From assembly GCA_025056175.1 (NCBI GenBank), contig JANWWK010000030.1, positions 1 to 64,000 of the forward strand: a DNA stretch of 64,000 nt. The letters run 5' to 3'. Shown one piece after another: positions 1 to 64,000 of this stretch (its first letter is position 1; each line of letters starts with the position of its first letter). Source of the stretch: Anaerolineales bacterium. Its GTDB lineage: Bacteria > Chloroflexota > Anaerolineae > Anaerolineales > Villigracilaceae. Both the position numbers and the translations under genes were made by a program. The notes under the pieces are model-generated. The model was not told the origin of the DNA. It saw nothing but the letters and a program-made list of their open reading frames with translations, and ran no database searches.

Positions 1-60
1 CTGGCAGGCCGAGAGGGCCAGCAGCAGCGCAGCGAGCAGGAAACGGGTCAGGCGGGGCAT
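1..60 (-). CDS. Lipoprotein, N-terminal fragment (cut by window start)
   Basis: Only the first 20 codons lie in the window, read leftwards from an ATG at 60. They encode a typical lipoprotein signal peptide: two basic residues (Arg3, Arg6), a Leu/Ala-rich core and a lipobox LSAC at residues 16-19, so the mature protein would be lipid-anchored through Cys19. A GGGAGG Shine-Dalgarno sequence sits about 6 bases upstream and a promoter at 90-118 precedes it. The function of the mature protein cannot be judged from this fragment. Confidence 0.75.
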   Translation of the reverse strand, partial: MPRLTRFLLAALLLALSACQ

Positions 61-89
61 GGCAGACCTCCCAGAGAGAACGTATCGAA

Positions 90-118
90 ATTATACGCGC
101 ATTGGCGCTTGCTTTCGA
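90..118 (-). promoter_or_regulatory. Promoter of the leftward lipoprotein gene
   Basis: On the minus strand a perfect TATAAT (95 down to 90) follows TCGAAA (118 down to 113), a 4/6 match to the -35 consensus, with 17 bases between them. Transcription would start near 83 and read the lipoprotein gene that begins at 60. Confidence 0.55.
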
Positions 119-158
119 TAAAACCTGAACTCCATTTTCAACATCAGGAGGCAAAGGT

Positions 159-269
159 ATGTTGGTTTTTTCAGGTGGCGTTGCCGGCGAACGCTTGGGG
201 AAAATAAAGAAGCGGGAAAACACTTTCCAAAAGACCCCTCGGTCAAGAAGCAGGAGTTGTATAATTTGA
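159..269 (+). CDS. Possible 36-residue small protein
   Basis: A 36-codon reading frame starts with ATG at 159, seven bases after a perfect AGGAGG (146-151), and ends at TGA 267-269. The peptide is basic in its second half (several Lys and Arg) and has no membrane segment or recognised motif. It occupies most of the 300-base gap between the divergent lipoprotein genes. The strong ribosome site is the only real support, and chance is a fair alternative. Confidence 0.25.
   Translation: MLVFSGGVAGERLGKIKKRENTFQKTPRSRSRSCII
260..265 (+). promoter_or_regulatory. -10 box upstream of the PhnD-like operon
   Basis: A TATAAT hexamer at 260-265 would start transcription near 272, giving a leader of about 90 bases before the GTG at 361. 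No good -35 hexamer lies at 16-18 bases. Apart from this box and the small frame at 159-269, nothing else was recognised between 119 and 360. Confidence 0.35.
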
Positions 270-360
270 ATAGGCCACGAGCGGTTTCGAGTGGTCGTGC
301 GTCTCCGCTGTTTTCAAGGGCCTGGTCTGACCATCAGGCAAGCGGAGGGTTGTTCACCGA

Positions 361-1290
361 GTGCAAAAGATGAGCCGCATTGTTCTACTGACAGGTTTGT
401 TGTTTCTGCTTGCAGGGTGTGCTTCCCAGCCGGCCATTCATCCCGTTGCCGTTGTTGACTTGACCGACCTGCAACCCCTGCCCACGCCCGCCTTGCGCGA
501 AACCCCGCTGCGGGTGGCGGTGGCGGCGGTTATCTCGCCCAAAGGCACGGTCGAATCGTATGCCGAATTGCTGCAATATCTGGGCCAAAAAACCGGACGC
601 CCGATTGCGCTGGTACAGCGCCGCACATACATGGAAGTCAACGACTTGATTGAAAGGGGGGAAGTAGACCTGGCCTTCGTCTGTACCAGCGCTTACATTG
701 TCGGCTCAAAGGACTTTGGCATGGAACTGCTCACCGCGCCGCAGGTCAACGGAGAGAGTGTTTACCGTTCTTATCTGATTGTGCCAGTGGATAGCGATGC
801 GCGTAATATCGCCGACTTGCGCGGCAAAGTGTTTGCCTTCACCGACCCCATCTCACTCACCGGGCGCGCCTACCCCACCTCGCTCATCCGGCAACTGGGC
901 GCAACGCCGGAGGAATTCTTCAGCCGCGTCTTTTTTACTTACAGCCATGACGAAGCCATTTACGCGGTTGCCAACGGCCTGGCCGATGGCGCCGGGGTGG
1001 ATAGCCTGATTTACGACTACGCCCTGGCGCGCGACCCTTCGCTGGCGCAAAAGGTCAAGGTCATTCACCAATCGCCGCCCTTTGGCATCCCGCCGGTCGT
1101 GGTCAGCCCCAATCTGCGCCCCCAGGTCAAAGCCGAACTGCAGACCATCCTGCTCGAAATGAACACCGACCCCGCCGGGCAGGCCGCCCTGGCCGCGATT
1201 GGCGTGGAGAAATTCGTGCTGATTGAAGATGCGGTCTATGACCCGGTGCGCGCTCTGATGGGCGATTTCTTCTTCGACCAATACCCATGA
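361..1290 (+). CDS. PhnD-like (phosphate/phosphonate-type) substrate-binding lipoprotein
   Basis: The 309-residue protein has a lipoprotein signal with lipobox LAGC near residue 20. After it comes a periplasmic binding fold of the PhnD/transferrin-like family. Typical strings are the YAELLQYLGQKTGRP helix after the first strand, the GEVDLAFVCTSAYI segment and the DLRGKVFAFTDP hinge. Such proteins bind oxyanions or small organic ligands outside the membrane. No ABC permease or ATPase is adjacent. Instead the stop overlaps the start of a sensor kinase by four bases (ATGA), so a role as ligand-binding partner of that kinase is more likely than transport. GTG at 361 is favoured because GGAGGG at 344-349 precedes it; ATG at 370 is the alternative. 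Confidence 0.85.
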   Translation: MQKMSRIVLLTGLLFLLAGCASQPAIHPVAVVDLTDLQPLPTPALRETPLRVAVAAVISPKGTVESYAELLQYLGQKTGRPIALVQRRTYMEVNDLIERGEVDLAFVCTSAYIVGSKDFGMELLTAPQVNGESVYRSYLIVPVDSDARNIADLRGKVFAFTDPISLTGRAYPTSLIRQLGATPEEFFSRVFFTYSHDEAIYAVANGLADGAGVDSLIYDYALARDPSLAQKVKVIHQSPPFGIPPVVVSPNLRPQVKAELQTILLEMNTDPAGQAALAAIGVEKFVLIEDAVYDPVRALMGDFFFDQYP

Positions 1291-2756
1291 GCGCTATCTC
1301 CTCGCGCCAGCGGCGTACTTTTCTGGAGAGCGTTCGTTTGCGCGCGCAACCGCTGCTGAAAAAAACGTGGGAAGTCGTTTCCGCCGTCAGCGTGCGCGTC
1401 AAAATTTTGGGCATGATGCTGGGCCTGGTGCTTTTGCTGGGCGCCGGTGTTACCTGGCAGGTACGCAACAGCCTGACTTCCGCCTTCTACGCCCAACTCG
1501 AAAACGAAAGCATCACCACTGCGCGCGACCTGGCCGCCCGCGCCGCCGACCCCATCCTCATCAACGACCTGGTTGGTCTGCAACGCTTACTGCTCGAAAC
1601 GCAAGAAAACAACCCCGATGTTCGTTATGCCTTTATCGTCGATAAAGACGGTCAAGTCCTGGCGCACACCTTTGGCAGCGGTTTTCCCCTTGCGCTTCTC
1701 AGGCACAACCAGGCCGCGCCGGGCGAGCATCATCGCATGGTCGTGCTGGAAACCGAAAGCGGATTGGTATGGGATACCGCCGTGCCGGTCTTCGAGGGAC
1801 GCGCTGGAACCGTCCGCATTGGAATTTCGGATGCCCGTCTACGCGCGACAATTCACGCGCTCACCCTTCAATTGATTCTCATGGTCGTGCTGGTTTCCAC
1901 TCTGGGCGTGCTGGTGGCTGTCTTTCTCACCTTCGTCCTGACCCGGCCCATCAACGACCTGGTGCAGGCCACCCGCCGCGTGGCGCAGGGAGATTTCTCT
2001 CCCCGCGTGCCGCGCTGGGCCGACGACGAAATCGGCGACCTGGCCGAAGCCTTCAACGCCATGACCGCCGAACTGGCGCGCGCCGATGAAATTCGCCGGG
2101 AGCGCGAGCAATTACGCCGCCAACTGCTGGAAAAAGTGATTGCCACGCAAGAAGACGAGCGCCGCCGCATTGCCCGTGAACTGCATGACTCGACTTCCCA
2201 AAACCTGACCTCGCTGATGGTGGGCCTGAAACATCTCGAAACGCTGTGCGATAACCCGCGCGTGCGTCTCTCGGCGGAGGAACTGCGCGGCGTCACAGCG
2301 CGCACGCTGGAAGAAGTCCACGAAATTTCGGCCCGCCTGCGTCCGCGCCTGCTCGATGACCTCGGCCTGGCTGCCGCGCTGGAAAGACTGGCTCACGAAT
2401 GGCAGGCGCGCCACAAAATCCCGCTCGACCTGCTCATCCATATTGGCGAAGAGCGCCTGCCCGTCGAAATCGAGACGGCCATTTACCGCATCGTGCAGGA
2501 ATCGCTGACGAATGTCGCCCGCCACGCCGGAGCGCGCTCGGTCTCGGTGCTGGTGGAGCGGCGCGGAGGAGATGTGATTGCGCTGATTGAAGATGACGGT
2601 TGCGGGTTCGACCCGGCGCAATCGCCCGGCGAGCGGCGTCTGGGGCTGGCCGGAATGCGCGAGCGCGCCGAACTGCTCGGCGGTCAGCTGACGGTGGAAA
2701 GTCAACCCGGCAGAGGCACGAGCATCCACGTGCAAATTCCAATTCGTAATCCGTAA
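1287..2756 (+). CDS. NarL-type sensor histidine kinase with HAMP domain
   Basis: This 489-residue membrane kinase has a first membrane segment at about residues 38-57 and an extracytoplasmic sensor region at 58-190. A second membrane segment (191-216) and a HAMP linker (217-270) follow. The HisKA_3 dimerisation helix carries the phospho-accepting His at about residue 300 in RRRIARELHDS. The HATPase domain has the N-box ESLTNVARHA, a DDGCGF G1 box and GLAGMRERAELLGG near the end. It would phosphorylate the regulator encoded directly downstream. It overlaps the binding lipoprotein gene by four bases and its stop abuts the regulator's ATG, so the three genes are one translationally coupled unit. 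Confidence 0.93.
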   Translation: MSAISSRQRRTFLESVRLRAQPLLKKTWEVVSAVSVRVKILGMMLGLVLLLGAGVTWQVRNSLTSAFYAQLENESITTARDLAARAADPILINDLVGLQRLLLETQENNPDVRYAFIVDKDGQVLAHTFGSGFPLALLRHNQAAPGEHHRMVVLETESGLVWDTAVPVFEGRAGTVRIGISDARLRATIHALTLQLILMVVLVSTLGVLVAVFLTFVLTRPINDLVQATRRVAQGDFSPRVPRWADDEIGDLAEAFNAMTAELARADEIRREREQLRRQLLEKVIATQEDERRRIARELHDSTSQNLTSLMVGLKHLETLCDNPRVRLSAEELRGVTARTLEEVHEISARLRPRLLDDLGLAAALERLAHEWQARHKIPLDLLIHIGEERLPVEIETAIYRIVQESLTNVARHAGARSVSVLVERRGGDVIALIEDDGCGFDPAQSPGERRLGLAGMRERAELLGGQLTVESQPGRGTSIHVQIPIRNP

Positions 2757-3404
2757 ATGATGACGACAATTCTCCTTGCTGATGACCATGCTGTTTTGCG
2801 CTCTGGCCTGAAACTCCTGCTCGAAAGCCAGCCCGACTTGAAAGTAGCGGGCGAAGCGTCCAGCGGCCTGGAAGCCCTCGACCTGGCGGCCAAACTCCAG
2901 CCCGACCTGATTCTGCTCGACCTTTCGATGCCCGGTCTGGGCGGGCTGGATGCGCTGCCGGCACTCAAGAAAGCTGCCCCAGATGCCAAAGTCCTGATTC
3001 TCACCATGCACGATGACCCGCAGTATCTGCGTTCTGCGCTCAAAAACGGTGCAATGGGCTACGTGCTGAAGAAAGCTGCCGATGCCGAGCTGATTTCCGC
3101 CATCCGCGCCGTGCTGCGCGGCGAGATGTATGTTCACCCCTCCATGACGCGCACCCTGCTCGAAGAGATGCTCCCCAAAGCCGAAGCCGCCCGTGATGCC
3201 TGGGAGAGCCTGAGCGAGCGCGAACAGGAAGTGTTGCGGCTGGTGGCACTGGGACATACCTCCGCCGAAATCGCCGCGCAGTTGAACCTGAGCGATAAAA
3301 CGGTGGAAACCTACCGCGCGCGCGGCATGGAGAAACTGGGTCTGCCTAACCGCGCCGCCCTGGTGCGCTTTGCGTTGAAGAAGGGGTTGTTAGAGGAAAA
3401 ATGA
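2757..3404 (+). CDS. NarL/FixJ-family response regulator
   Basis: A 215-residue two-domain regulator. The receiver domain (1-120) has the acidic pocket DD at 9-10, the phospho-acceptor Asp55 in LLDLSMPG and a conserved Lys near 105. The C-terminal LuxR/GerE helix-turn-helix spans about 145-215, with LSEREQEVLRLVALGHTSAE and the recognition helix LSDKTVETYRARGMEKL. It starts on the base after the kinase stop codon, so it is certainly the partner regulator. The target promoters are unknown. The gene ends 13 bases before a convergent gene, with no clear terminator between. Confidence 0.95.
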   Translation: MMTTILLADDHAVLRSGLKLLLESQPDLKVAGEASSGLEALDLAAKLQPDLILLDLSMPGLGGLDALPALKKAAPDAKVLILTMHDDPQYLRSALKNGAMGYVLKKAADAELISAIRAVLRGEMYVHPSMTRTLLEEMLPKAEAARDAWESLSEREQEVLRLVALGHTSAEIAAQLNLSDKTVETYRARGMEKLGLPNRAALVRFALKKGLLEEK

Positions 3405-3417
3405 GAAAAACTCTTCT

Positions 3418-4032
3418 CTACCGCCCTGGCAGGGCCAGTTTGTAGCCCAATCCGCGCACGGTGAGCAACAACTGGGGGGCGTTGGGGTCGGGTTCGATTT
3501 TTGCACGCAGGCGGCGTACCAGGTTTTCAATCTGATAATCGAAAATTCCCTCACGATATTCGGACCAAACGGCGCGGCCAATTTCGTCTTTGGAACAGAC
3601 TTTGCCGCGGTGTTGGTGCAGGAAAGCCAGTAAGGCCAGTTCCTTGGGAGAAAGCAACACCGGACGCCGGTTCAGGCGCACTTCTCCTGCTGTCAGGTTG
3701 ATTTCCAATTCTGGCAGCGGAGTGTCATGCAGGGTCATGTCGGGGTCGTGGAAGACGAATTCGACCCCGCCAACCGTCAGGTGGTCACCATCTTGTAAAT
3801 GGACTGGGCCGGAAACCCGGCGACCGTTCAAATAAGTGCCGTTGGTGCTGTTCAGGTCTTCGAGAATGGCTTTGCGTCCTTCACGGCGGATGACTGCATG
3901 TTCGCGCGAGGCCAGTTTGTTCAGGATGACTATCTCGTTTTCGGCAGAACGCCCCAACCGGGTCTGGATAGCTTCCAGGGGGTGTTCCTGCCCGGATGAA
4001 TCGGTCAAATAAGGGATGTTTGAGATGGTCAT
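3418..4032 (-). CDS. FHA-domain winged-helix transcriptional regulator
   Basis: From the ATG at 4032 the protein has 204 residues. The N-terminal half is a forkhead-associated domain that would bind a phosphothreonine peptide, with the core pattern LGR, then SREHAVI, then LEDLNSTNGTYLNGRRV. The C-terminal half is an OmpR-type winged helix (trans_reg_C), recognised by LSPKELALLAFLHQHRGKVCSKDEI and the closing VRRLRAKIEPDP and VRGLGYKL. The usual receiver domain is replaced by FHA, so the input is probably a kinase-phosphorylated protein and not an Asp relay. A longer in-frame start at 4098 would overlap thiP. I prefer 4032 because a TATACT box lies six bases upstream, which suits a leaderless start. 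Confidence 0.88.
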   Translation of the reverse strand: MTISNIPYLTDSSGQEHPLEAIQTRLGRSAENEIVILNKLASREHAVIRREGRKAILEDLNSTNGTYLNGRRVSGPVHLQDGDHLTVGGVEFVFHDPDMTLHDTPLPELEINLTAGEVRLNRRPVLLSPKELALLAFLHQHRGKVCSKDEIGRAVWSEYREGIFDYQIENLVRRLRAKIEPDPNAPQLLLTVRGLGYKLALPGR

Positions 4033-4038
4033 ATCTTT

Positions 4039-4044
4039 AGTATA
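4039..4044 (-). promoter_or_regulatory. -10 box for a leaderless FHA regulator transcript
   Basis: TATACT on the minus strand ends six bases before the ATG at 4032, so transcription would begin at or next to the start codon. There is no Shine-Dalgarno sequence. No convincing -35 hexamer is present, which keeps the confidence low. Confidence 0.35.
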
Positions 4045-4066
4045 GCACGCGTCAAAAGCGGCGGGT

Positions 4067-5746
4067 TCATAAGGCGTTGGCCGCGCGTCCCCGTTCAATC
4101 AGCCAGATAAAGAAGCCCGTCAGGAGCATCAACAACGTTGCCATCGCCATTGCCTGACCGTAGTTCAGGCTGCCGGGCTGCGAAAGGAAGCGGAAGATGG
4201 CCGTGGGCAGGGTGGGATATTCCGGGCGTGCCAGCAAAGAGGCCGCGCCGAATTCTCCCAGGGAGACGGTGAAGGCGAACGCTCCCGAAGAAACGATGGC
4301 GCGGGCAATCATTGGCCTGTCTATGTGCCACCACACCTGCCAGGGAGTGGCTCCCAACACAGCGGCGGCTTCGCGGTAGCGAGGGGGGATGGTTGCCAGG
4401 GCCGATTGCAGGTTGCGAATGACGAAGGGCAGGGCAATGGTGGTATGCGCCAGCGGGACGAGCAGGGGGGAAGTGAGCAGGGGCGTCGAAAGTAAAGAAT
4501 GGAAAGCGGGAGAGAGAGACAGCAATGGTCGGTTAAAGGTGACGATGTAGCCCAGTCCTAACGTTACCGCGGAGGCGCCGAGCGGCAGGATGAGCAGGGG
4601 GTCTATCAGGCGGGCAATCTTGTTGGAGCGGGAGAGTGCCAGCGCTGCCGGAAAACCCATCGCCAGCGAGAAGAGAACCGTCAGGCTGGCGTAGGCAAGC
4701 GAGTTGCGCGCCGCCGTAATTGGTGGGACATAAAAAACTGACCCGCGCCGGTTGACGAACAGTTCCCGGTAGTAATCTAACGTCAGGGAAGGGGCAATTT
4801 CGCTGCGCTGTCCGCGTGCCGGCTCCAGGCGGGCAACCGAACGAAGCGGCAGGGCCAGCATTGGGAGGAGAAAAAAGAACAGGACGAATGTAGAAACGAG
4901 GAAGACAAAGGCGCGCTGGCGCAGGGTTTGGGGCCGTTCGCGGGGACGTTCTACCGGTTTGACGGGCGCGCTCAAGCGGTTAAGCGAGCGACTATACAGC
5001 ACCGACAGCCCCAGTGTACATGCCAATTGGGTTAATGCCAGGACAGATGCCGCAGGCAGGTTGAGCAGGTGCATGGCTTGCAGGTAAATTTCCACTTCCA
5101 GCGTGGCAAAGCGAGGCCCTCCGAGCATTAAAATCACACCGTAACTGGTGAAATCGAACAGGAAGACCAGCAGGCCAGCTGTCAGAATAGCCGGACGCAG
5201 TAAGGGCAGGGTCACCCGCCAGAAGACCTGGAAGGAGGCAGCCCCCAGGGAGCGGGCGGCTTGTTCCAGGCGCGGGTCCAGGGCCGACCAGGCTGCTCCG
5301 ACAATCCGAATGACGATGCCGGTATTGTAGAACACGTGCGCTGTCAGAATGGCTGCCAAAGTGCCGACGAAAGTCACCGGCGGCAGGCCGAGCTGGTTCA
5401 GCGCCACGTTGAGCCAGCCGCGCGGACCGAGCAGGGCATTGAACCCTGCCGCGACCACTACCGTTGGTAACAGGAAAGGGATGGCGGTGAGCGTACGGAG
5501 TGCCGATTGGAACGGAAAGCGGTAACGCGCAAATACGGCGGCCAGGGGCAGGCCCACCAGAAGCGTCAGCACGGTCGAAACGAAGGCCTGAAACAGGGTG
5601 AAGCGCAGCACCTCCAGCAGATGTGCGCCAAATGACCCGCGTAACAAGCCCAAGAAGCCCGGATTCAGGCCGAGCGCCAGAATCCGGGCCAGGGGCAGGA
5701 AGAAGAAAGCGCCCAAAAAAAGGAGCGCAGGGAGCAGACGCTTCAT
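4067..5746 (-). CDS. thiP: Thiamine-type ABC transporter permease, fused two-domain
   Basis: The protein has about 559 residues and many membrane segments in two homologous halves, as in ThiP and FbpB, where both permease domains are on one chain. Each half carries the EAA-type loop that docks the ATPase: EQAARSLGAASFQVFWRVTLP in the first and REAAAVLGATPWQVWWHIDRP in the second. It would pass thiamine delivered by the ThiB-like protein encoded upstream. The start is uncertain: ATG at 5746 gives a clean N-terminal membrane segment, but no ribosome site precedes it, and an in-frame start at 5827 would overlap thiB. No ATPase gene (thiQ) is present in this operon or elsewhere in the window. Confidence 0.87.
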   Translation of the reverse strand: MKRLLPALLFLGAFFFLPLARILALGLNPGFLGLLRGSFGAHLLEVLRFTLFQAFVSTVLTLLVGLPLAAVFARYRFPFQSALRTLTAIPFLLPTVVVAAGFNALLGPRGWLNVALNQLGLPPVTFVGTLAAILTAHVFYNTGIVIRIVGAAWSALDPRLEQAARSLGAASFQVFWRVTLPLLRPAILTAGLLVFLFDFTSYGVILMLGGPRFATLEVEIYLQAMHLLNLPAASVLALTQLACTLGLSVLYSRSLNRLSAPVKPVERPRERPQTLRQRAFVFLVSTFVLFFFLLPMLALPLRSVARLEPARGQRSEIAPSLTLDYYRELFVNRRGSVFYVPPITAARNSLAYASLTVLFSLAMGFPAALALSRSNKIARLIDPLLILPLGASAVTLGLGYIVTFNRPLLSLSPAFHSLLSTPLLTSPLLVPLAHTTIALPFVIRNLQSALATIPPRYREAAAVLGATPWQVWWHIDRPMIARAIVSSGAFAFTVSLGEFGAASLLARPEYPTLPTAIFRFLSQPGSLNYGQAMAMATLLMLLTGFFIWLIERGRAANAL

Positions 5747-5790
5747 TGTGGAGGAGATACGACGAGTGCTCTCATCGTCGCGCGCCGATT

Positions 5791-6873
5791 TTATCGCAGA
5801 ACTGTCTGCGTCCAGGCTTCTATCCACTTTTCGCGGTTGGCGGCAATCTGCTCGGGAGGCAGAGTCGCCGGGTTGGGTGCGGTTTGGGCGTATTTCACGA
5901 AATCCTCGGGCAATTTGGCTGCCGGGTTCACCGGGTACACGAACATTTGCAGGGGAATATCCTCCTGGAAGGGCACAGAGAGCATCAAATCTACGAACTT
6001 TTCCGCCAGGTCGCGGTTGGGTGTGCCTTTGAGAATGCCCACGAATTCGATTTGGCGGAAACAGCCATCGAAAATCGAAGCGGTGGGCGCTTCGGTGAGC
6101 GGTTCGGCGGCAAAGATGACCTCAGCAGCGGGGCTGGTGGCGTAAGAAACGACCATGGGCTGCGGCCCTTTGCCCGAAGAAGCGCTGAAATTGGTGTAGT
6201 AAGCCGTTTCCCAGCCATCTACCACCACCACGCCGTTCTCGCGCAGGGCTTTCCAGTAGTCCAGATAGCCAGGGTCTCCGTATTTCGCGATAGTGGCCAG
6301 CAGAAAGGCCAGGCCTGGCGAGGACGTGGCGGGGTTTTCGACCACGAGCAGCCCTTTGTATTCTGGTTTCAGCAGGTCATCGAGCGAAGTCGGCACGGGC
6401 AAGCCCTTTTGGGCAAACCAGGCTTTATGGTAGTTGATGCACACATCCCCATAATCTACCGGCAGGGCGCGGTTTTGCGGGTCCAGGCGGAATTCGGCAG
6501 GGATTTCGGCCAGGAGCGGGGAGTTATACGGCTCGAAGATGCCGGCCTCCAGCGCGCGGGAGAGGAAGGTGTTATCTACGCCGAAGAAGACATCTGCCAG
6601 AGGGGCGTCTTTGGCGAGAATGGCTTTATTGAGTGCTGCACCGGTATCTCCGGCTTCGAGAAAGGCCACTTTTACGTTGTTGGCCTGTTCAAATTGGGCA
6701 ATTACTTCTTCGCTGACGTTAAACGAGTCATGTGACATGACTGTGAGCGTACGGGGTGCGGCTGGGCTTGCGGAAGGTGCGGCTTCAGTGGCTACCGGCG
6801 TCGGCGCAACGCAGGCGGCCAGAAGCAGCGCGAGCAAAACAAACAGAGAAGCAGGTGTGAAGATGCGTTTCAT
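5791..6873 (-). CDS. thiB: Thiamine ABC transporter substrate-binding lipoprotein
   Basis: The 360-residue protein starts with a lipoprotein signal and lipobox LAAC near residue 21, then a short linker rich in Pro, Ala and Thr. The mature part matches the ThiB/TbpA family: [20 protein letters not shown] at the start, then [20 protein letters not shown] and [12 protein letters not shown]. It would capture thiamine or a phosphate ester outside the membrane. The start codon overlaps the thiN stop (ATGA), and AAAGGAGG lies just upstream inside thiN. The TPP riboswitch at the head of the operon supports the thiamine assignment over the iron-binding relatives. Confidence 0.92.
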
Positions 6874-7517
6874 GTGAACCTCCTTTGATGGATGCAGAGA
6901 AGTAATCCGCGCTGCACGCGAATGCTGGCAGTGTGCGCCAGCATTTCATTGCTGATGCCGCGCGAACGGTGGGGGAAGAGCGTTTCGCCGTGCAGGGGAT
7001 AACACAATCCGTCGGTTTCGACTCCCTCGGCTGGAACGCCCCAGGGCAACAGGGAGACTGTATCACCGGGTCTGCCGCGCAAGATTGCCTCGCTGGCGAT
7101 GAAAAAAGCTTCCGTGAGACCATCATCCAGCCGGGCGGCAGCCTGTATCGCTTCGGGTGCGCTCAAGACAGCCAGGTTTCCGAGCGCCTGGTCGAAGCGT
7201 CCGCCGTGTCCGCCCAAGATAGTGATGGGGAAGTGCCCTGCGCGCAAGGCATAGGATAGGGCTAGTTCCAGGTCGGTTTCGTTTTTGGCGGGAGGGTAGC
7301 GTAAAAGGTGAACCCCCATGTCTTCGAAGACACGGATTTCGGTTTCGGTGAGCGAGTCCAGGTCTCCCAAAATGGCCTGCGGGAGCAACCCCAGAGAAAG
7401 CGCCACCCGCGCGCCGCCGTCGGCAGCGATGATGACATCGCCAGGCTGAATGCAGGCGCGTGCGGCGCCTGGGTCGGGCAAGGGGCTGTTGATGAAAATG
7501 ACTGCTCGTTGAGACAT
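6870..7517 (-). CDS. thiN: Thiamine pyrophosphokinase
   Basis: A 215-residue enzyme, the usual family length, that makes thiamine diphosphate from thiamine and ATP. Family motifs are [18 protein letters not shown], then ILGDLDSL, then [14 protein letters not shown] and [16 protein letters not shown], which together form the nucleotide and metal site. The C-terminal thiamine-binding part includes SLLPWG and GISNEM. ATG at 7517 is chosen because GGGAGG lies eight bases upstream; earlier in-frame ATGs fall inside the riboswitch terminator. It heads the thiN-thiB-thiP operon, so uptake and activation of the vitamin are made together. Confidence 0.94.
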
Positions 7518-7518
7518 A

Positions 7519-7548
7519 CAAAAAACCTCCCGCCGGGGAGGTTTTTTC
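7519..7548 (-). terminator. Riboswitch expression platform: intrinsic terminator overlapping the thiN ribosome site
   Basis: On the minus strand an A-run leads into a stem CCTCCC/GGGAGG closed by a short CGGC-type loop, followed by TTTTTT. The right arm of the stem is also the GGGAGG ribosome site of thiN, eight bases before its ATG. The hairpin can therefore stop transcription and also hide the ribosome site. It lies about ten bases after the TPP aptamer. Confidence 0.85.
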
Positions 7549-7556
7549 ATCGAGAA

Positions 7557-7652
7557 GCACATCCCTCCGCCGGCATTACCCGGTTCAGGTTCTGCGGGTC
7601 GAGGGCTGCGGCCCTCCTCTCAGCCTGCGCGCTACAGGCTCCCCGTTGGGTT
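7557..7652 (-). ncRNA. TPP riboswitch (THI element)
   Basis: Read on the minus strand, the segment has the conserved parts of the TPP aptamer in order: GGGGAGCCTGTAG, then GGCTGAGAGGAGGGC, then a variable stem, then CTGAACCGGGTAATGCCGGC and GGAGGGATG. Bound thiamine diphosphate would favour the downstream terminator at 7519-7548 and shut off thiN-thiB-thiP. A TAAAAT box at 7669 down to 7664 could be the -10 element, placing the transcript start just before the aptamer; no clear -35 is seen. Confidence 0.96.
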
Positions 7653-7714
7653 GAAGTGCGTTTATTTTACACCCGGTTCATCGAAATTTCTCGAAAAGAT
7701 TAAGGATTTCTCAT

Positions 7715-8500
7715 TTAACGCACGCGGCGTTTCCACTCTTCCTTGAGTTGTAAATCACGCGGTGTATCGCCAGAGGGCAGCGCCAGAAAGTCGGTGAGCA
7801 GGCGGTTGAAGCGGGCGGTGTCTTCGAGCATGGGGAAGTGTGCCGCCTGTTCGAGGATGACCATGTGCATATTGTACGGTGAGCTTTCTGGTGAGAAGGG
7901 CGGAATGCTCACGGCGGGGTCGTTTTCGCCATACACCAGCAAGGTGGCGTTGTTGATATTGCCAATGCGGTTCGCCAGGCTAAACGCTTCCGGGTTGGCG
8001 AAGGAGGCCACAATGGCCTGCGGGTCGGCTTTCAGGGCATCTACCCGTGCGGGTTCTGCGGCGCTCTCTTTGGAGAGCAGCCAGTCTACCAGTTCGGGGA
8101 TGGGTGCGGAACGCAGACGGGCATTCACCATCCCGATTTCCATCGGGACGCCCACGGCCATCACACGGTCTACAATTTGTGGGTTGAGCCGGGTAAAGTG
8201 CAGGGCAACCAGGCCGCCCAAACCGTGTCCGACGAAGGCGACCTTGCCGATGCCCATCTCGTCCAGAAAGCTTTTGACCAGGTTGACGTGGACGTTGAGG
8301 TCATAGCGTTGCGGGTCGTGGGCGGTGTCGCCAAAGCCCCACAAATCGAGCGCGTAGGCGCGGAACGACATCGAGGCGGCCTGCATGGCGGGGACCCAGT
8401 AACGCCAGGAGCCGACCCAGCCGTGCAGGAAGACGATTGGACGTCCACGCCCAATCACTTCGTAATGAACGATGCCGCCTTCCAGTAAAATCGCGCTCAT
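7715..8500 (-). CDS. Alpha/beta hydrolase homologue lacking the nucleophile Ser (last gene of the ten-gene operon)
   Basis: This 261-residue protein has the alpha/beta-hydrolase fold: an oxyanion segment FLHGWVGSWRYW near 24-35 and DLWGFGDT near 52-59. The elbow reads VGHGLGG, so the usual Ser (GHSxGG) is Gly at residue 93 (codon at 8222-8224). A late Asp (GENDPAV) and a late His (QAAHFP) of the triad are present. Without the Ser it is probably not a classical esterase and may bind a ligand or be a regulatory partner. It closely resembles the intact hydrolase at 20261-21058 in the same operon (IVHYEV.GRGRP start), which implies duplication. The start lies one base after the CheY-like gene's stop. 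Confidence 0.85.
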   Translation of the reverse strand: MSAILLEGGIVHYEVIGRGRPIVFLHGWVGSWRYWVPAMQAASMSFRAYALDLWGFGDTAHDPQRYDLNVHVNLVKSFLDEMGIGKVAFVGHGLGGLVALHFTRLNPQIVDRVMAVGVPMEIGMVNARLRSAPIPELVDWLLSKESAAEPARVDALKADPQAIVASFANPEAFSLANRIGNINNATLLVYGENDPAVSIPPFSPESSPYNMHMVILEQAAHFPMLEDTARFNRLLTDFLALPSGDTPRDLQLKEEWKRRVR

Positions 8501-8501
8501 G

Positions 8502-8876
8502 TTATTTCTTATATTTTGCCAGGACGTTTTTCACGCGTTCGACCAGTTGGTCGGGAGCAAAGGGTTTAAGCAGATATTCTTCGGCACCTGCCGCCAGACC
8601 CTGTTCGATTTCGCTATCCTGTCCTTTGGCAGAGAGGAAGATGACCGGCGTGTGGGCCAGCTCTGGTTCGGCTTTGATGCGTTTGCAGGCTTCGTAACCG
8701 GTCAATTTGGGCATACGCACGTCTAGCATGACCAAATCGGGGCGCTCCTTTTTGGCAAGCAGGTAGCCTTCTTCGCCGTTTGTGCCGGCAATGACTTCAT
8801 GCCCGGCAAAACGCAGGGTAAACGCTATCAATTCACGAATATCGGGTTCGTCTTCTGCGATGACAATTTTTGCCAT
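8502..8876 (-). CDS. CheY-like single-domain response regulator
   Basis: A 124-residue stand-alone receiver domain with acidic residues at 9-11 (EDEPD), phospho-acceptor Asp52 in VMLDVRMPKLTG, a conserved Ser in VIFLSAK and Lys in LLKPFAPDQ. It has no output domain, so it would act by protein contact or as a phosphate shuttle. It lies two bases after the stop of the giant histidine kinase and one base before the next gene, and the kinase is its obvious phosphodonor. Confidence 0.94.
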   Translation of the reverse strand: MAKIVIAEDEPDIRELIAFTLRFAGHEVIAGTNGEEGYLLAKKERPDLVMLDVRMPKLTGYEACKRIKAEPELAHTPVIFLSAKGQDSEIEQGLAAGAEEYLLKPFAPDQLVERVKNVLAKYKK

Positions 8877-8878
8877 GC

Positions 8879-11800
8879 TTACTCCTCAGGTTGGTACGCC
8901 GGAATGGTCACGGAGAACGTGCTGCCCTGTCCGGGAATGCCTGTACTGGTCATCCAGATTTTGCCGTGGTGCATTTCGACCAATTGTTTGACGATGGAAA
9001 GTCCCAACCCGGTGCCGGGCGTTGCCAGTACCAGGGGGTCTTCGCCGCGGAAGAAGCGGTCGAACACCCGTTCGTGCTGGTCTGGCGGGATGCCAATGCC
9101 GGTGTCTTTCACGTCAATCTGCACCATGCCGTCGTTTTTGCGTAAATGGACCTGAATTTTGCCCTCGGCAGGCGTGTAGTGGTAGGCGTTATCGACCAGG
9201 TTGTCAATCACCTGGCGAATGCGCTCGGTATCTGCCATCGCGCGTGGAAGGCCATCTTCGACGGTAAAAGAGATCTCCATCGGTTTTTGGTCATCTTGTG
9301 CGCGCTTGACGAAGCGTTCGACCACTTCGCTCACAATTTCGGTCAGGTCGAGCGGTTGCAGGGTGAGTGAAACGCGCCCGGCCTCGATGCGGGAGACGTC
9401 CAGCAGGTCGTTGACCAGAATGTTCAGCCGCTCGGTGTTGTTCTTGACGATGCGCAGGAAATGTGCCTGGTTTTCGTTCAACGCCCCGGCGGCGCCCATC
9501 AGCAGAATATCCACATAGCCGCGAATGGAGGTCATGGGCGTGCGGAGCTCGTGGCTGACCGTTGCGACGAATTCCGATTTCAGCCGGTCTACTTCGACTT
9601 CGTGCGTAATATCGCGGAAAATGGAGACGGTGCCGAGAAATTCTTTTTGCCAGATGACCGGCGAAAGGTGAACCAGGACGACCTGCCCGCTTTCCAGGTT
9701 GATTTGTTCGGCATACATTTCTCCAGCGTGATGCTGTTCAGGGTGGTTCGACCAATCCTGCACCACACGCACCCACGTTTGGGTGGATTTGCCAAACAGG
9801 CCGGAGAAGTTTTCCACTGGTTTGCCAATCACCTTGTCGGCAGGCAGCGCCAGAATGCGCTGGGCTGAAGCGTTGACGAACGAAATTTTGTTAGACGGGT
9901 CGGTCACCAGCACGCCATCGGCCACTGCTTCGAGGATGGCGGTCTGGCGGCTGGCTTCCATTTGTTGCGAGCGCAGCATTGCTCCCAGTCGTTCGGCCTG
10001 GTCACGGATGAGTTCATAGAGCTGCGCGTTGTTAATCGAAATTGCCACCTGAGCGCCAATCGCCCGCACCATTTCAAGCGAGTCTTCGTTGAAAAAGCCA
10101 ACCTTGCGGTGGAAGACCATGATGGCGCCAATAACATCTTCACCGACAATGAGCGGAGCAACGATAGCGCTGCGATGGTCTTGTGAACTTTGCGAGATGA
10201 CCCAGCGCGGGTCCAGATACAGGTCATCAATCAACACTGGCTGGCGATGCTTGACGACCCATCCGGCCAGGCCTTCACCCACTTTGAGTTTGAAAGAGGA
10301 GGCTTTGCGTCCGGCGTCTTGTGTTACATAACCGTAGCCGGCGCGGTAGTGAAGCATGTTATCTTCGGGGTGCAGGAGCATGATGGTGCCTTGTTCGGCT
10401 CCGATGGCTTCGTTCAGAAGCGAAAGTGTGCGGCTGAGGGCGCGGTCGAGGTCGAGGCTGGCGGAGACTTCGGTCAAAATGCGCAATAAGGTTTCGGTGT
10501 TGCGTTGTTCGCGCTCCAGTTCAGCGGTGCGTTCGATGACGCGTTGTTCGAGGGTGAGTGCGAATTGTTTGGTCTCGCTGAGCAAGCGCGAGTTCTGCAG
10601 GGCAATTGTGGCCTGGTTTGCCAATGTGCTTAAGATTTGCTGGTCGTTTTCGCTATATGCGTTGGATTGATAACTCTGCGCCGAAATAGCGCCTATGGTT
10701 TTGCCGCCGGAAATCATGGGTACGACGATGATGGAGTGGGGGGTACCTTTTTCACCAACGGTAACACCGCCGCGTTCTTCGGCCTCGTGTGCTTGCATGA
10801 TTACGATGGGTTTTCCGCTGGCAATCACCTGTCCAACCAGTCCTTGCCCAAAGGGCAGGCGCACGCTGGAAATGCGCTGACCCATATCCACGATGTATAC
10901 GTTGTCCACTTCGTTTGATTCTTCATCATGCAGGGCTACCACAAAGGCATCTACCGGCATGAGTTTGGCGGCGGCCTGATGGACAGCGCGATAAATGTCA
11001 TCTGCGTTCAGGCTCGCACCGATTTCAAACGAAACCTGGTTCAGGATTTTCAGCCGCTCTGCCGTTGCGCGGGTAGACTGGTACAGGTCGGCGTTTTCCA
11101 GCGCGATAGCGGCCTGGTTGCTGATGGTGCGTGCAAGGTCAATTTCCGTAGATTTGAAATGACCGAACTCCCGACTTTGGATGACGACGACATAGCGGTT
11201 CTGCGTGCTGAAAATAGGCACAATCATGAGCGAGGCGGTGTCTTCCAGGAACTCGGAAAGCGTCGCCAGTTGCGTATCCAGACGGGCATCTTCGCTGACG
11301 TAGACGGTGAGTGATTCACGGATGTGGGTGAGTGCGGGAGGTTCCGGAATGTTGCGATAGAGGGTAGGGCGTCCAAGTTCTTCGGGCAGAAGCGCCAGCA
11401 AGAGGGCGCGCTTGTCTTGCTGCAGTTGTAAAATCATGGCCCGTTCCGCACGCATGGCGGTCATCAGTTGCCTGGCCGTAAGCGGCAGAACCTCGTCGGC
11501 GTTGAGCGAACGAGCCAGTTCTGCGGAGAACTGATTGAGCAGCGCCAGGCGCTGAGAGCGTTCGTTGAGTTCTGCGGCCCGCTGAATTGATTCCTCGAAC
11601 AGAGTGGCGTTATCAATGGCGACGGCGGCCTGGCTGGCAAAAGTTGTTGCCAGTTGCACAATTTCATTTTCGTAGAAGTTCGCTTCGGCTTTTTCGAGCG
11701 CCACCACGCCAATCACTTGCTCTTTGACAATCAGCGGAACGCCCAGCCAGGAGAACCGCGTTGCCTCGGTCAGGCTGGCAAAGCGTGGGTCGTTACGCAC

Positions 11801-14800
11801 GTCACCAACCACAATCGGTTTGTTGGTGCGAATCATCTCACCGAACGACATGCTGTCTTCGATTTCGACACTCAACCCCTTGCGTTCTTCGGCATCATCG
11901 AAGCCGCGTGCTTCGGCTATCACCAGTTTTCCATCGGAGCGCAGCCAGAGCGTCGCCGTGTCGTAGGGAACGACCGTCTTCATGCGGTCGAGCAGCGAGG
12001 CGAGCAGTTCTTCGCGCCGCAGGCTTGAAGTGAGCGTTGCAGCCACTGAGTTGAGCGCCTGCAATTGGCCGGTGCGTTCCTGTGTGGTCTGTAACAGACG
12101 CACGTTTTCCAGTGATAAGGCCACTTGCTGGGTGAGCGAGAGTAAAAGGGCTTCGTCTTCTGGGCGAAAGACCGCGGGCGTGTTGAAATTTTCCAGCAAC
12201 AGGACGCCGATGTTTTGTGAACCGGTCTGGATGGGAATAAGCATGCAGGAAATAGACACTCGCCCGCCGCAGGCTTTTTGGTATTTCAGGAGATTTTCAG
12301 CGGAAAGGTTGTATTCATTCGCAAAGTTGATTTCGTCTATGCGGCGGGGTTGTTTTTCTGCAAAAACGCGGCCTGGCAACCCTTCGTTGAGATGATACTT
12401 AATCTCTAAAATGATTTCATCATCCACGTAATTCATGGCTGCAACCGGCACCAGCGCCTCTTCGTGTGGGTCCCATTGGAAGACAACCCCGGCGTGGGCA
12501 ACTTTGACCACGCGTAGAGCGCTCTGAAGCAGCGATTCCAGAATTCGGTTGGGGGTCAAGCCGCTCAATTGGCGGCTGAAATCCAGTAGCAGGTTCACTT
12601 CTTCCAGCCGCTGGCGGGTTTCGTTGAGCTGGCTGATGTTTTGCAGAATAATCGAAATTTGCCGGCTTATCTGTAAGTAGATTTGCCGGTCTTCGGCGGA
12701 GATAGCGGGCATTGGTTCGGTATTGACCGCCAGCAAAGCCGCAATCGGTTTTTGTTTGATGATGATGGGAATGGCGATGAAGGATTTGGCGCGCAGAACG
12801 GTCAGGAAGGGGGTATCGTGCCAGGTTCCGTCTTCATCAATGTTGATGGAGAGCAGGGTTTCGCCGGTTTGCAGGCAGGTGCGCAGGGGGTTTCGTTGAC
12901 CGAACAGGCTTTGCGGGTTGGCGCCAGGCGGCACGTTGCCAAGAACATACACAATGCGTGGGCCATCGCTCGTTTCGCGTGCTATCAGGGAGGTAGACAT
13001 GTCGAAACTGCTCAACACTTGCTGACCAAGGGTCATCAGGGCAGAGGCCAGGTCAAACTGCCGGCTAATGGCTTCGGTCAACTGCAAGCCGGCGCGAATG
13101 TGTTGAGCGCGGTGGGCCAGATTCGCCACAGCGATTGTGTGGTCCAGGTCTTTGTGTAACAAAATGGGCAGACTGCGCTGACTGAAGGTCAGGAGTTTCT
13201 TTGCGCGCCCTACTTCTGCCGAGTAGGCCTGAATGCGTTCTTCTGCTGATTCCAGAGCGCGTCCGTTCATAATTATCACAGCGGCCTGTGCTGCGTACGC
13301 TTCGAGAGTTTCGAGCGTTACGGCATCCGGGCGCATTCCATCGCGCGGCGTATCTACGCTGATAAGTCCCAGTGGACGCTCATCCTGGTCATAAATCGGG
13401 ATGAGCAGCATGTCTTCCGGTTTCCAGGCGTTGGGGGTGCGCTCTGCTTCTTGCGGCGGGGTGATAGCCTGGAGATTGCTTGTCAGGGCGCGGGCTTGTT
13501 CTGTTGGAATGAAATAAACGCTGTTGATTTCAAATTCCGGTTTCATCCATTGCGCCACACTCGTCCACGTCTGTTGTTGTGTCTGAATGCGGGCAAACGT
13601 TTCTTTGTCTATGCCGGCCGCGGCGACGCGTGTTAACAGTTTGGTTTCTAAATCGTTCAAGCTAATCAGCACCGTGTTGAACGGTGTGGCCTTTTGAATG
13701 CTTTGCGCCAGGAGTTCCAGAGATGTTGCGAGCGCAGGACTGGCGCGCAGTTGTTTCATCGTTTCGGTAAGTTGATTGAAGGCTTCGGCCCGTCGTCGGA
13801 GCGTTTCCATACGGTTGCGCTGTTCGCGCTGGCTGAATGCCGATTGCAGCGCAATTGCGCCTTGCACAGCAATTGTCTTAATGATTTCGGCGCGTGTTTC
13901 ATCAAAATGACCTGCTTGCTGCGCGTGGAGCTCGATAAAACCAAAAGTTTCATCCTGGTAGGAGAGTGCAACCGCCAGTGCAGAACGAACGCTCGTATGA
14001 GGAGGGGCAGATTGCTCATTAAATTCTGCGACTACCACTGGTTGCTTGCTCAGGCGCGCTTGCTTGACCAACGCGGTAGAGGTTTCACTGGCAGGATGCC
14101 CTAAAAAGAACAAGACGGGAGCGGTTTCTGCTTCAGTATGTCCGGGTTCGTACAGCACCGCACTCCCACATTCGGCCTGGCTAACCCGCAGGCTTTCTTC
14201 ATACACTACCCGCATCAGTTCTTTGAGGCTGCTTGCCGTGTTCAATTCGCGCACGATGCGCGCCAGTGTCGTCAGGAACGTGGCACGGCGGCGAAGCGAT
14301 TCCTGCGTCTCGTTTGTGCGGCGCGCATTTTCAATGGCAATTGCTATCTGGCTGGCAACGGTGAAGCTAATTTGCAAATCGGCCGGACCGAACAGCTCTT
14401 CACGGCGTGCGCCAAGCATCATCTCGCCAATCCCCTGTCCGCGCACGATGAGTGGCACGGCAATCGCCGATTCCAGCGATAGACGGCGAACCATTGCCTG
14501 ATAAAACGGTAAAACGCGCCGGTCTTTGGAAAGATTGCCCGAAAGGAACGGCCGCTGGCTTCCGGCTACCGTCAGCCGGTAGTTGGAGGGTTTGACCACA
14601 ATCCGCGAGAGTGTATTGAGCAGTTCTTGTGGAACGCCAATCACCGAGGGCAGGTGGGCGCGCATGACCCCTGATTCTTCATCAAACAGGAAAACCGCGC
14701 CGACTTCTGCCTGGAGGAGTTGCATGACTTCTTTCAAAGAATAAGTGATGATTTCATCCAGCGTGGCGTTCGAGCTTACCAGGCTGGCAATCCGGCGCAA

Positions 14801-16321
14801 TGATTCGGCACGTTGATTGCGTTGACGCGCTTGCTGAACGAGGAGTGCATTGTCAATGATGGCCGCGACCTGGTTGGCAACCAGGTTTAACAGACGAAAA
14901 TCGTCCTGCGAAAGCAACTGATTTCCCTGCCGCTGGTTGGACAGTTGCAAATAACCCAAAAACCGTCCGGCAGAAAGCAAAGGAATCAGGGTCGTATCAC
15001 GCATCGAAGCGGCCTGGGCCAGGTCTTGCAACCCCAACTCGGCCCATACCGGGTCCTGGCTGGCATCTGCGGTCGTGAGCGTTTTCTGGCTGTTGATATG
15101 TTCTTCTGCCGGGCTATTCGGGCGGATGGTGGTTTTATAAATTTGGACGATGTTGTTTGGCAAGCCGTGAAAAGGGGTTTGTCCTTCCAGCACATGGCGC
15201 TGTTCGTCGTACAGCAAAAACCCCAGCATTTCGACATTAAACAGGGGCGAAAGCCCACCCACCAGGCGTGAGAACAGGTCTTTAAAATCGCGCAGAGAGC
15301 CGACCGTCTGCGAAAGATGAGTCAGTCCAAGCAATTGCGCGTTCCAGCGCTGTTGTTTTTCGTATAGCACGGCATTTCGCAACGCAATCGCAGCCTGTCC
15401 GCTGATGAGTTGCAGAACGTTCACGTCGTCGTTCGAGAATCCGTTGGAAGGAATGACGCCCACTTCCAGGGTGCCGACCAACACTCCATAGGCAATCAAG
15501 GGCAGACCAATGTAAGACCCCATGGGTGGCACCCGGCTTCCAAATGGGTCATAGCGCACTTCGTTGGGGGCACGCGTATCGCGGATAAACAGTTCTTTGC
15601 GTTGGGAAACCAGGAACCCGGCGTATTCTCCAAACTGGCTTTTGTTTTCGCGCTGGAGTGTGCGTGCAGCGCCGGTTGTTTCACTGAGACGGTAAATGAC
15701 CAGCGCTTTGCTATTCTCATCCCAAATTTTCAATTCCAGGAAATCTGTCGCCACCAATCGTTCGACGTTTAGGAGCGTTGCCTGGATGGTGGCTTCCAGG
15801 CTCAGGCTGCTTGCAATCGCCTGCCCGAATTCTGTAACTGTTTGCAGGGCAATGCCTGGAATGTTCTCGCCTTTGGTGGTGTCTCCCAGTCCCAGAGAAT
15901 TTTCCACGCGGCGAAGGGCCAGCAGGGTGGCTGGCGCTGTTCCCGGTATGCGGTACGAAACGGCATCAACCAGTTTGCCATTCACTGAAAAACGTGCCTG
16001 ACCTTCTGCAGCGCACAGTTCCAGAAAGCTTTCGGTTGGACGAACGCGGCGCGCCAGCCGTTCCAAATGGGGCGTTTCTCCTTCATACAGGTCAAACCAC
16101 TCTCTTGCCTGGGGATTGATGTAGCGCAATCGCCCGCCGGTTTCGACGACAAGGATGGCGTCGGTATGTGTTTTTTGTTGCAAAAATGCCGGTTGTGCTG
16201 TTTGCACAAACGATGGCCGCACTTTTGGCACGATGAAACGCAAAAGCGCCCAGACTATCAGCACAAAAGACAGTCCGAGTAAGAGAAAGCCCGTGCTCAG
16301 GAGAATTGGGCCTGACGGCAT
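8879..16321 (-). CDS. Giant multi-GAF histidine kinase, 2480 residues
   Basis: The N-terminus has one membrane segment (about 5-33) and a PAS-like stretch near 50-80. About eleven GAF-type units follow between roughly residues 150 and 2120, each with phrases like VPLI...GVL or QAAIALENA and joined by short coiled linkers. One longer coiled coil (LEQRVIERTAELEREQRN) precedes the last GAF. A PAS domain near 2140-2250 (VTDPSNKISFVNASAQRIL) leads into HisKA with His2257 in SHELRTP. The HATPase has NAYHYTP, DTGIGIP and TGLGLSIV. The chain can phosphorylate the flanking receivers at 8502 and 16340. Most bacterial GAF kinases have one to a few GAF units, so this is exceptional. The frame is open throughout, with no sign of decay. 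Confidence 0.95.
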   Translation of the reverse strand: MPSGPILLSTGFLLLGLSFVLIVWALLRFIVPKVRPSFVQTAQPAFLQQKTHTDAILVVETGGRLRYINPQAREWFDLYEGETPHLERLARRVRPTESFLELCAAEGQARFSVNGKLVDAVSYRIPGTAPATLLALRRVENSLGLGDTTKGENIPGIALQTVTEFGQAIASSLSLEATIQATLLNVERLVATDFLELKIWDENSKALVIYRLSETTGAARTLQRENKSQFGEYAGFLVSQRKELFIRDTRAPNEVRYDPFGSRVPPMGSYIGLPLIAYGVLVGTLEVGVIPSNGFSNDDVNVLQLISGQAAIALRNAVLYEKQQRWNAQLLGLTHLSQTVGSLRDFKDLFSRLVGGLSPLFNVEMLGFLLYDEQRHVLEGQTPFHGLPNNIVQIYKTTIRPNSPAEEHINSQKTLTTADASQDPVWAELGLQDLAQAASMRDTTLIPLLSAGRFLGYLQLSNQRQGNQLLSQDDFRLLNLVANQVAAIIDNALLVQQARQRNQRAESLRRIASLVSSNATLDEIITYSLKEVMQLLQAEVGAVFLFDEESGVMRAHLPSVIGVPQELLNTLSRIVVKPSNYRLTVAGSQRPFLSGNLSKDRRVLPFYQAMVRRLSLESAIAVPLIVRGQGIGEMMLGARREELFGPADLQISFTVASQIAIAIENARRTNETQESLRRRATFLTTLARIVRELNTASSLKELMRVVYEESLRVSQAECGSAVLYEPGHTEAETAPVLFFLGHPASETSTALVKQARLSKQPVVVAEFNEQSAPPHTSVRSALAVALSYQDETFGFIELHAQQAGHFDETRAEIIKTIAVQGAIALQSAFSQREQRNRMETLRRRAEAFNQLTETMKQLRASPALATSLELLAQSIQKATPFNTVLISLNDLETKLLTRVAAAGIDKETFARIQTQQQTWTSVAQWMKPEFEINSVYFIPTEQARALTSNLQAITPPQEAERTPNAWKPEDMLLIPIYDQDERPLGLISVDTPRDGMRPDAVTLETLEAYAAQAAVIIMNGRALESAEERIQAYSAEVGRAKKLLTFSQRSLPILLHKDLDHTIAVANLAHRAQHIRAGLQLTEAISRQFDLASALMTLGQQVLSSFDMSTSLIARETSDGPRIVYVLGNVPPGANPQSLFGQRNPLRTCLQTGETLLSINIDEDGTWHDTPFLTVLRAKSFIAIPIIIKQKPIAALLAVNTEPMPAISAEDRQIYLQISRQISIILQNISQLNETRQRLEEVNLLLDFSRQLSGLTPNRILESLLQSALRVVKVAHAGVVFQWDPHEEALVPVAAMNYVDDEIILEIKYHLNEGLPGRVFAEKQPRRIDEINFANEYNLSAENLLKYQKACGGRVSISCMLIPIQTGSQNIGVLLLENFNTPAVFRPEDEALLLSLTQQVALSLENVRLLQTTQERTGQLQALNSVAATLTSSLRREELLASLLDRMKTVVPYDTATLWLRSDGKLVIAEARGFDDAEERKGLSVEIEDSMSFGEMIRTNKPIVVGDVRNDPRFASLTEATRFSWLGVPLIVKEQVIGVVALEKAEANFYENEIVQLATTFASQAAVAIDNATLFEESIQRAAELNERSQRLALLNQFSAELARSLNADEVLPLTARQLMTAMRAERAMILQLQQDKRALLLALLPEELGRPTLYRNIPEPPALTHIRESLTVYVSEDARLDTQLATLSEFLEDTASLMIVPIFSTQNRYVVVIQSREFGHFKSTEIDLARTISNQAAIALENADLYQSTRATAERLKILNQVSFEIGASLNADDIYRAVHQAAAKLMPVDAFVVALHDEESNEVDNVYIVDMGQRISSVRLPFGQGLVGQVIASGKPIVIMQAHEAEERGGVTVGEKGTPHSIIVVPMISGGKTIGAISAQSYQSNAYSENDQQILSTLANQATIALQNSRLLSETKQFALTLEQRVIERTAELEREQRNTETLLRILTEVSASLDLDRALSRTLSLLNEAIGAEQGTIMLLHPEDNMLHYRAGYGYVTQDAGRKASSFKLKVGEGLAGWVVKHRQPVLIDDLYLDPRWVISQSSQDHRSAIVAPLIVGEDVIGAIMVFHRKVGFFNEDSLEMVRAIGAQVAISINNAQLYELIRDQAERLGAMLRSQQMEASRQTAILEAVADGVLVTDPSNKISFVNASAQRILALPADKVIGKPVENFSGLFGKSTQTWVRVVQDWSNHPEQHHAGEMYAEQINLESGQVVLVHLSPVIWQKEFLGTVSIFRDITHEVEVDRLKSEFVATVSHELRTPMTSIRGYVDILLMGAAGALNENQAHFLRIVKNNTERLNILVNDLLDVSRIEAGRVSLTLQPLDLTEIVSEVVERFVKRAQDDQKPMEISFTVEDGLPRAMADTERIRQVIDNLVDNAYHYTPAEGKIQVHLRKNDGMVQIDVKDTGIGIPPDQHERVFDRFFRGEDPLVLATPGTGLGLSIVKQLVEMHHGKIWMTSTGIPGQGSTFSVTIPAYQPEE

Positions 16322-16339
16322 GAGGAAGCGTACTCCTGC

Positions 16340-17245
16340 TTACTCTCTGGTTGCTGTGCCGGCATCTTGTCGCCGTGCTTCGGCAGCCAGTTCCGTAATT
16401 TCACGAATATCGGCAAACGACGTCTGCGAAGGCGAGACCAGACCAATCGCCAGCGTCATGAGAGGGAATTGTTCGGTTTGTCCGTCGGGGCCGGGCGCCA
16501 AAATGAACCCTTGCTGACGGTCTATGAAGTTATAGTGAGTTTGAACTTCTTCGGCAAAACGTTCTTTGAGACGGGTTTTGACCTGGCTCGATGCGCCTTC
16601 GGTAGTGATGACAACGAAATTATCACCGCCAGCATGGCCGACAAAATCGGCAGGGGTGCCGAGTTCATCCAGCACTTCGCCGATTAACATGCCCGTAAAG
16701 CGCAAGACATCATCCCCCGCCACGAAGCCGTACACATCTTTGAATGCTTCAAAGTGGTTGATGCGAATATCGAGGAAAGCCCATCCGGTTTCGCGGATGA
16801 TTTTGCGTAACTGCTCTTCAATAAGCCGTCCCGCCGGTAAGCCGGAGCGCGGGTCGGTCAGGCTTTCGCGTTCGGAGCGGCGGATGGCGCCCTGGACGCG
16901 TAGTTTCAGTTCCTCGATGTCGAACGGCTTGGTGATGTAGTCATCGGCGCCCAGCTCCAGGCCATGCAGGCGGTCACTGCGTTCGTCTTTTTGGGTGAGG
17001 AAGATGACGGGGATGTGGCTGGTGCGTGTGTTCATGCGCAGGGTGCGGCAGACTTCGTAGCCGTCAATATCGGGCAGCATGATGTCCAGCACAATCAGGT
17101 GCGGCAAGGCGTGCCTGGTTTTTTCCAGCGCATCGGAACCGCGCATGGCCGTGTCCACATCGTAGCCTAACCCGCTGAAGTAGATTTTCAGCATGGTGGA
17201 GATGTCGACATCGTCCTCGACTATCAACAGGCGGGCTTTTCCCAT
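16340..17245 (-). CDS. Response regulator with a degenerate GGDEF-like domain
   Basis: A 301-residue protein. The receiver (1-125) has EDD at 10-12, Asp54 in VLDIMLPD and Lys in ITKPFDIEEL. The second domain (about 130-290) resembles a diguanylate cyclase: DPRSGLPAGRLIEEQL replaces DxLTGLxNR, and the signature loop reads HAGGDNFVVI, GGDNF in place of GG(D/E)EF. The Asn replaces a Glu needed for catalysis and metal binding, so the domain may only bind GTP or act as a protein interface. It starts 13 bases after the acyl-ACP reductase-like gene and ends 18 bases before the giant kinase. Confidence 0.9.
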   Translation of the reverse strand: MGKARLLIVEDDVDISTMLKIYFSGLGYDVDTAMRGSDALEKTRHALPHLIVLDIMLPDIDGYEVCRTLRMNTRTSHIPVIFLTQKDERSDRLHGLELGADDYITKPFDIEELKLRVQGAIRRSERESLTDPRSGLPAGRLIEEQLRKIIRETGWAFLDIRINHFEAFKDVYGFVAGDDVLRFTGMLIGEVLDELGTPADFVGHAGGDNFVVITTEGASSQVKTRLKERFAEEVQTHYNFIDRQQGFILAPGPDGQTEQFPLMTLAIGLVSPSQTSFADIREITELAAEARRQDAGTATRE

Positions 17246-17258
17246 AACGAGCCTCCCA

Positions 17259-18347
17259 TCATGATTGGCGCCGCGCTTTTTGGGCGTTGCGGCGCACTGC
17301 TTCGATTTGTTCTGGAGTGACCGCGCGCTCGAAGGAGCGAAAACCGCTCAGGCGAAAGCCATGTTTGGCGGCGATTTGGGTGATTTCTTCTACGCGCGCG
17401 CGGCTGATTTCTTTTCCAAGTGTGTAATCCTCGAAGCGGCCTTCCAGCGCAAGCGCCATCGTTTCGGCCATGCAGGCGTATGATTTGCCTGGCGGAAAGC
17501 CAAAGTTAAAGTGGAAATCAACGGGGCCAGGAACGTCCACCATGCCGCCGTCAATCACTAATATATCATTGCGCGCCGCTGCCACCATTGCAGATACATC
17601 GCGGGGGCGCGCCACGTCGCACACTACAGCACCGGGCATCAGGTTTTCAGGATGGATGACATCATGGAGGGCGCTGGTTACGGTGAGGATGAGTTGCGCC
17701 CGTCTCAGAGTCTCCATCGAAGTGCTGGTATGCAGTTGGGCTTTGGAGGCAGGCTGCAAGCGTTCACGTAAGGCTTCCAGCGCCTCGGTGCGGCGTCCTA
17801 TTAAGTATAACTCACCTACCTCATCTGCGAGAAGTTCTGTACACACTTTTCCTATCGAACCAGTGGCCCCAACCACCGCAGCACAGGCCGAAGCAAGCGG
17901 AATGTCCATGATTTCTGCCGCTTTTTTGATGGATTCGACCGCAATCGCGATGGTGTAAGCATCACCTGTCGTCACTGGAATGTCGAGCGCGCGGGCAACT
18001 GTCAATCCAGCATCTCCGATGACCGAAGTGAATGCGCCCAGGCCTAAAATTTTTGCGCCTAAGCGTTCGGCCAGGTGTCCGGTTTCGATGATTTTTCGAT
18101 AGACTGTTTTTTCCGGCAACTCCAGCATTCTTTTGGGTGTGTATGGACAGGCAACGAACCAGCCTTTGATTTCTTTGCCGGTGGCTTGCGAGACAATGCC
18201 TTCAATTTCAGAAACATAAACCGGAGGGAAGAAGGTGGAAAAGAAGTTTATCTGTTGTTCGGTGAGAAGTTTTCCTAACAGAGGGTATTTTCGGCTGACA
18301 TCACGTTTGGGGTCAATCGGGTGAATGATGAATGCAAAAGTATCCAT
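17259..18347 (-). CDS. Acyl-ACP reductase (aldehyde-forming, cyanobacterial AAR-type) homologue
   Basis: The 362-residue protein follows the layout of cyanobacterial long-chain acyl-ACP reductase. An N-terminal acyl-binding part includes SQATGKEIKGW and LGLGAFTSVIGDAG. A Rossmann domain with the NADPH loop VVGATGSIGKVC lies near 165-176, and DGGMVDVPGPVDFHF is in the later part. The segment YACMAETMALALEG aligns with FACFAEAMLLEFEG around the acyl-enzyme Cys of the Synechococcus enzyme (from memory), and that Cys is kept at 292. It would reduce acyl-ACP or acyl-CoA to a fatty aldehyde. No aldehyde-deformylating oxygenase is in the window. An alternative is a related dehydrogenase with another thioester substrate. 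It lies three bases from the next gene. Confidence 0.8.
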   Translation of the reverse strand: MDTFAFIIHPIDPKRDVSRKYPLLGKLLTEQQINFFSTFFPPVYVSEIEGIVSQATGKEIKGWFVACPYTPKRMLELPEKTVYRKIIETGHLAERLGAKILGLGAFTSVIGDAGLTVARALDIPVTTGDAYTIAIAVESIKKAAEIMDIPLASACAAVVGATGSIGKVCTELLADEVGELYLIGRRTEALEALRERLQPASKAQLHTSTSMETLRRAQLILTVTSALHDVIHPENLMPGAVVCDVARPRDVSAMVAAARNDILVIDGGMVDVPGPVDFHFNFGFPPGKSYACMAETMALALEGRFEDYTLGKEISRARVEEITQIAAKHGFRLSGFRSFERAVTPEQIEAVRRNAQKARRQS

Positions 18348-18350
18348 GAA

Positions 18351-19634
18351 CTACCACGATTCTAAAAGTTCGTCTTCTTTATCATCACGTGGGTACAGGC
18401 GCACGTGTGCGCTGGCATTACGCATCTTGTGGTGGTCGCTGTCTTCATATTTTACGTCCCGGTCAATGATGCGCCGGTCTTTGGAAGCGGCCAGGACGAC
18501 ATCCGATTCGATGGTGCGTGCCGGAAAGACAATCATCCCTGCTCCGATGCGGCAGTTGTGACCGACGGCGCCGCCCAGGACGGGGCGGTTGGATGGTTTC
18601 AGTTCGTTTCGCCCGTCCAATGCTTTGATGGGAGAGGGGATGAGATTGTAATCGGTAAAGGTCGAGCCGGCTCCGATGAAGGTGTTGCGCCCCACCACGC
18701 ACATTTGCAGACAGGTGTTTTGTGCCACCATCGAATTGTCCATAATGGTGGTCATAAACAGTGAGGCACGAAACGGCAAGAAGGCATTGTTTCCCACGAC
18801 CGAGAGCATCAACTGACAACCCTGCGAAATGTTGACATTATCGCCGATGGTGCAGTTTTCGATGACTGCGCCGGCATTGATGGTGACGCCATCCCCGATG
18901 GTGGTGGGTCCGTGGATGATTGCTGTCGGGTCAATCACACAGTTTTTGCCGATCTTGACCAGTGCCGAGCATTCCAGCAGTTGTTTTCCTTCGTAAAGCG
19001 CGGTGGCTAGAATTTTTAGCTTGAACGCCAGGTCGTTGTTCAGGCGGGTTTCGAACCGCAGGCCGCGTGCAAACAGGCCGAAAACGGTATCTGCAATAAA
19101 TACGTGCGTCCAGCAGTCAATTGCCATCATGGCGCGGCGCGGCACCTGATACACCAGGTCGCCGCGCTGGTCGGCCATATAGGTGGGGACATGGTAATAC
19201 CCCACTTCTTTGGACTGCATGTCTATCAAGAGAGGGTCTACATCGGCTTCTGGACCGTTGGGATAGTACCACAAATCGGCCAGGTAGAGGTGTCCTGCCG
19301 GAGTGTAAGAGACGGAAAGCGGCAAGGCGTGTTCGCGAAAGGCGGGGTCATCAAGCGAGAAGGCTGCGCGTACCGGACGTCCGCGCTTTTTGGCCTGGGC
19401 GATGAATTCGGCGAGGTAGTATTCATCGAAGAACAGGTTATCGCGGTAGACCAGCATCGGCTCTCGCAACAGGGGAAGGCGCTGATTTGGCGCAAGTTCT
19501 AGCTCGCGGGTGGTGTAGGGTGCCAGGATGTTCTTTTGCCACAGCCAGAGCGGTTGCGCCTGAATGGCGAGGTCGCGCGCTGGCACGTTGAAGGGAGGAA
19601 TTTTGCGTGGGGCCTGCAAGATGATTTTCAGCAT
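18351..19634 (-). CDS. Left-handed beta-helix (hexapeptide-repeat) protein
   Basis: This 427-residue protein has an N-terminal region of unknown type (1-230) and a parallel beta-helix at about 235-390. The helix is built of hexapeptide repeats such as IGKNCVIDPTAIIHGPTTIG and IGDGVTINAGAVIENCTIGD. Proteins with such helices are usually acyl- or nucleotidyl-transferases. The N-terminal part lacks the GXGTR signature of nucleotidyltransferases, so an acyltransferase or scaffold role is more likely. The gene sits three bases from both neighbours, the V4R gene and the acyl-ACP reductase-like gene, which suggests that it handles the same lipid-related chemistry. The substrate is unknown. Confidence 0.75.
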   Translation of the reverse strand: MLKIILQAPRKIPPFNVPARDLAIQAQPLWLWQKNILAPYTTRELELAPNQRLPLLREPMLVYRDNLFFDEYYLAEFIAQAKKRGRPVRAAFSLDDPAFREHALPLSVSYTPAGHLYLADLWYYPNGPEADVDPLLIDMQSKEVGYYHVPTYMADQRGDLVYQVPRRAMMAIDCWTHVFIADTVFGLFARGLRFETRLNNDLAFKLKILATALYEGKQLLECSALVKIGKNCVIDPTAIIHGPTTIGDGVTINAGAVIENCTIGDNVNISQGCQLMLSVVGNNAFLPFRASLFMTTIMDNSMVAQNTCLQMCVVGRNTFIGAGSTFTDYNLIPSPIKALDGRNELKPSNRPVLGGAVGHNCRIGAGMIVFPARTIESDVVLAASKDRRIIDRDVKYEDSDHHKMRNASAHVRLYPRDDKEDELLESW

Positions 19635-19637
19635 ACA

Positions 19638-20261
19638 TCAACTCAGGGGCATTTTTTCTATTCTGATTGTACACGCAGAATCGCCACAGGCCAGACAGGC
19701 AATTTCTTCGAGATGGTAAATTTTGCCACCGCTCATCCAGTAGAGCGATTCTTGCAACAGGCCCACCGCCATTTGGCACGTGGGGCTGTCGGTGGAGCGT
19801 TCCCAACACAGGGGACAACGTTCGATGTGCCACAGCAGGAATTTCTCCTCGTGTTGCAGGCGGACGCGCTGGTCGCTGTGTTTGTTGAAGAGCGAGGCCA
19901 AAGCCGAAGCACCCGTCTCAAAACGGGTTTGGAGCGGGAGCAGGCGGAATGCCAGGTCGGTAAAGCCGTAGGCATCACCAAATTCACGCAAGCCGCGCTC
20001 GAAGCAGGCGCGGCCAATTCGCAGAGCTACGCCGCGCCCGCCATGCGGCCCGTAAAAGCGCTCCAGCGCGCTGTGAATCCCGCTGATGGCCTGAAAGGAA
20101 AGCGGTTGATTGTATTCTTGCTGAGAAACGCAGTGGTTTAAATCCGTCAGAGATGCCAGGTTGAGGATGGCGCTCAAGCCGTTTCGCCCCAGAATTTCTT
20201 CCATCGCCTGGAGGATGATTTTTCCCATCCGGTCAGGATAATACAATTGGGTCGCGGTCAT
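19638..20261 (-). CDS. V4R-domain (4-vinyl-reductase-type) protein
   Basis: A 207-residue protein whose C-terminal half matches the V4R domain: a hydrophobic ligand-binding fold ending in the Cys motif EEIACLACGDSACTIRIE. A second Cys pair (RCPLCWE, about residue 150) lies upstream and could complete a metal site. V4R domains were proposed in the literature to bind small hydrophobic molecules, hydrocarbons included, and occur in bacteriochlorophyll enzymes and NtrC-type regulators. There is no DNA-binding or kinase domain here. Its start overlaps the upstream hydrolase stop (TGATG), so translation is coupled. Placement next to an acyl-ACP reductase homologue suggests that it senses a lipid product; this is inference. 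Confidence 0.78.
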   Translation of the reverse strand: MTATQLYYPDRMGKIILQAMEEILGRNGLSAILNLASLTDLNHCVSQQEYNQPLSFQAISGIHSALERFYGPHGGRGVALRIGRACFERGLREFGDAYGFTDLAFRLLPLQTRFETGASALASLFNKHSDQRVRLQHEEKFLLWHIERCPLCWERSTDSPTCQMAVGLLQESLYWMSGGKIYHLEEIACLACGDSACTIRIEKMPLS

Positions 20262-21058
20262 CAGGTTGGTTTCGCTTCCTCATCAAGAAATGCCTTCAAT
20301 TTTTCCATGAAATCTTGCGGAGTATCGAGCATGACGAAGTGCTGGGCGCGCTCCCAGCGGACAATTTTGGCATGGGGAATGCCCTGCAAGAGTGGTTGCC
20401 ACTGGCGCGGATGGACGATGTTATCACGGTCGCCATACATGCCCATCACGGGGATTTTGATTTGCGGCAAGAGCGGACGCAGGTCGGTGCGCCGCAGGGA
20501 TGCAATGCTGAGCAGGAACGATTCCAGCGTGGTGCGGGAAAGGTCTTTGTCCATCATTTCGGGAAAGCGAGGGTCGCCGCAAATAAATGGAGAAGCCACC
20601 CGCATTCCGGCGCGGAAAGCCCACATCATGTTGAACAGCACAAAGGCGATGAAGCGATAGCCAGCCAATTTCAGGGGAATTGCCAGAGAACTGCCAACGA
20701 TGGGCGAGCCAATGACGACCACTTTGGCGGCGCGCTGTGGGTATTGAATGGCGACCGAGAGGCTTACCGTGCCTCCCATGCTGTGGCCCACCAGTGGCGC
20801 GCTGACAATGCCCAGCCGTTCCATGAACTGGTCTACCAGGCTGACGAAGTCTTGTACGGCGTAGGTCTCGCGTTTTTTGCCCGATTCGCCGAAGCCCCAA
20901 AAATCGAGCGCATAGGTGCGATAATAGCGGCCTAAATAGGCCATGGTCTCTTGCCAAAGCCCCCACGAGCCGAGCCAGCCGTGTAACAGAATGACTGGCC
21001 GACCGCGCCCATAGACCTCATAGTGAACGATGCCCTGGTCAGTAGTGATTGATGACAC
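20261..21058 (-). CDS. Alpha/beta hydrolase, intact nucleophile
   Basis: A 265-residue hydrolase with the oxyanion loop LLHGWLGSWGLWQE (about 24-37), DFWGFGESG and the nucleophile elbow VGHSMGG (Ser near 93). A later Asp (YGDRDNIV) and His (RAQHFVML) complete the triad. It resembles esterases and lipases of the small soluble type. The opening IVHYEVYGRGRP and the DFWGFG string closely match the Ser-lacking paralogue at 7715-8500 at the other end of the operon. The start is preceded 18 bases upstream by the end of the GTPase gene. Confidence 0.9.
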   Translation of the reverse strand: MSSITTDQGIVHYEVYGRGRPVILLHGWLGSWGLWQETMAYLGRYYRTYALDFWGFGESGKKRETYAVQDFVSLVDQFMERLGIVSAPLVGHSMGGTVSLSVAIQYPQRAAKVVVIGSPIVGSSLAIPLKLAGYRFIAFVLFNMMWAFRAGMRVASPFICGDPRFPEMMDKDLSRTTLESFLLSIASLRRTDLRPLLPQIKIPVMGMYGDRDNIVHPRQWQPLLQGIPHAKIVRWERAQHFVMLDTPQDFMEKLKAFLDEEAKPT

Positions 21059-21076
21059 GTTGGTCTTCGCTGCAGG

Positions 21077-21619
21077 TTATTTGTCTGCGCCATCCATCTC
21101 AGCCAAAATGCTATAGAGCAGTTCGAGCAGGACGTTTTTGACGGCGGCTTTGTCGCTGGCTACGCACGGCAGGAGTTTGACTTTGCCATCCAGCCGCAGG
21201 GCGTGTCGCATGTCTTCGATGTCCCACGCGTCGGGCATATCCTGTTTGTTGGCAGCGACCACGTAGGGCGTGGGCGCATAGGCACGGAAGGTTTCCAAAA
21301 TCGAACGTGCTTCACGGAAGGTTTCCGGGCGGGTGCTATCTACCATGACGATGAAGCCCAGCATCCCTTCAGACAGGATTTCCCACATGAAGTCGAAGCG
21401 CTTTTGCCCTGGCGTGCCGAACAGGTAGAGAACCAGGTCTTCATCTACCGTGATGCGGCCAAAATCCATCGCCACTGTGGTTGCGGTTTTGACGGCGCGC
21501 TCCGAATCCGATGAGATTTTCCGTTCCGTGGAGACGACATCAATCTCACTCACGGAGCGGATAAATTCCGTCTTGCCGGCGCTGAACGGGCCAGTGACCA
21601 CCATTTTTACGGTCTGCAT
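21077..21619 (-). CDS. Small Ras-like GTPase (MglA/CvnD family)
   Basis: A 180-residue GTPase with P-loop GPFSAGKT (10-17), the switch-region stretch KTATTVAMDFGRI, Walker B/G3 motif LFGTPGQKRF and base-recognition motif NKQD (about 127-130). It is closest in style to CvnD of Streptomyces conservons and to MglA-like GTPases, which act as switches near membranes with Roadblock/LC7 partners. No Roadblock gene is recognised here. The DUF4388 protein encoded just upstream is the only candidate partner in sight. Its job is probably to gate or localise the operon's signalling proteins. Confidence 0.92.
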   Translation of the reverse strand: MQTVKMVVTGPFSAGKTEFIRSVSEIDVVSTERKISSDSERAVKTATTVAMDFGRITVDEDLVLYLFGTPGQKRFDFMWEILSEGMLGFIVMVDSTRPETFREARSILETFRAYAPTPYVVAANKQDMPDAWDIEDMRHALRLDGKVKLLPCVASDKAAVKNVLLELLYSILAEMDGADK

Positions 21620-21643
21620 AATGCCTCACCCAAAAAAGATTTT

Positions 21644-22465
21644 TTAGATAGAGCGGATGCGCGTGATTAAGCGATTGACAAGTGATTTTTGTTCTTCGCG
21701 GTTTTGCACTGTGACTTGCGGACGGGCGCGTTCGGCAGTGACCGGGGCGCCATCGGGGCGGACGACCTCGACCAGCCCGGCCTGCAACAGGCCATACACA
21801 ATCCGCCGGATTTCCAGGTCGCTCATTTTGGCGGCCGCGGCAATTTGCCGAATGGTGTTGCGTGGGTTGATATAAGAAACAACACGCCACTCCTCAACGC
21901 TCAGATTCATTTTTTGCATTGACGTTCCAGGACGTTCGATGAACTTGAGCGCCATATCCAGGCTGGGAATTTCGTCTTGTAATTGTTCCCATTCGCGCAG
22001 CTGCCGCGCCCCTTCAATGATGAGGTTTTCCAGGTCAAGCCGAACGGTAATGCGGTCTTCGGGCGGCATCAGGTCGTTCTCAAAGCGAAAACTACCTTCT
22101 ACCCAGGTGAATAACCGTCGTACCACGTCGGTAAAATACGATTGCAGCGAGGTGAGAATGTCATCTTGCGTCATGTAACCGGCGTTGATGAGCAGTAAGC
22201 CAAGTTCCTTATCGCTGACGTGCGCGGCGCGGGTCTGGATGGCGCGCAATTGACCGGTTGTCAGTTTGTTGGCGCGGTGCAATATCGTTGCCAGGCGGCC
22301 ATCTTCCTGTCCAATTTGTGCGTAGGCCAGTTTACCATCTCGAAACGATACTCGTGCGGCATCGGAGGGGGCTTCAATCACCAATGTCCCCGTTTTGTGG
22401 GCCAGATTGATGAGATTCAATAATTGCGTTACTGTAAAATCTCGAAGATTACCGCGCAGCGCCAT
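21644..22465 (-). CDS. DUF4388 (PATAN-type) protein, first gene of the ten-gene operon
   Basis: The 273-residue protein opens with a DUF4388 domain: LRGNLRDFTVTQLLNLINL, then KTGTLVIEAP and VSFRDGKLAYAQ. A following helical region resembles the type that follows such domains (LGLLLINAGYMTQDDI). A winged-helix-like segment near 190-240 has INPRNTIRQIAAAAKMSDLE. These domains are common in signalling clusters with small GTPases in Chloroflexota, Myxococcota and cyanobacteria and are thought to mediate protein contacts. AGGTGAG lies eight bases before the ATG, and a strong promoter at 22507-22535 reads into it. Confidence 0.85.
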   Translation of the reverse strand: MALRGNLRDFTVTQLLNLINLAHKTGTLVIEAPSDAARVSFRDGKLAYAQIGQEDGRLATILHRANKLTTGQLRAIQTRAAHVSDKELGLLLINAGYMTQDDILTSLQSYFTDVVRRLFTWVEGSFRFENDLMPPEDRITVRLDLENLIIEGARQLREWEQLQDEIPSLDMALKFIERPGTSMQKMNLSVEEWRVVSYINPRNTIRQIAAAAKMSDLEIRRIVYGLLQAGLVEVVRPDGAPVTAERARPQVTVQNREEQKSLVNRLITRIRSI

Positions 22466-22506
22466 GAGTTTCTCACCTGGTTAGAGCATGAAAGGATGAT
22501 ACCGAG

Positions 22507-22535
22507 ATTATACATGCAAGATAATTGTGTGTAAA
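22507..22535 (-). promoter_or_regulatory. Promoter of the ten-gene signalling/lipid operon
   Basis: On the minus strand TTTACA (22535 down to 22530, 5/6 of the -35 consensus) and a perfect TATAAT (22512 down to 22507) are exactly 17 bases apart. The predicted start near 22500 leaves a leader of about 35 bases with a ribosome site. This is the best-matching housekeeping promoter in the window. No other clear promoter is seen inside the operon, where the largest gap is 24 bases. Confidence 0.75.
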
Positions 22536-22652
22536 TATAAACAACTGACTCGCAAAAGAACTGATAAGGAGAGCTAAGCCCAAATGAAAGGTTGAAACCT
22601 GTGATGTGCGGCGCTTCTTTCAAGGGCTTTACGGCAGGTTTTAGTTTGTAGT

Positions 22653-22696
22653 ACAGAAAACTGCAGTGGAGACAACTCATACAAGCTGTCTCCACT
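22653..22696 (-). terminator. Terminator after the cohesin/dockerin genes
   Basis: A perfect 10-bp inverted repeat, AGTGGAGACA at 22665-22674 and TGTCTCCACT at 22687-22696, encloses a 12-base loop. On the minus strand it is followed by GCAGTTTTCTG. It lies about 40 bases after the stop of the M23/cohesin/dockerin gene and before the next promoter, so it separates two operons. The T-run is short and interrupted. Confidence 0.6.
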
Positions 22697-22733
22697 ATAA
22701 GATGTGGGATGGCCGAATTTGCGAGTAGGCCGT

Positions 22734-24701
22734 TTAGCGCCAGCGGCCTGGTCCGGTTTTGCGGTAATTTTGCGCCAGAAGTTCCAGGTCCAGCACGTTG
22801 ATGGTGCCATCGTTGTTCAGGTCGGCGGCGCCAGGCGCGGCGGCATTGTAATTCATGCCAATTGTCAGGGCGTCAAACTGGTCAATGACGTTGTTGCCGT
22901 CAATATCGCCAGCCAATAATGTCACACGTGGCATGGCTGTTTCCTGTTCTGCTGTAAGCAAGGCGCTCCCCTGTACATTCAGGTATCCGCTGGCGGTTGC
23001 AACTACGGTATAGAAGCCAGCACGTGCCTGGATGCGGAAAGTTCCATCGGAATTGGTCAGGGTGGCGGCCACGAGCGTGTTGTTATCGTACAGGCGCACG
23101 GTAGCGGGTTTGCCGGCCTGTACCTGGCCCGTTAGTGTGCCAGGAACAGCAGGTGAGACGGTTGGTGAGGCGGCTGGGGTAGCCGTAAATTCAGGGGTAG
23201 GCGAGGTGCCAGGGGACGGCGTGAGAGAGGCTTCAGGCGTTGGGGATTGGGTTGGCGTGGAGGTTGGAGACAGATGATTTGTGGGTGTTTGGGTTGGTTC
23301 AGGCATGGGTGTCGGCCAGTTGACCGGGGTGGCCGTAGGGAGTGGAGTCTGTGGGCGAATGATGAGTTGGGCAGGGATGTATTCAATAGGGGTCAAGAGG
23401 CCATCGCCTTTTGATATGCGTGCGCGGCATTCCAGCGTGGTTTCTCCGGCCTGTATCCCTTCGACGAGATAGGTGAAGGCCGGGCCGCTCGTTACTGCAC
23501 GGTTACCTTTGCTTCCGGCAATGGCGACGATGAATGTCCCCTGGCTCGGGCCGTTAATGGCGATGGCAGGGTCGGGGCCGAACAGGTTGGTTGGTTGAAT
23601 CTGGCTGATGGTTACCAGGGCGGGGTCGTAGGTGCAGGTAAATTCGGTGCTGGAGAAGCCTTCGACCGGGACGTTTCGCAGGCCAACGGTGGTCAACATT
23701 GCCTGCCCCACGTCAATTGTGGGGGAAGCCGGTTCGGTGTAGACGTAGGGGCCGGCAGGCAGGGGGCTCTCTTCTTTCACGGCGACCAGTTGATATAGCC
23801 CCTGTCCGCTCTGCGGCTGAATCTGGACGAAGTAACTTCCTGCTGGCTGGGTGGTTTTCAGGCTGCCGGTGGTACTGCGAGTCAGTTCGTTGCCATTGCC
23901 ATCGAGCAGCAGTATCAACAGGGAGAGGCCGTTTGTTTGTGGCGTTACGGTGACAGTGAAGGTGGTTGACGTGTTGAGTTCGAGCGGCCAGCGTTCATAC
24001 AAGAGCTCGTCCACGCTGCCATCGTAAAGTGTGTTCCACGCAATTGGCTGGCGCAGCAGAATGAGCAGGTCGGGCAGGTTCATGAGTGGGCGGTACGAGC
24101 CAACTTTGACACCTCCTTTGGTGAAAGTCGTCCAATTCAAGAGGGGGACATATTCGACCAGCCAGCCAGCGAAGGTGACGTTTCGCATGGTAGGGCGCAA
24201 GGAAAAGTGCAGGTGTGGAATTTCGTCCTCGACGTGAGGGATGCAGAAGGGTTGGCGGACGCCATCCGCAATGACGGCCAATTTCTGGTTGCGGTAAACG
24301 CTATCGCCTGCTTTGACCAGGATATTGGCGATAAATTGATACTCCGAAGTCCATCCGTTGCCATGGTCGAGTTTGAGATGACACCAGCCGACTTCGGTGA
24401 CCTTTCCGGCGGCCACTGCTGTTACCCAGAAACGCGAAGTATCTACCCCGCGCCGAATGCCGTTGTAGGGCGCGAAATCTACCGCACCGCCGTTGGTATA
24501 GTGGTGAGGACTGCTGCGCGGGCGTTTGAAGCCATTATCGAAGCCATCGAGCGCCACCCAGGCTTTGCCCTGTTCCCAGGGCAGTTGAAAGAACCGAACT
24601 GGTGGGTTTTCGACGATTCGGGCGTGCGCGCTGAGAACTGGCAGGAAGGCCGCCAGCAGGAACAGCAGCACCAGGAAGCGGAGAAAGGGTTTGGGGTTCA
24701 T
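22734..24701 (-). CDS. Secreted M23-like metallopeptidase with PPC-like, cohesin and dockerin domains
   Basis: A 655-residue exported protein. The signal peptide covers 1-27 (ends SAHA). An M23/LytM-type domain (about 60-200) keeps possible zinc ligands His66/67 and Asp75 in HHYTNGGAVDF, and His163/His165 in PHLHFSL. A beta-sandwich of the PPC type follows (240-310). A cohesin-like domain (328-455) carries VGLRNVPVEGFSSTEFTCTYDP. A Pro/Thr linker (456-520), a CnaB-like domain (525-590) and a C-terminal type I dockerin follow, with two calcium loops (DIDGNNVID, DLNNDGTIN). Cohesin and dockerin on one chain could allow polymer formation. It is the last gene of a three-gene unit. No ribosome site is visible before the ATG. 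Confidence 0.85.
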   Translation of the reverse strand: MNPKPFLRFLVLLFLLAAFLPVLSAHARIVENPPVRFFQLPWEQGKAWVALDGFDNGFKRPRSSPHHYTNGGAVDFAPYNGIRRGVDTSRFWVTAVAAGKVTEVGWCHLKLDHGNGWTSEYQFIANILVKAGDSVYRNQKLAVIADGVRQPFCIPHVEDEIPHLHFSLRPTMRNVTFAGWLVEYVPLLNWTTFTKGGVKVGSYRPLMNLPDLLILLRQPIAWNTLYDGSVDELLYERWPLELNTSTTFTVTVTPQTNGLSLLILLLDGNGNELTRSTTGSLKTTQPAGSYFVQIQPQSGQGLYQLVAVKEESPLPAGPYVYTEPASPTIDVGQAMLTTVGLRNVPVEGFSSTEFTCTYDPALVTISQIQPTNLFGPDPAIAINGPSQGTFIVAIAGSKGNRAVTSGPAFTYLVEGIQAGETTLECRARISKGDGLLTPIEYIPAQLIIRPQTPLPTATPVNWPTPMPEPTQTPTNHLSPTSTPTQSPTPEASLTPSPGTSPTPEFTATPAASPTVSPAVPGTLTGQVQAGKPATVRLYDNNTLVAATLTNSDGTFRIQARAGFYTVVATASGYLNVQGSALLTAEQETAMPRVTLLAGDIDGNNVIDQFDALTIGMNYNAAAPGAADLNNDGTINVLDLELLAQNYRKTGPGRWR

Positions 24702-24719
24702 AGGGATACGCCAGGAGAA

Positions 24720-25685
24720 CTACACCTCGAATACGAACAGCGCGCTTTTACCCAGTCGCACCACATCGCCCGGTTTGAGCGGGGCCGAGGTGCGCCGTAC
24801 GGGCTGTCCGTTGATGAATGTGCCGCCGCCCAAATCGGTCAGGTAGTAGGCGTTGTTGCTGATGAAAATTCTGGCATGGTGTTCACTGATGCCGGCATCG
24901 TTGAGACAGATGTCGTTACGAGGGTGATTGCCGATAAGGCATGGCACGCGCTGAAGCGAGAAACTCTGCCCGGCCAGTGAGCCGCGTTTTATCTGAACGC
25001 GCGGAAGGCGGGATGCGATTTGTTGCCGAGGGGCAGGCGTGGGTTTTCGCCGTAACAGGAGCCAGGCGCCCAACATGCTACCGCTCAGCAGGGTTGAAAC
25101 CAGCCCAACGACCCAGCCGGGCAGCGATTTTTGGGGTAAGGCAGGCGGGTCGAGCGGCAGAATCGAACCTGCTATTGGCTGAAAGGCTTGTGCGCCGCCT
25201 TGTTCCATGCTCACCGAGAGCGTCAGGGGCGTTTGGTCGAGCGTGATGCCAGGAAGCGGCGCGGCAAAGCCCGATTGGTTGCGAATGGCGAGCGCGGCGC
25301 TTTCCAGAAGCAGTTGGGTTTCACAGCCTCGTAAAGCCGTGAAGCGCACCTCGGCCAGCACGCCATTGACCAGTTGCGGTGTAGTGCTGGCGTAAGAACC
25401 ATCTACCTGACCGCTCAATTGGGGCAGAGGCAGGCCGTTCATACCAGGTACCGGGCTGGCAGCGTTCACCGGACGCAGACAGGAGGGGTCGTAGCGAATC
25501 TGAAAGGTGAAGCCCTGAATGGGCGTGGCCGAAACAGCCTGGACGGTGACTATCACCGTATCTCCGGTTTTGTAGGATGTGGTGTGGGCTGCCAGCCAGA
25601 TGCGTTCGGCAGTCTGTGCGTGCGCGGAGCCAAAAAGCGAAAAACAAGCCATGATGACAGCGAAGAACGCAAACCAGGATTTCAT
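24720..25685 (-). CDS. Membrane protein: extracellular cohesin-like domain, one membrane helix, cytoplasmic FHA domain
   Basis: From ATG 25685 (GGAG upstream) the protein has about 321 residues. A signal peptide ends in AHA near 23. A cohesin-like sandwich (about 25-170) includes DTVIVTVQAVSATPIQGF and RYDPSCLRP. A Pro-rich stretch and one membrane helix (about 192-214) come next. The C-terminal FHA domain has CLIGNHPRNDICLNDAGISE and HHARIFI, then GTFINGQPV. If the helix is oriented as the signal peptide predicts, the cohesin faces outward and FHA faces the cytoplasm. That arrangement could report on or anchor dockerin proteins and recruit phosphothreonine proteins inside. It sits between the two dockerin-bearing genes. 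Confidence 0.85.
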   Translation of the reverse strand: MKSWFAFFAVIMACFSLFGSAHAQTAERIWLAAHTTSYKTGDTVIVTVQAVSATPIQGFTFQIRYDPSCLRPVNAASPVPGMNGLPLPQLSGQVDGSYASTTPQLVNGVLAEVRFTALRGCETQLLLESAALAIRNQSGFAAPLPGITLDQTPLTLSVSMEQGGAQAFQPIAGSILPLDPPALPQKSLPGWVVGLVSTLLSGSMLGAWLLLRRKPTPAPRQQIASRLPRVQIKRGSLAGQSFSLQRVPCLIGNHPRNDICLNDAGISEHHARIFISNNAYYLTDLGGGTFINGQPVRRTSAPLKPGDVVRLGKSALFVFEV

Positions 25686-25752
25686 ACCCAGACTCCATTC
25701 AGGCGGAGAGGGGACGCGCAATGTGGCGCGCCCCCTCTGTGGATGTGTGACG

Positions 25753-27225
25753 CTATTGCCACGTCAGTGGCCCGGTAGCACGGTAGTTGCGGGCCAACAA
25801 CTCCAGGTCCAGTACATTGATAACGCCATCGTTGTTCAGGTCGGCGGCTTCCGGCGCGCTGGCGTTGTAGTTCATGCCAATTGTCATTGCATCGAATTGG
25901 TCAATGACGTTGTTATTGTCAATATCACCGGCCAGCAGTGTGATGTCAGGCATCGTTACATTGCCGCCTTCCGACAAGGTGATGGTGGCCTCCGCGCCCA
26001 GGAAGCCAATTGCTCCGGCAAAAATTTTGTAAGTTCCGGCAGGCACGTTCAGGCTGAACGAGCCATCAGCATTGGCAAGGGTAGAGCCGGCAACGGAATT
26101 GTCCGCACGGGTGAGGACGACCAGTACCGGCTTGCCTGCGAAGACCCGCCCGGAAACAGTTCCATTCTGGGGTGCAGGTGTTTCGGTAGGCGCAGGTGTT
26201 TCGGTAGGCGCAGGCGTTTCGGTAGGCGCAGGTGTTTCAGTAGGCGCAGGTGTTTCAGTGGGTGCAGGCGTTTCGGTAGGAGCAGGGGTCTCGGTAGGTG
26301 CGGGCGTTTCCGTGCCTTCCTGAACAACCGTCAGCGTGTCGCCAGTATGGGCAATCGAGGTCAGCACACCCGTGCCGGTCGAGATGCGTGCCGTGCAGAC
26401 GATGGCCGTCTGCCCGGCTTGCAGGCCGAGAATATCGAACGTGAAGACTGCGCCATCGGTGGAGGCTCTCTGCCCATTGCTGCCGGCAATTGCTACGATC
26501 AGATTTCCGCCTTGCGGACCGCTCACTGCCGAAACCGGGTCGCTTCCAAACAGCCCGCCAATGACGAGATTGCTGACCGAAACCAGGGTTGGGTCAAACG
26601 AACAGGTGAACTCTGCGCTGGTATAGCCGCCAGCCGGGATGTTTCGCAGGCTGACGGTGGCGGTTGAAGTTTGTCCGACCTGGATGCGGACGGGCAGAAC
26701 GACGGTCGAAACCGAAGGCGCGGCAGGCAGTGTTTCGGTGGGGATGGGCGTTTCAGTGGGAGCGGGTGTTTCGGTGGGAGCAGGTGTTTCCGTTGGAATG
26801 GGGGTGGTGGGGGTTCCTTCCATTTCACGGAAGGTCATCATGTAGTAACCGCTGCCGGAAGATGGTTGAATCTGGATGGCGTAACTTCCGGAGGGCAGGG
26901 TGTAGGTCAGTGAGCCGGTAGACTGGGCGATTTGTCCGCCGTCAGAATCCAGCAGGGTCAGTAACGGCACCAGGTCGCCGCTGATGGGGGTCACCGTCAC
27001 TTTAAAGGAGTGCGTTTCGGTGAAGTTGAATTGCCATCGTTCGTAGGTGCTGGCATTGACATAACCGAAGTAGGTGGCGTTCCAGACCGAGAGGTCGCGG
27101 GTGATGATGGAGATGCCAGATTCGGTCAGAATACTGGCGCTGGCTCGTGCGTTTTGCACGACGCCGATAAGGGCAACCAGCAGTGCCAGCGTCATCAAGA
27201 GACGAAACAGGGGCTTGACTTTCAT
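25753..27225 (-). CDS. Secreted PPC-like/cohesin/CnaB-like/dockerin protein with TETPAP repeats
   Basis: From ATG 27225 (AGGAG nine bases upstream) the protein has 490 residues. The signal peptide ends near residue 29 (ARA). Then come a PPC-like sandwich (about 50-140) with SFKVTVTP and SGSYAIQIQP, and a short TETPAP-type linker. A cohesin-like domain (about 180-300) contains VSLRNIPAGGYTSAEFTCSFDP. Eight tandem TETPAP units form the next linker, followed by a CnaB-like carrier domain and a C-terminal dockerin (DIDNNNVID, DLNNDGVIN). It lacks the peptidase domain of its 655-residue relative but is otherwise parallel to it, so it may be a scaffold. It is the first gene of the three-gene unit. 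Confidence 0.85.
   Translation of the reverse strand: MKVKPLFRLLMTLALLVALIGVVQNARASASILTESGISIITRDLSVWNATYFGYVNASTYERWQFNFTETHSFKVTVTPISGDLVPLLTLLDSDGGQIAQSTGSLTYTLPSGSYAIQIQPSSGSGYYMMTFREMEGTPTTPIPTETPAPTETPAPTETPIPTETLPAAPSVSTVVLPVRIQVGQTSTATVSLRNIPAGGYTSAEFTCSFDPTLVSVSNLVIGGLFGSDPVSAVSGPQGGNLIVAIAGSNGQRASTDGAVFTFDILGLQAGQTAIVCTARISTGTGVLTSIAHTGDTLTVVQEGTETPAPTETPAPTETPAPTETPAPTETPAPTETPAPTETPAPTETPAPQNGTVSGRVFAGKPVLVVLTRADNSVAGSTLANADGSFSLNVPAGTYKIFAGAIGFLGAEATITLSEGGNVTMPDITLLAGDIDNNNVIDQFDAMTIGMNYNASAPEAADLNNDGVINVLDLELLARNYRATGPLTWQ
26168..26311 (-). repeat. Eight 18-bp tandem repeats coding for TETPAP
   Basis: Eight near-identical 18-base units encode a Pro/Thr linker between the cohesin and CnaB-like domains. 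Differences are mostly at third codon positions, which points to selection on the peptide. A shorter run of the same unit occurs at about 26730-26810 in the same gene. Such tracts can change copy number by slippage. Confidence 0.9.
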
Positions 27226-27440
27226 TACAAAATTCTCCTTTCGATTGCAAATGGGTTGAGGCAAGCACAGGGGGCGCGCAACGCGCTTTTTCTCTTCTCC
27301 AGCAGGCCCAAACTGCCTTCCTCATGGGGGTACGTTTGCATTGTAGAGGCAGGATGTTCTTCGTTCGATTGCAGGAAAGTTACCGGCAGATTGCAATATG
27401 ATTACCAAAATGAAAGGTTGACAAAAATGTTGAAAAGAGC

Positions 27441-27473
27441 AAAAAAAGACCCCTCTCCGGTGTGGAGAGGGGT
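27441..27473 (-). terminator. Intrinsic terminator of leuS
   Basis: On the minus strand a perfect 10-bp stem (ACCCCTCTCC / GGAGAGGGGT, 27449-27458 with 27464-27473) with a five-base loop is followed by TCTTTTTTT. It lies about 30 bases after the leuS stop. The rest of the 278-base gap to the cohesin gene start (27226-27440) shows no gene; a TACAAT box near 27341-27346 may be part of the next promoter. Confidence 0.9.
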
Positions 27474-27503
27474 GGAAACGATACGTTCGGGTCGTTTGCC
27501 GGT

Positions 27504-29966
27504 TCAAATGACGATGTTCACCAGTTGCTTGCGTACCACAATCACCTTTTTGGGTTCGCGGCCTTCCAGCCAGGGAGAAACGGCCTGTAAAGCGGTAGTG
27601 CGGATGTCTTCTTCTGACGCTTCAGCCGGGACGACCACCCGCTCGCGCAGTTTGCCGTTCACCTGCACGGGGATAGTGATTTCGTCTTCTCTGGCGGCTT
27701 CTTCGTCCACCAAAGGCCACGTTTGCAGGTGGATGCTGTACGGGTTGCCCAGCACGTTCGTCCACAATTCTTCGGCAATGTGGGGAGTGACGGGCGCCAT
27801 CATCTTCAGGTAGAGTTCTTGCGCTTCTTGCCAGGCAGCAGAACCGGCGGCGCCGGCTTCACGAGCTTTGTACATCTCGTTGAGCAGTTCCATCAGCGCC
27901 GAAACGATGGTGTTGAACTCGAAATTCTCGAAGTCGCGCGTCACCTTTCGCAGCGTCTGATGCACCTTTCGGCGCAGATGGCGCAGTGTTTCGGGAGAGG
28001 CCGTACCAGGCTGGTTTTCGTCAGTGAACAGCGTCCACACCCGCCGCAACCAGCGCGCCGTACCTTCGATGCCCTGACTGTCCCACGGCGCGCCCATCTC
28101 CCAACGCGCGAAGAACATCAGGTAGGCGCGCACGGTATCAGCACCGTAGCGTTCCACCAGTTCGTCGGGGGCCACCACGTTGCCGCGACTCTTGGACATC
28201 TTTTCGCCATCTTCGCCCAACACCATGCCCTGGTTGCGGAGCTGGGTCATCGGCTCATTGCCGCGTGTAATGCCCATATCACGCAAGGCTTTGTGGAAGA
28301 AGCGTGTGTAAATCAGGTGCATGGTGGCATGTTCGATGCCGCCGGTGTAGGTATCTACCGGCATCCAGTAGTCGTATTCACGCGCATCGAACGGTACATC
28401 TTTGCGCCAGGGTGAGAGATAACCCAGGTGATACCACGAGGAACACATGAATGTGTCCATCGTATCGGTTTCGCGCTCGGCCGGCCCGCCGCAGGCAGGG
28501 CAGGTGGTGTGTTTCCAGGTGGGATGGAATTTGAGCGGGCTTTCGCCGGTGGGGCGCCATTCGACATCTTCAGGCAACAGGACGGGCAACTGGTCTTCTG
28601 GGACGGGGTTCCAGCCGCACTGAGCGCAGTAAATCATCGGGATAGGCGCACCCCAATAGCGCTGACGGCTAATCAGCCAGTCACGCAGTTTGTAAGTCAC
28701 GGACAGTTTGCCGATGCCCTTTTGCTCCAGCCATTTGGCGACGGCCAGGATGCCGGGGTTTTCGCGGCCTTTCTTGTCATTCACTTTCGTTCCATCGAAG
28801 GGTCCGGAGTTAACCATCACTCCGCCGCCAGTGTAGGCTTCGGTCATCGTCTCGCCATCCAGCGGCACCTGGTTTTCTGGTTGAATGACCGGGATAACCG
28901 GCAGGTTGTATTTGCGGGCAAAGGCAAAATCGCGCTCATCGTGCGCTGGGACGGCCATAATGGCGCCTGTGCCATAGGTCATCAGGACGTAATCCGCAAT
29001 CCAGACCGGGATGCGCGCACCATTGACGGGGTTGATGGCATACCCGCCGGTGAAGACGCCAGTTTTTTCTTTATCAGCGGCTTCGCGCTCGATGTCGCTC
29101 TGCCGTGCGGCCTGCAATTGATAGGCTGCCACTGCTTCGCGCTGTTCAGGCGTGGTCAGTTTCTCGACCAGCGGGTGTTCTGGCGACATGACCATGAACG
29201 TCGCGCCCCAGAGTGTGTCGGGGCGGGTGGTGAAAATTTCGATGTCATCGCCGGTTTCGGTTTTGAAAATCACCGAAGCGCCTTCCGAGCGGCCAATCCA
29301 GTTTGTTTGCAGCACACGCACACGCTCCGGCCAGTCAATGCCATCGTAACGCAGCAGTTCTTCAGCGTATCGGGTGGTCTTGAAGAACCACTGTTCCAGG
29401 TCTTTCTTGATGACAGGGGTGCCGCACCGCTCGCAATGCCGGTCTTCACCCCACACCTGTTCGCGTGCCAGCGTGGTGTTGCAGGTGGGGCAAAAATCTA
29501 CGGGGGCTTTCTTGCGGTAAGCCAGGCCGTGTTTGTAGAGTTGTATGAAAAACCATTCCGTCCACTTGTAGTAATCTGGCTCACACGAGACGATTTCACG
29601 CCGCCAATCGAACATCGCCCCCATCGAACGCAGCTGCTTTCGCATGCGTTCGATGTTCTGGCGGGTGCGTATCATCGGGTGAATACCGCTCTTGATGGCC
29701 GCATTTTCGGCGGGCAGGCCAAAAGCATCGAAGCCCATCGGAAACAGGACGTTGTAACCCTTCATGCGCATAAAGCGGGCGCGCGCATCGGAAGGGGTCA
29801 TGGCGTACCAGTGTCCAATGTGCAGGTCTCCGCTGGGGTAGGGGAGCATGGTGAGGGCATAATGTTTGGGTTTGCTCTCGTCTATATCAGCGTGATATAA
29901 GCCATCGGCTTCCCAGCGTGCCTGCCATTTCGGTTCGATCTCTTTTGGGGAATACGGTTGGGTCAT
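27504..29966 (-). CDS. leuS: Leucyl-tRNA synthetase
   Basis: An 820-residue class I synthetase that charges tRNA-Leu. The catalytic signature HIGH lies in LPYPSGDLHIGHWYAM (about residues 40-54) and KMSKS in GEKMSKSRGN. In between are a zinc-ribbon-like pair (CPTCNTTL and CERCGTPV) and the CP1 editing domain (TFMVMSPEHP, GTGAIMAVPAHDERD). The anticodon-binding helical bundle and C-terminal domain finish the chain. Length fits the bacterial form. ATG 29966 is chosen because AAGGAG precedes it; an open frame upstream runs through the T-box and is not coding. Expression is probably controlled by the T-box and ends at the terminator at 27441. Confidence 0.97.
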   Translation of the reverse strand: MTQPYSPKEIEPKWQARWEADGLYHADIDESKPKHYALTMLPYPSGDLHIGHWYAMTPSDARARFMRMKGYNVLFPMGFDAFGLPAENAAIKSGIHPMIRTRQNIERMRKQLRSMGAMFDWRREIVSCEPDYYKWTEWFFIQLYKHGLAYRKKAPVDFCPTCNTTLAREQVWGEDRHCERCGTPVIKKDLEQWFFKTTRYAEELLRYDGIDWPERVRVLQTNWIGRSEGASVIFKTETGDDIEIFTTRPDTLWGATFMVMSPEHPLVEKLTTPEQREAVAAYQLQAARQSDIEREAADKEKTGVFTGGYAINPVNGARIPVWIADYVLMTYGTGAIMAVPAHDERDFAFARKYNLPVIPVIQPENQVPLDGETMTEAYTGGGVMVNSGPFDGTKVNDKKGRENPGILAVAKWLEQKGIGKLSVTYKLRDWLISRQRYWGAPIPMIYCAQCGWNPVPEDQLPVLLPEDVEWRPTGESPLKFHPTWKHTTCPACGGPAERETDTMDTFMCSSWYHLGYLSPWRKDVPFDAREYDYWMPVDTYTGGIEHATMHLIYTRFFHKALRDMGITRGNEPMTQLRNQGMVLGEDGEKMSKSRGNVVAPDELVERYGADTVRAYLMFFARWEMGAPWDSQGIEGTARWLRRVWTLFTDENQPGTASPETLRHLRRKVHQTLRKVTRDFENFEFNTIVSALMELLNEMYKAREAGAAGSAAWQEAQELYLKMMAPVTPHIAEELWTNVLGNPYSIHLQTWPLVDEEAAREDEITIPVQVNGKLRERVVVPAEASEEDIRTTALQAVSPWLEGREPKKVIVVRKQLVNIVI

Positions 29967-29997
29967 TCTCGCTCCTTGTGCTTGGGATACGGTAAAT

Positions 29998-30270
29998 GAA
30001 AACGCCCTTCGCCACACTGGGACGAAGGGACGCTCCGCGGTACCACCCGGTTTGCGACGCAGACGATTTGCTGCGGCGCCGCTTTGAATGCTATAACGGG
30101 CAAACCCGGCGCCGACTACCCGCGAATTGCTTCGCGCTCCCCGGCGCAGCCTTCCTTGCGGAACAACAGGCGAGTTCGGTCTGGAATGCGCTCCCGCTGG
30201 GCGCTGTGTTGGGCTTCCACCTCGCTCTCCCAACTCGCTGACGGGATGACCTACTACTCCTGTCCTGGCT
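29998..30270 (-). ncRNA. T-box leader of leuS
   Basis: The minus strand carries the diagnostic T-box sequence GGGTGGTACCGCGG (30048 down to 30035). It overlaps the start of an antiterminator helix and is followed by a terminator (TCCCTTCG / CGAAGGG then TTTTC, about 30000-30032). The upstream part has the Stem I features AGTAG, GAGCGAGGTGGAAGCC and a likely specifier CTC (Leu) in CCGAACTCGCC. Uncharged tRNA-Leu would pair with CTC and with the T-box bulge and allow read-through into leuS. The 5' boundary is approximate. The specifier assignment rests on position by eye. Confidence 0.88.
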
Positions 30271-30280
30271 GTTTAGATGC

Positions 30281-30303
30281 AGGACAGGCAAAGTGCCTGT
30301 CCT
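30281..30303 (-). terminator. Hairpin between tRNA-Ala and the leuS leader
   Basis: A perfect 10-bp inverted repeat (AGGACAGGCA, 3-base loop, TGCCTGTCCT) lies 12 bases after the tRNA 3' end. On the minus strand it is followed by GCATCTAAAC, which lacks a T-run, so it may be a processing or pausing signal. On the plus strand it is followed by GTCGTTTT, but no plus-strand gene ends there. Confidence 0.4.
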
Positions 30304-30314
30304 GTCGTTTTGTG

Positions 30315-30387
30315 TGGACCCAGGGGGATTCGAACCCCCGACCTTCTCAATGCCATTGAGACGCGCTCCCAACTGCGCTATGGGCCC
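30315..30387 (-). tRNA. tRNA-Ala (anticodon GGC)
   Basis: The minus strand folds into a full cloverleaf. The acceptor stem GGGCCCA/TGGGTCC carries the G3-U70 pair that identifies alanine tRNAs. The D arm is GCGC/GCGC, the anticodon stem TCTCA/TGAGA has loop ATGGCAT (anticodon GGC, reading GCC), and the T arm is GGGGG TTCGAAT CCCCC. The CCA end is not encoded (CAC follows). Length is 73 bases. The region 30388-30493 after it holds nothing recognisable. Confidence 0.97.
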
Positions 30388-30493
30388 GTTCGGTTTCGTA
30401 GCGGGCGTGATTGTATAGCAGAACGCCGATTTCGTCAACGGTTTTTCGAGAATTTCAGCCGAAAGGCCGCGGCTGTTGTTTTTGCGGCCATTT

Positions 30494-31339
30494 TCAGCCT
30501 GGCACCCAGGCGATGGCTTCCCGTTTGTTGCCCGGCGGCACGCCCAGCAAGACGACGGTGATGTTATCGTGTCCCCCGCGTTCGTTTGCCAGGGCAATCA
30601 GGGCTTCGGCGGTCTGCGCCAGAGTTCGCCCGTTGAGCGCCTGGCGGATTTCTTGTGCCTCTACCAGGTCGGTCAGGCCATCGGTGCAGAGCAGGATGAC
30701 ATCCCCCGGTTCCAGGAGCATGCCCTGGTTGGCTCTGGCTCTGGCATCGGTATCGTTGGGGGAAAGGAACAGGCGTAAATCCGGTTCGGGTGGCTCGCTT
30801 GACCCCAGATAGCGGCGAATGACGTGCAGGTTGGGGTGGCTTTTCAGTCCTTCGTTGTCAATGATGCCTTTTTCCAGCGCTTCCTGCACCCAGGTATGGT
30901 CGCGCGTCAGTTGCTGAATGCTGTTTCCCCGAATCAGGTAAATGCGCGAATCCCCTGCGTAGGCGATGTAGAGTTGCAATCCAATCACCCAGGCGCAGGC
31001 GGCGGTGGCGCCCATGCCCTTGCGGGCAGGGTCTTGCTCGGCTTGTGCAAAGATGGCTTCGCTCGCGCGGTAGAAACTGTTCTGAAACACTGCGACGGGA
31101 TGACCGCCCTCACGCTTTTCGACCGCTTCACTGATGAGGTTGACCACCAGTTCGGATGCGATTTCGCCGGCAGAATGTCCGCCAATTCCGTCGGAGACAA
31201 TCGCAAAGACCGACGGCGTCGGATTCATTTTGCTGACGAAGTAGGCCGACACCGCAAAATTATCTTCGTTATTTTTGCCGCTCATGCCGGGGTGTGACCG
31301 GGCGGCAACGTAGAGATGGGAACGGTCAGTACGAATCAT
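30494..31339 (-). CDS. PP2C-family serine/threonine protein phosphatase
   Basis: From ATG 31339 the protein has 281 residues. It contains the metal-binding PP2C motifs in order: NEDNFAVS near 26-33, IVSDGIGGHSAGEIAS near 50-65, YAGDSRIYLI in the middle, LLCTDGLTDLV later and GGHDNITVVLL near the end. It would dephosphorylate Ser/Thr on targets of Hanks-type kinases. It overlaps the end of the FHA/VWA gene by 14 bases, so both belong to one unit. FHA proteins on either side make a phosphothreonine circuit likely, although no kinase gene lies in the window. A longer start at 31417 would overlap further and is less likely. Confidence 0.93.
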   Translation of the reverse strand: MIRTDRSHLYVAARSHPGMSGKNNEDNFAVSAYFVSKMNPTPSVFAIVSDGIGGHSAGEIASELVVNLISEAVEKREGGHPVAVFQNSFYRASEAIFAQAEQDPARKGMGATAACAWVIGLQLYIAYAGDSRIYLIRGNSIQQLTRDHTWVQEALEKGIIDNEGLKSHPNLHVIRRYLGSSEPPEPDLRLFLSPNDTDARARANQGMLLEPGDVILLCTDGLTDLVEAQEIRQALNGRTLAQTAEALIALANERGGHDNITVVLLGVPPGNKREAIAWVPG

Positions 31340-33218
31340 CCGCAGGCAAAGGAGTAACGATGGGTTTTTGGGGAGCAGGTGGTTTGGTGAATATAAAGCG
31401 GTAGGTGAGTTGCCCAAAGTGTATCACATCGCCGTGTTTGAGCGTCCATCCCTCTTTAGGGGCAGGCTGATAATTGACCCATGTGCCAGCCACCGAATTC
31501 TGGTCCATCAATAAGAAGTTGCCATGTTCGTCCTGGCGCAGACGGGCGTGCAGGCTGGAGAGCGACGGGTGGTCGAAGACGTTGGTGGCTTGTGTGGGGT
31601 CGGTGCCGAAGGTCAGTTCCCGTCCGGTGAGCGGAATCGGGTCGCCGGAGGCCGGTTGTCCGTCGATTGTCAGTTTGACCAGGTAGGCAATCGGTGGGGG
31701 GGCTTTGCGCCGCAACCAGGGGAAGGGATAGCCGCGTGCACCGGCTGTTTCTTCGATGACTACCGGCTGGGTCACCGGGTCGAGACGTAGAGCACGCGCC
31801 CGACGGCGTTCGGCCAGCGCATGGAGCGTTTTGCGTCCGCCGAAGAACAAGATGCCCAGTAAGACCAGCCCGGCGGCTATGATGATGGAAACTGTCACAG
31901 CGGCGCGGTTGCGTAAAATCAGTCCCCAAATGCCGCCTGGCGGTTGCACAACGATAACTTCCACCGGTACGGGAATGCTCATTTTGGAAAGACCAAGCGT
32001 ATCTACCGCTTCTACCTGAAGGGTATGTTCGCCCGAAGCCAGATAACCACTCAAGTCCCAGGTGAATTTGTCAAAAGGAGGGGCAGTATTTTCGTCGGCA
32101 ATTTTGCCATCCACATACAGCGTGGTGCGCGCCAGCGAACGTTTCACATTGTCTTTGAACTCGACGATAATGGCAATTTCCTGCGTTTTGGGCAGAGAAT
32201 TTTCGATGTCGAACTGGTCAACCAGGTTTTGACGCACGATTTGCACTGGCGGAGCCAGCAGGACGGGGTTGGGTGGTTCGATTTGTATCTGAAACGAGAG
32301 CGGATTGCTGGTCAGTTGCAGGTTGCTGGCATTGAGCAAAACGGTGAAAGAGTGTTGTCCCGTCTCGCGCACGGCAGATTGGTATGAAAGACGGTACACG
32401 TAGCGCAGAGAAGCCACCCATTCTTCCAGGTTGGGCAGGGTTTCATTGCCGCTGAAGGTAACGGCTTGACCGCCAGTTTCGGCGGCCAGGTCAAATAGTG
32501 CCTGCGCGCCAGAGTGATTGAAATAATCGGGCGAATCTACCAGCCAGACGAAGATGCGCACCCCTGCCTGGCGGGCGCGGTTGCGCAGGTCGGGCAGGGC
32601 GTTGATATCGCGGGTTTCGAGGTGTGGGGAGAGAAGCAGAATGGCCTTTTTGCCGCCTGGTTCGGCAGGCGCTTGTTGAGCGACATCCAGGGCAAAAGCG
32701 AGTGCCGTCAGGCTGGGAGTAGAATTTCGCAGAGCAGGGTCGAAATTTTCGATGCGTGCCAGCCAATCGGTGGCGGTTAACTGAGAACCGATGATTCCAC
32801 CGTTCCAGACAAGTGCAAAATCGTCTGGGCTGCTGGCCGGTTGGTCTGCCACCCAATTCTTCAGCACATTCAGCGCTTTGTCGTAACGCGAAAAGCCCAG
32901 TCCATCTCGAATGGCAAGCGCGGAGCCGGCATTGACCGCGACTACGAAACGCAAAGGTTGTTGCAGTTGCTCGAACGAGGCTGGCGTCCCCAGGTTCTGG
33001 CCGTTTTCCAAAATGTTGAGGTCGGAAGCGGTCAACCCGGTGACGAACTTTCCGCTTTCATCAAATACATCGAGCAAGGCTGTGATGGTGGGAAAGCGGG
33101 AGGAGTCGGCTTGAAACAGGTTGATTGAGGCCGTTCCCTGCGCATGGACAAGCGCCACAGGCAGGCTGAAACCGCCCAAGAGCAAAAGCAACAGAATTTT
33201 CCGCAGATTAGCCAACAT
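31326..33218 (-). CDS. Exported VWA-like protein with C-terminal FHA domain
   Basis: From ATG 33218 the protein has 630 residues. A signal peptide (1-26, ends VHAQG) leads to a VWA-like region (about 35-290) with SDLNILENGQ and FRFVVAVNAGSAL-type strands. The MIDAS motif DxSxS reads NAGSA, so metal binding is probably lost. Ig-like strands follow, one membrane helix lies near 445-470, and a cytoplasmic FHA domain (about 535-620) has LTFGTDP, SSLHARL and NSVAGTWVNYQP. The layout parallels the cohesin-FHA protein: outer adhesion-type domain, one helix, inner phosphothreonine reader. It overlaps the upstream membrane-protein gene by 11 bases. Confidence 0.85.
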   Translation of the reverse strand: MLANLRKILLLLLLGGFSLPVALVHAQGTASINLFQADSSRFPTITALLDVFDESGKFVTGLTASDLNILENGQNLGTPASFEQLQQPLRFVVAVNAGSALAIRDGLGFSRYDKALNVLKNWVADQPASSPDDFALVWNGGIIGSQLTATDWLARIENFDPALRNSTPSLTALAFALDVAQQAPAEPGGKKAILLLSPHLETRDINALPDLRNRARQAGVRIFVWLVDSPDYFNHSGAQALFDLAAETGGQAVTFSGNETLPNLEEWVASLRYVYRLSYQSAVRETGQHSFTVLLNASNLQLTSNPLSFQIQIEPPNPVLLAPPVQIVRQNLVDQFDIENSLPKTQEIAIIVEFKDNVKRSLARTTLYVDGKIADENTAPPFDKFTWDLSGYLASGEHTLQVEAVDTLGLSKMSIPVPVEVIVVQPPGGIWGLILRNRAAVTVSIIIAAGLVLLGILFFGGRKTLHALAERRRARALRLDPVTQPVVIEETAGARGYPFPWLRRKAPPPIAYLVKLTIDGQPASGDPIPLTGRELTFGTDPTQATNVFDHPSLSSLHARLRQDEHGNFLLMDQNSVAGTWVNYQPAPKEGWTLKHGDVIHFGQLTYRFIFTKPPAPQKPIVTPLPADDSY

Positions 33219-34122
33219 CGTAGATTTCGACCAGCGCGGCAGAGGGATTCGCCGGTCGGTTGATGGCGAGATAGGTTTGCGCCCAAATGATTCTTTGCAG
33301 GGCGACCAACGCTCCTTGAAAGAAAGCGTAGAGCGGGGAGAGCAAACACAGAGCCGCAATCGAAACGAGCAGGATGGAGCGTTTGTCAATCTCATTATTC
33401 AGCAGGTCGCTGAACATCGGTAAATAGGCGGGCAAGGTAAATGGAACGACCAGGAAGGCGGCAATGATGCCGGCGCCCAGATAAATCACGAGTGCTATCA
33501 CCAGCATTTTCCAAAAGTTGGCTTTGAAAAGACGCCATGCTGTGGTAATTGCCTCAAAAATGCTGAGATTTTCGATGACAACGGCGGTTTCGGCCAGCTC
33601 CATCAGGCCGTATAAAATGTAACTGGCTGGGACGAACAATATTATCAGTGGAAACAGGCATAGCAGCACAATCCCAAAGGTGAATATGCTTGCCATCGAA
33701 ATCACAAGGATGGTTGGGATGAGTACTGCTATTAACCCAACGACAAAAGTCAGGCGTACTCCAAGCACCCGCCAGAAGAACGGCAGGCCAGTCTGCAAAA
33801 GCTCGCCAAACGAGAAACGCGCCGTCACCCCTTGTTCTCTTTTCCAGACCCCCGCCACGATGCCAAGAACTCCGAACAGGTATAGGGGAATGCTGAGCAG
33901 GTTAATACCAAGCAAAACCACCAGACTGAGCAGAGAAGTGATTAATTCATCCAGGTTGCTGGCTAGTTCGGGCAACAAGATGGGCAGATTTTCAGGTGAA
34001 AAAATTTGATTGATGGGCAGACTGAGTGCCGATGTTACAGCAGCCAGCGTGCCGAGCAACCAGAACACCTTTTCCTCCCAAAAACGGCGAAGGGAAATGG
34101 AAAGAACCGCGCTGATTTCCAT
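33208..34122 (-). CDS. Polytopic membrane protein, function unknown
   Basis: From ATG 34122 (AAAGGAG eight bases upstream) the protein has 304 residues. Six or so hydrophobic segments are seen, at about 20-40, 60-85, 125-155, 160-185, 215-245 and 260-285. An amphipathic segment near 190-205 reads VIENLSIFEAITTAWRLF, a feature of the DUF975/DUF4013-like membrane families. No catalytic motif is seen. It is the first gene of a unit with the VWA/FHA protein and the PP2C phosphatase, so it may be a membrane component of the same system. Confidence 0.7.
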   Translation of the reverse strand: MEISAVLSISLRRFWEEKVFWLLGTLAAVTSALSLPINQIFSPENLPILLPELASNLDELITSLLSLVVLLGINLLSIPLYLFGVLGIVAGVWKREQGVTARFSFGELLQTGLPFFWRVLGVRLTFVVGLIAVLIPTILVISMASIFTFGIVLLCLFPLIILFVPASYILYGLMELAETAVVIENLSIFEAITTAWRLFKANFWKMLVIALVIYLGAGIIAAFLVVPFTLPAYLPMFSDLLNNEIDKRSILLVSIAALCLLSPLYAFFQGALVALQRIIWAQTYLAINRPANPSAALVEIYDVG

Positions 34123-34239
34123 CGAGAAACTCCTTTGAAGATGTGCGCGCACCCGTGTCGTATTTTACTTGAGTGGAGAGGTGTTTTTTGGTTGATTTTT
34201 GTGGCTGGATGCGCCTGTTCGCAAACCTGCGTTTATGCC

Positions 34240-34482
34240 TCATCCGCTCAATGGCGGCGCGTCTTTGTCGTATACCTGAACCTGGATATCGAAGCCTTCG
34301 TTGTTCAGGAATTCCATTGCAGGTGTGAAGGTTGCATCTTTAATCGGCTGAATATCCCCGGCAGGGGCCAGTACGGTAATTCTTGCTTCTTCTTCGGAAA
34401 TCTTGACCACTTTCATCTGTGCGCCGGCGCTGACGGCGCTGATTTTTGTCTGCATTTCTTTAATCGCATCGTCAATCGTCAT
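34240..34482 (-). CDS. Conserved-looking small protein, 80 residues
   Basis: An 80-residue soluble protein preceded by AGGAG seven bases before the ATG. It has an N-terminal amphipathic helix (MTIDDAIKEMQTKI), two predicted strands (MKVVKISEEEARITVLAP) and a short C-terminal helix-strand. I do not recognise the family. A compact alpha/beta fold like the small NifU-type or KH-like domains is possible but unsupported. Codon use and ribosome site argue that it is real. Confidence 0.65.
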   Translation of the reverse strand: MTIDDAIKEMQTKISAVSAGAQMKVVKISEEEARITVLAPAGDIQPIKDATFTPAMEFLNNEGFDIQVQVYDKDAPPLSG

Positions 34483-34609
34483 ACGCTGCTCCTGATGTAG
34501 CCGTTTTCCTCTTCCATTGGGAGAGGGTTACGGTGATGTTAGATAGCTGAGCTAAAAAGTTTTTTGCGGTGGATAATTATGCTTGTAGCAAAATTATAGC
34601 CGATTAACG

Positions 34610-34637
34610 TTGCTCTGGGACTTCTGTGTGATAAGAT
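34610..34637 (+). promoter_or_regulatory. Possible promoter of the leaderless phosphatase gene
   Basis: TTGCTC (34610-34615) and TAAGAT (34632-34637) are 16 bases apart, and the ATG at 34644 follows six bases later with no ribosome site, as expected for a leaderless message. Both hexamers are imperfect. Confidence 0.4.
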
Positions 34638-34643
34638 TTGCGC

Positions 34644-35093
34644 ATGAGCTTTTCTCGCATTACCGAAGAGTTGTTCATTGGTCCGATGCCAACGGTGGAG
34701 GATTATACCCGGTTGTATGATCTGGGCGTGCGGCTGGTGTTGAACATGCGCTTTGGCCGCCGTCTTCCTGCGGGCCTGTCAAACCCGCCGATGCAGGTGC
34801 TGTGGCTGCGGTCGTTCGATAATCCACTCTTGCCGATTCCGCTGCCTCTTTTGTTCAAGGGAGCGCATGCGGCGCTGGAGGTCATTGAAGCAGGCAACAA
34901 AGTTTACACTCATTGCGCGCATGGGCGTCATCGCAGCGTGGCGATGGGCGCGGCGATTCTCATTGCACAAGGGCGCACGCCCGAAGAAGCGATGGCGCTC
35001 ATCAAGGAAAAACGTCCCCAGGCCGACCCGGAGGCATTTTATATCAAGAGCCGGATTCTGGCGTTTGCCAGACACTGGCGGCAGGTCTCTTAA
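34644..35093 (+). CDS. Dual-specificity / tyrosine-type protein phosphatase
   Basis: A 149-residue protein with the CX5R active site HCAHGRHRS at about residues 92-100. The opening RITEELFIGPMP resembles dual-specificity phosphatases, and an Asp-containing general-acid loop may lie near DNPLLPIP. A C-terminal LIKEKRPQADPE helix is typical. It would act on phosphoproteins, phosphoinositide-like or nucleotide phosphates. ATG 34644 is preferred over TTG 34638 because the -10 box lies six bases before it. It is convergent with the DUF58 gene. Confidence 0.88.
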   Translation: MSFSRITEELFIGPMPTVEDYTRLYDLGVRLVLNMRFGRRLPAGLSNPPMQVLWLRSFDNPLLPIPLPLLFKGAHAALEVIEAGNKVYTHCAHGRHRSVAMGAAILIAQGRTPEEAMALIKEKRPQADPEAFYIKSRILAFARHWRQVS

Positions 35094-35105
35094 GCCTTTA
35101 GCGGT

Positions 35106-36290
35106 CTAGCGTCGCCATATTTGCTCTAGGTCGCGTTCGGTTTGAATGGAAACCAGTTGGATGCCGTAATGTTCTGCCAGGCTTTGCGTTTGCCGCGAAT
35201 AGGTGACGGCGCCGGCTTGAATCAGCAGAACTTCCTGCCCGGCGCGGCGGGTTTGGTATAACTCGCGCAACAGGTCATCACGGATGTCGCCGGTGATGAC
35301 CAGGAGGGTGGTTCCCCACGATAGCCGTGTGCGCTGGCTTTGCAACAGAGGCAAAAAGGGCGTCTGACGCGCTGGACCTGTTCGCGCGAGAGCTTCGAGC
35401 AACCGGATGAGATGCGTTCCCCCTTTGCGCGGTGGCAACAGGCGTGGTGGTTGTCCGGTTGGCAAGTCCACGCCGTTGACCAGCAGGCCAAAGCTCTGAC
35501 GTTTTTGGGCAATCCACGCGGCCAGTGAGGCCGTAATTACGATAGCCAGTTCGATTGAGTCGATTCTTTGCCGGAAGGGATAATCGTCTTCGTTCAAATT
35601 CAAACACAAGAGCGTTTCGAGCGCAATGGAAGGCTCGAACATCTTGACCTGAAGCCGCCCGGTGGCAGCAGTGGCCTTCCAATCTACCTGGCGCAGTGAG
35701 TCTCCGGTAACGTAATCTCGTTTGCCAAACAAGCGCGCAGGGTCTTGGAGAAACGGATGCGCATGGCGCAACGTCCCTTGCGGGGCGCGGGAAGGCACCG
35801 GCACCGATACAAGCGGAACGATTTTTGGATAGACGGTAAGATATTCTTCAGGGAGGGTTTTCTCCAGTGGCGGATTCAGCCCCAAAATGTCCCCGCTGGA
35901 GAGGGTGAGCGGTCCTATCGCGTAATAGCCGCGTTTACGCGCGTCGAGCGTATAGGTAAGCCGGGTGGTTGCTTTTGACCCCAGCGCGGCAGCACGCTGA
36001 ACGTTGGGGACGCTGCTCAATCCCACCGGCAGACCGTCTCGAATTTCCAGCCAGGGCACAGGCAGCCAGCCGCGATTGCGGACTTCAACCTCAACGCGGA
36101 TTTTTTCTCCCAAAAAGGCGCGGTTGCCAAAGGTGCGCTGCGCTTCCAACCGGGAGAGGGCGCGGCGAGTCCACCACATCCCGACCCCTAGCGCACCGAC
36201 CAGCAGGTAGATGAGAGTCAGGGCAAAGTCGTCGCGCAGAAAAGCAGCCAGTATCAGCAGCAGGAGCAAGAGCGGAAGCAGATTCACCAC
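35106..36290 (-). CDS. DUF58-family protein
   Basis: A 394-residue protein with two N-terminal membrane segments (about 3-20 and 22-42). The DUF58 core motif DYVTGDSLRQVDWKATAATG lies near 195-215 and KMFEPSIALETLLCLN follows. The C-terminal part has a VWA-like fold without a clear metal site. DUF58 genes usually sit with a MoxR AAA ATPase and transglutaminase or VWA genes; none is adjacent here, so the unit is incomplete or scattered. The start is a GTG preceded by a weak AAGG; GTG codons occur twice in a row, so the exact first residue is unsure. Confidence 0.88.
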   Translation of the reverse strand: MVNLLPLLLLLLILAAFLRDDFALTLIYLLVGALGVGMWWTRRALSRLEAQRTFGNRAFLGEKIRVEVEVRNRGWLPVPWLEIRDGLPVGLSSVPNVQRAAALGSKATTRLTYTLDARKRGYYAIGPLTLSSGDILGLNPPLEKTLPEEYLTVYPKIVPLVSVPVPSRAPQGTLRHAHPFLQDPARLFGKRDYVTGDSLRQVDWKATAATGRLQVKMFEPSIALETLLCLNLNEDDYPFRQRIDSIELAIVITASLAAWIAQKRQSFGLLVNGVDLPTGQPPRLLPPRKGGTHLIRLLEALARTGPARQTPFLPLLQSQRTRLSWGTTLLVITGDIRDDLLRELYQTRRAGQEVLLIQAGAVTYSRQTQSLAEHYGIQLVSIQTERDLEQIWRR

Positions 36291-36355
36291 GTTTGCCTTC
36301 GTTGCTGGATTCTATCTCGAATTTTGTCGTTTTAAGGGAATGGGTTTGTAAATGG

Positions 36356-36384
36356 CTGTCAATCATGGACAATCGTGTTAAGAT
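36356..36384 (+). promoter_or_regulatory. Weak promoter before the 130-residue membrane protein
   Basis: CTGTCA (36356-36361) and TAAGAT (36379-36384) are 17 bases apart, each matching four of six consensus positions. The gene at 36410 has its own GGAGG ribosome site, giving a leader of about 20 bases. Confidence 0.35.
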
Positions 36385-36409
36385 AGAGAAAATGACCTGT
36401 GGAGGCGGT

Positions 36410-36799
36410 ATGTATTTCTTCGTTCGCTACACCGGCTATGTTGCGATACTCTTTGGCATTTTTTTGATGCTGACCGGCCTGGTCGGAACGATTTATGGTT
36501 TCGTCTGGCCTGGCGATTTACTGACGCGCGTCAATGAGAGCCTTTCGGCCAGTAACGCCATTTGGCGGTTGCAGGATGCGCGCGTGTTGACGTTTTTGAT
36601 GTCTTTGCTTGGTCTCTCGATGTTCGTAACGGGGATGGTGGTTGCTGCGCTGGGGCAGTTGCTGCTGGTCTTTGCAGATTTGGCGGCGCATGCCCGTGAA
36701 ACCAACGTTCTTTTGCGCTCCTTTCGCTCCCGCCGGCATCGCCCGGTTGCCCGCGTGATACCATCTCCTCGTGTGCGAGAGGATGAACCGGTTGGGTAA
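36410..36799 (+). CDS. Small membrane protein, function unknown
   Basis: From ATG 36410 (GGAGG six bases upstream) the protein has 129 residues. Two clear membrane segments lie near 7-30 and 60-90, followed by a basic C-terminal tail with RSFRSRRHRP. The helices contain small and aromatic residues but no catalytic signature. An earlier in-frame start at 36293 lacks a ribosome site. Its 3' end overlaps the possible starts of the YibE/F gene, so the two are probably co-transcribed. Confidence 0.65.
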   Translation: MYFFVRYTGYVAILFGIFLMLTGLVGTIYGFVWPGDLLTRVNESLSASNAIWRLQDARVLTFLMSLLGLSMFVTGMVVAALGQLLLVFADLAAHARETNVLLRSFRSRRHRPVARVIPSPRVREDEPVG

Positions 36800-38021
36800 G
36801 AAATTCTGTTGTTTTTTTGCCATGAAGTCTGTTTCCAGGCCTTTTTTGTTTGCCAGTCTTGCAGTGATTCTGGTGTTTGCCGTATTCCTGTTGTGGGCTG
36901 TACCGTATTTTTTCCAGAAGCCGTTCGTTAACACTGTGAATTCTTCACTGGGCGCGCAAACATATCGCGCGCGAGTGCAGGAAATTCTCGAATCGGGGCC
37001 GATTGACCTGGGCGGCACGGTGCAGACCTATCAACGGGCGCGGGTTCAAATTTTGGAAGGCGAATACCATGGCTTACCGATGGAAATTGACTATGGTCTT
37101 TATCGCATTCTGCCCCCAGGCCAGATTTTGCGTCCTGGTGATGAGGTCTTTGTCCTGATAGCCAGGCGTCCTGACGGAGTGGTTGAAGCATTTTTTGTAG
37201 ATTTTGTGCGCGAACGCGCTTTGCTTCTGTTGTTAGCCATTTTTGTCACAGCGATTCTCTTGATGAGCCGGTGGAAAGGGTTTCGCAGTTTGCTTTCACT
37301 GGCCTTTAGCCTGCTGGTTATCATCTATTACATCATTCCACACATCCTGGCCGGAGAAGACCCCTTACGTGTGAGTCTGGTTGGTTCGGGCATTTTGTTG
37401 GGTGTTTCATTGTATCTGACGTATGGTTGGACGTGGAAAACCCACGCTTCTGTGTTGAGTATGGTTTTGGTCCTGGTCATCACTGGTGGATTGGCGTTTG
37501 TCTTTGTGCAGGTAGCACGCTTGACCGGTTCTGGCAGCGAAGAGTCGCTTTTTCTCAACCAGATGTCCAGTGTCAACATCAACTTGCGCGGATTGCTTCT
37601 GGGCGGCATTCTTATCGGTGCGTTGGGCGTGCTGGATGACCTGGTAACGACTCAGGCTGCGGCGGTCTTCGAGTTACATCACACCGACCCAAGTCTGGGC
37701 TTTCGCGCTTTGTTTGAGAAAGCGATGCGGATTGGGCAAGACCATGTGGCTGCTACCGTCAATACGCTCGTGTTGGCCTATGCTGGCAGTTCGCTGCCCC
37801 TTTTGCTCTTGTTTACGCTTGGGAGCGGAAATTACGGCTATTTCGTGAATGTCGAATTTGTGAGTGAGGAAATTATCCGTACCCTGGTGGGGTCGTTGGG
37901 GCTGGTGGCTGCTGTGCCGCTGACCACGAGCATTGCTGTGCTGGCGGTGCTTTATCGTGGCCGCATTCCTGAAGACTGGCGGGTTTTGCTCGGCCCGGAG
38001 GGCGAAGGACATCTTCACTAA
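36783..38021 (+). CDS. YibE/F-family membrane protein
   Basis: About 412 residues from ATG 36783. An N-terminal anchor (about 15-40) and an extracytoplasmic beta domain come first. Around seven membrane helices follow from about residue 140 on. The family signature is clear: GALGVLDDLVTTQAAAVFEL, then MRIGQDHVAATVNTLVLAYAGSSLPLLL. The role of YibE/F proteins is not established; a transport function has been suggested. The start is unsure: GTG 36771, ATG 36783 and ATG 36822 are all open and none has a good ribosome site. The first two overlap the previous gene. Confidence 0.88.
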   Translation: MNRLGKKFCCFFAMKSVSRPFLFASLAVILVFAVFLLWAVPYFFQKPFVNTVNSSLGAQTYRARVQEILESGPIDLGGTVQTYQRARVQILEGEYHGLPMEIDYGLYRILPPGQILRPGDEVFVLIARRPDGVVEAFFVDFVRERALLLLLAIFVTAILLMSRWKGFRSLLSLAFSLLVIIYYIIPHILAGEDPLRVSLVGSGILLGVSLYLTYGWTWKTHASVLSMVLVLVITGGLAFVFVQVARLTGSGSEESLFLNQMSSVNINLRGLLLGGILIGALGVLDDLVTTQAAAVFELHHTDPSLGFRALFEKAMRIGQDHVAATVNTLVLAYAGSSLPLLLLFTLGSGNYGYFVNVEFVSEEIIRTLVGSLGLVAAVPLTTSIAVLAVLYRGRIPEDWRVLLGPEGEGHLH

Positions 38022-38056
38022 AACGTTCTGGAAGAAGTAAGGAGACGAGACTTTTT

Positions 38057-38425
38057 ATGGAATACTCGATTTTCCCTTCCGATGATGGCAATTACATCAT
38101 TCTCAAGGTGGTCGGAACCTTTGGACGTCAACAGGCATTACAATACCACCTGGAAGCACACCGCATGGGGCGGGCGATGGGAATAGACCGCTTTCTGCTC
38201 GATTTTTCTGAAGGAAGAAACACGGATACCGTGCTGCGGCACTATACCTTCGTCAGCCAGGATATGCGTCACCCGGAAATTAACCTGGATGCACGAATTG
38301 CGATGCTGGTGAGCTCGTATGACCATTCACACGATTTCATTGAAGCGATGCTCAAGCAAGAAGGTGTGGATGTTGCGCTCTTTTACGACCTGGAAGCGGC
38401 GATTGCATTTCTAATGAGACCGTAG
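38057..38425 (+). CDS. STAS/SpoIIAA-like small protein
   Basis: A 122-residue soluble protein with a GGAG ribosome site. The alternating strand-helix pattern resembles the SpoIIAA-like/STAS fold: an opening strand YIILKVVGTFGRQQALQYHL, then a helix, then DRFLLDFSEGRN and ARIAMLVSSYDHSHDFIEAM. I cannot assign a partner. The conserved Ser of phosphorylated anti-anti-sigma factors is not obvious. It could be a regulatory protein that senses cell state; this is a fold-level guess. Confidence 0.6.
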   Translation: MEYSIFPSDDGNYIILKVVGTFGRQQALQYHLEAHRMGRAMGIDRFLLDFSEGRNTDTVLRHYTFVSQDMRHPEINLDARIAMLVSSYDHSHDFIEAMLKQEGVDVALFYDLEAAIAFLMRP

Positions 38426-38450
38426 TGCGCCCTCACACATGATGTAGCGG

Positions 38451-38456
38451 TATAAT
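38451..38456 (+). promoter_or_regulatory. -10 box of the coiled-coil gene
   Basis: TATAAT at 38451-38456 is followed by GCAGGAG (38461-38467) and the ATG at 38475. A start near 38463 would leave almost no leader, so the ribosome site would be at the very 5' end. No -35 match is seen. Confidence 0.35.
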
Positions 38457-38474
38457 TCTTGCAGGAGTACGGTG

Positions 38475-39320
38475 ATGGCGTTTCAGGTAACCGATTATCA
38501 CGATTTAATGCGCTTGTTGTATCAGCATCCTGAGTGGCAACAAGAGCTGCGGCAGTTGTTGCTAACGAAGGACATTCTCGAACTGCCTGTGGTTGTGCGT
38601 GAACTGGCCGAAGCGCAGCGACGCACCGAGCAGCGGGTGGAAGAACTGGCCCAAGCCCAGCGTGAACTGGCCGAAGCGCAGCGACGCACCGAGCAGCGGG
38701 TGGAAGAACTGGCCCAGGCCCAGCGTGAACTGGCCGAAGCCCAGCGACGCACCGAGCAGCGGGTGGAAGAACTGGCCCAAGCCCAGCAACGCACCGAGCA
38801 GCGGCTGGAGATGCTGATTGAATCCCATCAAACTCTCGAACAACAGGTGAGACGTTTGACCGACCGTGTAGGTCACCTGGACGGGCGCATGTTGGAAATC
38901 GGGTATCGAGACCGGGTTGCGGCCTATTTTGGTAGGTTATTACGCAAAGTTCGCATTGTCCCGTCGGATGAAATGGTCGACCGCGTCGAAAGTGTCTTGA
39001 ACGAGGAACAAATTGAGGCACTGATGGCGCTTGACGTGGTGGTTCAAGGCAATTTACGTCGCGCACTCGAACCACTTGCAGAAGGGACGCCCGTCTGGAT
39101 TGCAATTGAGATTTCGGCAACGATTGCTGATGAAGACATCGAGCGCGCTGCGGCGCGCGCTGACCTGCTTCGGAAAGCGGGAATGACGGTCTTGCCGCTG
39201 GTGGCTGGAGAGCGAATTTCGGAACGTGTCTTCGACCTGGCGCGTCAGGCAGGCGTCATGGTGCAATTGGATGGCAAGTTCCAAAACCTGGAACACGCTT
39301 TGATGCGTTTGAAAGAATAA
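38475..39320 (+). CDS. Coiled-coil protein with a C-terminal nuclease-like domain
   Basis: A 281-residue protein. Residues about 38-115 are a continuous coiled coil built from three 21-residue repeats (ELAEAQRRTEQRVEELAQAQR), i.e. three heptads each. The C-terminal part (about 135-281) has alpha/beta strings LDVVVQGN and VWIAIEISATIADED that resemble the DUF3782-type proteins, which are distant relatives of the PD-(D/E)XK nucleases. The E.I pair after the D could be a remnant of the active site. AGGAG lies seven bases before the ATG. These proteins are common in cyanobacteria and Chloroflexota, with unknown role. Confidence 0.72.
   Translation: MAFQVTDYHDLMRLLYQHPEWQQELRQLLLTKDILELPVVVRELAEAQRRTEQRVEELAQAQRELAEAQRRTEQRVEELAQAQRELAEAQRRTEQRVEELAQAQQRTEQRLEMLIESHQTLEQQVRRLTDRVGHLDGRMLEIGYRDRVAAYFGRLLRKVRIVPSDEMVDRVESVLNEEQIEALMALDVVVQGNLRRALEPLAEGTPVWIAIEISATIADEDIERAAARADLLRKAGMTVLPLVAGERISERVFDLARQAGVMVQLDGKFQNLEHALMRLKE
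38601..38789 (+). repeat. Three 63-bp tandem repeats in a coiled-coil gene
   Basis: Three adjacent 63-base units (38601-38663, 38664-38726, 38727-38789) differ by only a few bases. Each codes for 21 residues, three heptads, so changes in copy number would keep the coiled-coil register. A partial fourth unit follows. The near-identity suggests recent duplication. Confidence 0.95.
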
Positions 39321-39341
39321 ACGTGATGGTTGCTGATTGTT

Positions 39342-39378
39342 AAAACTTCCATGCGGAAAGCATGGAAGTTTTTCGTTT
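39342..39378 (+). terminator. Intrinsic terminator after the coiled-coil gene
   Basis: A perfect 13-bp stem (AAAACTTCCATGC at 39342-39354, GCATGGAAGTTTT at 39360-39372) with a GGAAA loop is followed by TTTTTCGTTT. It lies 21 bases after the stop codon. The stem ends in A/T pairs, so it could also act weakly on the other strand. Confidence 0.93.
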
Positions 39379-39422
39379 GAGCGGGTGGTACAATTTCTTT
39401 GAAAATGAATGTGGAGGTTGCC

Positions 39423-40625
39423 ATGACGGATGTCGTAATTGTAGATGCCCTTCGCACGCCGATTGGCGCATTGGGGGGCGCGCTTGCCAAAGTCCGCCCG
39501 GATGATTTGGCCGCTTTGGTGTTGCGAGCCATCATCGAACGCAACGGCCTCGACCCGGCGCAGGTGGATGAAGTCTATCTGGGTTGTGCAAACCAGGCTG
39601 GTGAAGATAACCGCAACATAGCGCGCATGTCACTTTTGCTGGCCGGGTTGCCGCCCAGTGTGCCAGGTGTCACAGTCAACCGGTTGTGTGCTTCGGGGTT
39701 GGCGGCGGTCAATCTTGCGGCGCGTGCCATCCGTTGCGGGGATGGGGAAATCTACCTGGCTGGTGGTGTGGAGTCCATGTCACGCGCGCCCTATTCTTTG
39801 CCCAAAGCCGAGGAGGCCTTCAGTTTCGGCAACCTGACCGCGTACGACACCGCGCTTGGATGGCGGTATCCGAACCCCAAAATGAAAGAAATGTATGGCC
39901 TGGACTCGATGGGCGAAACAGCCGAAAATTTGGCTGCTTTGCGTCCGCATCTCACCCGTGAGCGGCAAGATGCTTTTGCCCTGCAATCGCATCAGCGCGC
40001 TATTGCAGCCATAGATAGCGGCAAATTTGCCGAAGAAATTTTGCCGGTTGCGGTGCCGCAAAAGAAAGGCGACCCACTCGTGGTGACGACGGATGAACGT
40101 CCGCGCCGTGATACCACCCTGGAAAGCCTTTCTAAACTCAAACCTGCGTTCAAAAAAGAGGGAACTGTTACGGCAGGAAATTCGTCTGGTTTGAACGATG
40201 GTGCTTCGGCCCTGCTCCTGATGAGCGCCGAACGCGCTGCACAGTTAGGGTTGAAGCCAATGGCGCGTTTTGTCTCTGCCGCTGTGGCTGGGGTCGAGCC
40301 ACGCATTATGGGAATTGGCCCGGTGCCGGCCACCCGAAAAGCGTTACAGCGCGCTGGTCTCGATGTGGCCGATTTAGACCTGGTGGAGCTGAATGAAGCT
40401 TTTGCCGTACAATCACTGGCTGTTATCGAAGATTTAGAATTGGACCAGGCGGTTGTGAATGTCAATGGCGGCGCCATTGCATTGGGACATCCGCTTGGTT
40501 GTTCGGGTGCGCGCATTCTTACCACGCTTTTGTACGAAATGCGACGGCGCGGCGCGCAATACGGCCTGGCAACTCTGTGTGTGGGTGTTGGTCAGGGCGA
40601 AGCGACCATTGTGGAACTGGTCTGA
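39423..40625 (+). CDS. Acetyl-CoA acetyltransferase / 3-ketoacyl-CoA thiolase
   Basis: A 400-residue thiolase. The nucleophilic Cys lies in [13 protein letters not shown] (about residue 89), and other family motifs are [31 protein letters not shown] (His) and [10 protein letters not shown] (second Cys). It condenses or cleaves acyl-CoA thioesters. The degradative thiolases of the PaaJ/PcaF and FadA groups look nearest, but the substrate cannot be fixed from sequence by eye. ATG 39423 is chosen for the GGAGG six bases upstream. It is followed by a lipoprotein gene 40 bases later, with no other fatty-acid gene in the same operon. Confidence 0.94.
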
Positions 40626-40665
40626 TGCGGATGGCGCATCTGTGTCATCAAAATCGGAGAGAACC

Positions 40666-41856
40666 ATGCGAAAACAACTGACTCTGTTTTTGGTTTTGTT
40701 CCTGGGAATTGCTCTCGCAGCCTGTCAGGCGGCGATGGAGACCCCTGTACCGACGCCCGACCTGCCCACCTGGACACCGACCGCTACGCCCCTACCGCCA
40801 ACGCCCACCATCACGCCCACACCGACTCTGCCCCCCCCTCCGCCGCTCAATTCTCCGAACGGCCCGCCCCTGCTCTCGATTCACATGTTCACCCCCCTGC
40901 GTGGCTGGGGAGTGATGGAAAATCAACTACTCGCCACCAACGATGGCGGCTTTACCTGGGCCAGCGTACCCGTGCCGGGCGGGCGCTTCGACGGACGCAA
41001 TGGATTGTTTTTTATCAGCGAACGGGAAGCCTTTGTTTTGATAGCCGCTCCCGACGGCAGTAACAGCGGCACGCTCAACTACACTGCCGATGGCGGGCAG
41101 ACCTGGCAGAGCATTCCTGTTCCGATGTCTCGTGGAACGATACAATTTCTGCCCAACACCAATCTTGAAGGGTTCATCTTTCAAACATTGGGTGCGGCAG
41201 GTGGTTCGATGCCTGTTGCGGTGTATCAGACGCTTGACCGTGTCAACTGGCAGCGTACCTTTGCCCATGTCCGACCAGAAGAAATTGCGGGCTTGCCCTT
41301 TGCCGGAATCAAAACCGGGGCAGTGTTCCTGAATCCGAGTGTCGGGTATATCACCGGCTCGGAAGCGCTCCCGAATTCGATTTATCTCTTCCGCACAGGA
41401 GATGCTGGCCGCACCTGGCAGCGCGTTTCTCTGCCTTTGCCAGAAGGTCTCGGCAGTTTCCAGGCGGAGACTTTGCCGCCGGTCTTCTTTCCGGGCGGCA
41501 AAGGCTTTTTGCCTGTAGATTTCCTGACCGATAATCAACAAACCCGCGTTTTCTATTACACCGAAGATGGCGGGGTCAACTGGACGCCGCGCGCATCTGT
41601 GCCGCGCGGTACGACCTATACGTTTGTCAATGCCAATACCGGCTGGACGTGGGCTGGTCGTTCTCTGTTTTACACCACCGACGGCGCCGTTACATGGACG
41701 GCTCTACCAGTCTCGTTTCTGGCGCAAGAAACTGGCACCTGGCTGAATTTTATTGACCCGCGCAATGGCTGGCTGATTACTGTAGATGACCGTTCACGTG
41801 TACGTCTGTATCGCACAACCGACGCCGGCGCAACCTGGTCAGTCGTCATTCCCTGA
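40666..41856 (+). CDS. Lipoprotein with BNR/Ycf48-like beta-propeller repeats
   Basis: From ATG 40666 (GGAGA seven bases upstream) the protein has 396 residues. The lipobox LAAC lies near residue 20, then a Pro/Thr-rich spacer (about 25-60). The rest repeats a unit with Gly, Thr and Trp such as DGGFTWASVPV, DGGQTWQSIPV, DAGRTWQRVSL, DGGVNWTPRA and DAGATWSVVI, typical of BNR/Asp-box propellers of the Ycf48/sialidase type. No sialidase catalytic triad is evident. The protein is presumably an extracellular binding or assembly factor. A second lipoprotein gene follows. Confidence 0.85.
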   Translation: MRKQLTLFLVLFLGIALAACQAAMETPVPTPDLPTWTPTATPLPPTPTITPTPTLPPPPPLNSPNGPPLLSIHMFTPLRGWGVMENQLLATNDGGFTWASVPVPGGRFDGRNGLFFISEREAFVLIAAPDGSNSGTLNYTADGGQTWQSIPVPMSRGTIQFLPNTNLEGFIFQTLGAAGGSMPVAVYQTLDRVNWQRTFAHVRPEEIAGLPFAGIKTGAVFLNPSVGYITGSEALPNSIYLFRTGDAGRTWQRVSLPLPEGLGSFQAETLPPVFFPGGKGFLPVDFLTDNQQTRVFYYTEDGGVNWTPRASVPRGTTYTFVNANTGWTWAGRSLFYTTDGAVTWTALPVSFLAQETGTWLNFIDPRNGWLITVDDRSRVRLYRTTDAGATWSVVIP

Positions 41857-41899
41857 TGACGCCGTCAGTGATGCAGCGGTTGAAAAAAGGAGGCTTTAC

Positions 41900-42901
41900 A
41901 TGAATAAACGATGGCTTTGGCTTTTGATGCTTTCTCTGGCGGCGCTGGCCTGTCGCATTTCGATTGATACCTTTGATACGCCCCCGCTGGCGACGCCAAT
42001 TCCAAACTTGCCTGCTTCGGCCACGCCGGGCATCATCCAACCCCCGACCTTCACTCCGGTCATTATCGAACCTCCGGCTACGGCTACCCCAACGGCCCCG
42101 GTGCCTGCGTTGACGGTCGAACAGCTGAAAAATGGTCGTTTTGACCTGCCCGGCCCTGATGGTGCACCCCATACGGTGCAATTCCAGGCCGGCTTGTTCC
42201 AGAAAGGGAACGACCCTGCTGAGCCGGGCTACATGGCTGTTGTGATGACGGATTCGATTGCTTTCGGCGACCTGAATGGTGATGGCGCCAGCGATGCCGC
42301 TGCCGTTATCGTAGAAAACTATGGCGGCACGGGGCAATTCGTTTCGGTGGCGGCTTTTCTTAATCGCGGTGGAACACCCGTCTATGCTGCCTCGTACTTT
42401 GTGGATGACCGCGCGATTCTGAATGCGTTCGCCATTTACAACGGCGAAATTTACATGGATGCCATCGTCCACGGCATCGAAGACCCGCTGTGTTGCCCCA
42501 CCCTGCCCACTCGTCAGGTGTTGCGGCTCTGGCAGGGTGCGCTTGTCCTCTCCAGTTTCATCAGCAAAACACCCACTGGCGCAGAGCGGATTATCAATAT
42601 CGAATTTCCCTCCAATGACACGGAAGCGGAGAAGATTTTTACCTTGCGTGGCAGCGTGAGCATTGCACCCTTCGAGAACAATCTTGTCTATGAAGTGTAT
42701 TTACCCGGCGTAGCCGAACCGCTGACGCGCGGCCCGCTGATGGTGAACGCACCCGACCTGGGCATGCCCGGCACGTTTGAGTTACCGCTCAACTTCAGCG
42801 CCGCAGGATACACTGGCCCGGTACGCATTACACTCTCCGACCTTTCCGCTGCCGACGGCTCTCTCATGGCGCTGGATGCGCTCTTCGTGGTTGTCAAATG
42901 A
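41900..42901 (+). CDS. Lipoprotein of unknown function
   Basis: From ATG 41900 (AGGAGG eight bases upstream) the protein has 333 residues. The signal peptide ends in the lipobox LAALAC near residue 18. A Pro/Thr-rich spacer reaches about residue 70. The segment FGDLNGDGASDAAAVIVENYGG around residue 130 is an EF-hand-like or FG-GAP-type calcium loop. The C-terminal 90 residues resemble the GerMN/Gmad2-type immunoglobulin-like domain of lipoproteins (SIAPFENNLVYEVY, GTFELPLNF). The enzyme role is unknown. It lies 43 bases after the Ycf48-like gene and 29 bases before rnhA. Confidence 0.75.
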   Translation: MNKRWLWLLMLSLAALACRISIDTFDTPPLATPIPNLPASATPGIIQPPTFTPVIIEPPATATPTAPVPALTVEQLKNGRFDLPGPDGAPHTVQFQAGLFQKGNDPAEPGYMAVVMTDSIAFGDLNGDGASDAAAVIVENYGGTGQFVSVAAFLNRGGTPVYAASYFVDDRAILNAFAIYNGEIYMDAIVHGIEDPLCCPTLPTRQVLRLWQGALVLSSFISKTPTGAERIINIEFPSNDTEAEKIFTLRGSVSIAPFENNLVYEVYLPGVAEPLTRGPLMVNAPDLGMPGTFELPLNFSAAGYTGPVRITLSDLSAADGSLMALDALFVVVK

Positions 42902-42930
42902 GCATGTAACTGTTTTGCGCTTCTCATCCG

Positions 42931-43551
42931 ATGAAGAAACCCAAATTTTACGTTGTCTGGAAAGGTCGCCAGACGGGCGTCTTTCGCTCATGGGAAGAGT
43001 GCACCGCACAGGTTTCGGGCTACCCTGACGCGAAGTTCAAATCTTTCGAGAGTCTTGCGGCGGCAGAAGCCGCTTTTCGGGGGAAATATGAAGATTATCG
43101 CGGCAGGCCGGGAGCTGGACAGGGCTGGTTGTTCAGTTCATCTCTGCCGATTCTGCCCTCGGTGTGCGTGGATGCGGCCTGCAGCGGCTTTCCGGGCCCG
43201 CTGGAGTGGCGCGGTGTGGAGACGGAGAGCGGTCGGGAACTCTTTCGTCAGGGGCCTTACCCCGAAGGCGCAAACAACATCGGCGAATTCCTGGCTATTG
43301 TCCATGCGCTGGCGTGGATGGAGAAGAACGGCCTCACCTGGCCGGTATACTCCGATAGCGAGGTTGCACTTGATTGGGTGCGCGCTGGGACCTGCCGTAC
43401 CCATTTGCAACGCACCCCCGCAAACGAGAGACTCTTTACGTTGATTGCCCGTGCTGAAGCCTGGCTGGACAAACATCCCCCACGCCTGCCCCTGCTCAAG
43501 TGGGATACCCACGCATGGGGGGAGAATCCTGCCGATTTTGGTCGAAAATGA
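42931..43551 (+). CDS. rnhA: Ribonuclease HI with N-terminal RNA-DNA hybrid-binding domain
   Basis: A 206-residue enzyme that cuts RNA in RNA-DNA hybrids. The N-terminal domain (1-48) is the viroplasmin/HBD type, KFYVVWKGRQTGVFRSWEE and YPDAKFKSFES. The RNase H core has the acidic residues Asp in CVDAACSG, Glu in NNIGEFLAIVHAL, Asp in VYSDSEVALDWV and Asp near the end in ENPADFGR. This two-domain form is the usual one in Chloroflexota and Firmicutes. No ribosome site is visible before the ATG. Confidence 0.93.
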   Translation: MKKPKFYVVWKGRQTGVFRSWEECTAQVSGYPDAKFKSFESLAAAEAAFRGKYEDYRGRPGAGQGWLFSSSLPILPSVCVDAACSGFPGPLEWRGVETESGRELFRQGPYPEGANNIGEFLAIVHALAWMEKNGLTWPVYSDSEVALDWVRAGTCRTHLQRTPANERLFTLIARAEAWLDKHPPRLPLLKWDTHAWGENPADFGRK

Positions 43552-43567
43552 ACCTGCAAATTCGAGA

Positions 43568-43573
43568 TATAAT
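43568..43573 (+). promoter_or_regulatory. -10 box upstream of a possible leader peptide
   Basis: TATAAT at 43568-43573 stands six bases before the ATG at 43580, the spacing of a leaderless start. The nearest -35-like TTGGTC (43538-43543) is 24 bases away, too far, so only the -10 element is supported. Confidence 0.45.
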
Positions 43574-43579
43574 TTTGGC

Positions 43580-43663
43580 ATGACCACGGCGCGCTTTATT
43601 GTCTTTTTCCATCGCCAGGCCATTCCTAACGCGGCCGCACTGGGCCTTCCGCCTGACCGCTGA
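43580..43663 (+). CDS. Possible 27-residue leader peptide
   Basis: A 27-codon frame starts at ATG 43580, six bases after a perfect TATAAT, and stops at TGA 43661-43663, right before a terminator-like hairpin. The peptide begins MTTARFIVFFHRQ and ends LGLPPDR. It contains Phe, Ala and Leu but no obvious run of one amino acid. Its place between a promoter element and a terminator ahead of an aminotransferase gene suits transcription attenuation, but that is inference. Confidence 0.35.
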   Translation: MTTARFIVFFHRQAIPNAAALGLPPDR

Positions 43664-43665
43664 CC

Positions 43666-43699
43666 CTGGCCTGTCTCCCCCAGGCCGGCTTTTCGTTTT
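43666..43699 (+). terminator. Terminator-like hairpin ahead of the aminotransferase
   Basis: CTGGCCTG (43666-43673) pairs with CAGGCCGG (43681-43688), with one G-T pair and a TCTCCCC loop, then CTTTTCGTTTT follows. It comes right after the leader-peptide stop. It could end rnhA transcription, act as an attenuator for the aminotransferase, or both. The rest of the 328-base gap (43700-43879) has pyrimidine-rich sequence with no other gene, and an AAGGAG before the ATG at 43880. Confidence 0.6.
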
Positions 43700-43879
43700 G
43701 GGGAGAAACTCAACCCAACGTTCATCCTCGCCCATTTCGCTCCTTCCCCATCTGCGGGAGGCCTGCGCTTCTCTGACCCAGGCGACTGACTTTGTCAGAA
43801 GCATTCTCCCCTGATTCCTTTTCGTTTTCCACGTTGCTTTTTCACCGTTTTCACAATTCACTTTTCTCAAGGAGCTTTT

Positions 43880-45217
43880 ATGAAACCGATGAATCTTCCC
43901 GGCCCGAAGGCCCGCGCGCTGGTCGAGCGCGATGAGGCCGTCATTTCTCCCTCCTATCCGCGCGATTACCCCTTTGTGATGGATTATGGCAAAGGCGTCT
44001 GGTTGTGGGATGTGGATGGCAACCGTTTTCTGGATTTCATGGCAGGGATTGCCGTCAATTCTACCGGACACAGCCATCCCGAAGTGGTCAAAGCCATTCA
44101 GGAACAGGCGGAAAAATTCATTCACATCTCGTCCGACTTTTATCACGTCAAAATGATTGAACTGGCCGAAAAACTGGATGAGATTGCCCCCATGCAGGAA
44201 CAGGCCGTCACCTTTTTGACCAATTCCGGTACCGAAGCGGTGGAAACGGCCATCAAACTGGCGCGCTATCACACCGGGCGCTCCAACTTTATCGGGTTCA
44301 CCGGCGGGTTTCACGGGCGCACGATGGGCGCAGTAACCTTTACCGCTAGCAAATCCACCTATCATCGCGGTTTTTACCCGTTGATGAACGGTGTGACGCA
44401 CGCGCCGTTTCCCAATCCCTACCGCCCGATTCTGGATTGTAAGCCGGGCGAAGACTACGGTGAAGCCGTAGTGCGATATATCGAAGACCAGATTTTCCGT
44501 CAGATTGTGCCTGCCGAAGAAGTGGCCGGCATTCTGGTTGAGCCGATTCAGGGGGAGGGCGGTTACATCGTGCCGCCGCCGGGTTTTTTTCCGGCCTTGC
44601 GGAAACTGTGCGATAAATACGACATTCTGCTGATTGCCGATGAAGTGCAGAGCGGCATGGGACGTACCGGCAAGTGGTGGGCGATTGAGCATTTTGGCGT
44701 TGAACCGGATATTTTGACCAGCGCCAAAGGGATTGCCAGTGGCGTTCCATTGGGGGCATGCATTGCGCGCAAAAGCATCATGACGTGGGAGCGTGGCGCG
44801 CATGGCAACACTTATGGCGGCAACCCCCTGGCCTGCGCGGCTGGCCTCAAGACGATTGAACTGCTCGAACGCGAATACATTCAAAACGCTGCCGAAGTGG
44901 GCGAATACGCTCTGGATGCCTTACAGGAAATTGCGGCGCGACACCCTTCGATTGGCGATGTGCGCGGCATTGGCTTGATGATTGGCGTGGAATTCGTGAA
45001 AGACCGCGAAAGCAAAGATTATGCCCCCGAACTGCGCGACGCGGTCGTGCATCGCGCCTTTGAACGTGGCTTGCTCCTGTTAGGATGCTCGAAATCCGTC
45101 ATCCGCATTGCACCGCCGCTGTGCATCTCGAAGGCCGAAGTGGACGAAGGCCTGGAAATTTTCGAGGAAGCTGTTACGCTGGCCGAGCAGGAGTTTCTGA
45201 TGGGGACGAAGCACTGA
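43880..45217 (+). CDS. Class III PLP aminotransferase (acetylornithine/4-aminobutyrate type)
   Basis: A 445-residue fold-type I PLP enzyme. The cofactor-binding Lys lies in LTSAKGIASGVPLGA (about residue 282). The PLP phosphate site TNSGTEAVETAIKLAR, the ring-stacking FTGGFHGRT and the Asp of LIADEVQSGMGRTG are also present. The family covers acetylornithine, GABA and omega-amino acid aminotransferases; the longer N-terminus (RDYPFVMDYGKG) fits the GabT-like branch. Without an operon partner the substrate cannot be named. A strong AAGGAG precedes the ATG. The gene overlaps the convergent ybaK by 44 bases. Confidence 0.94.
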   Translation: MKPMNLPGPKARALVERDEAVISPSYPRDYPFVMDYGKGVWLWDVDGNRFLDFMAGIAVNSTGHSHPEVVKAIQEQAEKFIHISSDFYHVKMIELAEKLDEIAPMQEQAVTFLTNSGTEAVETAIKLARYHTGRSNFIGFTGGFHGRTMGAVTFTASKSTYHRGFYPLMNGVTHAPFPNPYRPILDCKPGEDYGEAVVRYIEDQIFRQIVPAEEVAGILVEPIQGEGGYIVPPPGFFPALRKLCDKYDILLIADEVQSGMGRTGKWWAIEHFGVEPDILTSAKGIASGVPLGACIARKSIMTWERGAHGNTYGGNPLACAAGLKTIELLEREYIQNAAEVGEYALDALQEIAARHPSIGDVRGIGLMIGVEFVKDRESKDYAPELRDAVVHRAFERGLLLLGCSKSVIRIAPPLCISKAEVDEGLEIFEEAVTLAEQEFLMGTKH

Positions 45218-45674
45218 TTTCCCCGAACCGCGCATTTGTCAGCGCCGCCAGTGCCTTCACCGGCAGACGGATGTTCAGTCCGCGCTGTCCGCCAGAAATG
45301 TGAATCTCTTCAAACGCCTGCGCCGCCGAATCAATCACCACCTGGAAGCCCTTGTTGATGAGCGCTAACGGGGAAATGCCGCCCGCTTGCAGGCCGGTCA
45401 GGTGCTCGGCCTCACGCTCGGTAGGCAGGTTGATTTTCTTCTCGCCCAAAAGGGCGGCCAGGCGTTTCAAATCCAACTGGTGCGGACCGGGAATGACGGC
45501 CAGAATGGGTTTGCCGGGTCGTGTGCGCGTAGCGACAATGGTCTTGAAGACTTGTTCCGGTGGCACATTCAGGAAGCGTGCTGTTTCGAGCGCGCCTAAT
45601 TTTTCGGCGGGCGTCTCGAAGGCGGTATATTTGACTTTTTTCGCATCCAGGAAACGAGTAACGTTGTTGACCAT
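45174..45674 (-). CDS. ybaK: Cys-tRNA(Pro) deacylase, YbaK/EbsC family
   Basis: From ATG 45674 the protein has 166 residues. It carries the YbaK pattern: TRFLDAKKVKYTAFETP at the start, VFKTIVATR, then VIPGPHQLDLKRLA and ALLGEKKINLP, and GGISPLAL and DSAAQAFEEIHISGGQRG near the end. The conserved Lys in FKTIV is the key residue. It hydrolyses Cys wrongly loaded on tRNA-Pro. It is convergent with the aminotransferase gene and overlaps its last 44 bases. Confidence 0.93.
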   Translation of the reverse strand: MVNNVTRFLDAKKVKYTAFETPAEKLGALETARFLNVPPEQVFKTIVATRTRPGKPILAVIPGPHQLDLKRLAALLGEKKINLPTEREAEHLTGLQAGGISPLALINKGFQVVIDSAAQAFEEIHISGGQRGLNIRLPVKALAALTNARFGEISASSPSETPARPA

Positions 45675-45848
45675 GCCTCGATTATACAAAAATCCTGGCT
45701 TTGTTTTGCAATTTCACCTTTTTGATAGCCGCCCTGTGTTGAATTGTTAGCGCTTCGATAGGCAGAAAACCTGACAATTTTGTAACATCGCATCTGTGAA
45801 CTTTTCACCTGCACGGGTGTTGTCTTTCCTGAAGGAGATGTTTCTGTC

Positions 45849-46511
45849 ATGTTTTCTGCTCTGCTTTATAAAGCCGGTGAGATTCTCATCAAGTCTTATG
45901 CGCGTTTGATGCTTGAAATGGATATTCGCCGGAAAACCGAACTGCCCGACGGGCCGGTTTTGTATGCTGCCAACCACCCCAGCACCACCGACCCGATTTT
46001 CATGCACCTGATTTCTCCGCATCCGCTCAGCGTGATGATTACCTCGAAGGTCTTTTCCATCCCTGTTTTGGGTGCGTATATGCGCCGAATGCGGCAGATT
46101 GCGGTCGTGCCGGGCCAGGGCGAGCGCGTGCTGGAAGAAGCGCGCCAGACGCTGGCGCAAGGCCGTTCGGTGATGATTTTTCCCGAAGGACTCATCAGTC
46201 CGCCCGGCGATTTTCACGCTCCCCGTTCCGGCGTGGCACGGTTGGCGCTCAAGGCCGGTGTGCCGGTGGTGCCGTTGGGCATTTCTCTGCGCGAGGAAAA
46301 CTGTAAGCGCGTTCCCACTGTTTTGGAAGGCGAGCCGGATGTCATCACCTGGTACTTGCGCGGGCCGTATGCCGTCACCATCGGCAAGCCGCTCTGGTTT
46401 CAGGGCGATGCCGATGACCGCTCCCTGGTTCGGGCGATTGCCGAAACTGTTATGCAGCATATCCGTGAACTGGCGCACGAGAGCCGAGAGAGGCTAATCG
46501 TTTCCAATTGA
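45849..46511 (+). CDS. plsC: 1-acyl-sn-glycerol-3-phosphate acyltransferase (PlsC family)
   Basis: A 220-residue membrane-associated acyltransferase. The catalytic NHPSTTD (H-x4-D) lies at about 40-46 and the phosphate-binding FPEG motif in MIFPEGLISPPGD at about 113. Basic residues follow. It would transfer an acyl chain to lysophosphatidate in phospholipid synthesis, but the wider PlsC family has other acceptors. AAGGAG precedes the ATG by about 12 bases. It sits next to comM without functional link. Its stop overlaps the -35 element of the comM promoter. Confidence 0.87.
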   Translation: MFSALLYKAGEILIKSYARLMLEMDIRRKTELPDGPVLYAANHPSTTDPIFMHLISPHPLSVMITSKVFSIPVLGAYMRRMRQIAVVPGQGERVLEEARQTLAQGRSVMIFPEGLISPPGDFHAPRSGVARLALKAGVPVVPLGISLREENCKRVPTVLEGEPDVITWYLRGPYAVTIGKPLWFQGDADDRSLVRAIAETVMQHIRELAHESRERLIVSN

Positions 46512-46536
46512 CATTTCCCCAAACATCCTCTAAACT
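46508..46536 (+). promoter_or_regulatory. Promoter of a leaderless comM transcript
   Basis: A perfect TTGACA (46508-46513) and TAAACT (46531-46536) are 17 bases apart, and the comM ATG follows six bases later with no ribosome site. The start codon is therefore the predicted 5' end of the message. The layout matches that of the promoter at 59399-59427. Confidence 0.65.
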
Positions 46537-46542
46537 TCATCC

Positions 46543-48081
46543 ATGCTTTCCCGCATTTACTCATGCGCCGTCATTGGCCTGGATGGAGTGATTGTCGAAG
46601 TCGAAGTAGATTACAGCAATGGCCAGCCCGGCATGACCATCGTCGGTCTGCCCGATGCCGCCGTGCAGGAGAGCCGTGAGCGCGTGCAGACTGCCATCAA
46701 AAACGCCGGTCTGCACTTTCCCCGTCATCGTATTGTCGTTAATCTGGCGCCGGCCAGTGTGCGCAAAGAAGGGCCCGCCTACGACCTGCCGATTGCGCTG
46801 GGGGTCATTCTCCTGAGCGGACACATTCCGCAAGAAAGCGTGCGTGAGACCCTGGTGGTGGGCGAACTGTCGCTCGATGGCATTGTGCGTCATGCGCGCG
46901 GTGTTTTGCCGATGGCTGCCGCTGCCCGTCAGCACGGGTTTCGACGGATGTTTGTGCCAAAAGCCGACGCTGCCGAAGCGGCGCTTATCCCCGATTTGGA
47001 AATCATCCCGGTTGAAACGCTGGCCGATTTGTACCGGCATCTTTCAGGCCGCCATCTCATCGAGCCGTATCGGCCCTCCGAGGAAGCCCCCCCACCGCTC
47101 TTTGTACCGACTGATTTTGCTGAAATCAAGGGGCAGGAACACGTCAAACGTGCGCTCGAAGTGGCGGCTGCCGGGGGGCATAACGTCCTGATGGTCGGCA
47201 GCCCGGGCGCGGGCAAAACTCTGCTGGCGCGCGCCCTGCCAGGCATTTTGCCGGAAATGACCATTGAAGAAGCTCTCGAAGTGACCAAAATCTATTCGGT
47301 CGCCGATGCGTTGCCGCCCGGCACCCCGCTTATTCGCCAGCGTCCTTTCCGCGCGCCGCATCACACCATCAGCCATGCCGGGCTGGTGGGCGGGGGCAAT
47401 GTGCCTCACCCTGGCGAAATTTCCCTTGCCCATCGCGGCGTCTTGTTTCTGGATGAATTTCCCGAATTCAGCAGCCGCGCCATCGAAGTCATGCGCCAGC
47501 CGATGGAAGACAAAGTGGTGACCATCAGCCGCGCGCAAGGCTCGTTGACGTTTTCCGCTAACTTTCAACTGGTAGCGGCGATGAACCCCTGTCCGTGCGG
47601 TTATTACGGTGACCTGGTCAAACCCTGCACGTGTGCGCCAGCAGCGGTGACGAAATATCAGAAACGCATTTCTGGTCCGATGCTCGACCGGATTGACATC
47701 CATATCGAAGTCCCGCGTGTAGATTACGAAAAACTCTCCAGCGACCGGTTGGGCGAACCCTCGGCGGTTATCCGTCAGCGTGTACAGGCAGCGCGCGAAA
47801 TTCAACGGCGACGCTTTTCGCACCTGGCTGGCACGCAGGCCTTGGGGATTGTGTGTAATGCCGATATGCGCGTGGCCGAAGTGCGGCAATTCTGCCAACT
47901 CGATGAGGCCGGTGACCGCCTGATACGCGCTGCCATGAGCCAGTTGAACCTTTCGGCGCGCGCCTATCACCGCACGCTTAAGTTGGCGCGCACCATTGCC
48001 GATTTGGCGGGCAGCGACCACATTCAACCCGCCCATCTGGCAGAAGCCTTGCAATACCGCCCTAAGAGTCTCATGGGATGA
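46543..48081 (+). CDS. comM: Mg-chelatase-like AAA+ protein, ComM/YifB family
   Basis: A 512-residue AAA+ helicase-like protein of the competence type. It has an N-terminal Lon-protease-like fold (1-170), the Walker A box [16 protein letters not shown] (about 225), Walker B LFLDEF, an arginine-finger region, a zinc-binding-like stretch [17 protein letters not shown] and the Mg-chelatase C-terminal domain ([21 protein letters not shown]). ComM promotes branch migration during natural transformation in other bacteria. Here it is preceded by a leaderless-type promoter. Confidence 0.96.
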
Positions 48082-48181
48082 GTTTATCTCTCTTTACAGG
48101 GCTTTCCCTGTCCCTTCGCATTCAGCACGCTGCACAGCCGCACAGGGAGCGTGACTCGGTGAAGGGAGAGAGTGACGATGG

Positions 48182-48187
48182 TATAAT
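48182..48187 (+). promoter_or_regulatory. -10 box of the sortase gene
   Basis: TATAAT at 48182-48187 lies nine bases before the ATG at 48197. There is no ribosome site between them, so a leaderless or nearly leaderless message is likely. No -35 match is present. Confidence 0.5.
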
Positions 48188-48196
48188 CGCCTCGCT

Positions 48197-49090
48197 ATGC
48201 CTGAAAGACGTCCGGAAGATTTATCGGTCGAAGAGTTACGACGTTTGCTATTGGAAAAACGCCGTGTACGGCGGCAAGACCGGCTGGAGCGGTTTCGCCG
48301 CACAGGGCGCGTGATTGCCCTCGCTGCCGAAGCACAGGCCGAAGGCGACGAGGCAGGCGCTATGCTGGTTGAAACCCCTGCGGGTTTTCGCCCGCTTCCT
48401 CGCCGCCGCGCCTGGACAGACACTGTTCTGTTGTTTGTCGAAGTCATAGCCGTCATTGCCCTGATTGGTGTTGTCCTGAATGCTTTTTCGATTTGGCGCA
48501 CCCTCAACCAGGAAGTGGCCGCCGCGATGGAACAGCCTACCCCTGTGCCTACTCCGCTCATCACGGCGGTCGTTTTGCCCTCTGGTCATACCCCACCAAC
48601 CGCCGAAAATGGTGCGCAGTTCAACGAAGCCGAAATTCCCGAACATCTGCGCCCGATTGCCCAAACGATAGCCAGCGTACCGCTGCCGACCGCCAGCCCG
48701 GCACAGGCCATCCGCATTCAGATTCCTGCTATCAATGTAGATGCGCCTGTTGTGCAGGGCGATTCGTGGGAGCAACTCAAGAAAGGCGTGGGGCAGCACA
48801 TCGGCACACCTAACCCGGGGGAAAACGGCAACATCGTCCTTTCAGCGCATAACGATATTTTCGGCGAAATTTTTCGGGAGTTAGATAAACTCCAACCGGG
48901 CGATGTCGTCATTCTCTACACCGCCCAGCGTCAGTACACCTATGTCGTCATCGGCACGCAAATCGTCGAACCGACTCGGGTGGAAGTGATGGCGCCCACG
49001 CCGAACGCTACCCTGACGCTCATTTCCTGTTATCCTTACCTGGTAGATACCGAGCGGATTGTCGTCTCCGCCGTATTGCAAACCCCCTAG
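48197..49090 (+). CDS. Sortase family transpeptidase
   Basis: A 297-residue membrane protein. A basic cytoplasmic N-terminal stretch (about 1-75) leads to one membrane helix (about 76-98), then a Pro/Thr linker. The sortase barrel (about 165-297) keeps the catalytic triad: His in VLSAHNDIFGE, Cys in LTLISCYPYLV and Arg in DTERIVV. It resembles the class D/E sortases of Gram-positive bacteria and Chloroflexota. No LPXTG-type substrate is recognised in the window, so its target is unknown. The 48-residue membrane peptide gene starts ten bases later. Confidence 0.93.
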   Translation: MPERRPEDLSVEELRRLLLEKRRVRRQDRLERFRRTGRVIALAAEAQAEGDEAGAMLVETPAGFRPLPRRRAWTDTVLLFVEVIAVIALIGVVLNAFSIWRTLNQEVAAAMEQPTPVPTPLITAVVLPSGHTPPTAENGAQFNEAEIPEHLRPIAQTIASVPLPTASPAQAIRIQIPAINVDAPVVQGDSWEQLKKGVGQHIGTPNPGENGNIVLSAHNDIFGEIFRELDKLQPGDVVILYTAQRQYTYVVIGTQIVEPTRVEVMAPTPNATLTLISCYPYLVDTERIVVSAVLQTP

Positions 49091-49099
49091 GAGTGAATT

Positions 49100-49246
49100 A
49101 TGCCCAAGAAAAGCAAAACCCTGTCCTCGACCACCGTTGAGTTCAACCCCGATTACAGCCAGGTAAAAGCGGATTTGAAGCGAATCGGCATTCTGGCCGG
49201 CAGTTTCTTCGTCATTCTGCTGGCTTTGTCCTTCTTTTTGCGATAG
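49100..49246 (+). CDS. 48-residue single-pass membrane peptide
   Basis: A 48-residue frame with AGGAG seven bases before the ATG. The first half is hydrophilic and basic (MPKKSKTL start), and residues about 29-47 form a membrane helix (IGILAGSFFVILLALSF). It lies ten bases after the sortase stop, so the two are co-translated. A small partner or substrate for the sortase is conceivable, but there is no sorting motif. The ribosome site and position make it credible despite its size. Confidence 0.7.
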   Translation: MPKKSKTLSSTTVEFNPDYSQVKADLKRIGILAGSFFVILLALSFFLR

Positions 49247-49271
49247 TGGCTGACCATTACCTGGTCAACGC

Positions 49272-49325
49272 ATGCGTAATGCGTAATGCGCCTGAGACAG
49301 TGTTACGCATTACGCATCATTTTTT
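49272..49325 (+). terminator. Perfect 15-bp hairpin with T-run next to the methyltransferase start
   Basis: ATGCGTAATGCGTAA (49272-49286) pairs perfectly with TTACGCATTACGCAT (49303-49317) around a 16-base loop, followed by CATTTTTT. The stem is made of a 7-base unit (GCGTAAT) repeated. It is a textbook intrinsic terminator for the sortase unit, but the next gene's ATG at 49328 follows two bases after the T-run. Confidence 0.85.
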
Positions 49326-49327
49326 CT

Positions 49328-50593
49328 ATGTCTTCTGATTTCCTGGAACTTACCCTCACCACCCTGGCGTATGGCGGTGAAGCCATCGGCCGCGATTCGG
49401 CGGGCCGCGCCGTCTTTGTGCCGTTTGCCTTGCCCGGTGAGCGGGTACGTGTGCGGGTGTTGGAAGAACGCAAAGGCTTTGTGCGCGCCGCGCTGGTGGA
49501 CATCCTGCACGCCTCGCCTCAGCGGATTGCGCCGCGTTGCAGGCATTTTTTTACCCTCCCGGTCGGAGAAGGGAGCGGCAATGCACGCCCGGCCTGTGGC
49601 GGTTGTCACTACCAGCACCTGGCTTACGCCGACCAGCTTGCCGCCAAAACCGACATTTTGCGTGACCAGCTCCAGCGCATTGGAAAAATCGAGCATCCGC
49701 CCGTGCATCCAATGGTGCCATCGCCAAAAGAATGGTATTACCGCAACCACGTTCAATTTCACTTAGATGAACAAGGACGCCTGGGGTTCGTGGCAGCGCC
49801 CGTCTCCGCTGACGGCGTGCTACCGATTACGGAATGTCATCTCCCCGAAGAATCGCTGGCCTCCCTGTGGCCGAATCTGCACTTCGAGGCGGGAACGACC
49901 CTGGAGCGGGTTTCCCTGCGCGTGGGCGACGATGTAATGCTCGTCCTGGAATCCGACCCGGCCCCACCGCCGGAAATCGAAGTCGAGGCTGAGCTTTCGG
50001 TGGTTCACCTGGTGGAAGAAGATGCCGTTGTTCTGGCAGGAGAAGACCACATCGTCATCGAGGTCTTGGGGCGTCCGTTCCGCGTTTCTGCCGGGTCGTT
50101 CTTTCAGGTCAATACTGCTATGGCTGCCAACATGGTGGAGCATGTGCTGACTCTGCTTCCGCCGCATTCCAAAACAATTTTCGATGTGTATTGCGGCGTG
50201 GGCTTGTTTTCCGCCTTTTTGGCGCCGCGCTGTGAGCGGCTCATTGGCATTGAACTTTCGCCCTCGGCCTGCACCGATTTTGCCATTAACCTGGATGAAT
50301 TTGAGCATGTCGAACTCTACGAAGCCCCAGCCGAGGCTGTTCTACCTGCTCTGCGGCTCACGCCGGATGTTGTGCTGCTCGACCCACCTCGTGCCGGGCT
50401 GGAAAAAAATGCCCTCGATGCGCTTATGGCGCTCCGTCCGCAGACAATTGTGTATGTTTCGTGCGACCCTTCTACCCTGGCGCGTGACCTGAAACGAATG
50501 CTGGAACGCGGCTACATCCTGCACCAGGTTACTCCGTTTGACCTGTTCCCCCAGACATATCACATCGAAAGCATCAGCCTGCTGACCCGCTGA
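49328..50593 (+). CDS. rlmD: 23S rRNA (uracil-5-)-methyltransferase, RlmD/TrmA family
   Basis: A 421-residue RNA methyltransferase. The N-terminal TRAM domain (LELTLTTLAYGGEAIGR) binds RNA. Cysteines in PRCRHF, ACGGCHYQHL and ITECHLP fit the iron-sulfur cluster of RlmD. The SAM-binding fold contains IFDVYCGVGLFSAFLA, and the catalytic Cys lies in VYVSCDPSTLARDLKRM near the C-terminus. It would methylate uridine in 23S rRNA; RlmCD-type dual specificity is possible. No ribosome site precedes the ATG, and the terminator hairpin ends two bases before it, so how translation and transcription begin is unclear. Confidence 0.92.
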   Translation: MSSDFLELTLTTLAYGGEAIGRDSAGRAVFVPFALPGERVRVRVLEERKGFVRAALVDILHASPQRIAPRCRHFFTLPVGEGSGNARPACGGCHYQHLAYADQLAAKTDILRDQLQRIGKIEHPPVHPMVPSPKEWYYRNHVQFHLDEQGRLGFVAAPVSADGVLPITECHLPEESLASLWPNLHFEAGTTLERVSLRVGDDVMLVLESDPAPPPEIEVEAELSVVHLVEEDAVVLAGEDHIVIEVLGRPFRVSAGSFFQVNTAMAANMVEHVLTLLPPHSKTIFDVYCGVGLFSAFLAPRCERLIGIELSPSACTDFAINLDEFEHVELYEAPAEAVLPALRLTPDVVLLDPPRAGLEKNALDALMALRPQTIVYVSCDPSTLARDLKRMLERGYILHQVTPFDLFPQTYHIESISLLTR

Positions 50594-50715
50594 ATGGCCT
50601 GTCTGAAGGCGAAGACCGTAGCAAAGATGAAATGGACACTTGCACTCCGATTATGATATGCTCATTCCAGGAATGAGTGTTTTTATTCAAATATTGGTGT
50701 TCGTCAGGAGACAGG

Positions 50716-51573
50716 ATGACAACCTATCAGGTCGCGCCGGTAGATTTTCAGCAAGTGTTTCGGCGCATTCGCGTAGGAGACCCCACGCAGGCTGCTCCAC
50801 TCATCCTGTGCATTTCACCTTGCCGGAGTGGTTCCACTGTTCTGCTGCGCGTGTTTGGCGCCAGCGGCATTCGCGCTTACTATCAACCCTGGAAGAACGT
50901 TCTGCGTTGGGCCATGCAGGGACAGGAATGGAGCTGGGATTTTCCCACCGGCGAGACGCCGATTTTTGTTAAAGAGACGATTGGTCCTTATACGTTCACA
51001 GAAACTGATTTCAATCCCTTCGACCTGGTGCAGGCGATTGACTATCCGCCAGAGAAACTGCGCCTCATGCTGGTAGGGCGTGACCCGTTCCAGACGTGGG
51101 CCTCGTGGCAGGCGCTATGGGGAGAAAAAACCCGCTTTGAGATTTTTCTGGCTGCCTTTGCGCGTGTGGAGGCCATTCGCAGCCAAATCCTTGCGTCAGG
51201 GCTGCCACTCGTTTATTTCGTCTACGAAGCGGTGCGCGATTTTGGCGCCGAAGCGACCATCCGCAACCTGTTCGGCCAGTTGAATCTGCCTTTCACCCGC
51301 CAGGCCGTGACGGGCTGGTTTGGTCTGCCGCCTTTTGGGGGGGATGGCTCCAATATTTTCTACCCGCAGGAACCGCCTGCTTTCTGGGTGCAAAACATTC
51401 ACGAAAAAGTCGAAACCGCCGATGGACTGGAATTTTATGCTCGTTCGGAACCTTTACCCGGCGTTACGCCCGCGCAGGCCGAACGAATTCGTCACGAAGG
51501 CTTGCTGGAATGGTATCAAGCCTGGCGTGCGGCACATTATGCCGCATTAACTGCTTCCACAGGGCAGAAATGA
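50716..51573 (+). CDS. Sulfotransferase-like protein
   Basis: From ATG 50716 (AGGAG seven bases upstream) the protein has 285 residues. The 5'-phosphosulfate-binding loop SPCRSGSTVLLRVFG (about 33-47) is the sulfotransferase P-loop, with Cys where Pro is usual. The region MLVGRDPFQTWASW (about 117-130) is the likely 3'-phosphate-binding segment. It would move a sulfuryl group from PAPS to an unknown acceptor. Its stop overlaps the SulP transporter start (ATGA), so the two are translationally coupled. Confidence 0.83.
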   Translation: MTTYQVAPVDFQQVFRRIRVGDPTQAAPLILCISPCRSGSTVLLRVFGASGIRAYYQPWKNVLRWAMQGQEWSWDFPTGETPIFVKETIGPYTFTETDFNPFDLVQAIDYPPEKLRLMLVGRDPFQTWASWQALWGEKTRFEIFLAAFARVEAIRSQILASGLPLVYFVYEAVRDFGAEATIRNLFGQLNLPFTRQAVTGWFGLPPFGGDGSNIFYPQEPPAFWVQNIHEKVETADGLEFYARSEPLPGVTPAQAERIRHEGLLEWYQAWRAAHYAALTASTGQK

Positions 51574-53756
51574 CCGCGCTTGCTCCTGATGTGCGTCCCG
51601 CTTCGCTTTTCCGCTCCATCTCCCTGGGGATGGAAGTCGGTCTGATTGCGCTGGTCAACACCATTACATACGGCGTTCTGATTTACAAACCCACCGGAGA
51701 TACGCTCAACGGGGTCATGCTGGCGCTCATCAACGGTCTGGTGCTTTCGCTCCTGTTTGGCTATTTTGGCGCCCTGCCGGGGATGACGGCCTTTCCGCAA
51801 TCGGCTATGACGCCTGTATTTGCCAGTCTGACGGCAGGAATCACGCTTGCGTTGCGTGGACAGCCGCCGTCCGTCATTGTCTCCACCGTCACGGCGGCGG
51901 TGTTGCTGGCCTCGCTGTTGGTGGGACTGGCGTACCTGCTGCTGGGCTACCGCCGATTAGGTGAACTCATCCGTTTTCTGCCGTATCCCGTTTCGGCGGG
52001 GTTTCTCGCCGGGTTGGGCTGGCTTCTGTTCAAAAGCGGTTTCGAGATGGGGCTGGGCAGGTTCACGCTGACGACACTCTTCGACCCTGCTCTGTTGACG
52101 CGTTGGCTGCCGGCGTTTTTGCTGGGCATAGTCTTGTTCGTGCTTCAGCAGAAGAGTTCGCTCACCTGGCTGACGCCGGTGGTGATTGTAGGGGCTGTTG
52201 TTGGATTTTACCTGTGGCATCTGCCGCGCGAATCGATTGAAGATTTGCGCCGGATGGGTTGGCTTCTGGTCATCGCGGCACCCACACCGACGCAAACGCT
52301 TTTTTTCTCTTCTTTTTGGGTTTCAATGGGGCAAATCCGCTGGGATGTGATTTGGCAAAACGGCGGTATTTTTTTGACGGTGTTGTTTACGGCGCTCATC
52401 AGTTTGCTGCTCAACCTGAACGCTATCGAAATGGGAATCCGCCGTGATGTGGACCCGAATCGGGAGATGTGTCTGGCTGGTTGGGGCAATCTGCTGACGC
52501 TCGCGGCAGGTGGTGGCCTGGTCGGGTATCCTTCTGCCGGGTTGACTCTGCTCGCCAACCGCAATGGTCCGCCGGGGCGCGCTTTTCCCTTCGTGGTCAG
52601 CGGTTTTTTTGTAGTAACTTTGCTGTTAGGGACGCAATATCTCTCCTATCTTCCCAATTTCGTCATTGGCGGCCTGCTGATTGCACTGGGTGCCAATTTT
52701 CTACAGGAATGGTTACTGGAGGGCGCATTCAAGTTTTCTCGGGCTGATTTTCTGGTCGTACTGGCGATGTTCTTGACGGTTGTTTTTACCGATTTGTTGC
52801 GTGGCGTAGGGTTAGGAATGGCCTTGATGGTGGTTCTATTTGCCGTCAGTTACAGCCGAACGAACGTCATTCGTCATGTGTTGACGGGCAAAACCTACCA
52901 GAGCAGCGTAGACCGTCCGCTCAAACATGCCCGTTATTTGCACGAGCAGGGCGCGCAATTGTTGATTTTGCGGTTACAGGGGTATATCTTCTTTGGCACT
53001 GCGTATTCGATTTACGACTGGGTGAAAGTGCACCTGCCTCAACAATATGCTGAAGCGCGTTATCTGGTATTGGATTTCGGTCAGGTGTATGGACTGGATT
53101 CTTCAGCGGCAAACGTTTTCACCAGGTTGTGCCGCTTTACGGACGATAGACGTATGACGTTGGTTTTGACTGCCTTGAGCGAGTCTCATCGCCGGAAACT
53201 GACGCGCGCGGGTTTCGACCTTGACCACCGCAACGTGCGCGTCTTTGAGACATTCGACCACGCTGCCGAGTGGTGTGAAACTGCCATTCTTTCACTCTCT
53301 TCGCTGACCATGATTACCTCGCGCGCCCTGGTGCAGAATTTGGGCGCTTTTTTTACCCCAGAAGAATTGAAAGCCTTGTTCCGCTACATGCAAAGGTTGG
53401 AACTTCCCGAACGGTCCCGGCTGATTGTGCAAGGCGAAGAGCCACCCGGTCTCTATTTCATCGAACGCGGACAGGTTACAGTGTACCGTGAACGGCAGGA
53501 TGGCACCCAACTGCGCCTGCGCGTGGCGGGCCCTGGCGTCAGCGTGGGGGAAATCAGCCTGTATGGCGGCGGGCCGGCTTCGGCCAGCGTGCAGACCGAT
53601 TCCCATGTCGAAATGTATCTGCTGACCCGCCAGCAGCTGGCCGAAATGGAAGCCAGAGACGCGGCGCTGGCCGTCAAATTTCATCGCTATATCGTTGAAC
53701 TGCTCGGCCAACGTTTACAACAAACCGTTGCAAGTGTGCAGGCGTTGGTAGAATAA
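51570..53756 (+). CDS. SulP-family anion transporter with STAS and cyclic-nucleotide-binding domains
   Basis: A 728-residue fusion. Residues about 20-430 form the SulP/SLC26 membrane domain, with ten to fourteen helices and the motif ALPGMTAFPQSAMTPVFASL near the start. A STAS domain lies near 440-560, with LILRLQGYIFFGTAYSIYDW and the DFGQVYGLDSSAANVFTRL loop. A cyclic-nucleotide-binding domain follows at about 590-715, with LIVQGEEPPGLYFIERGQV and GEISLYGGGPASASVQTDS. The first step would be anion (sulfate or bicarbonate) transport gated by cAMP or a similar ligand. It overlaps the sulfotransferase-like gene by four bases and precedes a pentameric-channel gene. Confidence 0.92.
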   Translation: MTALAPDVRPASLFRSISLGMEVGLIALVNTITYGVLIYKPTGDTLNGVMLALINGLVLSLLFGYFGALPGMTAFPQSAMTPVFASLTAGITLALRGQPPSVIVSTVTAAVLLASLLVGLAYLLLGYRRLGELIRFLPYPVSAGFLAGLGWLLFKSGFEMGLGRFTLTTLFDPALLTRWLPAFLLGIVLFVLQQKSSLTWLTPVVIVGAVVGFYLWHLPRESIEDLRRMGWLLVIAAPTPTQTLFFSSFWVSMGQIRWDVIWQNGGIFLTVLFTALISLLLNLNAIEMGIRRDVDPNREMCLAGWGNLLTLAAGGGLVGYPSAGLTLLANRNGPPGRAFPFVVSGFFVVTLLLGTQYLSYLPNFVIGGLLIALGANFLQEWLLEGAFKFSRADFLVVLAMFLTVVFTDLLRGVGLGMALMVVLFAVSYSRTNVIRHVLTGKTYQSSVDRPLKHARYLHEQGAQLLILRLQGYIFFGTAYSIYDWVKVHLPQQYAEARYLVLDFGQVYGLDSSAANVFTRLCRFTDDRRMTLVLTALSESHRRKLTRAGFDLDHRNVRVFETFDHAAEWCETAILSLSSLTMITSRALVQNLGAFFTPEELKALFRYMQRLELPERSRLIVQGEEPPGLYFIERGQVTVYRERQDGTQLRLRVAGPGVSVGEISLYGGGPASASVQTDSHVEMYLLTRQQLAEMEARDAALAVKFHRYIVELLGQRLQQTVASVQALVE

Positions 53757-53817
53757 TGAGAGTGTGGAATCGCAAAAGAGGAAAGTTTTCAGGGAGATTG
53801 ATGCGCAGGTGATGGGT

Positions 53818-56127
53818 ATGAAGAATAAAAAACTTTTGATAATTGCGCTGGGCGTAATTGCCACTGTACTGGGGGGGCTGGCGCTTTTCCTTTTTCGTCC
53901 GTTCTCTGCCTCCCAAAAGCAGACCATTCCTCTTTATGTTGCCGTCATGCTGGAGCGGGAGAAGACCCCCGGTACGGAAGAACCCTTTCCCGATAGCATG
54001 GATGCCATGCGTGGCGCAGAATTATGTGCCGACGCAATCAATCAAACCTGGCGCAAGACGATGCCATTTCCCTGGGAAATGAAAATAGATTTTTACTATG
54101 ATGAAAACCAGTTGCAGGTTGGTCTGGAGCAGGCAAATAAGGTCGTGGAAACCAACCGCGCCCTGGCCGTGATTGGACATGCGCAATCGCAGATTTCCAA
54201 ACCGGCAGGCCAAATTTATGCCCAAAACGGCATACCGGCCATTACGGCTTCTGCCATCAATGATGATGTGATTCAGGGCAACGAGTGGTATTTCCGCATC
54301 TTGCCCAACAGCTCGGCGCAAGCCCAGCAGATGGCACATTACATTTACTACGTGTTGGGACAAAAACGTGCCACCCTCATTGAGGGCAAAGAGGATGCCT
54401 TTGCTCAGATGTTTGCGCGCGGTTTTCGGCAGGCATTCACTGCGCTGGGAGGTGAACTCACGGCGACGTATCAGTTCACCCGTCCGCAAAGCGATGCGTT
54501 GACGGCGGAAATGCAGGCGATTGCTGAGGCCATTCTTGGGGAAACTCAAAGCGTTGAAGAAGCCGGTGTGCTGGTGTTTGCCGCCCGTGCCAATGAAGGT
54601 GCGCTGTTTCTGATTGGGTTGCGTGAGCGTGGCGTGAATCGCCTGGCGTTTGGTCCGAGTCCATTTGCTAACCTTCTGTTTCTTTCCACCATCCAGAACG
54701 CGCCGCGTTTGCGCGACCCCAATTTTTACTCTAATGGCGTGTATGTGCTGGCGCCGGTGGTCTTCGATACGGCTGGTGACGTGGGGCAGCAGTTTCTGTC
54801 CGATTTTATTGCAAAATATGGCACAGAACCCGGCATGAAGGCTGCCACCAATTGCGATGCGCTCAATGTGGTTGCCCGGGCAATTCAAGATGCGCGTCTT
54901 TCCGGCACATCCGGTGCCCTTGCCGAGGACCGCCGCAAACTGCGCGATGCGCTGGCGGCCATCAATGCTCCTGACAAAGCGCTGCAGGGCGTGACCGGGC
55001 GGATTTTCTTCGACCAGAATCGTGAAGTGGTCAAACCAATTGATACCAGCATTTATCAGAATGGTCAGCGCATTTCGGCCATCAGTCAGATAGTGGAGAT
55101 AGATGCCGAAACGGCTGCCCGCATGGAAAATCAGTTACAAGACCACGCTCCCGTGTTGAAGTATGATAACCGCTTCTTCCGCATTACAGATGTCGTCTAT
55201 GTGGGCATGGACATCAACGAAGTGAGCGAACTGGATACGCAAACCGGCACCTATTTGTTGGATTTTTATCTCTGGCTGCGGGCGCGCGAGCCGATGAACC
55301 CGCAAGATTTCGTCTTTTTGCAATTGGCTGAACCGATTGAGTTCGGTGACCCGGTCATTGAGACGTTCGAGAATGGCGTTGCGTATCGTGCTTACCACGT
55401 CAAGGCCAAATTCAAAGGCAATTTTGTCTATCACGACTATCCTTTTGACCAGCAGCGGTTGGGAGTTAAGATGAAACATAAATTCAAGAGCGCGCAGGAA
55501 CTGCTGCTCGTGCCAGATACGATTGGGATGCGCGATATTTCCAGCGAGGGATTTTTGCAACGATTGAAGGCGCAAAACGTCACGCGCTCTTTGGGCGATT
55601 GGGAACTGGTGGAACGGATTGGCAGCGCGTTGATTGTTCAGGAGCAAATCGTCAACGATTCCACGCTGGGAAACCCCAGCCTGGTGGAAAGCGGCGAGAC
55701 GCAAATTGCCTATACCTTGATACGAGCCGAATTTGAAATTAAGCGCAACGGGTGGAGCTACATCTGGAAAAACCTGTTTCCGCTGGGTTTTCTGGTAGGA
55801 CTGGCGTATCTGGCTTTTGTTTCCAAGCCTGGCGACTACGAGAAGATGTACGATGTGGTGACCAGCGTTATCCTCACGGCAGCGTTCTTTCAACTCGGTC
55901 TGAATGATTCTCTGCCCCAAATCGGTTATCCGACCGCGATGGATTGGATGTTTTACATTCTCTACGCTCTGTGCGTAGCCCAAATTATCACGATTTTTCT
56001 GATACGCCGGTATGTCAACACCGGGCGCGAAGCGCAGGCCGCCCGCATTTTGTGGGGTGCGCGTTATGTCTATCCCTTCCTGGTGCTGGCGGGTGGATAT
56101 GTTATTTATATTGTGTTCTGGCAGTGA
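53818..56127 (+). CDS. Periplasmic binding domain fused to a pentameric ligand-gated ion channel
   Basis: From ATG 53818 (AGGTGA seven bases upstream) the protein has 769 residues. An N-terminal membrane or signal segment (5-27) leads to a type I periplasmic binding domain of the branched-chain amino acid kind (about 35-430; AVIGHAQSQISKPAGQIYAQ, NGIPAITASA). A pLGIC extracellular beta domain follows (about 450-645), with VYVGMDINEVSELDTQTGTY and the channel hallmark YHDYPFDQQRLG (541-546). Four membrane helices come last at about 650-668, 676-694, 706-730 and 750-768. The TM2 segment lines up with GLIC without gaps, including the Glu before TM2 linked to cation selectivity (alignment from memory). 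A GTG start at 53764 is the alternative. Confidence 0.88.
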   Translation: MKNKKLLIIALGVIATVLGGLALFLFRPFSASQKQTIPLYVAVMLEREKTPGTEEPFPDSMDAMRGAELCADAINQTWRKTMPFPWEMKIDFYYDENQLQVGLEQANKVVETNRALAVIGHAQSQISKPAGQIYAQNGIPAITASAINDDVIQGNEWYFRILPNSSAQAQQMAHYIYYVLGQKRATLIEGKEDAFAQMFARGFRQAFTALGGELTATYQFTRPQSDALTAEMQAIAEAILGETQSVEEAGVLVFAARANEGALFLIGLRERGVNRLAFGPSPFANLLFLSTIQNAPRLRDPNFYSNGVYVLAPVVFDTAGDVGQQFLSDFIAKYGTEPGMKAATNCDALNVVARAIQDARLSGTSGALAEDRRKLRDALAAINAPDKALQGVTGRIFFDQNREVVKPIDTSIYQNGQRISAISQIVEIDAETAARMENQLQDHAPVLKYDNRFFRITDVVYVGMDINEVSELDTQTGTYLLDFYLWLRAREPMNPQDFVFLQLAEPIEFGDPVIETFENGVAYRAYHVKAKFKGNFVYHDYPFDQQRLGVKMKHKFKSAQELLLVPDTIGMRDISSEGFLQRLKAQNVTRSLGDWELVERIGSALIVQEQIVNDSTLGNPSLVESGETQIAYTLIRAEFEIKRNGWSYIWKNLFPLGFLVGLAYLAFVSKPGDYEKMYDVVTSVILTAAFFQLGLNDSLPQIGYPTAMDWMFYILYALCVAQIITIFLIRRYVNTGREAQAARILWGARYVYPFLVLAGGYVIYIVFWQ

Positions 56128-56139
56128 GGAGGAACGCCG

Positions 56140-56946
56140 TTAGAGTGTGCATAAAAACTGCAACACCCGCTGGTTAAACTCCGGGGCATGGGATTGGTGT
56201 GGCACATGACCTGCATCCAGCGTAGATGTCTGTGCGTGGGGCAGGGCGGCGGCCAATTGGTGGAAAGAGCGCGGGGACAGGGTCAGGTCACGGCGGCCCC
56301 ACATCACCAGCGTTGGGGCGGTGATGCGGTTTGCCAGGGGCAGTAAATCTCGAATGCTTGCCGGAATGTTGAAGATGCCCGGATGCGCTCGCTTGTAATC
56401 GAGCGCGGTTTGCTGGCGCACTTCTTCGGGCAGAACGTAACCGTTGCGGATAGAGAAACTGGTCAGGTCAATCATCGTCCGAATCAGCCATTGCGGCGTG
56501 CGCTGCAACATCTCTGTATTCAGCAACGGACCGCGATAGCGCACCCGCAAGAGTGGAGGCAGCTGTTTAAGACTGTAAAAAGGGTTCACCAGCACCAGCG
56601 CGCGTGTTCGTTCGGGGTAACGCAGCGCAAACTCCATCGCCAGGTAGCCGCCCAGAGAGTGACCGACCAGAATCAACGGCGAGTCGAGCGACAGGTGTTC
56701 GACCCAGCGCTGAAAGTGGTTAAAGACGTTTTCAATGTGATAGGCTTCCAGCCGGGGCGGTTTTTCACTTTCGCCATGCCCGAGCAGGTCAAGTGCGTAG
56801 CCAGCGTATCCCGCGGCGGCGAGAGCCGGAAGCAGTTCTCTCCAATCGAACAACGAAGCGGCCAATCCGTGAATGAGCAGAACGGGCGCGCCTTGACCCT
56901 GTTGAACAAAATGGGCTGGCGTTTCAATGGGGTGGAGTATGTTCAT
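56140..56946 (-). CDS. Alpha/beta hydrolase
   Basis: From ATG 56946 the protein has 268 residues. The oxyanion segment is LLIHGLAASLFDWRELLP, then LDLLGHGESEKPP and the nucleophile elbow VGHSLGGYLAMEFALRYP. The C-terminal part has Asp in WGRRDLTLS and His in AGHVPHQSHAP. It overlaps the upstream fusion gene by 23 bases and probably shares its promoter. Its substrate is unknown; partnership with an acyl-CoA ligase suggests an acyl ester or thioester. Confidence 0.9.
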   Translation of the reverse strand: MNILHPIETPAHFVQQGQGAPVLLIHGLAASLFDWRELLPALAAAGYAGYALDLLGHGESEKPPRLEAYHIENVFNHFQRWVEHLSLDSPLILVGHSLGGYLAMEFALRYPERTRALVLVNPFYSLKQLPPLLRVRYRGPLLNTEMLQRTPQWLIRTMIDLTSFSIRNGYVLPEEVRQQTALDYKRAHPGIFNIPASIRDLLPLANRITAPTLVMWGRRDLTLSPRSFHQLAAALPHAQTSTLDAGHVPHQSHAPEFNQRVLQFLCTL

Positions 56947-59392
56947 AGCGTTTTGCCAGCTCACGTCGTAACACCTTTCCGATGAAAGTACGTGGAAAAT
57001 CCTCTACGAAAATCACCAGGCGTGGCACAAGACCTGGAGGCAGGCGGCGCTTGCAGTAGGCAATTAATGATTCGGCAGAGGGGCGCTCTCCGGCGGCAAT
57101 CACAAAGGCAATCGGTTGACCTGCAATTGCGACCACGGTTGCTTCTTTGACTTGTGGAATTTCGTATAACACTTCCTCAACATCGCGCGGAAAGGCCGGA
57201 TTGCCCGGTTTTTCTGGATACCACATATCGGCTTTGCGGGCAATGATGCGGAAGTAACCATCGGCATCCATGACGGCCACATCACCGGTGAGCAGCCAGC
57301 CATCTTTGGTAAGGACTTGCCGGGTGGCTTCCGGGTTGCGCCAGTAACCAAGCATGACCTGTGGACCGCGCACGGCCAGTTCACCGATTTGTCCTGTTTC
57401 AACCACTTTACGCCCGTGCTGTAAATCCACAATGCGTGCTTCTGTAGAGGGCACAGGGATACCGATGCTGCCAATTTTCCGCACGCCGTTGAGCGGGTTT
57501 GCGTGCGTAATGGGCGAGGCCTCGGTCAGGCCGTAGCCTTCCACCAGGCGGCCTTTGGTGAGTTTTTCAAAGGCTTCCTGCACTTCCACCGGCAGCGGTG
57601 CAGAACCGCTGATGCAGGCATGAATGGAGGATAACCCGTATTTGCGCGCCCCCCGAAAGTTGTTGATGGCAACGTACATTGCTGGAACGCCGGGGAAGAT
57701 GGTTGGCTTATAGCGGCGGATGGCTTTCAACACTTCGGCAGTGTTGAAGGTGGGTTTGAGAATAAGCATGGCGCCGATGCTGATTGGCACGGTCATCGCA
57801 GCGGTCATCCCGTAGGAATGGGAAAGCGGTAAAACGCACAGAAAGCGTTCTTGCCCTTCTCTGGCATTCGGCATCCATTGCCGGGTTTGCAGCGCGTTGG
57901 CAACCAGGTTGCGATGAGAGAGCATGACCCCTTTGGCTTCGGAGGTGGTTCCGCCAGTATATTGAATGACGGCCAGTTCTTCTGGCGCAATTTCTATTGC
58001 GGGTGCTTTGTCGCTTTGCCCATACAGCCAGCGACTCCAGCGTAATGCGCCCAATGGCGCCAGACCGCGATTGCGCCAGAGAGAAACCGCATACCGAAAC
58101 GGGTCGAGATACTCACCGCCCTCGGTCACGACGATGTGCGGCACACCGGCTTCGCTGCGAAGCCGCTCCGCCAATCCGGCCCAGCGCGTCAGGGTGACCA
58201 GAACGAACGGCTCGGCATCGCGGATTTGTCGAAGAATTTCTTCTGTCTCATTGCTTGGCGGCACAAAGACGACCACTCCGCCGGCCTTGAGCGTGCCAAA
58301 GAAGCCGATGACCATTTGCGGCACGGTGGGCAAGAGCAGCGCCACACGTCCGCCCCGCGCCAGGCCGAGAGAGAGCAACGCATTTGCAAAGCGGTTGACT
58401 TCGCGGTTCAAACGACGATAGGACAGGCGCGCCCCCTCGAACAGCAGGGCAGTGTGTTGCGGAAACCGCCGCACTGCCGAACGCAGCAGGTGGTGAAGCG
58501 GAATTTGGGGAACGCCAATGGTGTAGGGGACGCCCTTTTCATAATTTGCCAGCCATGGACGCTCCTGGCGTAAAGTGTTGCGGCCTGTAGAGGGCGAAGT
58601 TGCTATCTCGAGGTCGCGCCAGGTTTTCTGGCTTTCTCCTTCCAGCATTCGTTCGATGGCGCGATTGACAGCATCACGTCGTTCTAACATCACCAGATGA
58701 CCTGAAGCGCCAATATCCACTTCTTCCGCACCGGGGATAGATTGTGCGACCCGCTCGAACATCGGTGCAGAGAAAACATAATCTCTGTGACCGCGAATGA
58801 CCAGCGTGCGAACCTGCAGACGGGGGTAAATATCCCAGCCATAGAACCGGGCAAGGTTATTGTGGTAGAGCGGCTTTAGCACATGTGGCGGTGCAGCCAG
58901 CCATGACCGCGTGAACGGGGTTGCCAGCCGTAGCAACTCTGCCGGGAATTGAAGTAGAAAACGATAGAGCGTGTTTAATTTGAACTCGCCTGAAGTGGCT
59001 ATTAGGATGAGATGCTCCAGCCGATGCGGGTGGTGAAGGGCAAATTCGGCAGCAATGGCACCTCCAAAGGAATGCCCTACCAGGGTAAAGGGTTCTTCAA
59101 CTTTGAGAACCTGCAATGCCGCTCTTAAATCGGCTTGTAGTTCGGTCATATCGTACATCCCGGGCGGCTTATCAGAAAGGCCATGCCCACGCAGGTCGAG
59201 CGCAATCACCCGGTTATCGCGTGAGAAGGTTTGTAGCTGATAACGCCATTGGGAGGCCTGGCCTCCAAACCCATGAAGGAAAACAAGGGTGCGCCGTGGA
59301 CGGTCAGGCGAAATGTCAATGGCTTGCAGCCGCACGAAAGGGCTGGCAGAAACGCGCACTTCCCGGCGGTAGAGTTCAATGTCTATTTCCAT
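56924..59392 (-). CDS. Fusion of an alpha/beta hydrolase with a fatty acyl-CoA synthetase
   Basis: From ATG 59392 the protein has 822 residues. Residues about 25-260 are an alpha/beta hydrolase with FLHGFGGQASQWRYQ, LDLRGHGLSDKPP and the elbow VGHSFGGAIAAEFALHHP, ending near ERMLEGESQKTW. From about 300 the chain is an AMP-forming acyl-CoA ligase: GARLSYRRLNREVNRFANAL, the ATP loop QYTGGTTSEAKGVML, VEGYGLTEASP, the hinge WLLTGDVAVMDADGYF and a C-terminal Lys near FIGKVLRREL. The combination could release and then activate a fatty acid on one chain. It is not the standard layout. A leaderless promoter lies at 59399-59427. Confidence 0.92.
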   Translation of the reverse strand: MEIDIELYRREVRVSASPFVRLQAIDISPDRPRRTLVFLHGFGGQASQWRYQLQTFSRDNRVIALDLRGHGLSDKPPGMYDMTELQADLRAALQVLKVEEPFTLVGHSFGGAIAAEFALHHPHRLEHLILIATSGEFKLNTLYRFLLQFPAELLRLATPFTRSWLAAPPHVLKPLYHNNLARFYGWDIYPRLQVRTLVIRGHRDYVFSAPMFERVAQSIPGAEEVDIGASGHLVMLERRDAVNRAIERMLEGESQKTWRDLEIATSPSTGRNTLRQERPWLANYEKGVPYTIGVPQIPLHHLLRSAVRRFPQHTALLFEGARLSYRRLNREVNRFANALLSLGLARGGRVALLLPTVPQMVIGFFGTLKAGGVVVFVPPSNETEEILRQIRDAEPFVLVTLTRWAGLAERLRSEAGVPHIVVTEGGEYLDPFRYAVSLWRNRGLAPLGALRWSRWLYGQSDKAPAIEIAPEELAVIQYTGGTTSEAKGVMLSHRNLVANALQTRQWMPNAREGQERFLCVLPLSHSYGMTAAMTVPISIGAMLILKPTFNTAEVLKAIRRYKPTIFPGVPAMYVAINNFRGARKYGLSSIHACISGSAPLPVEVQEAFEKLTKGRLVEGYGLTEASPITHANPLNGVRKIGSIGIPVPSTEARIVDLQHGRKVVETGQIGELAVRGPQVMLGYWRNPEATRQVLTKDGWLLTGDVAVMDADGYFRIIARKADMWYPEKPGNPAFPRDVEEVLYEIPQVKEATVVAIAGQPIAFVIAAGERPSAESLIAYCKRRLPPGLVPRLVIFVEDFPRTFIGKVLRRELAKRYEHTPPH

Positions 59393-59398
59393 GCTGAA

Positions 59399-59427
59399 AG
59401 GATACAGCAACGCAAGAGCGGTGTCAA
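59399..59427 (-). promoter_or_regulatory. Promoter of the leaderless hydrolase-synthetase transcript
   Basis: On the minus strand a perfect TTGACA (59427 down to 59422), 17 bases, then TATCCT (59404 down to 59399), followed by the ATG six bases later. There is no ribosome site. It has the same layout as the comM promoter. Confidence 0.65.
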
Positions 59428-59489
59428 TTTTGTAATTTTCGGCGCAAGTGTCGTTGTGAAATTGTCATGCGCGCGCTGGATGAAAAGGA

Positions 59490-59495
59490 TATAAT
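59490..59495 (+). promoter_or_regulatory. -10 box of the GAF/GGDEF gene
   Basis: TATAAT at 59490-59495 precedes the ATG at 59506 by ten bases with no ribosome site. A TTGTCA lies at 59462-59467 but is 22 bases away. The two divergent promoters share the roughly 110-base gap between the genes. Confidence 0.45.
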
Positions 59496-59505
59496 CTAAA
59501 ACAAG

Positions 59506-61830
59506 ATGGGTGATTTGCAGGCGTCTTCTCCTCTCGATTCTCCCGCCTCTACTTCAACAACTGCTTCCCAGCCCAGCCCGCAAGAACAAGAATTGCGCCA
59601 GCGTCTGAAAGAGCTGGAAATCGTCAACGCTATCACTGTTTCGGCGGCCTCAACGCTCGAACTGACCAGTCTGTTGACCCTGGCGGGAGAGAAAATCTCC
59701 GAGGCCTTTGGCCGCCGTTCGGTGCTGATTGCGCTGTACGATGCGGCAGCAGGCCTGATTCTGACTCCTTACTGGAACATTCGTGGTCAGCTGGTGGATG
59801 CACCACCGATGCCAATCGGTATGGGGCTGACTTCACATGTGTTACAGCGCAGGCAAACGCTGTTAATCGATGAAAACCTGCCACAACGCGCCGCTGAGTT
59901 GGGGGCCGATTTCAGCATGACGCGCGTTTATGGCATGCCCAAAAGTTGGGTGGGCGTGCCGATGGTAGCCCACGAGCAGGTGATTGGCATGATAAGCATG
60001 CAGGATTTCGAGCGCGAACATGCCTTCAGCCCCAACGACATCCGCCTGCTGGAGACGATTGCTGCCAGCATCGCGGTCGCCATTCAGAACACGCAACTCT
60101 ACGAAACTGCCCGGCGTGAATTGGCCGAACGTCAGCGTGCTGAAGCCCAGGCACGGGAACGCGCCGAGCAAATGGCGGCCTTGAACGCCATCGGGCGGGC
60201 AATTACCGGACAACTGGAATTAGACAATGTTTTGACCACCCTCCGCATTCAATGTCAGCAAATTGAACCACTCATGGATGTGTTCACCGTTGCGCTCTAC
60301 GAGCCGCGTGCAGAAACCTTTAAATTCCTACAATTTTACGACCGGGGGGTTTCCCGGCTCGATAAAATCCGCAGCATTCATAAAAAAGAAGGTGGCCTGA
60401 CGGCATACGTTATCAAGACCCGCCAGACGCTCTATTTGCCCGACGTAGATGACCGCCGGGTGCGCCGCACCTATTCGGTGGTGCATACCGACAAACACAG
60501 ACATGCCCGTACTTATCTGGGCATTCCCTTGATGGTTGGCGAGAACATCATTGGCGTGCTTTCAGGCCAGAGTTATCAGCCTGATGCCTTCTCACCTCAA
60601 CGCATCGCAATGCTCGAAACGATTGCTTTGCAAGCAGCAATTGCTTTGCAAAACGCAGCCCTGTTTGAGGAAACCCGCCGGCGAGCAGCAGAACTCTCGA
60701 TTTTGTACGATATTGCGCTTGCGCTCTCACGCGCAGTGGAATTAGAGCGGGTAATGCGCGTTTTGTTCGAGAAGTGCCGCCAGGTGCTGCCGATGGATGC
60801 TTTTTACATCGCTCTCTACGACCGCGAAACGCATTTGCTCAGTCACCCTCTCTTTTGGGATAAAGGCAGGTTCAAACAAACCGCTGTGCGCGACATTCGC
60901 ACCACGCCTGGCTTGAGCGGCGAGGTCATTTTAGCAAAGAAAACCCTGCACTTGCCAGATGTCTTTGCCCCTGAAGTGCAGCAACGCTATCAGGTTATTC
61001 GTGTTGGGGGCAAGCCCACCCGTTGTTATGTCGGCGTGCCGATGCTGGTGCATGGCGAAGCGGTTGGCGTTATCTCCATGCAAACCCGCGCGCCCGATTT
61101 ATATACTTCGGAGCATATCCGCCTGCTGGAATTGATTGCCATTCAGGCCGCCATTGCCATCGAAAACAGCCGTTTGTATCACAAAGCACAACAGGAACTG
61201 GAAATGCGGCGCAAGGCGCAAAGCGCATTGGAAACCGCCAACCGTCAACTGTACGTCCAACTGACTCAGGTACAAGCCCTTCAAGAACAATTGCGCGAAC
61301 AGGTATTGCATGACCCTCTCACCGGCTTGCACAACCGCCGCTATCTCGATGAACATTTGCCGCGTATTCTGGCCGATTCGCAGGCGCGCGGCAAACGTTT
61401 TTGCGTCATCATGCTCGATATTGACCACTTTAAACGCTTCAATGATGCGCATACACATCTGGCAGGTGACCTGCTCCTTCAATCTTTAGCCGGTTTGTTA
61501 AGCACCCACGTGCGTCCCACCGATATTGCCTGCCGTTTTGGCGGAGAGGAGTTTCTCCTCGTTCTGCCCGAAGCTGGACTGGAAGCAGCTGCGCACCGCT
61601 CCGAAGAACTGCGGGCGCTCTTCGAACAAATGCGTATCGAATTTCATGGCCGCTCACTGAGCGCTACCATTTCGTTGGGCGTGGCCTGCTTCCCTCAACA
61701 TGGTCAGACGGCTGAAGAACTCGTCATGCGCGCCGACCAGGCTTTGTATCTGGCAAAACAGGCCGGGCGCAACCGGGTTGCCATTTGGCAACCTGCATCG
61801 AACGGTTCAGACACTAACCTGGAAAAATGA
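59506..61830 (+). CDS. Diguanylate cyclase with three GAF domains
   Basis: A 774-residue soluble sensor enzyme. Three GAF units lie near 40-200, 225-385 and 395-560. A coiled linker (570-600) leads to a GGDEF domain with DPLTGLHNRRYLDEHL, the metal-binding DIDHFKRFND and an intact GGEEF. The inhibitory I-site RPTD stands five residues before GGEEF, so c-di-GMP made by the enzyme can inhibit it. It would raise c-di-GMP in answer to small ligands bound by the GAF units. It is divergently transcribed from the hydrolase-synthetase gene. Confidence 0.96.
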   Translation: MGDLQASSPLDSPASTSTTASQPSPQEQELRQRLKELEIVNAITVSAASTLELTSLLTLAGEKISEAFGRRSVLIALYDAAAGLILTPYWNIRGQLVDAPPMPIGMGLTSHVLQRRQTLLIDENLPQRAAELGADFSMTRVYGMPKSWVGVPMVAHEQVIGMISMQDFEREHAFSPNDIRLLETIAASIAVAIQNTQLYETARRELAERQRAEAQARERAEQMAALNAIGRAITGQLELDNVLTTLRIQCQQIEPLMDVFTVALYEPRAETFKFLQFYDRGVSRLDKIRSIHKKEGGLTAYVIKTRQTLYLPDVDDRRVRRTYSVVHTDKHRHARTYLGIPLMVGENIIGVLSGQSYQPDAFSPQRIAMLETIALQAAIALQNAALFEETRRRAAELSILYDIALALSRAVELERVMRVLFEKCRQVLPMDAFYIALYDRETHLLSHPLFWDKGRFKQTAVRDIRTTPGLSGEVILAKKTLHLPDVFAPEVQQRYQVIRVGGKPTRCYVGVPMLVHGEAVGVISMQTRAPDLYTSEHIRLLELIAIQAAIAIENSRLYHKAQQELEMRRKAQSALETANRQLYVQLTQVQALQEQLREQVLHDPLTGLHNRRYLDEHLPRILADSQARGKRFCVIMLDIDHFKRFNDAHTHLAGDLLLQSLAGLLSTHVRPTDIACRFGGEEFLLVLPEAGLEAAAHRSEELRALFEQMRIEFHGRSLSATISLGVACFPQHGQTAEELVMRADQALYLAKQAGRNRVAIWQPASNGSDTNLEK

Positions 61831-61917
61831 TTTTCGTCAATGTTCGATATGACAAAAAACATGCTAAAGTATAAGGTGTCAGACGTCTCCCCGCTCCGCT
61901 GCCCCTGAGGACACCGC

Positions 61918-63066
61918 ATGAAACGCTTCTTCGCCCGGGTTCTGAACGCAAGACAGCTCGATAATTTTCTCCCCATCGTCGCCGCACTGGCGGCTTTTGT
62001 CATTGGGGCAGGGATGTTGCTTCTGATGGGCACCAACCCGCTCACGGCATATCGCGCTATGTTCAGCGGCGCCTTTGGCAACCAGAATGCCCTGGCTGAA
62101 ACCATCGTCAAAGCCGTGCCGCTGCTCCTTATCGGGTTGGGAATTTGTATCTCCTTTCGCGCTAAAGTCATGAACATCGGCGCAGAAGGGCAAATGATTG
62201 TGGGCGGGTTGATTTCGGTGGCGTTTGGCCTGGCGGTAGATTGGCCCGGCTGGCTGGCTTTGCCGCTGGGGTTGTTGATTGGCTTTCTTGGCGGTGCAGC
62301 GTGGGGAGCGATTCCGGGCATCCTTAAAGCCTATTTCAACGTCAATGAAATCTTGAGTACCGTGATGATGAATGCAATTGCCGTGCAGTTGATGAACTAC
62401 CTGCTCGGTGGTCCGCTGATGGACCCGCAACAGGCGCAGGCGTTGGGCAAACTGCCCGAAACCGCCCGTCTGAATGAAGCCTATCATCTGGCGCGGCTGT
62501 TACCGCCTACGCGCCTTCATGCGGGCGTGTTGATTGCACTGGCGTTATCCTTCGTTGTTTATGTGCTTCTTTTCCATACCACGCTCGGTTACCGCATTCG
62601 GGCGGTGGGCTTCAACCCGTTTGCCTCCCGCTATGGGGGCATTCGTGTTCCCCAGCAGGTGGTGATTGCACTGTTGCTGAGCGGCGCGTTTGCCGGCCTG
62701 GCAGGCGCCATTCAGATTTATGGCCTGAACTACCGCATGATAACCGACGGCTCGCCCACTGGGTTCACCGGTGGAGCAGGCTTCAACGGCATCGTAACGG
62801 CGCTCTTCGGTGGGTTGCATCCCCTGGGCGCCATTCCGGCTTCGTTTTTCTTCGGCGCTTTGCTGGTCGGTGCCAACGCGATGCAGCGAGTCACCCAGGT
62901 CCCTTCCTCGTTTGTCACGGTGTTGAACGGTATGGTGGTTATATTCGTCGTCAGTGCGGCGATTTGGAAAGAGCTGCGTGAACGTCAGCGGCGCATGGCC
63001 TTTGCTACCGAAACGTCCCGGCTGGCGGAGTTGGCGTCGGTTTCGGAAACACCCCCACAAGGCTGA
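61918..63066 (+). CDS. ABC transporter permease, nucleoside (BmpA/RbsC-like) type
   Basis: A 382-residue permease with about ten membrane helices. The EAA-like stretch LLLIGLGICISFRAKVMNIG and IGAEGQMIVGG are marks of the YufP/NupP group, which imports nucleosides. A second conserved segment reads NVNEILSTVMMNAIAVQLMNYL. GAGG lies seven bases before the ATG. The second permease gene starts four bases after its stop. The ATPase and binding lipoprotein genes are not in the window and are expected on the missing side. Confidence 0.92.
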   Translation: MKRFFARVLNARQLDNFLPIVAALAAFVIGAGMLLLMGTNPLTAYRAMFSGAFGNQNALAETIVKAVPLLLIGLGICISFRAKVMNIGAEGQMIVGGLISVAFGLAVDWPGWLALPLGLLIGFLGGAAWGAIPGILKAYFNVNEILSTVMMNAIAVQLMNYLLGGPLMDPQQAQALGKLPETARLNEAYHLARLLPPTRLHAGVLIALALSFVVYVLLFHTTLGYRIRAVGFNPFASRYGGIRVPQQVVIALLLSGAFAGLAGAIQIYGLNYRMITDGSPTGFTGGAGFNGIVTALFGGLHPLGAIPASFFFGALLVGANAMQRVTQVPSSFVTVLNGMVVIFVVSAAIWKELRERQRRMAFATETSRLAELASVSETPPQG

Positions 63067-63069
63067 AAC

Positions 63070-64000
63070 ATGGACACCTCGCAACTTTTGTCTGCCACCG
63101 TCCTCGTCGGCATACTGACCGCCGGAATTCGACTGGCCTCCCCGTATCTGTTTGCGGCGATTGGCGAAATGTTCGGCCAGCGCAGCGGCGTTTTGAATCT
63201 GGGTGTAGAGGGGCAGATGTTGATGGGCGCTTTCACCGCGTTCTACGTGACCCTGCGTACCGGCAACCCCTGGCTGGGCCTGCTGGCCGCAATGGCGGTG
63301 GGCGCGCTTATGGGGCTGGCGATGGCCGTTGTCAGTGTCACCTGGCGCGCGGTGCAGGGCATCAGCGGCATTGGGTTTTACATCGTCGGCATGGGATTGA
63401 GTGAATTGCTCTTCAAAACCCTGCTGGGTGAAGTCAAGGTCATCAACACCGGCTTCAACGCCGTGAATATTCCCCTCCTTTCGCAGATTCCAGTTCTGGG
63501 GGAAATTTTCTTTCGCCAAAACGTGATGACCTACCTGGCTTTTACGCTGGTGCCAGTGGCATGGTTCGTGCTTTATAAGACCCCTCTGGGGTTGAAGATA
63601 CGTGCTGTAGGCGAGAACCCCCACGCTGCCGATACGCTCGGAGTGAACGTAGCACACATCCGCTACCTGACGGTGACAATGGGCGGAGTTTTCTCGGCGA
63701 TGGCCGGTGCTGCACTTTCGGTTGCGAACCTCAACGTTTTTCAGGAAAACATGACCGCTGGTATGGGCTTCATCGCTGTTGCGCTGGTCTATTTTGGCGG
63801 ATGGAGGCCGTTTGGCGTGCTGTTTGGTGCGCTTCTCTTCAGCATGGTCATGGCCTTGCAGATTTTTATGCAGGTTTACCGCGTCCCTGTGCCTTCGGAA
63901 TTCCTTATTATGATGCCTTATGTTCTGACAATGATTGTGTTGGTCTTGACGGTTGGACGGGTGCGCGCTCCAGCAGCCCTCACCAAACCATTTGTGCGCG
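63070..64000 (+). CDS. Second ABC transporter permease, nucleoside type (cut by window end)
   Basis: An open frame of 310 codons runs from ATG 63070 to the end of the window. The start reads MDTSQLLSATVLVGILTAG, followed by SPYLFAAIGEMFGQRSGVLNLGVEGQMLMGAF, the hallmark of the YufQ/NupQ permease. Several membrane helices follow. The last residues in the window (ALTKPFVR) resemble the usual end of this family, so only a few codons are missing. It starts three bases after the first permease stop and forms its heterodimer partner. Confidence 0.93.
   Translation, partial: MDTSQLLSATVLVGILTAGIRLASPYLFAAIGEMFGQRSGVLNLGVEGQMLMGAFTAFYVTLRTGNPWLGLLAAMAVGALMGLAMAVVSVTWRAVQGISGIGFYIVGMGLSELLFKTLLGEVKVINTGFNAVNIPLLSQIPVLGEIFFRQNVMTYLAFTLVPVAWFVLYKTPLGLKIRAVGENPHAADTLGVNVAHIRYLTVTMGGVFSAMAGAALSVANLNVFQENMTAGMGFIAVALVYFGGWRPFGVLFGALLFSMVMALQIFMQVYRVPVPSEFLIMMPYVLTMIVLVLTVGRVRAPAALTKPFVR

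Follow-up and report, generated by a model that had tools for sequence, protein, structure and literature searches.

The window, i.e. the whole 64,000-nucleotide stretch of Anaerolineales DNA that was analysed, carries at positions 53818–56127 of its forward strand a single open frame that specifies 769 amino acids without interruption. An in-frame GTG at position 53764 would lengthen the protein by 18 amino acids, and both near relatives (see below) appear from their sequences to start at approximately the position of the ATG at 53818. The features identified at the locus, including two partner genes, are as follows.

50677..51573, forward strand: partner gene for a 298-aa sulfotransferase-like protein (cluster, alignment; PCRSGST and RDPxxTxxS motifs)
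51570..53756, forward strand: partner gene for a SulP / STAS / cNMP-binding transporter (Pfam, NCBIfam; an extended frame starting at 51510 is likewise open)
53818..56127, forward strand: gene for the 769-aa PBP-I / pLGIC fusion, stop codon included (ORF, Pfam, model, profile)
53824..53892, forward strand: N-terminal hydrophobic helix, residues 3–25 (helix in the AlphaFold model)
53923..55107, forward strand: PBP-I (LivJ/LivK-type) clamshell, residues 36–430 (Pfam, PDB profile, Foldseek, structure alignment)
55153..55746, forward strand: Cys-loop-type extracellular beta-sandwich, residues 446–643 (model, GLIC profile match, local HMM)
55438..55455, forward strand: Pro-loop YPFDQQ, residues 541–546 (sequence)
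55750..56121, forward strand: four-helix channel domain, residues 645–768 (model, profile)
55828..55911, forward strand: helix M2, residues 671–698 (model, alignment)

The AlphaFold model of the full chain (mean pLDDT 88.8, pTM 0.82) contains an alpha/beta clamshell, a beta-sandwich, and four helices (residues 645–668, 671–698, 707–734, and 738–768), in this order. The protein is a real and well-supported fusion of a PBP-I clamshell, a Cys-loop-type domain, and a four-helix pore domain. The sequence-only reading had assigned residues 35–430 to a binding protein and residues 450–768 to a pLGIC, and Pfam, the GLIC profile, and AlphaFold agree with this division; residues 450–768 were modelled as a beta-sandwich plus four helices, and the YPFDQQ loop that it had pointed out lies at residues 541–546. 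The N-terminal hydrophobic helix, which is poorly conserved among the relatives, may be a signal peptide or a signal anchor, judging from the model.

In the clamshell, Pfam identified Peripla_BP_6 in residues 95–404 (E 1.6e-23, above the cut-off), and a single-sequence PDB search returned the branched-chain amino acid binding protein 3hut (E 2.1e-12). A family profile built from the window protein and 33 relatives matched LivJ-type proteins, best of all 4gnr (E 5.7e-49), and the modelled domain superposed on LivK 3td9 with a Z of 44.2 (2.4 A over 348 residues) and on LivJ 4gnr with a Z of 44.0. The domain is thus a two-lobe type I clamshell whose best matches are branched-chain amino acid binding proteins; it shares its fold with LivJ and LivK but is fused to a channel. 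The best 50 matches listed in the structure search were clamshell-type proteins only; since this domain fills the list, the assignment of the channel half draws on the secondary structure of the model and on the sequence profile rather than on a fold match. At rank 45 stood 5ere (540 aa), which was not among the 60 matches listed in the PDB profile searches and is possibly a solved structure of a PBP-I domain plus a sandwich.

In the alignment to LivJ 4gnr, Ser124 and Glu260 of the window protein fall on a Ser and a Glu and Ile147 falls on a Thr, all three of which we take to be residues of the amino acid pocket. We examined these columns in a family alignment of 34 rows, which omits L077, L082, L094, the MscS rows, and the rows cut by a contig end. 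Ser was found at column 124 in 33 of the 34 rows and Glu at column 260 in 13, while column 147 is Thr in 20 rows; the window protein has Ile there, and each of its two nearest relatives has Ile or Val. With the usual pocket Thr thus replaced in the window clade, one cannot be sure that the ligand is an ordinary amino acid. No support was found for the bulky ligand that had been proposed earlier, the clamshell being closest to the Leu/Ile/Val-binding proteins (Z 44 to both LivK and LivJ).

The channel half shows the features of a pLGIC, i.e. an extracellular beta-sandwich and, after it, four membrane helices (from the model and the GLIC profile), the Pro-loop (YPFDxQ, residues 541–546), and the M1 proline Pro655, whose column is Pro in 29 of the 34 rows. 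Pfam placed Neur_chan_memb in residues 682–734 with an E of 0.0016, which is under Pfam's own cut-off. The single-sequence PDB search returned GABA-A receptor membrane domains (best E 4.1e-10) and 6v4a, listed as a Neur_chan_LBD protein (E 2e-6), which we take to be DeCLIC. Residues 445–746 of the family profile matched residues 18–313 of the 317 residues of GLIC with an E of about 2e-19. GLIC, the proton-gated channel of Gloeobacter, therefore corresponds to the window protein over nearly its whole length, including the Pro-loop, but lacks a binding-protein domain.

With M2 prime numbers set on the GLIC sequence, the helix of the window protein carries Glu675 (−2′), Asp679 (2′), Ser683 (6′), Leu686 (9′), Phe690 (13′), and Asp697 (20′). 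Glu675 and Leu686 are 11 residues apart, presumably the same spacing as from the −2′ Glu to 9′ in GLIC; position 2′, Asp here, is presumably Thr in GLIC. A Glu before M2 with GLIC-like spacing had been noted from the sequence alone: the residue is present and the spacing matches, but it is not conserved even in the window clade, being kept in L053, replaced by Gly in L054, and found in only 5 of the 34 rows. Asp679 is kept in both L053 and L054. Its column is acidic in 11 of the 34 rows and without an acidic residue in 23, the 11 forming two separate groups, namely the window protein with its two nearest relatives (all Asp) and eight cyanobacterial rows (seven Glu and one Asp), in which the alignment places a two-residue gap just before the column so that the register there is unsure. 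These cyanobacterial rows (L059, L060, L061, L064, L067, L068, L074, and L080), acidic near the inner end of M2, are not the closest relatives of the window protein. We therefore rejected Asp679 as a residue unique to the window clade. The column of Asp697 is Asp or Glu in 14 rows. In this alignment, acidic residues by the inner pore are not a family rule.

Two near relatives were identified, L053 (= G003, Anaerolineae isolate Nak57) and L054 (= G002, uncultured Anaerolineae bin-3056), both of the same genus as the window. The full-length relatives share 79 and 57% identity with the window protein, which argues that the fusion is not a product of chance. The window gene is under purifying selection, with a dN/dS of 0.075 against the nearer relative and 0.157 against the other, values that rest on dS of 1.8 and 2.3, i.e. 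near saturation. The window genome is a draft in 95 contigs, and a chance or mis-assembled joining of a binding-protein gene to a channel gene might for this reason be considered; against this stand the single uninterrupted frame under purifying selection and the occurrence of PBP-I followed by the same extracellular domain at 43 loci from several phyla. In view of these independent relatives, we regard such an artefact as having a negligible probability and reject it.

Among 400 genomes of the order, 71 contained a match at the cut-off; in eight of these the clamshell is present together with the channel part (in one, G347, split over two contigs), whereas in the remaining 63 the match is confined to the clamshell region. 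When 400 genomes of the phylum were scanned, six had a match with an E of 1e-60 or lower, that of G493 being partial. A further scan, in which each species was represented by a single genome and two motifs of the extracellular domain served as seeds, yielded 66 loci; it thus favours relatives that keep those motifs. The domain scan covered 51 of these, the other 15 being weaker matches whose query range comprised the channel half only. PBP-I and the Cys-loop-type extracellular domain occur together at 43 of the 51 scanned loci, and eight are without this pair. The 43 loci comprise 29 window-like loci, seven with an extra C-terminal solute-binding domain, six with MscS, and one cut by a contig end; two of the window-like loci (L082 and L094) gave no match to the membrane-domain model and were counted as such from a reading of their sequences. 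The sequence-only reading had proposed a search for homologues with the same domain order, and the 29 window-like loci provide them. The family is found in Thiotrichaceae, cyanobacteria, Desulfobacterales, two alpha-proteobacteria, and Chloroflexota. The window gene is thus a Chloroflexota (Anaerolineae) member of a family that is also present in giant sulfur bacteria, cyanobacteria, and sulfate reducers. From the genus names alone, one idea would be that the family favours filamentous gliding bacteria.

Seven of the relatives, from Chloroflexota and Thiotrichaceae, combine PBP-I and the pLGIC with a SBP_bac_1 domain at the C terminus (L017, L018, L055, L056, L057, L072, and L093). Pfam identified this domain after M4 in L017:6794-10405 and L018:6906-10511 (E 6.1e-30 and 4.3e-31; the same records as L087 and L095), and the other C-terminal solute-binding domains were found with a model built from L017 and L018. 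In a tree of 48 rows (quick method, midpoint root; L030 omitted because its values equal those of L093, and L090, cut by a contig end, included as such), the window protein groups with its two near relatives in a clade with a support of 100. This clade sits among Chloroflexota proteins that bear the C-terminal solute-binding domain (support 85), a position from which it may have lost this domain, the fork being modestly supported.

Other arrangements of receptor and channel genes were also observed. At six loci (L073, L077, L079, L082, L086, and L094), a second ORF of 688–759 aa adjoins the receptor; PBP-I and the extracellular domain were found in all six adjoining ORFs and a match to the membrane-domain model in five. 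These are tandem copies that perhaps form heteromers. The window's own genome encodes a plain 341-aa pLGIC on contig C90 (L019:6442-9934), adjoining genes that by eye are lipoprotein-like, LysM-like, and nitroreductase-like. Homologues of these genes (56, 66, and 70% identity) flank a PBP-I/pLGIC/SBP gene in G028, so that two channel types occur within one conserved neighbourhood.

The PBP-I and Cys-loop-type extracellular domains were also found on a different channel. In six relatives (L069, L071, L078, L083, L084, and L089) they are joined to an MscS part, identified by Pfam in all six, with cNMP_binding in four. A seventh protein, L096, has the sandwich on MscS plus cNMP, with no PBP-I in its frame; a cyclic-nucleotide domain is therefore present in five of the seven MscS fusions. 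With L078 as the query, a PDB search matched the cyclic-nucleotide domain of SthK as well as YnaI. Of the 41 rows without an MscS tail (window protein and L090 included), 40 carry the Pro of the Pro-loop, the one exception being L070, which has a four-helix pore; none of the seven MscS rows carries it, and all seven keep the DFYLW core strand of the sandwich. This pattern fits a need for the Pro-loop in the contact with a four-helix pore. The seven MscS proteins lie on one side of one branch of the tree (SH-aLRT 100), so that these rows do not count as independent events and the Pro-loop may have been lost only once.

These relatives bear on how the clamshell works. The domain might only concentrate the ligand or modulate the channel, the true agonist binding at the classical site between extracellular domains. 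PMC549065 contains the suggestion that PBP domains aid a preliminary concentration or sensing of the ligand before the channel's own site, and the N-terminal domain of DeCLIC is presented as modulatory in PMC12664993. The conservation of PBP-I plus the sandwich on another channel fold, as in the six MscS relatives, fits a self-sufficient sensing unit instead, although it does not in itself identify the agonist pocket, and we consider a purely accessory clamshell unlikely, if still deserving some weight. For a clamshell that gates the pore, the MscS relatives constitute a natural experiment on coupling, in which the sandwich core has been kept and the Pro lost.

The channel gene belongs to a three-gene cluster, which it closes. 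The sulfotransferase-like gene comes first and the SulP-STAS-cNMP gene second, in the window as well as in L053/G003 and L054/G002; the genes of the relatives are separated by 9 nt or less or overlap, and the window has a gap of 61 nt between the transporter gene and the ATG of the channel gene, or 7 nt to the alternative GTG. Six other ORFs of the window have a counterpart in L053 but none in the 18.3 kb of L054; the trio thus remains linked although the genes around it differ. Among the flanked family loci of L055–L096, no SulP or sulfotransferase-like match was found at E 1e-6 beside the receptor gene, which indicates that the cluster is confined to the window clade.

The sulfotransferase-like gene was found in seven of the 400 genomes of the order, i.e. 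those of the window, L053, and L054, G007, in which it is next to a SulP gene that the contig end reduces to its start, and three genomes from a different family. In these last three (L123, L124, and L125), a sensor protein is encoded immediately after the homologue; Pfam identified it as dCache-HAMP in the two that were tested, and in L125 it was judged by eye. PCRSGxT and RxPxxTxxS are invariant in all seven homologues, and we take them to be the 5′-phosphosulfate loop and 3′-phosphate motifs of a sulfotransferase. The partner protein (50677–51573) gave no Pfam or NCBIfam match naming a family and one chance-level match (E 1.3) in the PDB profile search, and its model, built from three sequences, was too poor for use (pLDDT 44); the name sulfotransferase-like therefore reflects these motifs and is putative. 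No ABC transporter gene was found among the six window proteins scanned with Pfam between 50677 and 61830. Downstream of the channel region, positions 59506–61830 encode three GAF domains plus GGDEF (a diguanylate cyclase), and positions 56924–59410 of the reverse strand encode an alpha/beta hydrolase fused to an AMP-binding (acyl-CoA synthetase-like) enzyme.

The tight, conserved association with a SulP-STAS-cNMP gene would also suit a protein that does not conduct but acts on the adjacent SulP transporter as a regulatory receptor or scaffold. Between the window protein and L054, M2 is the best kept of five parts compared (82% identity, against 54% for the PBP domain, 62% for the sandwich, and 65% for the whole membrane domain), as expected for a pore in use, and we judge a non-conducting role to be quite improbable.

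This kind of fusion has been known since 2004. According to Tasneem et al. (PMC549065), N-terminal PBP-I fusions occur in the alpha-proteobacteria M. magnetotacticum and B. japonicum, and chemotactic sensing was proposed for them; the earlier caveat that the idea was not wholly new was thus right. The architecture given there, PBP-I N-terminal to an LBD plus 4-TM core in one protein, is that of the window protein. The PBP-I / ART-LGIC fusions of PMC549065, compared here by description only, share the N-terminal PBP-I, the Cys-loop-type domain, and the four-helix pore, but come from another phylum, and the window clade differs in its cluster with SulP and sulfotransferase-like genes. PMC9221113 restates the similarity of many additional N-terminal domains to periplasmic binding proteins; PMC4795631, by its own account, left terminal domains aside and considers genome evidence to be the only basis for such fusions. 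No experiment on a PBP-I / pLGIC fusion was found in the searched literature, as far as its accessible text goes. DeCLIC is likewise a prokaryotic pLGIC with a large N-terminal domain. According to a 2025 paper (PMC12664993), no other such channel has had its N-terminal domain characterised even in part, which leaves the clamshell-fused class, in that account, without a published worked example. The DeCLIC domain consists of two lobes related to calcium-binding domains and not of a clamshell, whereas residues 36–430 of the window protein are a PBP-I clamshell. A search mostly of open papers, without preprints and partly of incomplete texts, found no report of a solute-binding domain after M4 or of this extracellular module on MscS; as far as such searches show, these two architectures and the three-gene cluster are new.

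We consider it probable that the window protein is a receptor-channel in which the clamshell captures a small solute and gates a cation-selective pentameric four-helix pore. The membrane would anchor the protein such that its N-terminal half faces the exterior, where the LivJ-like clamshell would capture a small solute, probably one bearing a carboxylate or a similar charged group. The closure of the clamshell would be transmitted through a short linker (about residues 430–446) to the Cys-loop-type beta-sandwich and from there through the Pro-loop to the four-helix pore domain; gating by this route is plausible. Five subunits would form the pore, and from the charges of M2, i.e. the acidic Asp679 (2′) and Asp697 (20′) and the less conserved Glu675, we infer cation selectivity. 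The channel would be made together with the SulP-type anion transporter, which has a cyclic-nucleotide domain, and the sulfotransferase-like protein, and through this co-production it probably links solute sensing to anion handling or to the cyclic-nucleotide state. Ionotropic glutamate receptors, in which clamshell domains are likewise in series with a channel, offer a working parallel only, as their pore domain is unrelated to the Cys-loop-type pore of the window protein.

The window gene and its two near relatives are compact candidates with a readable neighbourhood. Specialists may take an interest in three features, namely the gene cluster in Chloroflexota, the additional solute-binding domain that follows M4 in some relatives, and the module's reuse on MscS. 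The MscS relatives raise the question of whether an extracellular domain of the neurotransmitter-receptor type could gate a pore of another fold. MscS has seven-fold symmetry and, if this applies to the fusions, the question becomes how five and seven are reconciled. More tentatively, with chances that we place somewhat short of even, the clamshell and sandwich may form a portable ligand receiver outside the cell that evolution has combined with two channels of unrelated kinds. One is the pentameric four-helix pore; the other is the MscS pore, seen in giant sulfur bacteria and sulfate reducers and mostly accompanied by a cyclic-nucleotide domain. Gating would in both cases be driven by clamshell closure, the Pro-loop being kept only with the four-helix pore, and the window clade would sense a solute, possibly sulfonated or sulfated, that is handled by its sulfotransferase-like and SulP neighbours.
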